DNA from: a virus
Strand: one strand, 5' to 3'
Virus record (IMG/VR): IMGVR_UViG_3300042987_003546
Coordinates: 1 to 23,989 of that record
Length of the DNA stretch: 23,989 nt
The notes under the pieces were generated by a model. That model had not been told where the DNA came from. It saw only the letters and a list, made by a program, of their open reading frames with translations, and searched no databases. This document shows positions 1-23,989 of this stretch, piece after piece. The translations under genes and the position numbers were made by a program. The stretch's first letter is position 1. Each line of letters opens with the position of its first letter.

Positions 1-2
1 TA

Positions 3-3000
3 CGCGGATTCGAAAAACAGCAGTCGCCAAAGGATTTCTACGATCTGGTGGCGTCGAATGTGCCGTTCGGGGACTTCACAGTCAGCGACCCTGAATACAA
101 CAAGTTCAACGCCAACATCCACGATTACTTCTTCCTGAAGTCTGCCGATCTGGTCAAACCGGGCGGCATGGTCATGCACGTCACATCCACGGGAACGATG
201 GATAAGGTGGATGACAAGATTCGTCAGGAACTGGCGAAAACGTGTGATTTCGTGGCGGCGGTCCGTTTCCCAGAGGGAGCCCATCAGGAGAACGCCGGAA
301 CGCAGGTCGTGACCGACATGATTCTGTTGCGAAAGCGGCATCCGGGGGAACAGCCTGTCACGCTGGACTACACGCCACCGGAAGCGATGCCACCATGGTC
401 ATCGGGTGGTGAGACTCCGATCAGTAATGAGGAACACAATGCGCGGCTGAATAAAATCAGGAACGGTGAAGAGGTCGAACCGATTCCAGACAAAAAAGGC
501 TTCACCGGCATGACGACGGATTCACTCGGTCGTGTCTACCATTGGGTGGATGGCAAGCGAGTTCCGGCCCCTGACTGGTTGGGAACGAAGGAAGTACCAG
601 ACCCAGCGGGCGGCGAGCCGATTACCGTCAATGCGTACTTTGCGGACCATCCAGAACAGATCCTGGGTACGCTCGACCGTACCGGGACCATGTACGGCGG
701 CAAGCAAAAGAACGTCAGCAAGACCGATGACTACGACGAACGACTGCAGGCGGCGATTGATCGATTGCCAGCGGGCGTATTCACCACGGACGCGACCGAT
801 AAGCCTGGGGCATCGCCAGAACGACGGGAAGCCACGCATGGTGTGAAAAACGGCGGTTTCGTGATTCATGACGGGAAACTCTTCCGACGTTCGGGAGGGG
901 CGGAAATCGAACAGACCGTCAACGAGAAGGATTTCGCACGAATCGAGGGGCAACTAGGCATTCGTGACGCAATGCAAGCGGTGATCGATGCCGAACTCGC
1001 GGGAGAATCGCCGGACGAAGCACGCGCGAAGCTGAACAGCGTCTACGATGCGTACGTGAAGAAATACGGCCCGTTGTCGAATAAGGAAAACAAGAAAGTC
1101 ATCGCCAACGATCCAGACGCGGTACGGTTGCTGGCATTGGAGTCCTACAACGCTGCCACCAAGACCGTCACCAAAGCCGATATGTTTTCCAAGGCTACCG
1201 TACGGTCGGGCAAACAGGCGGACCATGCCAACGGGATCGAGGAAGGGGTTGGCGTGTGTCTGAACGAGACGGGCAGCATCGACCCTGTACGCATCGCCGA
1301 ACTCACCGGAAAGCCATTGATCGAGGTCGAGGGCGAGCTACGACACGGGGGCATGGCGTTCGAAGATCCAGCAACAGGCTGGCAACCAGCGTCCCTGTAC
1401 CTGTCGGGCAACGTACGGCAAAAGCTCGTATTGGCACGAGCGGCGGCAGCTGTCGATCCGAAGTATCAGCACAATGTTGACGCATTGGAAAACCATCAGC
1501 CAGAGGACATCGATTACCAGAATATCGACGTGCGACTTGGGGCCGGGTGGGTTCCATCCAGTGATATGCAGGCGTTTGTTACTCAGATCACGGGCACGCG
1601 CGACGGGCGAATCGCAGTCAATTACGTTCCGCAAACGGGCCAATGGATCGTCGAGGATACGCGGTCAGGAAACGGGCAAACCGCAGCCATGGAAGAGTTT
1701 GGCACGGAAGACGTTCCGTTCGCGGACCTGTTGCAACGCGTTCTCAATTCGAAGTCGCTGGTTGTGGAATACAACGCACTGACACCGGACGGAAACGACG
1801 TCAAGAAGATCGATCAGGACGCGACACGGGCGGCGGAAGACAAAGCCAAGCAGCTCAAGGCGAAGTTCCAGGAATGGATCTGGGAAGATGACGAACGCCG
1901 TGATCGGTTGGCACGGTTCTACAACGACAACTTCAACAACATCATCCCGGTCAAATACGACGGTAGCCATTTGCAATTCCCGGGCATGAATCCCGATTTC
2001 CAGATGCGTGACATCCAGAAGAATTTCGTCTGGCAGGTCATCACAACCGGGCGGGGTCTGGCGGCACACGAAGTGGGAACGGGCAAGACCGCCAGCATGA
2101 TCGCATCGGCAATGGAACTTCGCCGCTTGGGACTGGCCAAAAAGCCATGTATCGCCTGTATGAAGGCAAATATCGATCAGATCACGATGGAGGCCCAAAA
2201 GCTCTACCCGAACGCGAGAATCCTGTCCACGGCGGACAATTTCAGCGCCAAGCAGCGGAAGGAGACGATCTCCCGAATGTCCACGGGTGACTACGATCTC
2301 GTCATCATGACGCACGACCACATGAACATGCTGGGGATGCGTCCGCAGGTCGTGCAGGATTACATCCAGAGTCAACTGAACGAATTGCAGGTGGCCAAGA
2401 AAGCGGCATGGAAAGCGGACCCAGACAAGAACAATCGGATCGTTAAGGCACTGGAAAAAGCCCAGCAGAAACTGGAAACACGACTGGAAAAGGCGATCAA
2501 GGAAGCCGAAAAGGATGATGCGGTACACTTCGAGGAAACGGGCATCGATCAACTGTTCGTGGACGAAGCTCATGCCTACAAGAATCTGCCGGTCTACAGC
2601 ACGGGCGAGCGTGTGAAGGGCATCCCGCCAGCCAGTTCAGCATCAGACCGCGCCACGAACATGCTGATGCGGGCTCAATGGCTGATGAAGCACAACGGCG
2701 GGCGTGGTGTCGTCTTCGCCACGGGAACGCCTGTCTCAAACACGATGGTGGAACTGTACAACATCCAGCGGTATTTGCAGCCGGATGAGTTGAAGTCTCG
2801 CGGTCTGGACACGTTTGACGCCTGGGCGTCCGCGTTTGGCGACCGACAGACCGAAACCGAAGTCACCGCGACCGGCGATTACGATCAGGTCACACGGTTC
2901 AACAAGTTCGTCAATGTTCCCGAACTGATGAACATGGCCAGTCTGACAATGGACGTTGAGCGTGCGGACAGCATGAGGAAGCCGGACGGAAGCCCCGTCA

Positions 3001-5228
3001 TCATTCGACCGAAGCGGCATGACAGCATGGTTGTCACTCCGTTGAACGAGATGACCGAAAAGATGATGGCGGACCTGAAGGCACGCGCCATGGCGTGCAA
3101 GGGCAAGCGACCAGAGAAGGGAGCCGACAATATGGCCGTCATCTGTGCGGACGGGCGTAAGGGTTCGGTGGATATGCGAATGCTGTACGCGGACGCTCCC
3201 GACGATCCGAATTCCAAGTTGAATCAATGCGTCCAGAACGTCCTGAAGCTGCACAAGGAACGACCGGGCGTCACTCAGTGCATTTTCAGCAACGTCGGGG
3301 TGAATCCGTCAACCAAGACCGGATTCCACGTTTACGGCGACATCATTGAAAAGCTCGTGGCAGGCGGCATCCCACGGGAGAAAATCGCGGACTTCTCCAA
3401 ACTGGATGACGAAAAGCGTCACGATGCAGAAATGGGGATGCGCAATGGCGATATCCTGGTGGGGATTGGATCGACAGAACGTCTCGGAACAGGCGTCAAC
3501 GTCCAGCAGAAACTGGCAGCGTTGCATCACCTGGACGTGCCGTGGAAGCCGTCCGAGATCGAGCAGCGCGACGGGCGTGGATGGCGGCATGGCAATTTGA
3601 ATGATCCGACCAAGACCATGCCGAATCCGAAGTTTGACGCCAGCCGACCGGAAGGGCCGGGCAATAAAAAGGAAATCATCGATCCGAGTCAGCAGCAAGT
3701 GTCCATCTATCGATATGTATCGGAGGGGTCACTCGATCAATTCATGTGGCAGACAGTCGGGGCCAAGGCGGCATTCATCAACCAGACCGTCAACGCCAAG
3801 GATCGGAAAACTCGATCGATCAGCGACGATGACACCGAGACGCTGACGCCGGAGCAGTTCATGGCCGTGGCCAGCGGCAATCCGAACATCTTGAAAAAGA
3901 TCAACCTGCAATCCGACATCCGAGAATTGAAGGTCGGTCACGAGCAGCACCGTAAAGACCAGATCAAACTGAAGGACAAGATCAAGGAACACGAAGAGAC
4001 CGTGGTTCCGAAAACCGAAGGGATCGCAGCACGCCACGCGACAGACGCGGCACATTTCGCGAAACATGCGGACGACGAGTTTTCCATCAAGCTCGGGGAT
4101 ACGGTCCACACGAAGCGCAAGGACGCGGAAGAAGAGTTTGAAAAGAAACTCGCAGAGAGGACGTATGGATACTCGGGCGAAATGAAGGAACCGGTTGGCG
4201 AGTACAAAGGTTTCAAGGTTTACATGCCACAGGGCGGCAAGTACATGGAAATGCCCGATGGACAAATGGAACACGCACCAGTTGTGTTCGAAGGTCCAAG
4301 CGGGGCACTCTATCCGGCCCGTGGTTCATTGCGGTCCCTCGAAGCGGCCATTCGCGGACTTCCGAAGCATGCTGAAAAGAAAGCTCAACTGGCGGAACAG
4401 GCACGGCGTGACCTGGAAACGATGCGTGGACGCGTTGGCAAGGAATACCATCGCGCGGCCGAACTGGCGGCGAAACAGGCGGAACTGAAAGCTCTCGACG
4501 AAGAGTTGAAGGGAACTGAGACGGAATCGTTTGGGGCCGCACACGTCGCGGAACCAGAAGTGACCGGACCGAAGCGGACCAAGTTCAAGCCAGTCACTAC
4601 GAAGTGGATGTCCGATGCCGGGTCGCCAGATGAAATGACCGAATCCCTGCACCATGCCGGGGTGTATTCGAATCGGTCCGTTGCCATGAAAGTGCCGGAT
4701 GCACTCAAGAAAAACCTGTTGGAACGACATCCGTATCACGCCAAGGTGGCAGAGGCACAAACAGAACCGTCCGAACACGTCAAACGCGTCCAGAAACTGA
4801 TGGCAAGCCCGGCCCAAGAGCAGCCGATGGAGTTCGTGGCAGACCGCACAACACGGACCACGAAAGGATGGGGACGGCATCAGGAAACAATCGACAACAA
4901 TCACGCCATCTTCCAGGGGCCGGACGGAAAATACACAGCACTGGACGGCGAGTACGTCAGCACGTTCCAGCATTTGTACCCCAATGTGACGTTCCACGCT
5001 CCCGTTGATAACAAGCATCCTGTGATCGTCAAGAACGGGGCAGACACGATTGGCGTGTTGCCTCAGTTGGACATTCCGCAGGAAGACATGGTGAATCACG
5101 TACGCATCGTCAACGCCAAGCATGGCCCAGATGACGCTGATCGGTATTCGATGGCTCACGCTCCCGACCTGAATGAACGCATTGCAAGGGCAATCGCGCA
5201 GGCACTGTCAAAGAAAGGAACCTGTTGA
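3..5228 (+). CDS. DNA N6-adenine methyltransferase-SNF2 helicase (DarB-like), 5' end outside window
   Basis: The reading frame is open from base 3, so the gene starts upstream; the GTG at 48 lies inside the methyltransferase domain and is not a real start. 1741 codons are present. Seen in order: methyltransferase motif IV as NVPFG (57-71) followed by the IHDYFF segment; a family-typical linker (YFADHPEQILGTL at about 640); a superfamily 2/SNF2 helicase with Walker A GTGKT (2076-2090), DEAH box (2562-2573), an ATGTPVSN motif (about 2720-2745) and motif VI QRDGRGWRHG (3564-3593); a charged coiled coil (about 4360-4520); and a C-terminal extension of about 230 residues. This architecture is known from large phage and plasmid proteins, including P1 DarB, which is packaged in the head and protects injected DNA from restriction. 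Expected role: modify or protect DNA at entry. Family call is firm; virion packaging is inference. Confidence 0.88.
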   Translation, partial: RGFEKQQSPKDFYDLVASNVPFGDFTVSDPEYNKFNANIHDYFFLKSADLVKPGGMVMHVTSTGTMDKVDDKIRQELAKTCDFVAAVRFPEGAHQENAGTQVVTDMILLRKRHPGEQPVTLDYTPPEAMPPWSSGGETPISNEEHNARLNKIRNGEEVEPIPDKKGFTGMTTDSLGRVYHWVDGKRVPAPDWLGTKEVPDPAGGEPITVNAYFADHPEQILGTLDRTGTMYGGKQKNVSKTDDYDERLQAAIDRLPAGVFTTDATDKPGASPERREATHGVKNGGFVIHDGKLFRRSGGAEIEQTVNEKDFARIEGQLGIRDAMQAVIDAELAGESPDEARAKLNSVYDAYVKKYGPLSNKENKKVIANDPDAVRLLALESYNAATKTVTKADMFSKATVRSGKQADHANGIEEGVGVCLNETGSIDPVRIAELTGKPLIEVEGELRHGGMAFEDPATGWQPASLYLSGNVRQKLVLARAAAAVDPKYQHNVDALENHQPEDIDYQNIDVRLGAGWVPSSDMQAFVTQITGTRDGRIAVNYVPQTGQWIVEDTRSGNGQTAAMEEFGTEDVPFADLLQRVLNSKSLVVEYNALTPDGNDVKKIDQDATRAAEDKAKQLKAKFQEWIWEDDERRDRLARFYNDNFNNIIPVKYDGSHLQFPGMNPDFQMRDIQKNFVWQVITTGRGLAAHEVGTGKTASMIASAMELRRLGLAKKPCIACMKANIDQITMEAQKLYPNARILSTADNFSAKQRKETISRMSTGDYDLVIMTHDHMNMLGMRPQVVQDYIQSQLNELQVAKKAAWKADPDKNNRIVKALEKAQQKLETRLEKAIKEAEKDDAVHFEETGIDQLFVDEAHAYKNLPVYSTGERVKGIPPASSASDRATNMLMRAQWLMKHNGGRGVVFATGTPVSNTMVELYNIQRYLQPDELKSRGLDTFDAWASAFGDRQTETEVTATGDYDQVTRFNKFVNVPELMNMASLTMDVERADSMRKPDGSPVIIRPKRHDSMVVTPLNEMTEKMMADLKARAMACKGKRPEKGADNMAVICADGRKGSVDMRMLYADAPDDPNSKLNQCVQNVLKLHKERPGVTQCIFSNVGVNPSTKTGFHVYGDIIEKLVAGGIPREKIADFSKLDDEKRHDAEMGMRNGDILVGIGSTERLGTGVNVQQKLAALHHLDVPWKPSEIEQRDGRGWRHGNLNDPTKTMPNPKFDASRPEGPGNKKEIIDPSQQQVSIYRYVSEGSLDQFMWQTVGAKAAFINQTVNAKDRKTRSISDDDTETLTPEQFMAVASGNPNILKKINLQSDIRELKVGHEQHRKDQIKLKDKIKEHEETVVPKTEGIAARHATDAAHFAKHADDEFSIKLGDTVHTKRKDAEEEFEKKLAERTYGYSGEMKEPVGEYKGFKVYMPQGGKYMEMPDGQMEHAPVVFEGPSGALYPARGSLRSLEAAIRGLPKHAEKKAQLAEQARRDLETMRGRVGKEYHRAAELAAKQAELKALDEELKGTETESFGAAHVAEPEVTGPKRTKFKPVTTKWMSDAGSPDEMTESLHHAGVYSNRSVAMKVPDALKKNLLERHPYHAKVAEAQTEPSEHVKRVQKLMASPAQEQPMEFVADRTTRTTKGWGRHQETIDNNHAIFQGPDGKYTALDGEYVSTFQHLYPNVTFHAPVDNKHPVIVKNGADTIGVLPQLDIPQEDMVNHVRIVNAKHGPDDADRYSMAHAPDLNERIARAIAQALSKKGTC

Positions 5229-5229
5229 A

Positions 5230-6789
5230 ATGAATCTCCTGAAAGTCGCGGCACTGGTGGCCGCTGGAGTGTCGCGATATGCCAATCCCGTCCCACGGTC
5301 CCGATACGGGGCCGGATTCGACGAATCCAAGCATCCACGCGGGAACAAAAACAACCCTGGGCAGTTTGCCAAGAAGGGCGAAGCATCGGGCAAGGCGAGC
5401 GAAGCGACCAAATCGGCCCCGCACAGCGCCGGAACGCATGCTGCGGCAACGCACGCGAATAACTACGCGCAGCAAGGGGATTCGGAACAAGCGGCCAAGT
5501 TCCACGATCAGGCGGCAAAAGCCCATCAGCAACTGGCCGAACAGAATCCACAGCATGCGGCGGCACACAATGCAGCGGCAAAGGCTCACACGGACGCGGC
5601 GGCATTGCATCGACAGCCAGTGGAACAACTCGTGGAAGAACAGCAAAAGGAAGATACGACGTCCCCACCACCGGGCGGCTACAACCCGGACCCTGCACAG
5701 GGCAAGGCGGCACGCGTCGGGGTGCCTGGGGATGTAGTCCCTCCCCCACCGAAAAAGATTCCACGCTTGAACAATCTGACACCGGAAGAACGAGCCGTCG
5801 AAAGCAAGTTCGCGGAAATGTTTGAGAAGGATCCTGACGGACTGGCAGACCAATTCATTGCAGGGATGGCGAACCGTAGCATCGGTGACGGGCCGAACAT
5901 TTTCGCCACGGACGAATCGAAAATGTTGTTCCCCGAATGGAAGGGAACCAAGGTTCCAGTGATGGAAAACGGCCAGCCGAAGATTGGCAAGGATGGCAAG
6001 CCCGAAATGGAACTCAGCCCAGAAACCAAGGCGTTTCGGTCGAAGTACAACACGGCGATGCACCAGACGGCCAACGCTATCGCCAAGCGGGCGTTCCTAC
6101 GCTACCTGGATACCGAAGTGGCGAAGTCACCGAATAAGAGCATTCTCGTGACGGCGGGCGGCGTTGCAGCCGGTAAGGGATATGCGATTGATAACGTCAA
6201 CGACGTGAAATCGATCTCCAACAAGGCGTCCGCGACCTGGGATTCGGCTGGGGAGCAGAACTCGACCGAATTGGGATGGTTGGCGTCCGAGTGCAAGAAA
6301 CGCGGCATCAAGATGACTGCCGTGTTCGTGCATTCGAACCCCACGGAGACATGGGAGAATCCAGACCGGGGCGTGATCGAGCGAGCCGGGAAAAAGGGCC
6401 GCATGGTCGATGCAAGGCCGTTTGCCGATTCGTACACGCATGGGGCTCGAAACTTCCACAATTTCCAGCAAGCCCATCAGCACGACGATTCGATTCAAAC
6501 GATGGTTCTCGACAACACTCGGCCACCGATTCCAGACCTGGATGAGAACGGCGTTCAAAAGCTCGATAAGAAGGGCAAGCCAGCGATGAAGGCGGATATT
6601 CAGTATCTGCCACAAATCCCGCAGGAAATGCTGTCGATGAGTCCAGAACACCTGTACGCACGTTGTATGGATGCTCTGGCGAAAGCACCGGCCCCGGAAG
6701 CGGTGAAGGAAGGCGGCAGCGCGGGGGCACGCATCTGGGGGCCACCGCAAGGGGCGGCACAAAAACCCGGACAAAATCCCGGAAAATGA
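5230..6789 (+). CDS. Putative virion-associated protein with zeta-toxin-like P-loop domain
   Basis: Start chosen at ATG 5230, one base after the preceding stop, with AAGGAA upstream; an in-frame ATG at 5173 lies inside the previous gene and lacks support. 519 aa. Residues 1-50 contain SRYANP, a second Arg-Tyr pair and HPRG...NNPGQFAKKG, a basic motif seen in many phage head proteins. Residues 50-140 are an Ala/His/Gln-rich helical stretch with repeated A-x2-H spacing. Residues about 280-480 resemble the zeta toxin/AAA kinase fold: a beta strand and P-loop GGVAAGKG (310-317), then an Arg-rich ERAGKKGR segment before a conserved DARPF. The P-loop has Gly where Ser or Thr normally follows Lys, so kinase activity is uncertain. 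Its position after the methyltransferase-helicase suggests co-packaging or co-delivery (inference). Not firmly assignable to one enzyme. Confidence 0.65.
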   Translation: MNLLKVAALVAAGVSRYANPVPRSRYGAGFDESKHPRGNKNNPGQFAKKGEASGKASEATKSAPHSAGTHAAATHANNYAQQGDSEQAAKFHDQAAKAHQQLAEQNPQHAAAHNAAAKAHTDAAALHRQPVEQLVEEQQKEDTTSPPPGGYNPDPAQGKAARVGVPGDVVPPPPKKIPRLNNLTPEERAVESKFAEMFEKDPDGLADQFIAGMANRSIGDGPNIFATDESKMLFPEWKGTKVPVMENGQPKIGKDGKPEMELSPETKAFRSKYNTAMHQTANAIAKRAFLRYLDTEVAKSPNKSILVTAGGVAAGKGYAIDNVNDVKSISNKASATWDSAGEQNSTELGWLASECKKRGIKMTAVFVHSNPTETWENPDRGVIERAGKKGRMVDARPFADSYTHGARNFHNFQQAHQHDDSIQTMVLDNTRPPIPDLDENGVQKLDKKGKPAMKADIQYLPQIPQEMLSMSPEHLYARCMDALAKAPAPEAVKEGGSAGARIWGPPQGAAQKPGQNPGK

Positions 6790-6870
6790 CAAAATTCCAT
6801 TAGCCGAATGACGCTGATTGTCGTATTAGATTATGAGACGGCCACCAATCCCTTCAGTAACGAGAGAATC

Positions 6871-7080
6871 ATGAATAACACGCAGCAAACGCCATTCGTC
6901 CCAAAGTGGAAGTTCCCCGAAGCACAAGCATTGGGTGAAGCGTGCTTGGGTAACCTGACCGAGAATATGACGGACCCCGATGCACTCGAAGCAAAACGCG
7001 ATGCACGGGATCTTGCGAATGCAGTACCGGCAGAAGCGAAGCCAGCAGCGCCAGCCGTAGCGGGAACGCCGAACCCATGA
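6871..7080 (+). CDS. Hypothetical protein, 69 aa
   Basis: Start chosen at ATG 6871 with a weak purine-rich GAGAGA six to ten bases upstream; a longer in-frame version from 6808 has no better site. The protein begins with a polar segment, has an acidic middle (NMTDPDALEAKRDARDL) and ends in an Ala/Pro-rich tail. No family recognised. It is the last plus-strand gene before the terminator at 7139, so it is probably the distal cistron of the methyltransferase/zeta-like unit. Confidence 0.55.
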   Translation: MNNTQQTPFVPKWKFPEAQALGEACLGNLTENMTDPDALEAKRDARDLANAVPAEAKPAAPAVAGTPNP

Positions 7081-7138
7081 AAGATGGCGAGCATTGCGGA
7101 GAGGTATGACACCATCACGCAGCACACACTTCGCCAGA

Positions 7139-7165
7139 AAGCCCCGGACTAAACCGGGGCTTTTT
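7139..7165. terminator. Bidirectional intrinsic terminator between convergent units
   Basis: Perfect 9-bp stem AAGCCCCGG / CCGGGGCTT (7139-7147 with 7154-7162) around a six-base loop. The plus strand continues into five T residues; the minus strand has a shorter T3 tail. It lies between the plus-strand gene ending at 7080 and the minus-strand gene ending at 7175, exactly where a shared terminator is expected. Confidence 0.88.
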
Positions 7166-7174
7166 CGTTGAGTG

Positions 7175-7579
7175 TCAGTCGCCTTCACCGTTCAGAATCT
7201 GGTCAGCAGCAAGCCGCAATTCTTGAACATCACGGTCTGTGTGAGAAATGTCAACATGCACACCAGCCTTTGCGTGCCAATAGTTGACGGTTTCAATCGC
7301 GTGGCGAATACAGGCAAACCGCAAGTCGCGATAGTATTTGCCCCATTGATCGAACGGCATTCCATCGATTGTGACGGAGATTGATTCCCCGCGAATGATC
7401 GACCGCGCCTGAGAGATTGCACGCAACAATTTCAGATAGGCAGTATTAGCGGCGCTCAAGCCTTGCACAGTCAACTTGTGTGTCGCTCGCGATTTATACG
7501 CCAAGTCCTGCATCGCACAGTCGGCTTGATGGTCCCTAATTCGTTGATTGTCCAATGCAACGGCCAATGATTTCTTCAT
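7175..7579 (-). CDS. Hypothetical protein, 134 aa, last gene of the minus-strand island
   Basis: Starts at ATG 7579, overlapping the stop of the upstream gene as ATGA (7576-7579), so translation is probably coupled. Predicted mostly helical, with charged N- and C-terminal segments (KSLAVALDNQRIRDHQ; DRDVQELRLAADQI) and a central GMPFDQWGKYYRDLRF segment. No signal peptide or membrane segment. Family not recognised. Its stop lies just before the shared terminator at 7139. Confidence 0.68.
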   Translation of the reverse strand: MKKSLAVALDNQRIRDHQADCAMQDLAYKSRATHKLTVQGLSAANTAYLKLLRAISQARSIIRGESISVTIDGMPFDQWGKYYRDLRFACIRHAIETVNYWHAKAGVHVDISHTDRDVQELRLAADQILNGEGD

Positions 7580-7842
7580 GACGACACTTCCTCAATCCAA
7601 GCCTTCACGGCTTCCTGATGTTCAACGGAGGGCCGGTCAACACGATCCAGCCAACGACGTACGGTGTGCGGCGACACGTCCAGATGCTGTGCCAACGCGG
7701 TCTGGCTGATGACACCACGTTTCCAGTGGTTATCGATCAGCTTTTGCAGCCGGAGCAGCGTCCGAGACCATTGGCCGGAATCAGGGTTGCGACGCTTCCC
7801 TTTGGGCCAGTGGCCACGCTCAACTTTGGGCTTTCGTTTCAT
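7576..7842 (-). CDS. Small helix-turn-helix DNA-binding protein
   Basis: 88 aa from ATG 7842, which overlaps the upstream stop as ATGA; an upstream in-frame start at 7932 would overlap the preceding gene by about 90 bases and is less likely. The N-terminus is strongly basic (KRKPKVERGHWPKGKRR). Residues about 48-75 form a helix-turn-helix with a recognition helix of the type ALAQHLDVSPHTVRRWL, followed by VDRPS. This fits a Cro/CI or MerR-like small regulator binding phage operators. Operator-like sites lie at 8941-8957 and 9363-9398 in the same unit, but which site it binds is inference. Confidence 0.72.
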   Translation of the reverse strand: MKRKPKVERGHWPKGKRRNPDSGQWSRTLLRLQKLIDNHWKRGVISQTALAQHLDVSPHTVRRWLDRVDRPSVEHQEAVKAWIEEVSS

Positions 7843-8003
7843 TCCATCTTCGCTTTCGCATGCCGGTACGCGATGGCCAAGAATGCTTTCGTCACCGCGA
7901 AGTAGAAGGTTCGCCAATCCTCGGCGGACCATTCAACGGAGCCAGCGACGCGCCAAACCATGTCGGCAGTCTTGGGGTCAATATCTTCAATGGGCTTCGG
8001 CAT
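7839..8003 (-). CDS. Hypothetical small protein, 54 aa
   Basis: Start chosen at ATG 8003 because GAGGTG lies about five bases upstream on the minus strand and only 17 bases overlap the preceding gene; the longer form from 8117 would overlap by 130 bases and lacks such a site. The protein has a short acidic N-terminus (PKPIEDIDPKTAD) and an aromatic middle (VEWSAEDWRTFYFAVTKAF). Family not recognised. It overlaps the HTH gene by ATGA. Confidence 0.6.
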   Translation of the reverse strand: MPKPIEDIDPKTADMVWRVAGSVEWSAEDWRTFYFAVTKAFLAIAYRHAKAKME

Positions 8004-8421
8004 CGGGCACCTCACTGAACGCAAACATCTTGAGTTGGTCTTTGAACAGGTTTGCTTTGGCAAACTCAACGGCGTTTTCAGTCGAGGGCATGATTCCGAT
8101 GCAATTCGCGAACGCATTCACAATTGTCAGTGGGTTGTTCAGGTAAAACGACACGCCAACCAGCTTCTGCGTCTTATAGGGATTGCGGTATTCCCGACTG
8201 GTCGTGTAATCGCCGTTTCCACGGTCTTTCGTCGGGGCTCGCATAAATCGCGTTGTCTGATCTGCGAGCCCAAGGAACATGAGCGGTTCGGTGCGAAGCG
8301 TCCACGGGGTCACATTGTCATCAAAAAACACCGCAACGAACCCGTCGGACGGAAGAAGTTGACGGATTCGATAGGTGTCGATTTCCCAATATGTGTAGCC
8401 ATCGTCTGCGTCTTCACTCAT
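7987..8421 (-). CDS. Hypothetical protein, 144 aa
   Basis: Starts at ATG 8421, overlapping the upstream gene by eight bases. An acidic N-terminus (MSEDADDGYTYWEID) is followed by several predicted strands (FVAVFFDDN; LMFLGLAD) and a mixed C-terminal half. Soluble, no signal peptide, no enzyme motif I can name. Unusually rich in aromatic residues for its size. Context (a phage island of short coupled orphans with its own promoter) makes a host-interaction or anti-defence role possible, but nothing in the sequence proves it. Confidence 0.68.
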   Translation of the reverse strand: MSEDADDGYTYWEIDTYRIRQLLPSDGFVAVFFDDNVTPWTLRTEPLMFLGLADQTTRFMRAPTKDRGNGDYTTSREYRNPYKTQKLVGVSFYLNNPLTIVNAFANCIGIMPSTENAVEFAKANLFKDQLKMFAFSEVPDAEAH

Positions 8422-8572
8422 AGGTCACCCCAGCGACAGCACGGCATTGGATGTTGATGTACTGCACGAGATCCCGCACGCATTCCGGGTTGGATGCGTC
8501 AAACTCGGGATCGTCGATGATGCTCACCAAAGTTACCAGCGTGCCGATTGCGTCAGTCGTGTCGATAGCCAT
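8414..8572 (-). CDS. Hypothetical protein, 52 aa, with duplicated leader
   Basis: Two adjacent ATGs exist (8575 and 8572). The one at 8572 is aligned with the start of the 8644-8856 gene in a shared 37-base leader and keeps the same eight-base spacing from AAGGGG, so it is preferred. A longer GTG start at 8647 would read through the hairpin at 8594-8616. The protein is acidic (IIDDPEFDASNPE) with a hydrophobic N-terminal third. Family not recognised. Confidence 0.6.
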   Translation of the reverse strand: MAIDTTDAIGTLVTLVSIIDDPEFDASNPECVRDLVQYINIQCRAVAGVTYE

Positions 8573-8606
8573 CATCGTATCCCCTTGAAAGTTGCCAGCC
8601 GTGGTT
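8570..8606 (-). repeat. Duplicated translation leader, copy 1
   Basis: 37 bases identical to 8854-8890 except one base next to the start codon. It covers the start codon, the AAGGGG ribosome site and about 20 bases further upstream, and precedes the 52-aa gene. Confidence 0.9.
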
Positions 8607-8616
8607 AGCGGCTGGC
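8594..8616 (-). other. Hairpin between two island genes
   Basis: Perfect 8-bp stem GCCAGCCG / CGGCTGGC with a seven-base loop, after the stop of the 70-aa gene and overlapping the far end of leader copy 1. There is no T run on the minus strand, so it is a weak terminator at best; it may limit read-through or mRNA decay. The second leader copy does not have the inverted partner. Confidence 0.6.
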
Positions 8617-8643
8617 GTTGGTAAAAACCCGAGGCCTTTCGTG

Positions 8644-8856
8644 TCACAGTGGAAAGCGAGCTTTCGCAAACTTCATATCAGCCTCAGAAACGGTATCGTC
8701 AAGACCATCGCTTGACAGAGTATCCTGAATGAATGACTTCAAGTTTGCGAAGGCCTGCTCACCAGTCATCGCCTTGTCAACAAAAACGGTGTCAACGGCG
8801 TTTGAAATGCCTCGCTCAATTGCGTCCTGTCGCTGCTGACGTGTTCCTCGTTTCAT
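8644..8856 (-). CDS. Hypothetical protein, 70 aa
   Basis: Starts at ATG 8856 with AAGGGG eight bases upstream inside leader copy 2. Basic N-terminus (MKRGTRQQRQ), acidic middle (SSDGLDDTVSEADMKFAK), predicted helical. Family not recognised. Its leader is shared with the next gene downstream, although the two proteins themselves are not alike. Confidence 0.62.
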   Translation of the reverse strand: MKRGTRQQRQDAIERGISNAVDTVFVDKAMTGEQAFANLKSFIQDTLSSDGLDDTVSEADMKFAKARFPL

Positions 8857-8890
8857 CGTCGTATCCCCTTGAAAGTTGCCAGCCGTGGTT
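8854..8890 (-). repeat. Duplicated translation leader, copy 2
   Basis: Matches 8570-8606 at 36 of 37 bases. Precedes and includes the start codon of the 70-aa gene. Confidence 0.9.
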
Positions 8891-8940
8891 GATTACGAAT
8901 CTAAACTCAATACACGAAATCGTTTTGCTGCGTTTTCGAT

Positions 8941-8957
8941 TGCCAGAACTTCTGGCA
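8941..8957. promoter_or_regulatory. Perfect palindrome, operator-like
   Basis: TGCCAGAA-C-TTCTGGCA, two 8-base arms around a single base, in the 136-base gap between the 102-aa and 70-aa genes. No T run follows on either strand, so an operator is more likely than a terminator. No convincing promoter hexamers were found beside it. Confidence 0.6.
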
Positions 8958-8992
8958 TGTCCGCGATTCGCCGGAGTTTGCTGTTTCATGGG

Positions 8993-9301
8993 TCATCGAA
9001 TTTCTTTCAGAATCATTTCTGCCGCAGCGGCGAGTCCACGGTCAACCTGTTCATGAATCATGTTCGCAGCGACGGTCCCGGAGATCCGTAGCTTGCTGGA
9101 CACTCGCCGACAAGAAATCAGTTCCATGCCGACGTCAAACGCATTCGCTGGGTGCATGCAGTACGCAAGGTAAAATCCGCTTGGCAGTTCCCATAGATCA
9201 GCCAGTTTCGCCAGCCGCTTCAAGCGTTCATTCGCCGACATCCAATCGGCTTGCAGTTTGTTTTTCATCGGCGACAGTCCAGTGACAAATCTTCGCGCCA
9301 T
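8993..9301 (-). CDS. Hypothetical protein, 102 aa, first gene of the minus-strand island
   Basis: Start chosen at ATG 9301 with AAAGGAAG about eight bases upstream; the longer form from 9373 would begin upstream of the -10 element of the island promoter and so would not be transcribed from it. Basic N-terminus (MARRFVTGLSPMKNK), a helical middle (SANERLKRLAKLADLWELP) and an Ala-rich C-terminal helix. Family not recognised. It is followed by a 136-base gap holding a palindrome, suggesting separate control of the rest of the island. Confidence 0.66.
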   Translation of the reverse strand: MARRFVTGLSPMKNKLQADWMSANERLKRLAKLADLWELPSGFYLAYCMHPANAFDVGMELISCRRVSSKLRISGTVAANMIHEQVDRGLAAAAEMILKEIR

Positions 9302-9352
9302 GGTCAGCTTCCTTTCGGCTTTGTTTGGTGGTGTCGTTTGTCCTTCCATAGT

Positions 9353-9383
9353 ATTATACGTCATTGGGGGCACGTTGGATCAA
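9353..9383 (-). promoter_or_regulatory. Promoter of the minus-strand island
   Basis: On the minus strand a perfect TATAAT (9353-9358) lies 19 bases from TTGATC (9378-9383). The expected RNA start is about 45 bases before ATG 9301. The spacer is slightly long for a sigma70 promoter. Confidence 0.65.
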
Positions 9384-9398
9384 GTCCAATGGGGGCAC
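9363..9398. promoter_or_regulatory. Operator-like repeats around the -35 element
   Basis: TGGGGGCAC occurs twice (9365-9373 and 9390-9398), 25 bases apart, on either side of the -35 element; a dyad TTGGA-N5-TCCAA (9375-9389) is centred on it. The layout suggests repressor binding, possibly by the island HTH protein (inference). Confidence 0.5.
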
Positions 9399-9503
9399 AT
9401 TCGCGGAATTATGGAAAATTTCCCACGAAACCACGAAAAAACCGTTTGTGACAAAATCAGAATCTGGCCAAGTTTTTTCTTGATTCCGATATTGACCGTG
9501 ATC

Positions 9504-9534
9504 TTCAAACTCTGTTGACTACGCACTGTATAAC
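9504..9534 (+). promoter_or_regulatory. Candidate late promoter (weak)
   Basis: TATAAC (9529-9534, 5 of 6) with TTCAAA (9504-9509, 4 of 6) and a 19-base spacer. It points at the head genes, but the match is poor and the phage may use a modified polymerase or antitermination instead. Confidence 0.28.
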
Positions 9535-9553
9535 GGGGTAGCCACCCCAGTGA

Positions 9554-9576
9554 GGTATTGGAACAACCAAGCCGCG
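9554..9576 (+). repeat. Duplicated mini-hairpin element, copy A
   Basis: 23 bases identical to 12223-12245. It contains TTGG-AACAA-CCAA (9558-9570), a four-pair hairpin with a five-base loop, and ends with the 5' arm of the following terminator. Confidence 0.9.
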
Positions 9577-9602
9577 CACCTATCCGGGTTCGCGGCTTTT
9601 TT
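9569..9602 (+). terminator. Intrinsic terminator/attenuator before the head genes
   Basis: Stem AAGCCGCG (9569-9576) / CGCGGCTT (9591-9598), with an inner ACC/GGT pairing, then a T6 run (9597-9602). Only 20 bases separate it from the next start codon, so transcripts coming from upstream would have to pass it. Confidence 0.8.
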
Positions 9603-9621
9603 CGTTTGCGGAGTTCGCCAA

Positions 9622-10500
9622 ATGACACTGGTCTTCAACGGTCTCGACATGAGCGGGACGACAGCACACCGACCGACGAACGCCGAAATTGGCCAGCCCT
9701 ACTTCGATACCACTCTCAACACGCTGTTGGTATGGAACGGTTCGGCATGGCAAGACGCTGCTGACTCGACAGCTCCTGCAATCAATGGGGCGGCGGGAAC
9801 CACGGGCACAGGAACTACGGCGGGAACCGCTGGTGGTGCCGTGTCGCTGACAGCCGGGGCGGGCGGTGCCAAAACCGGCACGGGCGCGGCGGCTGGCGGG
9901 GCCGGTGGAGCAATCACCGAAACGGCTGGGAACGGTGGTAACACCGCATCGGCTGGCAGTGATGCTGGCGGGGCGGGCGGTGGTGTCACGCTGACTGCTG
10001 GAACCGGTGGCAACGCCACGGCAGGAACCGGAAACGGTGGGGCCGGTGGCAGTATCAACCTTGTGCCAGGGGCAGGCGGCACGTCCGCAGGCGGCACAGC
10101 GGGTGCCAATGGCGAAGTCAAGGTGAACGGCGTGGCAGGTCTGATGCAGGCCGACTTCGTTTATGGCGAAGCGACCCCGTTGGATGCGGCCTTTTTCATC
10201 GCCTGCCGAAACTATCGCGTCAAGTCGATCATCGTGCGACCGCTGGTCGTTGGGTCGGATGGTGGGGCTGTGACAGCCCAGATTCGCAAAGCTCCCAGCG
10301 GGACGGCGATGGCCTCGGGCACGGTCCTGCACTCGGGAAGTGCCGATCTGAAGGGCACGATCAACACGAATCAAAGTCTCACGCTCAGTTCCACGTCATC
10401 GGATCTCGACATCGCGTCAGGTGATGCCATCGGGATTGACGTGACAGGCGTCACAACTGCTGCTCGCGGGGTTATCTCCGTTCTGCTCAATCCACGGTAA
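9622..10500 (+). CDS. Gly-rich collagen/roll-like virion protein (putative head fibre)
   Basis: Start chosen at ATG 9622 with GGAG eight bases upstream; the longer GTG version from 9550 would translate the terminator hairpin. 292 aa. The N-terminus carries a segment typical of phage fibre and structural proteins (GQPYFDTTLNTLLVWNGSAW, about 27-46). Residues about 55-170 are Gly/Ala/Thr-rich, with GGAGG motifs recurring every 15-30 residues alternating with VSLTAG-, VTLTAG- and INLVPG-type strands, which suggests a repeating beta-roll or collagen-like shaft. The C-terminal 120 residues look like a compact beta domain, possibly a jelly roll. Its position directly before the scaffold and capsid genes suggests a head fibre or decoration protein rather than a tail fibre (inference). 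Confidence 0.65.
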   Translation: MTLVFNGLDMSGTTAHRPTNAEIGQPYFDTTLNTLLVWNGSAWQDAADSTAPAINGAAGTTGTGTTAGTAGGAVSLTAGAGGAKTGTGAAAGGAGGAITETAGNGGNTASAGSDAGGAGGGVTLTAGTGGNATAGTGNGGAGGSINLVPGAGGTSAGGTAGANGEVKVNGVAGLMQADFVYGEATPLDAAFFIACRNYRVKSIIVRPLVVGSDGGAVTAQIRKAPSGTAMASGTVLHSGSADLKGTINTNQSLTLSSTSSDLDIASGDAIGIDVTGVTTAARGVISVLLNPR

Positions 10501-10502
10501 TC

Positions 10503-12200
10503 ATGGTTGCAACGCTCACACCGACGAAGCCCGCTGCTCCGCTGCGAATTCAGCCTATGCTGAATGAACGGCAGGATGCGTTCGTGGAACGTGCGGACCG
10601 AGCGTTGCGAACGTCGATTCCAGACCGAAATTCCCGCATGTCGGCCATCGCGCAGGCATGGGGGGCCAGCGGCAACGAATCCAGGCTGCAACAGCGAGTC
10701 CGGGAAGCACTCGCAGCGGTGGGAGAATGTCCGGTCGATCAGCTTGATACCGTGTTTGTGACACGACCGAACAGGCCGATCTTTCCAGAGCATTCGACCA
10801 TCGGCCCTGATGGGTCTCCGCAGCGATACGACCGGGCAGCATTAGCGGCAATCGTGGATCGATGCAATCGGCGAATCCTCGATACCGGGGATCTGGCGGC
10901 AATGTCTGCCGGGCACACTCCGACGCAGGAGCAGCAAGCCAAGGGCATGCCGATGCCCGATCTGGTTGGTTTCACAGGCCCGTTTCGGTTGGGACTGATC
11001 GGCACGGATCGGCCACGATGGTGCATCTTCGGCGATGAACACATTTTTCGCGACGATTACGCGCGAGTGAAGAAAATGCCGCGTCGGTCTCCCGAAGTGT
11101 GGATGGAACCACGCATGGCAGACCGAGTGATGGACCCTATCGCAGTGTTGGGGGCCGAAACCCCACGCCTGGATACCGGGTTGTCTCGATTCTCCCGTGG
11201 GCGGCTGGATTCAGCCCGTTACACGAATGTCGCACGTTACAGCCTGGGAGCCATGCCGGGCGGTGCGAATACCTTTGTTCAAGACTATTCCGCTGGGGAT
11301 GACGATATGGACGATAACGCGATTCAGTCGCTTGTTGCGGCCGTGATTCAAGGGCTGCAGGCAACCCCCCAGTGGGCATGGATCACGGAACAGATGGGCC
11401 AGGGCGAAGGAAACCCGACGCCAATGGACGCAGATCAGGGGCCAACGCCATCGGCGGACGCAACGCCGGTGCCCGGGGCCACCGATCCGAATGCGGGCGG
11501 ACTTCCCACAGACATGGGGGGCGCTCCTGCTCCCGATGCGTCCGCCATGCCGGATGCCGGGGCACCAAGCCCAGCGCCGGACGCTGCGAGTCCCATGGAT
11601 GCAACGCCACCAGCGGCGGACAGCAGCCCGACCGACAACACAGGCGGCGGGGCCACGCCAGACGAACTGGCCAGCATGGGGGACGATGAAAAGGACGAAT
11701 ACAGTCGTCTGTCGTCTCCAGCCCATCAAGCGGGTTACATGGTGGCACGGCGACGGCACGCCAAACCAGCGGGAGCCATGCAGTACGCCAATCCGATCGA
11801 GAAGGCTCGCTATTCCCGCATGGAAGCGGAAAACGTCAGCCTGAAGGGCGAAGTGGCGGCACTGCGAGCCCAGCGGACGTTCCAGGAGCGATATTCGAAG
11901 TTGTCCGAACTCAGCCAGTTCCACGAATTCAACATCGAGGAAGAAGCACAGGAATGTGCGGGCATGAAGGACGATCAGTTCCATCGGCATTTGGAACGCA
12001 TCGCCACGCGGTACAGCCGACGCGACCCCAACGGCGGGATGCCAGTGTTGTTTACGCCACCATTGGACCAGCCAAAGCCAGACGACGAAAAGAAAGCCCG
12101 CTACAGCCGTCGGGCCGTCGAGATTGCATCGCGTTCGCCGGGCATGAGTGCCGACGAGGCATTCCAGCAAGCCAAAAAGGAGATCGATGCGGGGCATTGA
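10503..12200 (+). CDS. Head maturation protease/scaffold fusion (Mu gpI-like)
   Basis: 565 aa, ATG two bases after the previous stop; no strong ribosome site, so coupling is likely. Residues about 80-220 follow the layout of Mu gpI-type phage proteases: a YDRAALAAIVDRCN helix, SAGHT (135-139, His a candidate catalytic residue), then RRSPEVW (194-200) and IAVLGAETPRL. Residues 290-400 are a Pro/Ala/Asp-rich disordered linker. Residues about 430-565 are a charged coiled coil (MEAENVSLKGEVAALRAQ) and a helical tail, as expected of a scaffold. RYS or RYT occurs six times, possibly self-cleavage or capsid-binding sites. In related phages the protease half cuts the scaffold after procapsid assembly. 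Scaffold role is well supported by position and the coiled coil; protease activity is less certain because the catalytic residues cannot be fixed by eye. Confidence 0.7.
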   Translation: MVATLTPTKPAAPLRIQPMLNERQDAFVERADRALRTSIPDRNSRMSAIAQAWGASGNESRLQQRVREALAAVGECPVDQLDTVFVTRPNRPIFPEHSTIGPDGSPQRYDRAALAAIVDRCNRRILDTGDLAAMSAGHTPTQEQQAKGMPMPDLVGFTGPFRLGLIGTDRPRWCIFGDEHIFRDDYARVKKMPRRSPEVWMEPRMADRVMDPIAVLGAETPRLDTGLSRFSRGRLDSARYTNVARYSLGAMPGGANTFVQDYSAGDDDMDDNAIQSLVAAVIQGLQATPQWAWITEQMGQGEGNPTPMDADQGPTPSADATPVPGATDPNAGGLPTDMGGAPAPDASAMPDAGAPSPAPDAASPMDATPPAADSSPTDNTGGGATPDELASMGDDEKDEYSRLSSPAHQAGYMVARRRHAKPAGAMQYANPIEKARYSRMEAENVSLKGEVAALRAQRTFQERYSKLSELSQFHEFNIEEEAQECAGMKDDQFHRHLERIATRYSRRDPNGGMPVLFTPPLDQPKPDDEKKARYSRRAVEIASRSPGMSADEAFQQAKKEIDAGH

Positions 12201-12222
12201 TCGCATCGTAAATCGTTGTAGC

Positions 12223-12245
12223 GGTATTGGAACAACCAAGCCGCG
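12223..12245 (+). repeat. Duplicated mini-hairpin element, copy B
   Basis: 23 bases identical to 9554-9576, with TTGG-AACAA-CCAA at 12227-12239, in the 97-base gap between the scaffold and cement genes. Confidence 0.9.
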
Positions 12246-12283
12246 AGTTTGCCCAATCGGGTGAATTCGCGGCTTATTTTTTT
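12238..12283 (+). terminator. Intrinsic terminator/attenuator before the capsid genes
   Basis: Stem AAGCCGCGA (12238-12246) / TCGCGGCTT (12267-12275), an inner CCC/GGG pairing, then A and a T7 run (12277-12283). The ribosome site GAGGAG of the cement gene follows at once (12284-12289). Confidence 0.8.
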
Positions 12284-12297
12284 GAGGAGTGAGACAG

Positions 12298-12717
12298 ATG
12301 GATCAGCCCCAAGTCATGTATGCGAACGCCACCATTCTGGTTGCCAGCATCGTCATGATCGACACGTCGCGAAACAACGCGGTCATTCCCTGCACGAGCA
12401 ATGCCCGTGCGTTCGGCGTGGCTGCACTCGGAAGCCGTGAAGCCCCCATCCCCAGCGTGACTGCCGATCCGCCAGAAGCGGCACAGGCGGGGGATAACGT
12501 CGAAGTCTTCACTGCCGGTCGTGTCTGTCTCTGCCGTGCGGGTGGCACGATCACAGCGGGAGCCGAAATCAAGTCCGGTGGTTCGACAGGTGCAGGCATT
12601 GTCTGTGCGGAAACGACTGGCCTCAAGGAAAACTCTGTCGGGACTGCTCTCGAGGCGGCCAGCAGCGGCGAGTATTTCAAACTGCTCGTGATGCCGAAGA
12701 CGATCACAACCCCGTGA
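12298..12717 (+). CDS. Putative capsid cement/decoration protein (DUF2190-like)
   Basis: 139 aa from ATG 12298, with GAGGAG eight bases upstream. The protein is a string of short beta strands with a decoration-protein pattern: an N-terminal VIPCTSNARAFGVAAL segment, then GDNVEVFTAGRVCLCRAGG, ITAGAEIKSGG and VGTALEAASSGEYFKLLV. This order and the location immediately before the major capsid gene match DUF2190-type cement proteins, which bind the outer capsid surface and stabilise it. Three cysteines are present (residues about 33, 79 and 81). Assignment rests on pattern and context, not on a database search. Confidence 0.68.
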   Translation: MDQPQVMYANATILVASIVMIDTSRNNAVIPCTSNARAFGVAALGSREAPIPSVTADPPEAAQAGDNVEVFTAGRVCLCRAGGTITAGAEIKSGGSTGAGIVCAETTGLKENSVGTALEAASSGEYFKLLVMPKTITTP

Positions 12718-12754
12718 TCGATGATCGTTTGAGTTTGTGATTTGAAATGAAAAA

Positions 12755-12782
12755 CCCGGTTTGGACGCCAATCCAAACCGGG
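12755..12782. terminator. Strong hairpin before the capsid gene (terminator on the minus strand)
   Basis: Perfect 11-bp stem CCCGGTTTGGA / TCCAAACCGGG with a six-base loop. On the minus strand it is followed by TTTTT, a textbook terminator, yet no minus-strand gene is nearby. On the plus strand there is no T run, so for the capsid transcript it may act as an mRNA-stabilising or processing structure. Confidence 0.75.
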
Positions 12783-12876
12783 CTCAGAACTAACCAGCGG
12801 CGAAACGCCACGGCCAGCCCAGACAGCAGCCAGCGTAACGTAGCCGCCCAGTGAAAAGAAAGGGCAAGCAACCATC

Positions 12877-13929
12877 ATGGCTGCAGCAGCTACGTTCCCC
12901 AGTGGTAATAATACATTCGTGAAGGATCACGAGTCGTCTGGCAAGTTGACGATCAACTTCAGCCGCAATCCCAAGAAGTTCGCGCTGAACCGGTACATCC
13001 AGATCATCCCCGTCAAGAAGATGGCAGGGTACTACCTGGAAATGACCGTGGAAGAGGCCGGTCGCTTGTTGAACAGCGATGGGGCCGAATTCGACTGGCC
13101 CGATGGTGCCGATGCTCCAGCCGGGGCGGACGGTACTGAATCGTTCGTGTTCAAGGAATTCCGTACCAAGCGGAAAGCCTACGCGGTTCGCCTCGGCGAA
13201 TTAGCCGTGGAACAGGCTGGCTGGAACATCAGCGAAGCCCACCTGAACATCAAGGCCCAGCAAGCGATGACGAGTCGCACGCAGGACGTTGTGACCGCGT
13301 TGACGACCAGCGGGAACTACGCCAATTCGCACGTAAGTGCGGCGAGTGCCATTTCGGGCAACTCGGGCACGCTGGCTGCGTCTACCACAGCACGCCAGGA
13401 CATCAAGCGAGCCTTCAACACGATGGCACAGCAGATCATCGTTGACACCCTCGGCGCGGTGACAACCGACGATCTGCGTATCGTGATGGGACCAACGGAT
13501 GCGGCCCTGATTGCCCAGTGTCAAGAAATCGTTGACCACATCAAGGGGTCGCCGGATGCCTTGGCACAGGTCAAGGGCGAGATTCCAGGCACGAACACCC
13601 GATTCGGTCTGCCGGACAAACTGTACGGCTTCAAGATCGAAATCGAAGACGCGGTGAAGGTGACTTCCCGCAAGGGTGCGACAGCCGTAAAGACGTTCGT
13701 CTGGCCAAGCGGTTCTCTCGTCATGTGTTCGCAGGTCGGGGGACTGGTCGGTCAGGCCGACACGCCAAACTTCTCGACGGCATGTCTGTTCGTCTATGAA
13801 AAGGACGAAATGGCGGTTGAAAGCCAGCATGACGCATGGAACCGACGGCACGACACTCGCGTCGTGGACAATCGCCAAGCCAAGGTGGTTGCTCCTGCCA
13901 GCGGGTTCCTGTTGACCGGAATTGTCTGA
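12877..13929 (+). CDS. Major capsid protein (HK97-fold type)
   Basis: 350 aa. ATG 12877, with AAAGGG about 12 bases upstream. The N-terminus is short and lacks a long charged delta domain, consistent with a separate scaffold gene. The middle has the pattern of a capsid P domain: repeated helix DVVTALTTSGNY, a Ser/Ala/Gly-rich stretch, a helix DIKRAFNTMAQQII, then TTDDLRIVMGPTDAALI. The C-terminal third (GLPDKLYGFKIEIEDAV; GSLVMCSQVGG) is the usual strand-rich end with a conserved native-state region. Size, position after the scaffold and cement genes and before the connector all fit. The gene is flanked on both sides by unusually strong RNA hairpins. Confidence 0.85.
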   Translation: MAAAATFPSGNNTFVKDHESSGKLTINFSRNPKKFALNRYIQIIPVKKMAGYYLEMTVEEAGRLLNSDGAEFDWPDGADAPAGADGTESFVFKEFRTKRKAYAVRLGELAVEQAGWNISEAHLNIKAQQAMTSRTQDVVTALTTSGNYANSHVSAASAISGNSGTLAASTTARQDIKRAFNTMAQQIIVDTLGAVTTDDLRIVMGPTDAALIAQCQEIVDHIKGSPDALAQVKGEIPGTNTRFGLPDKLYGFKIEIEDAVKVTSRKGATAVKTFVWPSGSLVMCSQVGGLVGQADTPNFSTACLFVYEKDEMAVESQHDAWNRRHDTRVVDNRQAKVVAPASGFLLTGIV

Positions 13930-13944
13930 GTCCTCTTTCGCGAA

Positions 13945-13986
13945 CGGAGCGGTGATCGACCGGGAAACCGATTGATCACCGTTCCG
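13945..13986 (+). other. Long RNA hairpin after the capsid gene
   Basis: 13-bp stem (13945-13957 with 13974-13986, one G-U pair) continued through a near-paired GAC/ATT step into a CGG-GAAA-CCG tip with a GNRA tetraloop. No T run follows, so it is not an intrinsic terminator. It is placed 16 bases after the capsid stop and could block 3' exonucleases or be a processing site. Confidence 0.75.
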
Positions 13987-14008
13987 GGGCGAAACCGGAG
14001 AAGTGCCA

Positions 14009-14518
14009 GTGTCAGCCTATGCCACCCCCGCCGACATGATAAACGCGTTCGACGCGTCGATTCTCGGGGATGTTGTGTCTGATACGGGAGTGCAGATCGA
14101 CGAATCCGGGCTGGCAACCAACGATAAATTGCTCTCGGCACTGCTGCGAGCGTCGGGCGAAGTCGAAGCGGCCGTCATCGCAGGCGGGATGTACACACCA
14201 GCGGAACTGGCGGGACTGACTGGCAACGGTCATGCCTTGCTGGTGGAAGTCGTCTGTTGTGTGGCCATGTGCAAGCTACTGCGACGTCGGCCATCAACGC
14301 GGACGGAAGAGTTGCAGAAGGGCGTTTGCGGGGATGCCAAGGATTTACTGCAGGCGCTTCGAAAGGGCGATGCGGTGTTCGGTGGGTCCGCCAATGCGAC
14401 GGACGGGACGTTGCCAGAAACGACAGGTCCAACGTCAGCGACATTTGCGAATCTGAATATGACGGTGGACCAGACAAAGAACTACTACCCACGACGGCGA
14501 TTGCCGTACGGGCGTTGA
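14009..14518 (+). CDS. Head-tail connector protein (DUF1320/Mu gp36-like)
   Basis: Start chosen at GTG 14009, because GGAG (13997-14000) is eight bases away; the alternative GTG at 14003 is only two bases from it. 169 aa. The opening segment SAYATPADMINAFD and the following helices (NDKLLSALLRASGEVEAAVIAG; LLVEVVCCVAMCKLLRRR) match the helical head-completion proteins of the Mu gp36/HK97 gp6 type, which form the ring between portal and tail. Its location directly after the capsid gene supports this. Confidence 0.72.
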   Translation: MSAYATPADMINAFDASILGDVVSDTGVQIDESGLATNDKLLSALLRASGEVEAAVIAGGMYTPAELAGLTGNGHALLVEVVCCVAMCKLLRRRPSTRTEELQKGVCGDAKDLLQALRKGDAVFGGSANATDGTLPETTGPTSATFANLNMTVDQTKNYYPRRRLPYGR

Positions 14519-14533
14519 TAGGGAGAGATCACG

Positions 14534-15088
14534 ATGACCGTTCCATCAGTAACAGCCCCATGTTTCCAGGTGCCCGGCCCGGTACAAGTCTGGGTTGGCA
14601 CGGGCTCGGCCGCTGCGATGGAATTTTTCGGATACACGCGTGGCGGCGTGCGAATCACGGAACAGGCGTTCTGGGATGAGTTGAAGTCCGACGTCAGCGG
14701 CGGGGAGCGGGGGCCGATGGCCGATGCGCAATTCCTCGGGGAACAGCACACCGTTGACGTGGAAATGGCGCAGTACACGGAAGCGATTCTGAACAAGTTG
14801 CTGCTGCGGGTGAATGCGGGTGCCACGCGAGTCCCGGGCATGCTGATGAACTGTTCGGGAGCGTATTTCAGGCTCGCATTGATCGCATCAAACTTTGTGC
14901 GCAATTACACGCGAGTCCTGATTCTGGATCCCATCGACCACGGGGCCGTGGGTTTCACGTCCAAGTATCCACGCGTCAACTTCACCTGTTTGCAAGATCC
15001 GTCAGCGACGGCGGGCACAAACGGGGCACCGACGATCTACAGCCCGTGGAACACGGCGGTCACTGTCAGCGGTTCAACCGTGACGTAA
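14534..15088 (+). CDS. Putative major tail tube protein
   Basis: 184 aa from ATG 14534 after GGGAGAG. The pattern GYTRGGVRITEQAFWDELK, then SGGERGPMADAQFLGEQHTV and a short helix (AQYTEAILNKLL) is the usual layout of siphovirus tail tube subunits and related beta-barrel tube proteins. It is placed immediately before the tail assembly chaperone, where tube genes sit in siphovirus genomes. The last 30 residues are Thr/Ser/Gly-rich. A minor virion role cannot be excluded. Confidence 0.65.
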   Translation: MTVPSVTAPCFQVPGPVQVWVGTGSAAAMEFFGYTRGGVRITEQAFWDELKSDVSGGERGPMADAQFLGEQHTVDVEMAQYTEAILNKLLLRVNAGATRVPGMLMNCSGAYFRLALIASNFVRNYTRVLILDPIDHGAVGFTSKYPRVNFTCLQDPSATAGTNGAPTIYSPWNTAVTVSGSTVT

Positions 15089-15097
15089 GAGGGCAGT

Positions 15098-15517
15098 ATG
15101 ATTCGGTCAATTCTTTTCTGGCTCGCGTACGCCGTGGGGCTCGATCCTCGCGGCCTGTTCGCGTTTTGGGATGGCCGGAAGTGGCGATATGCCGATCCGA
15201 TGGGAGTCGCACGCCGGTTGTGGTCCCTGCCAGAGTTCGACAGCGGGAAGTCCCGGGAGTTGATCGCGGGCGGGGTCGGTACTCTGATCGTCCAAGGGTA
15301 TTCCGAGATTGCCCAAGCGGTACAGCACGCGTTTGACGTCCTTCCCGCCGAAGACGGTGGATTGACCGAAGTTGAATGCGATTTGCTGCTGAATCGCTTC
15401 GAAACGTACCTGGGTGACTTAAAAAAAAATGGCAGTCCTTTGCCGATCTCGGTGCCGTCTACGGTGCCGTTTGTCTCCCCAGACTTACCCACGAGTGCCG
15501 CGTCGGTCTCTGGCTGA
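15098..15517 (+). CDS. Tail assembly chaperone, short (zero-frame) product
   Basis: 139 aa; ATG 15098 with GAGGG five bases upstream. Characteristic segments are FAFWDGRKWRYADPM (about 21-35), a helical middle (GTLIVQGYSEIAQAVQHAFDVLP) and GGLTEVECDLLLNRFETYLGDLKKN up to the A9 run. The 30 residues after the run are Ser/Pro/Val-rich and look non-structured. This equals lambda gpG in position and logic: it lies between the tube and tape measure genes and binds the tape measure protein during tail assembly. Confidence 0.75.
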   Translation: MIRSILFWLAYAVGLDPRGLFAFWDGRKWRYADPMGVARRLWSLPEFDSGKSRELIAGGVGTLIVQGYSEIAQAVQHAFDVLPAEDGGLTEVECDLLLNRFETYLGDLKKNGSPLPISVPSTVPFVSPDLPTSAASVSG

Positions 15518-15684
15518 ATCTCGATCGACAGCAATTGCGGCTGGCTCGCATGATTACCCATGGCGTGGAATCGGCGAAAGTGGGTGGTCCTACGCAGGAA
15601 ATGTGCCGGGCACAGGCCGAAACAGACTTGCTGGGCGACATCGAATACGCGCGTCTCTCGGCTGAAGCCAAACGAAGGGGATGA
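15098..15684 (+). CDS. Tail assembly chaperone, long product by -1 frameshift
   Basis: If the ribosome slips back one base in the A9 run, frame 0 (15098-15427, 110 codons) is joined to the -1 frame, open from 15418 to the stop TGA at 15682-15684, giving about 195 aa. The extension reads as real protein (WQSFADLGAVYGAVCLPRL ... LLGDIEYARLSAEAKRRG), whereas the zero-frame tail does not. The -1 frame has a stop at 15415-15417, directly before the run, so it can only be entered there or shortly after. This is the gpG-T arrangement of siphoviruses; the T part recruits the tube protein. Confidence 0.72.
15421..15429 (+). promoter_or_regulatory. Programmed -1 ribosomal frameshift site (A9 run)
   Basis: TTA AAA AAA AAT in the zero frame (15419-15430): an A-AAA-AAA heptamer (15421-15427) allows tandem slippage of two Lys tRNAs. 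No strong downstream stem-loop is obvious, only a short GGCA/TGCC pairing. Confidence 0.72.
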
Positions 15685-15690
15685 CGCATC

Positions 15691-17262
15691 ATGGACATCG
15701 CACAACTCGTCAATCTCATCGCCACAGCGATCACGGCCAAGATGACCATGACGCTGTCACAGCAACTCGCACAGGCACAGCGGGCAAAATCCGAGCCGAT
15801 GCAGGCCAGTTGGTTGCAACGCCTCGCGCGGCCCCTGGGATTGTCTCCCGTGGTCAGTTGGGCGGAACGGTTCTCGGTTGGCCAGCCATCGCGAGAAAAC
15901 CGGGAACGCCTGTCAAGGTCTCAGTCTGCCTGGAACGCCGCGGTACAGTCCCACAGCGAAGCACATGGCCGGTACACGAACGCTGTGAACGAGTTCGAGT
16001 CGGAGAAAGCGAATCCGACCGGGAAGGATCTGGCATCGCTGCAGATTGCCATCATCGACTACGAGAAGGCTTTGCACGAAGCGGCGGCGAAGCTCAAATC
16101 AACGACACAGGCTCACGAGTCGTTAAAGACCGAAGTGGCTCGTCAAACATCGTGGCAGACGCAGCGAACCAAGGCCAATTTGTGGAGCCCTGCCCAGCAG
16201 TGGAGAAAGGCCAAACAACAGGTTCGGATCGTCAAACGGAAGTGGCAGGCGGCGGCGGCAGCGATTGCGGCCCAGAAGATGGCCAGCGAGGCACATGCAA
16301 AGAACGAAGCACGGCATTTCGGGAACCAACAAAAACTGGCCGATGTGCGTCGTAAAGCCCGCCGTGCGAACGTGGACCTGAAACGAGCCGAACGAAGCCA
16401 CCAGTCGAACCTGCAACGCCAAGCGATGACCAAAGAGCAGATCGACCGGGCACCATCCCAGGTTCTGCGAACTCGCGCGATTCTTGCTAATGTCCGGGCA
16501 TCGGGCGCGGTGCAACAGTCCGCAAAAACCGTGGCCACAGCACGGGCGGCACGAGTCACAGCCGTGGCAGCACGTCAGGCCGCGACAGCGGCGACAGCAG
16601 CATCAGGAACGGCGGTCACTCGATCGGCGACAGCAGTGTCGCGCGCAGGTCCGGCAGTACGAGTGGCTGTTGGGGCTGCAGTAGCACGAAGCGCGGCGGC
16701 AACCGTCGGAGCGGTCGCGCTCCCCGTGGCAGCGGCCATTGGGGTTGTTGCGGGGGCTGTTGTGGCCGTCAAATCGTTCGTAAACCGACAACTGCAGAAG
16801 TCGGAACAACTCATCAACGGGCAGATTCAGCAGCGGTCCCAGTTCAACGGGCAGATTGCCAATGCGATGGCACGGTATGAAGCTCAAGAAATGCAACTGA
16901 ACATGCGGACCGGGGCGCAAACCGCCAATTCTTCCAGTGCGGTGGTCGAATCGACGATGAGACTCAAGGAAGCGCAGCAGCCAATGAACGCGGCGTGGGA
17001 GGACATCGGCAATCGAATCCAGGCAGCGGCGACGGACACGGCTACGCTTCTGCAAGAGGGGCTGAACAAGATCGACATCTTGACTCCGTTGGTCACGCAA
17101 TCGGTGAAGATGCTCGAATACTTGCCATGGGTTAAAAAAGTCGCTGAAAACACTGCCAAACCAGTTGAGGGTGTGGGGATTGATGCGTTTCTGGCGGGTG
17201 TCAACATGAACGCCAACAAACGCAACGATAAGCGGTTTGGCGACATTCCAAAGGTAAGATAA
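15691..17262 (+). CDS. Tape measure protein
   Basis: 523 aa from ATG 15691, with AGGGG about ten bases upstream. Almost entirely helical, Ala/Gln/Arg-rich, with long coiled segments (residues 75-260), a very Ala/Val/Thr-rich hydrophobic stretch (about 270-330) and a clear hydrophobic region AVALPVAAAIGVVAGAVVAV (about 338-360) that could insert in the membrane at DNA ejection. The C-terminal part (about 365-440) is Gln/Asn-rich. It is short for a tape measure; at about 0.15 nm per residue it predicts a tail of roughly 75-80 nm. It follows the chaperone and overlaps the next gene by TAATG. No lytic transglycosylase or peptidase domain is visible. Confidence 0.82.
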   Translation: MDIAQLVNLIATAITAKMTMTLSQQLAQAQRAKSEPMQASWLQRLARPLGLSPVVSWAERFSVGQPSRENRERLSRSQSAWNAAVQSHSEAHGRYTNAVNEFESEKANPTGKDLASLQIAIIDYEKALHEAAAKLKSTTQAHESLKTEVARQTSWQTQRTKANLWSPAQQWRKAKQQVRIVKRKWQAAAAAIAAQKMASEAHAKNEARHFGNQQKLADVRRKARRANVDLKRAERSHQSNLQRQAMTKEQIDRAPSQVLRTRAILANVRASGAVQQSAKTVATARAARVTAVAARQAATAATAASGTAVTRSATAVSRAGPAVRVAVGAAVARSAAATVGAVALPVAAAIGVVAGAVVAVKSFVNRQLQKSEQLINGQIQQRSQFNGQIANAMARYEAQEMQLNMRTGAQTANSSSAVVESTMRLKEAQQPMNAAWEDIGNRIQAAATDTATLLQEGLNKIDILTPLVTQSVKMLEYLPWVKKVAENTAKPVEGVGIDAFLAGVNMNANKRNDKRFGDIPKVR

Positions 17263-19301
17263 TGGCGAGCGTTGGCACCTACATTCAGTACGGGAACGTA
17301 AAGCTCTACCGGGTTGTGACGCATGAAATCCGGCAGGAACCGGTGTTGGACCCTTCTGGCACAGATTTGATCTACCAGAAGACAACGGTTCGTGTCTCAG
17401 GGTATCTGCACGGGCACACGAATTGGTCCTACCTGATGGCCGAACCAATTGCACCCTACGGGGGAGCCACAGCGGCACACAAACTGATGCGATACCAGCT
17501 ACCGCCACGCCAGCCGTTTATCATGGCTATCGGAGCGGTCGAAAATGGCGTGGGCATGAAGCCCGACGTGACTCCCTCGAATCAGCCAATCGTCATTCTG
17601 GAGGCATATCCGGCCCCGGCGCGTGTGTCCGTGCCCCAAACGGTGAAGAATGCCGACGGGGACAATGTGGCAGTCACAGGCAACATCAATCTGAAAAACT
17701 GGGACGTTGCGAACGGTCCCCGATGCGTCGATTTTGTGGTGTCTCACATTACAGGGAACGAACTATTCCACGTTGATGCGACATTCGAGTTGTGCAAGGT
17801 CGAATGCACTCCCGATGGTTCCGTGCCGTACAATTCGTACGGTGTTCTTTCGAATCGATGGTCTGTCAGTGATTCACTCGATGTGAACATGCGGACCACA
17901 CGAACCTATACTGGAACGATGGTACTGGCATCGGCCAAGATCAACGCACATCAACTGCGATGGCTCGTGGCTCCCCCGTTGGAACCATTGTTCCGGCGCG
18001 AACGCATGGAATTCGTCTGGGAAGCGGACGGTCTGAAGCTGCATTGGGTTGTCACAGATCAGGAGATTGCAGCGTCGGCGCCATTCCCTGCCCGGCGATG
18101 GAATGTGCAACACACGATCAGGACTCACCGCGCCATGATGGGAGCGGCATCGATTCAGATCCAGGTGGAAGGGGATTCGGACGTCAACAAGGCTGATCTG
18201 ATTGAAATCTGTCATTGGGTGATCGCGGCGAAAATGTTCCGCAGAACCCCGCCACAGGTCGCAGCGGACCCCGCCGAAGTGTTTGTAGTGGCGGACGGAA
18301 ACGGCAATCTGGTTCGAAAGCCGATCAGTTACATCGTAGACCGTGTGGAATTTACCGATCACATTGGTGACACCAACGTGATTTCCGCAGCTGCTGAAGT
18401 TCGCACGCTTATGACTGCCAAGGATGGGATGGCGTTAGCGTTTCAGAACTTCGGACAGCCGATTGTTGCGGCCAATCTTCCGGCCCCGTTGGACGGTACA
18501 AAGCAGGGAGTCGGGGACAACTTCCCATACAACGCCGGGACGAATCAAAAATACTCCCGGGCGCGCTCGTGGGGTGGGTACGCTGGTCAAACCCCAGACG
18601 TCGAGGGACCGGCTGGAATCGTCGGAATCGTTGCCTGTTACTTCCAGACTCCCTGCAACGATCAGCACTTTCCCCAGTACGGAATTGAGGTCTTGCAGAA
18701 GAATGAAGACAAGCAAGCGCCGGTGGATCAGATCCCATACACGGCAACGGAAATGTCCAGCCTGCAGTTGTCACTGGAAACGAATGCAACCCCGTATTCC
18801 GAAAACCACATGACATACCCGTACACGTTCTGGCAGGTCGATAACCTGTACAAGACCAATGCCATGCGTACGCAAATGCCAATTGCCAAGACCCCGACGG
18901 GGACGACAGCAAAATTTGCTCCCACGTCCGCAGTCGTACGGATTGCAGGGGGACAAACGCGGCGAGTCATCCGAATTTCCGCAGAGCGTGCGGGCGATTG
19001 GCCAGAGTTCCCCGACCCAGAAACATTGGCAGCACTGCAGTGGCCGTATCCAGAGTCTATTGATCGTGAAATTGGCTGGGTGCCACTCATTCAATCGTAT
19101 CTAAGATCAGCCCTAAAGGCGGGTCGCAGCGTGACGACGGCAACGGGACAGGTGATCTTCCGCGCGTCGATGGAAATCGTATTGGCGTTGAGCCGTCCAC
19201 CGACCCCAAAAGAGAAACTGGCCCTGGGGAACGAGAAATGGACCAGCAAGGGGCCACAGACGACCACGACAACTTTGACAAATTCAGACTGGTCGCAGTG
19301 A
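17262..19301 (+). CDS. Large tail protein, putative baseplate/hub component
   Basis: 679 aa. Its ATG overlaps the tape measure stop (TAATG), so translation is coupled. Mostly beta-rich and soluble; segments include VRVSGYLHGHTNWSYLMAEP near the N-terminus, a DVNMRTTRTYTGTM stretch (about 210) and a charged middle. I recognise no domain by name. Position directly after the tape measure is where distal tail and tail-hub proteins are encoded, and the size fits a hub or a fused distal-tail/hub protein. The role is inferred from position only. It ends with a Thr-rich tail and is followed by a terminator. Confidence 0.55.
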   Translation: MASVGTYIQYGNVKLYRVVTHEIRQEPVLDPSGTDLIYQKTTVRVSGYLHGHTNWSYLMAEPIAPYGGATAAHKLMRYQLPPRQPFIMAIGAVENGVGMKPDVTPSNQPIVILEAYPAPARVSVPQTVKNADGDNVAVTGNINLKNWDVANGPRCVDFVVSHITGNELFHVDATFELCKVECTPDGSVPYNSYGVLSNRWSVSDSLDVNMRTTRTYTGTMVLASAKINAHQLRWLVAPPLEPLFRRERMEFVWEADGLKLHWVVTDQEIAASAPFPARRWNVQHTIRTHRAMMGAASIQIQVEGDSDVNKADLIEICHWVIAAKMFRRTPPQVAADPAEVFVVADGNGNLVRKPISYIVDRVEFTDHIGDTNVISAAAEVRTLMTAKDGMALAFQNFGQPIVAANLPAPLDGTKQGVGDNFPYNAGTNQKYSRARSWGGYAGQTPDVEGPAGIVGIVACYFQTPCNDQHFPQYGIEVLQKNEDKQAPVDQIPYTATEMSSLQLSLETNATPYSENHMTYPYTFWQVDNLYKTNAMRTQMPIAKTPTGTTAKFAPTSAVVRIAGGQTRRVIRISAERAGDWPEFPDPETLAALQWPYPESIDREIGWVPLIQSYLRSALKAGRSVTTATGQVIFRASMEIVLALSRPPTPKEKLALGNEKWTSKGPQTTTTTLTNSDWSQ

Positions 19302-19345
19302 AGTCGAAAAGTTACTCTGTCTTGGTTCCGCTATCGAAACACTCG

Positions 19346-19386
19346 AGGCGTGTTCCCGTTCATCGCGACGGGGGCACGCCTTTTTT
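19346..19386 (+). terminator. Intrinsic terminator after the main tail genes
   Basis: 14-pair stem: AGGCGTG-TT-CCCGT with ACGGG-GG-CACGCCT (two G-U pairs in the middle), an eight-base loop and a T6 run (19381-19386). It lies 45 bases after the hub-like gene, yet 16 bases later a same-strand gene starts, so read-through or a new promoter is needed. Confidence 0.85.
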
Positions 19387-19401
19387 CATTGGTAAACCAC
19401 G

Positions 19402-19902
19402 ATGACAACGGGTTACGGCACACCAACGACACAGATTACGGTCCTCGAAGCCGTGGTAAAGGTCTTGCGCGAGTCGATTCCCGCGTTCCAGGGGGAAAAC
19501 ACCTGTTTCCTGTCGATGGACCCCGAACCGTTGCATGAGGAACGGCAGACTTTGTTCGCCACGGTCTGTCCCATGGCGGGCCGGTTCGATGAAGAGATTG
19601 CGGTCGGATCGCACTATGCCAACGAACTGTCGGGCGTGCTGATCACGGTCTGGTCCGGCATGAAACTGGATCGACCGGGCGGCGACAAGATGATGATGAC
19701 CGAATCCGCACGGGGGCTGCTGAGTCTCAAGCGATTAATTCTCAAGGCTCTTAACGGGCTTGAACTGAAGGACAAAGAAGGCAACACCATCGTCTGCCGA
19801 CCGATGCGACCGTTAAACGCCGGGCATCCGCAGCGACGGGACGAAGAAAAGGGTTCTTTTTCACTGTCGTTCGCAACTGACTTTATTTGGGATCTGTCAT
19901 GA
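19402..19902 (+). CDS. Putative tail terminator/completion-like protein
   Basis: 166 aa from ATG 19402; no clear ribosome site. The layout resembles tail terminator proteins (lambda gpU type): an N-terminal helix (TVLEAVVKVLRESIP), a strand pair (FATVCPMAGRFDEEI; SGVLITVWSGMKLD), a central helix (RGLLSLKRLILKALNG) and a terminal strand ending in DFIWDLS. Such genes normally lie before the tube gene; here it lies after the hub gene and behind a terminator, so the assignment is tentative. It overlaps the next gene as ATGA. Confidence 0.45.
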   Translation: MTTGYGTPTTQITVLEAVVKVLRESIPAFQGENTCFLSMDPEPLHEERQTLFATVCPMAGRFDEEIAVGSHYANELSGVLITVWSGMKLDRPGGDKMMMTESARGLLSLKRLILKALNGLELKDKEGNTIVCRPMRPLNAGHPQRRDEEKGSFSLSFATDFIWDLS

Positions 19903-20408
19903 CCGTTACAAAGACTCTCGGTGCCATCCAAGTCACAAACACGCTGTCCATCGGGGAAACCATCGCGTTTAGCGGTGATCCGACATTCGCCGGGGACTTG
20001 TCTGGTACTGTCGCAGCGGGCCAGCAGTGGCGCATGGATGGAACAGTCGGGAAATCCGTCACCAAGGTGTTTCACGGTCTCGTGGCGCTCGTGGCAGGCG
20101 CGAAGACCCTCGATCTGACGGCGCTCACGGATGCCGTTCTCGGGACGGTCGATTTCTCCGGTCTCAAGCTCAGGCTGCTCCATGCGGTGGCGACCAGTGG
20201 AAACACTGCGGCAATCTCAATCGCTCCGGGGGCCAGCAACGGCTACACGGGATGGGTTGGATCATCGGGGCTTCTCCTGCAACCGGGTGACAGTCGCGGT
20301 CCAGACCTGTTCACGGGTGGCATCGCCATCGATGGGACGCATAAGACCATCGATCTTGCGGGAACCGGTACCGAGTCTGTAACGCTGATTATGGGCTTCG
20401 GTCCGTGA
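19899..20408 (+). CDS. Putative small virion protein, beta-rich
   Basis: 169 aa from ATG 19899, overlapping the previous stop (ATGA). Nearly all predicted beta strand, Gly/Thr/Ala-rich and poor in charge: IAFSGDPTFAGDLSG, LKLRLLHAVATSG, ISIAPGASNGYTGWV, SSGLLLQPGDSRGP. The LLQPGDS step followed by strands is common in jelly-roll virion proteins. No enzyme motif. Probably a tail or baseplate decoration subunit (inference). Confidence 0.5.
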   Translation: MTVTKTLGAIQVTNTLSIGETIAFSGDPTFAGDLSGTVAAGQQWRMDGTVGKSVTKVFHGLVALVAGAKTLDLTALTDAVLGTVDFSGLKLRLLHAVATSGNTAAISIAPGASNGYTGWVGSSGLLLQPGDSRGPDLFTGGIAIDGTHKTIDLAGTGTESVTLIMGFGP

Positions 20409-20418
20409 GGATGACGCG

Positions 20419-22131
20419 ATGATTCAATTCAAGGGCGTTGATCTGCTCCTGGAAGATCCCACGGGCAGAGCAGCCGCATACGTGCAACGGTATCTGGGAA
20501 TGCCGGAATCCCTGATCAATGCCCCCGCACGGACGATCGACAGCAAATCGCGAGTACAGCGCCCCCAGTGGCCAGAGGGGCCGAAGCTGCGACCGAATCA
20601 GCTTTACATGCCATCTGGTGCGACACGGTGGGGGCAGTTCATCGGTCTGGCTACGACAGCCCAAAAGAACGCGATTCTCGCGGCCATGTCGTCACGAAGC
20701 TCCACAGGAACCCTGACGATCAGCCTGGAGGATTCGCCCAATGTTGCGGTTGCGTCCTGCACAAACGCAGACGGGACGTTTAACCTGCAAGGGGCCATCT
20801 CGGTCACGATGTACTTGTTGCCACCGCAGCCAGTCAGTCAGGCCGCATCGTCAGCAGAAAATGACTTGTGGATTCTGCCGATGGTGGACGAACGGTTCTG
20901 GTGGCAGACCGCAATGTTTGTGTCAGTGGCGGAAACATGGGCCGATCTGCTCGACGAGTTCAACACGTCACTGGGGATCAGCCTGACACGCGATGCGTCG
21001 GCACCGATTGACAGCGACTACGGCATTCCTGACGCCTGTTTTTTCCGAAACGGGGCCATCAATACGGCAGCGGCGGTCGATCTGTACTGTTGGTCCACGA
21101 ATCAGCGACTGGTCCCAAAAGACATCAGCGCCGGAACGTGGATGCTCAGGTCATCCAGGCCCGATGCTAGTTCGTCATCGTCGAGTAGTTCGAGCAGTTC
21201 ATCGTCAAGTTCATCCAGCAGCGCGGCGACAGTGGATGCGGACTGCCTGTACACGGGCCAGCGTGATGCACAGTTGCTGACACCGAATTCCGGTTCAATG
21301 TCGGCCGGCGGGGAATGCACGTCCACTCACAGCGGTGACGTTCCGAAAACGATCCAGTTCCACTTCACGAACGATTCGGCCACGGAACTGCTGGTACACA
21401 TCGCCGGGACTGATCCAGACTATGCCGACGGCGGGATTCTCGACGTAATGTGTCCGGCAACGTCAACAGGCTCAAATGACAGCGATTTGGAAGCGATGGC
21501 CGACAAATGGGCCAACGACTTCTGGACGTGGTCCAAGTGGCGTTTCTCGTGGTCTTTCAATCGTCTGCTCAACTGGCACATGATTGGCTACGAAGATTAC
21601 GTGCTGATCGATCTGTCTCGGCACAAACGGGGCTACAACGCTCGCACGGCGGTCAAGGCACTGCCCCCAACCGGCTGGGGAATGGACGCTGTACCGTTGC
21701 AACTGTCCACAGGCGGTAATACCTGTGCTGGCAGCGGAAACGGGTCAACAACGTCCCCATGTGGTTGCTGTGACTGCAAGGATTGTCTCCCACCAGACAA
21801 ATCCACGATCGGCAGCGGAACGTGTAGCACCTGTGCCAACGGGGCTGCGGGGTCATATACGTTCAATCCTGGGACTTTCACGGCATACCCGGCATTGGGC
21901 GGATTACAGACTGTAACGCACGTCTCAGGATGCGTTTGGCAGTCGGGACTGATCGCAGTCACGGCAGCAGCATGGGCAGCGAGTCGATACTACTACGTGA
22001 ACGATTACGTGTTGCACGACAGTGGCAAACAATACAAGTGCGTCACGGCGGGAACGTCCGGATCAACGGGCCCCACGGGAACCGGGTCCGGGATCACTGA
22101 TGGGTCTGTCACATGGGACTACTCACCATGA
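20419..22131 (+). CDS. Multi-domain adhesin-like tail protein with Ser18 linker and C-terminal carbohydrate-binding-like domain
   Basis: 570 aa; ATG 20419 with GAGG about eight bases upstream. Parts: residues 1-140, a beta-rich domain (RWGQFIGLATTAQKNAILAAM; TLTISLEDS) resembling tail-tip components; 150-250, a second globular part; 251-268, eighteen serines in a row; 275-450, a Trp/Asp-rich domain (WANDFWTWSKWRFSWSF); 450-490, a Cys-rich stretch (CGCCDCKDC and CSTC); and about 520-570, a domain of the type WAASRYYYVNDYVLHDSGK...YKCVTAGTSGS...TDGSVTWDYSP, known from tail fibre and carbohydrate-binding modules of the chitin-binding kind. Suggested role: host surface binding. It overlaps the next gene by ATGA. 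Confidence 0.65.
   Translation: MIQFKGVDLLLEDPTGRAAAYVQRYLGMPESLINAPARTIDSKSRVQRPQWPEGPKLRPNQLYMPSGATRWGQFIGLATTAQKNAILAAMSSRSSTGTLTISLEDSPNVAVASCTNADGTFNLQGAISVTMYLLPPQPVSQAASSAENDLWILPMVDERFWWQTAMFVSVAETWADLLDEFNTSLGISLTRDASAPIDSDYGIPDACFFRNGAINTAAAVDLYCWSTNQRLVPKDISAGTWMLRSSRPDASSSSSSSSSSSSSSSSSSAATVDADCLYTGQRDAQLLTPNSGSMSAGGECTSTHSGDVPKTIQFHFTNDSATELLVHIAGTDPDYADGGILDVMCPATSTGSNDSDLEAMADKWANDFWTWSKWRFSWSFNRLLNWHMIGYEDYVLIDLSRHKRGYNARTAVKALPPTGWGMDAVPLQLSTGGNTCAGSGNGSTTSPCGCCDCKDCLPPDKSTIGSGTCSTCANGAAGSYTFNPGTFTAYPALGGLQTVTHVSGCVWQSGLIAVTAAAWAASRYYYVNDYVLHDSGKQYKCVTAGTSGSTGPTGTGSGITDGSVTWDYSP
21169..21222 (+). repeat. Poly-serine tract, 18 codons
   Basis: Eighteen consecutive Ser codons (5 AGT, 5 TCG, 4 TCA, 3 AGC, 1 TCC), acting as a flexible linker between two globular parts of the adhesin-like protein. 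Confidence 0.95.
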
Positions 22132-22862
22132 CGGCCCCGAACCTGTACCGCTGGGTGTTCACTCAGAACGGGGCGAACTCGACAGCGGAAATGCAGTTCG
22201 TTCACGGCACTGACGTTGTCAATTCGTCGGTCCACCCGATGAAGTACGGGGCGGATGATGAATTCCCCTGGAACTGCAAATGTCAGTCGCGGATGCAACT
22301 GATGGAACCCGAACGGCTGACTTCGCGCGAACACGTCAATTGTGCGATCTGTGTGAAGCCATCAGAAGGCGTCAAGGCCGCGCTTGACTGTGAATCCGCA
22401 GAAGCGACTGCACTGGTCACTAAGCGAGCCACTCAAGGCATCCTGTTGACGTGGATTACTCCCCCATACTGGGAAACGGCATCGCCGGGAGACGTGATTG
22501 GGGCCATTGGGCCATGTGGAGCGGCGTTCAGTTACACGTATCGTGGGGCAGGAACTGGAGCGTTCAATCCATCGGATATTCACAGTGACTGGGCAGCAGT
22601 GGGGCTACCGTCATTTGATGAGAGGGCGGACGGGTGCGGCGTATGTGGTCGTATAGCCGTTTACCCACCAACAGGCTGGCTACCGGGGTCCGCGTCAATC
22701 AATGGGTATTCGGTTCCGTTTGCGTCATGGTCCGATGGATGGGGCCAGTGCGGTACTACGGGCAATCCGTTCCTGATTGACGTGTTTGGCGGGATCCTGT
22801 TTCGTGTCTCGGGACCATCCAGCGGCTACAGGCTCAAGGGGGAGTGGTTTGATCTGCCATGA
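22128..22862 (+). CDS. Cys-rich tail-tip protein, paralogue 1
   Basis: 244 aa from ATG 22128 (ATGA overlap). The N-terminal 80 residues form a small module, FVHGTDVVN (24-32), P-x-K-Y and then C50-x-C52 and C72-x2-C75, which recurs in the next gene with identical Cys spacing. The rest (about 100-244) is Gly/Trp/Pro-rich and beta-like, with more Cys pairs (CGVC at about 166; WGQC). No signal peptide. Probably a tail-tip or receptor-binding component; the Cys pattern could bind zinc or iron (inference). Family not recognised. Confidence 0.6.
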   Translation: MTAPNLYRWVFTQNGANSTAEMQFVHGTDVVNSSVHPMKYGADDEFPWNCKCQSRMQLMEPERLTSREHVNCAICVKPSEGVKAALDCESAEATALVTKRATQGILLTWITPPYWETASPGDVIGAIGPCGAAFSYTYRGAGTGAFNPSDIHSDWAAVGLPSFDERADGCGVCGRIAVYPPTGWLPGSASINGYSVPFASWSDGWGQCGTTGNPFLIDVFGGILFRVSGPSSGYRLKGEWFDLP

Positions 22863-23443
22863 CAAACAACTACCGATACAGCTTGGATGAAAGCACTTCC
22901 CCACCGCAAATTGTTGTGGAGTTCGTCAGCGGTACGGACGTGATGAACATTGGATCACGTCCAGTCAAGTACGTGGCCAGCAAGTTCAACTCATGTCGGT
23001 GTGCGAGTAAGTTTTCTCTGGTCACAGGGGAAACGCTCCTGCCACCAGCGGACATCAGTTGCAACCTGTGCCTGGAACCGATTGCGGGTGACTCCAGTAG
23101 TTCATCGTCATCATCGTCGAGTAGCAGCAGTTCAAGTTCGTCGTCATCCAGCAGCAGTTCGTCGAGTTCGAGTTCGTCAAGCTCATCGTCGTCATCAAGT
23201 TCGTCATCGTCGAGCAGTTCCAGTTCCAGCAGCAGTTCCAGTTCGTCGAGTTCCAGTAGTTCGTCGTCGTCAAGCTCCAGCGGCTGTACGGGAACGTGCG
23301 GTCAGTTCACATGGACCAGTGGGGAGTGGGTCGAGGGAGATCCACCGTTTCCCTACTGTACCTGTACATGCTACGGGCCCGCGTTCATGGGGATGTTTGA
23401 AGGACAGACGGCATCAGGTTCGTGCCAGAGTACCCCACCATGA
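22859..23443 (+). CDS. Cys-rich tail-tip protein with 63-residue poly-Ser stalk, paralogue 2
   Basis: 194 aa from ATG 22859 (ATGA overlap). Residues 1-78 are a paralogue of the preceding N-terminal module: FVSGTDVMN (22-30), P-V-K-Y, C46-x-C48 and C68-x2-C71. Residues 79-141 are 63 serines without interruption, about a third of the protein. Residues 142-194 are a compact Cys-rich head (CTGTCGQF; YCTCTC; a final Cys near the end). The design, two small Cys-stabilised heads joined by a long hydrophilic stalk, fits an extended adhesin. The glycosyltransferase gene starts inside its stop codon. Confidence 0.65.
   Translation: MTNNYRYSLDESTSPPQIVVEFVSGTDVMNIGSRPVKYVASKFNSCRCASKFSLVTGETLLPPADISCNLCLEPIAGDSSSSSSSSSSSSSSSSSSSSSSSSSSSSSSSSSSSSSSSSSSSSSSSSSSSSSSSSSSSSSSSGCTGTCGQFTWTSGEWVEGDPPFPYCTCTCYGPAFMGMFEGQTASGSCQSTPP
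23093..23281 (+). repeat. Poly-serine tract, 63 codons
   Basis: 63 consecutive Ser codons: 19 TCG, 16 AGT, 11 TCA, 10 AGC, 7 TCC, no TCT. The DNA is degenerate, not a simple tandem repeat. Confidence 0.95.
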
Positions 23444-23989
23444 TTCCATGCCAATTCAAGGGCGGCGTTCATTCAGTCTCGGACTTCGGCAACGGGCCGA
23501 CAACGGTCTGGGACTGCTCCAAATTTCGGATCTGCACGGATCAGCCAATCGGCCTGAAGTTGCTCGACGGCACCCCAGCGGGGGCATGCGACGGGTGCAT
23601 GTTCCTTGAGGAACAGTTGGTACATCGGGAATCGTCATCGTCAGCGCAAAGTGGGGGGCTCACAGAAGCCCCCCCCGCAACGACGTTAGCCGACCCATTA
23701 CCGCTGGTCTCCTGCATTCTGCCGACGTACGCGCTCCCGATGCGTTTGAACGCTCTGAATGAGGCTGTCCAGTCGTTCCTGATGCAAGACTACGCGCATC
23801 GGGAACTGATCATCATCATCGATTCGCCGGGGCAAACGATCAAATACGATCACCCAATGGTCAAGGTGGTCAATTCCCCAGAACGGTTCCCGACGCTGGG
23901 GGACAAGCTCAATGCAGCCATCCGGCATGCCAGCGGTGAATTCATCTGCCGGTGGGATGACGACGATATCAGCCTGCCGTGGAGGATCA
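23440..23989 (+). CDS. Family 2 glycosyltransferase with Cys-rich N-terminal module, 3' end outside window
   Basis: Starts at ATG 23440, overlapping the previous stop (ATGA), and runs off the window after 183 codons. Residues 1-60 are a Cys module (C4, C26, C32, C50, C53). Residues about 60-87 are a linker containing ESSSS. From residue 88 a GT-A fold of family GT2 is clear: VSCILPTY (23707-23730), a helix ending SFLMQDY, the strand RELIIIID, and LNAAIRHASGEFICRWDDDD with the DXD metal/nucleotide-sugar site as DDDD (23956-23967). Acts presumably in the cytoplasm, transferring a sugar from a nucleotide donor. Target unknown: a virion protein such as the neighbouring Ser-rich adhesin, or a host glycan. 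GT2 call is firm. Confidence 0.82.
   Translation, partial: MIPCQFKGGVHSVSDFGNGPTTVWDCSKFRICTDQPIGLKLLDGTPAGACDGCMFLEEQLVHRESSSSAQSGGLTEAPPATTLADPLPLVSCILPTYALPMRLNALNEAVQSFLMQDYAHRELIIIIDSPGQTIKYDHPMVKVVNSPERFPTLGDKLNAAIRHASGEFICRWDDDDISLPWRI

Follow-up and report, generated by a model that had tools for sequence, protein, structure and literature searches.

Terminator-overlapping hairpins ahead of phage virion genes: candidate antiterminators linked to DUF2292/YezD-like proteins

Three hairpin-terminator units in a phage fragment

The DNA considered here (the window) is a stretch of 23,989 nucleotides, positions 1 to 23,989 of the IMG/VR virus record IMGVR_UViG_3300042987_003546. It carries two identical 23-base copies of GGTATTGGAACAACCAAGCCGCG, at 9554-9576 and 12223-12245. 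Each contains the hairpin TTGG-AACAA-CCAA (9558-9570 and 12227-12239). The last two bases of its 3' arm, AA, belong at the same time to an intrinsic terminator, as part of the 5' arm of the stem (9569-9598 and 12238-12275). An earlier note, made from the letters alone, had described the repeats, the hairpins and their overlap with terminators, and had added that the terminator loops and T runs differ between the copies; each of these points was confirmed. Directly 3' of both terminators there is an ATG (9622 and 12298) preceded by a Shine-Dalgarno-like stretch. An exact repeat of 23 bases is far beyond chance: when the window was shuffled 60 times with dinucleotides preserved, the longest repeat was 16 bases. 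The window also contains one longer repeat, of 32 exact bases, which is unrelated to the hairpin 23-mers.

One aspect goes beyond the earlier note. The GG that flanks each hairpin can form pairs with a CC that lies within the terminator arm, and the 5' arm of terminator 1 includes the 3' outer strand of element 1. In addition, the note had counted two gated points, and there are three (Table 1). Element 3 has another stem (UCGA/UCGA) than elements 1 and 2, but the loop type and the UA/G internal loop are alike. The model R1 matched these three elements in the window, the next best match having an E value of 1.2, and a terminator at 7139, behind a gene end, has no element on it.

Table 1. Elements, terminators and the genes behind them in the window
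Feature	Position	Strand	Details
Element 1, GAGG-UA-UUGG-AACAA-CCAA-G-CCGC	9552-9575	+	two outer pairs, GG/CC; R1 29.4 bits, E 8.4e-6; descriptor
Terminator 1 and T run	9569-9602	+	stem 9569-9598; -18.5 kcal/mol alone
Virion structural protein-like gene behind element 1	9622-10500	+	phrog_20787, E 3e-11, residues 8-49 only
Element 2, GCGG-UA-UUGG-AACAA-CCAA-G-CCGC	12221-12244	+	four outer pairs; R1 31.1 bits, E 2.8e-6; descriptor
Terminator 2 and T run	12238-12283	+	stem 12238-12275, 17 pairs; -29.4 kcal/mol
Small head protein gene behind element 2	12298-12717	+	followed by major head protein, 12877-13929; phrog_673 E 8.1e-12, phrog_1005 E 9.3e-9
Element 3, CCGC-UA-UCGA-AACAC-UCGA-G-GCGU	19328-19351	+	three outer pairs; R1 22.8 bits, E 5.4e-4; descriptor
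Terminator 3 and T run	19345-19386	+	stem 19345-19382, 16 pairs; -28.0 kcal/mol
Gene behind element 3, 166 aa	19402-19902	+	without PHROG match

Folded alone, the hairpins of elements 1 to 3 reach -5.7, -10.1 and -7.7 kcal/mol, and before the 3' arm of the terminator exists the hairpin is the predicted fold. The terminators are more stable. Therefore termination would be the default, with readthrough expected where some factor keeps the hairpin in place.

Three other features of the window are recorded here as separate observations. There is a strong minus-strand terminator after the small head gene (12785-12752), and the related contig L308 has one too (8935, minus strand). A 37-base repeat, 97% identical, lies over the regions in which two small genes on the minus strand start (8570-8606 and 8854-8890). 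Serine-rich low-complexity repeats occur within two late genes (21169-21222 and 23093-23280).

Architecture and compensatory evolution of the hairpin

The element has a defined architecture: an outer helix of 2-7 bp, a bulged A, an inner helix of 4 bp and an A-rich loop of 4-5 nt. The internal loop has two bases on the 5' side and one on the 3' side (UA/G, UG/G, CA/G or GA/A), and often folds as one extra pair plus the bulged A. The outer flanks pair as GG/CC, GC/GC or CC/GG. The inner helix covaries, taking the forms UUGG/CCAA, CUGG/CCAG, AUGG/CCAU, UCGG/CCGA, CCGG/CCGG, UUGA/UCAA, UUCG/CGAA and UCGA/UCGA. Across 51 distinct elements 90.0% of the cells are paired, against 62.8% after shuffling, and there are 128 double-change cells against a shuffled mean of 44.8, a score reached by none of 500 shuffles. 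All eight pairs have compensatory changes, and slid versions of the alignment leave only 16-55% of cells paired. The alignment rows were picked by a descriptor that demands pairing, so the kinds of compensation outweigh the pairing percentage; outer compensation is already present in loci chosen by core sequence alone. The 3' outer strand lies inside the terminator arm in all descriptor hits, as the descriptor demands, and also in the sequence-selected loci. Hairpin and terminator both need this strand, the terminator as its 5' arm, so the two folds compete.

What if the conserved stretch acts as a double-stranded DNA operator, or simply precedes a well-made terminator? TTGG-N5-CCAA is an inverted repeat, and A-rich bases are frequent upstream of terminators. 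However, a DNA operator would retain its bases and a plain terminator needs no upstream hairpin, whereas here the stem varies freely with pairing kept while the asymmetric bulge and the loop are conserved. The compensatory changes largely refute this explanation, and we hold it to be very improbable.

Some details define the alignment (A3). Nine descriptor hits judged to be chance were removed beforehand and duplicates were merged. Two rows (L202 and L204) are one column out of register; both stay in the alignment and contribute in part as mismatches. Five loci with core and terminator (L086, L089, L093, L099 and L152) lie outside A3. R1 found no match in the records of four of them, L086, L093, L099 and L152 (G020-G023), and it matches L090 weakly. 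On reversed sequences the descriptor gave 4 hits in the run with the window and the protein-seeded loci, and 10 in the run with the Bacilli loci. R1 hits a second time in G009 and G558 and once in the control G025; as none of these hits leads into a terminator, they were put down to chance, and L268, L310 and L311 likewise appear to be chance hits.

Close relatives show what is kept and what is not. The major head protein has relatives encoded on two contigs, L308 (76% identical) and L309 (59%). In L308 elements precede the same two genes (5622, corresponding to window 9558, and 8396, corresponding to 12227). Both stems are UGAG/CUCG, and AACAA, UA/G and the GG/CC outer pairs are retained; two further elements lie at 19540 and at 1949-1972, the latter with one inner mismatch. 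L309 has a degenerate copy at 7473 and none before the small head gene. The earlier note had named loss or free mutation in related phages as evidence against its proposal, and on the whole the relatives do not show this: L308 keeps both elements with paired stem changes, while L309 has one degenerate copy and lacks the other. It had also held that the short hairpin is kept exactly. This is so inside this genome; across relatives it is the structure, the loop and the bulge that persist instead. Elements of one genome share their internal loop even where their stems differ (UA/G in all three window elements, UG/G twice in G007, GA/A twice in G018), which suggests recognition via loop and bulge.

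The element is also found in unrelated phages. The first 20 bases of the 23-mer occur in five other IMG/VR contigs, and in all five the run leads into a terminator with a different stem and an identical overlap, AAGCC..GGCTT. Among the matches listed, broader patterns added four more loci (L008, L011, L013 and L014, the first two being one sequence), and at least 16 further loci were judged real, with a strong terminator ahead of an ORF; the remaining listed matches are mostly coding-sequence-like and fit chance. Behind the element lie a head maturation protease (L003, L006), the small and then the large terminase subunit (L004), a portal gene (L007), and a scaffold-like protein (below cut-off) followed by a P22-type coat (L014). 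The genes behind it in L005, L011 and L013 gave no name. The window hairpins appear to belong to an RNA switch class, widespread and unannotated, that allows transcription past a stop signal.

Cultured phages and bacterial chromosomes were reached by other routes. With the L142 and L145 variants as queries, BLAST reached one phage of Anoxybacillus, A403, and two satellite phages of Streptococcus, and the element is present in the Streptococcus satellite phages Javan328 and Javan368. The window's own 31-mer gave only short chance matches to cultured phages, and BLAST hits in Acinetobacter, Paenibacillus, Escherichia and Lactobacillus are short matches that were not counted as elements. A search of bacterial genomes for the exact core with a T run returned what we judge to be chance matches in 53 of 54 loci. 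Only one looks real (L052:1675, on a Velamenicoccus chromosome), where the element lies ahead of a conjugation operon with TraE, TrbI and TraC matches; the one DUF2292 gene of that genome is located away from it. Separately, L145 has a type II hammerhead ribozyme at 11173-11238 (minus strand), over the Rfam gathering score.

A linked small protein in phages and sulfur operons

A small ORF of about 40-60 aa, of the type FYGKITISFENGKI..KEE, ends just upstream of many elements. PF10055 (DUF2292) is matched at E<=1 in 9 of 27 element records and in none of 14 control contigs, although the curated cut-off is passed in only one of the nine phage records. All nine matches are on the same strand as the element and just upstream of one. 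A profile built from 12 linked proteins also finds L005, which is not among the 12 (E 6.7e-7), and a later protein profile finds L096 and the Bacilli locus L265, itself located by R1. DUF3954-type proteins with a similar ending lie upstream in A403, L133 and L145, with a look-alike in L179. Pfam searches of ten linked small proteins returned DUF2292, DUF3954 or nothing relevant, and no CAT RNA-binding domain. The predicted fold of the linked protein is a helix plus a beta hairpin (mean pLDDT 86); searches of solved structures gave nothing by sequence and no significant PDB match by fold. In the reverse test, a protein-only search recovered nine new loci, from about six distinct phages, and the element lies downstream in all nine (seven by descriptor, two from the T-run listing).

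The same pairing is found in bacteria. DUF2292 is present in 58 of 151 Bacilli genomes, and in 29 newly fetched loci, a part of those fetched from the 58 carriers, the descriptor places an element downstream of it 21 times. The typical Bacilli form is GCY-GA-4bp-ACAA-4bp-A-GGC, fused to a terminator. R1 hits at E<=0.01 number 32 and fall in 25 of these 151 genomes; DUF2292 is present in 22 of the 25. Eighteen of the hits sit 19-138 nt downstream of a DUF2292 match, seven of them (G079, G133, G159, G166, G170, G199 and G203) at loci without a training row. The same threshold gave two hits in 148 genomes of the Bacteroidota control, which includes one genome with DUF2292.

What do these bacterial elements precede? 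Behind those adjoining yezD are genes for CysH, sulfate-binding proteins, SsuA-family proteins, SsuE and a PLP enzyme of methionine biosynthesis. Elements far from yezD precede an alkanesulfonate monooxygenase, SsuA-family and TauD proteins and a PHO4-type permease and NAMPT-like protein (these four below cut-off), and sulfate-binding-like proteins (judged by eye); some such trans sites have no obvious sulfur gene. Two loci have tandem elements and terminators before a sulfate-binding-like or NAMPT-like gene (L274:1177 and 1407; L276:2395 and 2652).

Perhaps DUF2292 is only a co-regulated passenger, and what the hairpin responds to is a different ligand or a protein of the host. No DUF2292-like gene is seen adjoining the element in L090, L120, L093 and L152, none is recognisable within the 24-kb window fragment, which is an incomplete genome, and SAM riboswitches lie ahead of yezD in 5 of 10 loci. 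However, protein and element recur together whether virion genes or unrelated sulfur genes lie downstream, and seeds chosen by the protein alone recover the element every time. DUF2292 also lies upstream of the terminator and is therefore not gated by it in cis. We consider the passenger explanation improbable. In L309, a relative of the window phage, a weak DUF2292-like candidate gene lies ahead of the element, and in L308 a 65-aa ORF, the end of which is 24 nt short of the element at 1949-1972, is a further candidate.

In Planctomycetota and Pseudomonadota an R1 hairpin lies just downstream of yezD in 12 of 20 loci (E<=1, whole search), and the outer helix is also retained in some Gram-negative loci (L291, L292). 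No terminator follows the hairpin in the stretches examined, which excludes antitermination of an intrinsic terminator as the output there. The hairpin sometimes occurs twice before the next gene in these loci (L282-L301). Does a processive antitermination complex of the nut, put or LoaP kind perhaps load at the hairpin instead and modify polymerase, so that later terminators are ignored too? Retention of the hairpin behind Gram-negative yezD without a terminator would fit, as would the length of late operons. Nevertheless, the terminator arm doubles as the lower strand of the hairpin in Bacilli and phages, which loading would not need, and the window elements stand at each terminator, not once. 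A loading site is an unlikely explanation, if somewhat less so than a passenger role for the protein.

A proposed late switch and its relation to known systems

The reading we prefer, and consider probable, is that the elements serve as antiterminators: each, lying in the leader RNA of a phage late unit, would respond to a small DUF2292/YezD-like protein that holds it. Nascent RNA would form the hairpin first, its 3' outer strand being the 5' arm of the downstream terminator. Unaided, the more stable terminator would displace the hairpin and transcription would halt ahead of the virion genes. A DUF2292/YezD-like protein that grips the loop and bulge would hold the hairpin, and polymerase would pass. 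Many phages encode the protein just upstream of the element, and for this reason it may act as a late switch. The protein-hairpin pair would also control sulfur-assimilation operons of Bacilli, in cis and in trans. We infer that the protein binds the RNA, that the effect is readthrough and that such a factor acts on this phage. The most likely history is that a sulfur-regulon antiterminator, with a DUF2292 protein binding the hairpin, has been reused as a phage late switch. The earlier suggestion of a recognition hairpin joined to a terminator in virion-gene leaders, plausibly gated by a protein, is supported.

A broader version is also worth stating, more tentatively: DUF2292/YezD might be a new family of RNA-binding antiterminators that runs sulfur regulons across phyla and has repeatedly been adopted by phages and satellites as a late switch. 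We think this possible, though on balance doubtful. If it were true, host and phage copies could cross-talk and late expression might sense the sulfur state of the host. Two Streptococcus satellite phages (L191, L192) have a DUF2292-like gene and the element together, possibly a route to follow the late programme of a helper.

The proposal gives an uncharacterised family of small proteins a testable function. It also posits one antitermination system common to sulfur regulons and the late operons of phages and satellites, would explain the timing of virion gene expression in diverse uncultivated phages, and would provide an easily tested switch in which the RNA has about 24 nt and the protein about 40 residues. 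At the gathering score, Rfam 15 has no match over the element in the window, 12 loci and 10 bacterial loci. Searches of the open-access literature turned up neither a function for DUF2292 or YezD nor a phage element of this kind, and the available passages on yezD/DUF2292 report expression changes, or deletion without phenotype.

The earlier note had likened the hairpin to boxB or put, and there is some likeness: all are short RNA elements in phage antitermination, and the boxB loop also has five bases. Lambda boxB/nut works with an N-type arginine-rich protein and a boxA element, and HK022 put is processive and needs no phage protein. The present element shares a strand with its terminator, making the two mutually exclusive, sits at each gated terminator and is linked to a DUF2292-like protein, so the assignment to that type is not supported. 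The RAT antiterminators of the BglG/SacY/LicT systems are similar in another way. There, a weak imperfect hairpin of about 30 nt with two internal loops is bound by a CAT-PRD protein. As here, the hairpin overlaps a terminator arm, and, as we also propose here, a dedicated protein holds it to give readthrough. The element differs in being about 24 nt with one bulge, and in its link to DUF2292, not CAT-PRD.

ANTAR targets consist of two hairpins with six-base loops, whereas here there is a single hairpin with a loop of 4-5 nt in 51 of 51 elements. What the two have in common is an antiterminator hairpin that excludes a terminator, stabilised by protein in the passages on ANTAR/EutV (PMC8934654, PMC3369931) and, by our proposal, here. 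LoaP leader hairpins are likewise described, in the passages available, as RNA elements in a leader linked to antitermination (PMC12691694), which is also proposed here; LoaP, however, is there a NusG paralogue on the elongation complex, and no such gene is implicated in the present case.

Two further comparisons concern sulfur metabolism. One attenuator is described, in the available passages, as common to a sulfonate ABC transport operon and an unknown gene (PMC2965389). It could be the element described here. The second comparison is with OscA of Pseudomonas, which we take to be a DUF2292 protein, and L291-L297 likewise have DUF2292 ahead of an sbp-like gene. In the passages available OscA is a small protein whose function is unknown and whose gene shares a transcript with sbp, the oscA-sbp unit; inactivating it is associated with sensitivity to chromate and with the response to sulphur starvation (PMC2996968). 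Those passages differ from the present case in describing no RNA element. Set beside these systems, we rate the pairing of hairpin and DUF2292/YezD-like protein as a new class among protein-dependent antiterminators.

Follow-up and report, generated by a model that had tools for sequence, protein, structure and literature searches.

The window, a 23,989-nucleotide stretch of viral DNA, ends in a candidate distal-tail cassette in which an unbroken run of 63 serines (Ser63) would tether small Cys-rich modules and a GT2-family glycosyltransferase would glycosylate tail proteins encoded on the same transcript, the serine tract being the obvious acceptor. We put the probability of this reading at about 45%. 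The phage may, on this reading, sugar-coat its own tail tip, and the chances that Ser63 itself is decorated by the neighbouring enzyme are roughly even. Comparison with relatives shows that the cassette starts in the C-terminal half of the hub gene and runs through Cys- and Ser-rich accessory proteins to glyco-enzymes, the GT2 being its exchangeable glycosyltransferase. The enzyme most probably works in the host cytoplasm on distal-tail proteins, and the result would be a lineage-specific glycan on the tip.

Tail operon and serine tract

The operon, on the plus strand, includes a gene (20419–22131) for a 570-residue tail or baseplate hub of the gp27/VgrG/Mu gp44 type with a Cys-rich C-terminal region. 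This assignment is based on an AF2 model built with 25 relatives, which aligned over residues 1–440 with many phage, T6SS and CIS hubs (VIA-align, Z 11–14; approximately 240–277 residues matched to many hub chains) and returned a tail protein as the top Foldseek match (E = 0.002). The predicted fold is that of the gp27, Mu gp44 and VgrG central hubs, to which the window protein adds a swapped Cys-rich C terminus and an 18-serine tract (residues 251–268; 21169–21222, plus strand) inside a low-confidence loop (pLDDT < 50 over residues 250–306). The hub is followed by protein B (22128–22862, plus strand; 244 residues, no Ser tract) and protein C (22859–23443, plus strand; 194 residues), which have an N-terminal Cys4 domain in common (32% identity over 78 residues, E = 2e-11). 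In B this domain precedes a different C-terminal domain; in C (residues 1–78) it is separated by Ser63 (residues 79–141; 23093–23281, plus strand) from a Cys-rich C-terminal module (residues 142–194), as in a polyserine linker. Given that Ser63 begins exactly at the border of the Cys4 domain, the tract sits where a linker would. Protein C would be a partner of B in which Ser63 acts as a long, hydrophilic and flexible spacer joining two small Cys-rich modules.

The earlier note had described this stretch as 63 serines without a break, and it is: not one residue interrupts the run. The codons are mixed (TCG 19, AGT 16, TCA 11, AGC 10, TCC 7 and TCT 0; 37 TCN and 26 AGY), with switches between the TCN and AGY sets at 31 of 62 steps, an order that looks random, and exact repeats reach 15 nt at most, compared with 14.8 in codon shuffles. 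Because codon order is random-like and repeat length is that of the shuffles, the tract is no fresh product of slippage; Tandem Repeats Finder (TRF) found short, weak arrays only. Assuming 5.8% serine, as in the other proteins of the window, a run of this kind would arise by chance with a probability of approximately 10^-78 per given site. Ser63 looks kept at the protein level, and its codon mixture points to selection for serine. On the minus strand of 23093–23281, one antisense frame is open and contains only Leu, Asp and Glu (LELDDDELLELDELE...), which probably just follows from the serine codons.

The remainder of protein C offers little to compare. Structure prediction gave no confident fold (pLDDT 36), family profile searches yielded no match above the cut-off, and matches to DDHD and SPX were discarded, being below the cut-off and on the low-complexity Ser tract. 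By eye, the N terminus (MTNNYRYSLDES...) has no obvious secretion signal. The description of C as tail-tip-like in the earlier note holds by way of the hub two genes upstream and not through any homology of C itself above the cut-off; a position at the tail tip would follow from this neighbour. Likewise, the ATGA overlap of C and the glycosyltransferase gene is real (ATG at 23440, TGA at 23441–23443), but the special tie that had been read into it fails: the same 4-nt overlap occurs at all three successive junctions from the hub through B and C to the glycosyltransferase. Such coupling is how this operon is built, and we ruled it out as a sign of a particular link between the last two genes.

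Three other window genes were seen in passing. A Gly/Ala/Thr-rich repeat protein (9550–10500), upstream of the capsid gene and possibly a head fibre, has a match in the closest relative (L003:5621–6574) only over residues 25–68 (77% identical). The ORF at 5173–6789, with no Pfam match, contains a P-loop-like stretch (VTAGGVAAGKGYAID) and reads like a zeta-toxin type kinase. A very large protein with SNF2/helicase motifs lies beside the structural genes (48–5228; 1,726 residues read, 5′ end outside the window).

The glycosyltransferase gene

The last gene (23440–23989, plus strand) runs beyond the contig end. It is linked to the structural genes by its overlap with C and its position behind B and the hub. 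The 183 residues read match Glycos_transf_2 (PF00535) over residues 91–180 (E = 3.8e-9; 37.1 bits against a curated cut-off of 23.3) and cover profile positions 1–93 of 168, with the acceptor half beyond the contig end; the DXD-like motif WDDDD (W172, DDDD 173–176) lies just before that end. The N-terminal Cys module (residues 1–62; C4, C26, C32, C50 and C53) and SSSS linker (residues 65–68) are present, which together with the profile match confirms the earlier description of a GT2 enzyme with a Cys module and a short Ser linker. The best PDB match was 9jma/PglI (E = 0.0015). A search of host genomes for the Cys module gave weak, unrelated matches only.

Small Cys modules ending in CxxC plus an aromatic residue recur in the genes behind the hub (hereafter, the slot) in several phages, with homology judged by eye only (window 23440–23660; L005:2665–3036; L082:2927–4843; L086:8901–10448; L096:10036–11484). 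They stand alone or are fused to glycosyltransferases or methyltransferases of differing families, and no library names them.

Cassette variation among related phages

Relatives were found with the major capsid protein (12877–13929, plus strand; phrog_1005, E = 9e-9) as the query, which recovered 51 viral and 7 genome loci (approximately 58 with related capsid proteins); scans of the viral contigs with the glycosyltransferase, protein C or the hub as single queries found no matches. Five of the seven genome loci (L074, L075, L077, L078 and L079) lie in Planctomycetota metagenome-assembled genomes (MAGs), counting Thermoguttaceae, which we take to belong to this phylum. The window phage, which is uncultured, probably infects Planctomycetota, and the hosts of its lineage are mostly of that phylum. 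Among annotated phages, the glycosyltransferase found weak GT2-domain matches only, and neither the capsid protein nor a 679-residue tail protein found a match. The slot genes behind the hub were read in approximately 26 lineages, and their enzymes were named using Pfam and NCBIfam.

Close comparisons show that this end of the operon is exchanged as a unit. Between the window and its closest relative (G001), the capsid protein is 76% identical and neighbouring genes are mostly 46–76% identical, whereas the hub is 23% identical and B, C and the glycosyltransferase have no match. Both phages are Ser-rich (in the hub and a fibre in G001), but a glycosyltransferase occupies the slot only in the window; the G001 operon continues into a Cys-module ORF, which is followed, ahead of the next gene set, by a terminator-like stem seen by eye that a simple terminator scan did not report. 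In the sister pair G051 and G052, flanking genes are 54–78% identical (one 43%), and the block from the C-terminal half of the hub to the next common gene is wholly replaced: G052 encodes a Ser-rich hub tail, a protein with a run of 20 serines, a GT25 and methyltransferases, and G051 neither Ser tracts nor glycosyltransferases. Ser fibres and glycosyltransferases were gained or lost here as one block, in a single cassette swap. That the hub tail and everything after it form a swapped, hypervariable distal-tail cassette is well supported by these sequence comparisons.

Across the survey, Ser-rich spans occur next to Cys modules, at interdomain positions or C-terminally (for example, 130 residues in the G001 hub). 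The slot sugar genes belong to many unrelated families (GT2, GT4, GT25, GT71-like, PLOD-GT, KdsB and NDP-sugar epimerase). Among Ser-rich lineages, the window has its GT2; G007/8/17 have an (SSGP)n protein followed by a Mannosyl_trans3 plus GT2 protein (GT71-like) and an FkbM methyltransferase; G047 has a GT25, a methyltransferase and an NDP-sugar epimerase; G052 has the GT25 with two methyltransferase-domain proteins; and G001 has no sugar gene in the slot. The slot of G003 carries a CMP-Kdo synthase above the cut-off (KdsB, NCBIfam NF003952, E = 3e-65), which on the reverse strand of L027 (approximately 6951–8776) adjoins a Cys-module protein lacking a family match and comes after four Ser-rich tail-region proteins; a weak GT2 match lies on the other strand. 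That of G048 carries a PLOD-type glycosyltransferase domain (PF25342, E = 4e-10; L094, reverse strand, 3162–3944), a family associated with collagen glycosylation, behind a protein with a 521-residue span that is 74% serine. A ‘DUF115/GT42-like’ label for a 354-residue protein of G003 and a 332-residue protein of G048 was set aside, as neither had a Pfam or NCBIfam match.

Sugar genes were thus present in the slots of 6 of 7 Ser-rich lineages and in 9 of 19 without Ser tracts (Fisher one-sided p = 0.09, with Ser threshold and slot calls chosen after data inspection, and only two independent pairs on well-supported branches of the capsid tree). The nine are G005, G012, G016, G020, G022, G023 (a GT9-like call just below the cut-off), G039 (epimerase-like by eye), G042, G044; neither feature was seen in G002, G006, G011, G015, G028, G031 (a weak methyltransferase match only), G035, G041, G051 and G055, some of them contig-limited. 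Outside this table stand the contig-limited G021, a borderline case for Ser, and G025, in which no sugar gene was recognised; the table replaces a count of 6/6 against 9/19 (p = 0.03) made before the G001 slot was found to end without a glycosyltransferase. Ser-richness requires 4–5 changes on the capsid tree and so is not a single inherited trait. G001, the p value and the Ser-free lineages with sugar genes count against the proposed glycosylation of the poly-Ser stalk.

Target of the glycosyltransferase

The proposal that the phage glycosylates its own poly-Ser stalk was overstated in the earlier note, yet it draws support from its place in the late tail operon behind the hub, the unrelated sugar genes behind Ser-rich tail proteins and the G051/G052 swap. 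Action on serine also fits the soluble-looking glycosyltransferases and the nucleotide-sugar genes of some Ser-rich relatives; G001 weakens the case for it, as do the many lineages that have glycosyltransferases but no Ser tracts. These last observations are what would be expected if Ser63 were a plain polyserine linker and the enzyme modified host surface glycan, for receptor masking or superinfection exclusion, the two being adjacent only through sharing a variable cassette. We regard this as a genuine, if tentative, possibility. In over a quarter of the depolymerases of Saccharophagus degradans, functional domains are set apart by polyserine repeats, which are simply called linkers there (PMC2386152). 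Protein C similarly has a long Ser run joining two modules, although it is no carbohydrate depolymerase and its gene belongs to a phage tail operon, adjoining that of a glycosyltransferase. PHROGs also classes similar phage glycosyltransferases, one GtrB-like, under host takeover. Yet the gene sits inside the tail operon, the slot glycosyltransferases have no convincing transmembrane segments, no flippase or gtrA-like gene was recognised beside them, and nucleotide-sugar and sugar-methyl genes accompany the Ser fibres in G003, G007/8/17 and G047.

A virion protein might instead be modified elsewhere, at the Cys modules, at Thr residues or on another tail or capsid protein. Glycosyltransferases are frequent in the slots of Ser-free relatives with Cys-rich hub-adjacent proteins, and mycobacteriophages of the Che8 type glycosylate their own capsid proteins using phage glycosyltransferases, proposed or shown, according to PMC11256854 (citing Freeman et al. 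2023). In both systems phage glycosyltransferases would act on the phage's own structural proteins; the targets reported there are capsid proteins, whereas the window group has enzymes of many families behind the tail hub, beside Ser/Cys fibres. No other hydroxyl acceptor of the operon is as abundant as Ser63, and we consider another site distinctly unlikely. Glucosylation of modified phage DNA bases, for which other phages offer a precedent (a review cited in PMC10955285), is very improbable: the gene lies in a tail operon, the ORFs read from this partial genome held no recognisable sign of hydroxymethylated bases, and slot glycosyltransferases span many families with relatives directed at protein or LPS, GT25 and PLOD among them. 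Low-complexity DNA close to a contig end could raise suspicion of an assembly or annotation artefact, to which we give almost no credence, as the tract is codon-diverse, its frame is open on both sides and independent contigs carry Ser-rich tracts in the corresponding position.

Glycosylation of the distal tail by the cassette's own enzyme, the reading we prefer, has a close counterpart in the serine-rich repeat adhesins of Gram-positive bacteria, which are primed by GtfA/GtfB (PMC6973325). Both have a long Ser-rich stalk and neighbouring glycosyltransferase genes that vary between strains. The window differs in having a GT2 instead of GtfA/GtfB, a pure Ser run instead of repeats and a phage tail-operon protein that is not anchored in a cell wall, with no accessory Sec seen; Pfam and NCBIfam searches gave no GtfA/GtfB match in the only downstream neighbour read, the GT2 at which the contig ends. 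The window system combines features of these known systems and is a demonstrated member of none.

A broader and somewhat unlikely extension is that the whole lineage bears mucin-like, Ser-rich tip stalks coated with glycan by swappable enzymes of the same cassette (GT2, GT25, GT71-like and PLOD-type glycosyltransferases, CMP-Kdo synthase, sugar epimerase and methyltransferases), so that the tip glycan is swapped together with the receptor-binding proteins. Should the cassette glycosylate its own tail tip, phages of mostly Planctomycetota, with no close match among the annotated phages searched, would possess a second layer of variation at the tip, one based on sugars, besides the sequence of the receptor-binding protein. 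Even if Ser63 is merely a spacer, the hub-end cassette is plainly a hotspot that trades glyco-enzymes of many families, frequently as fusions with a small Cys module.
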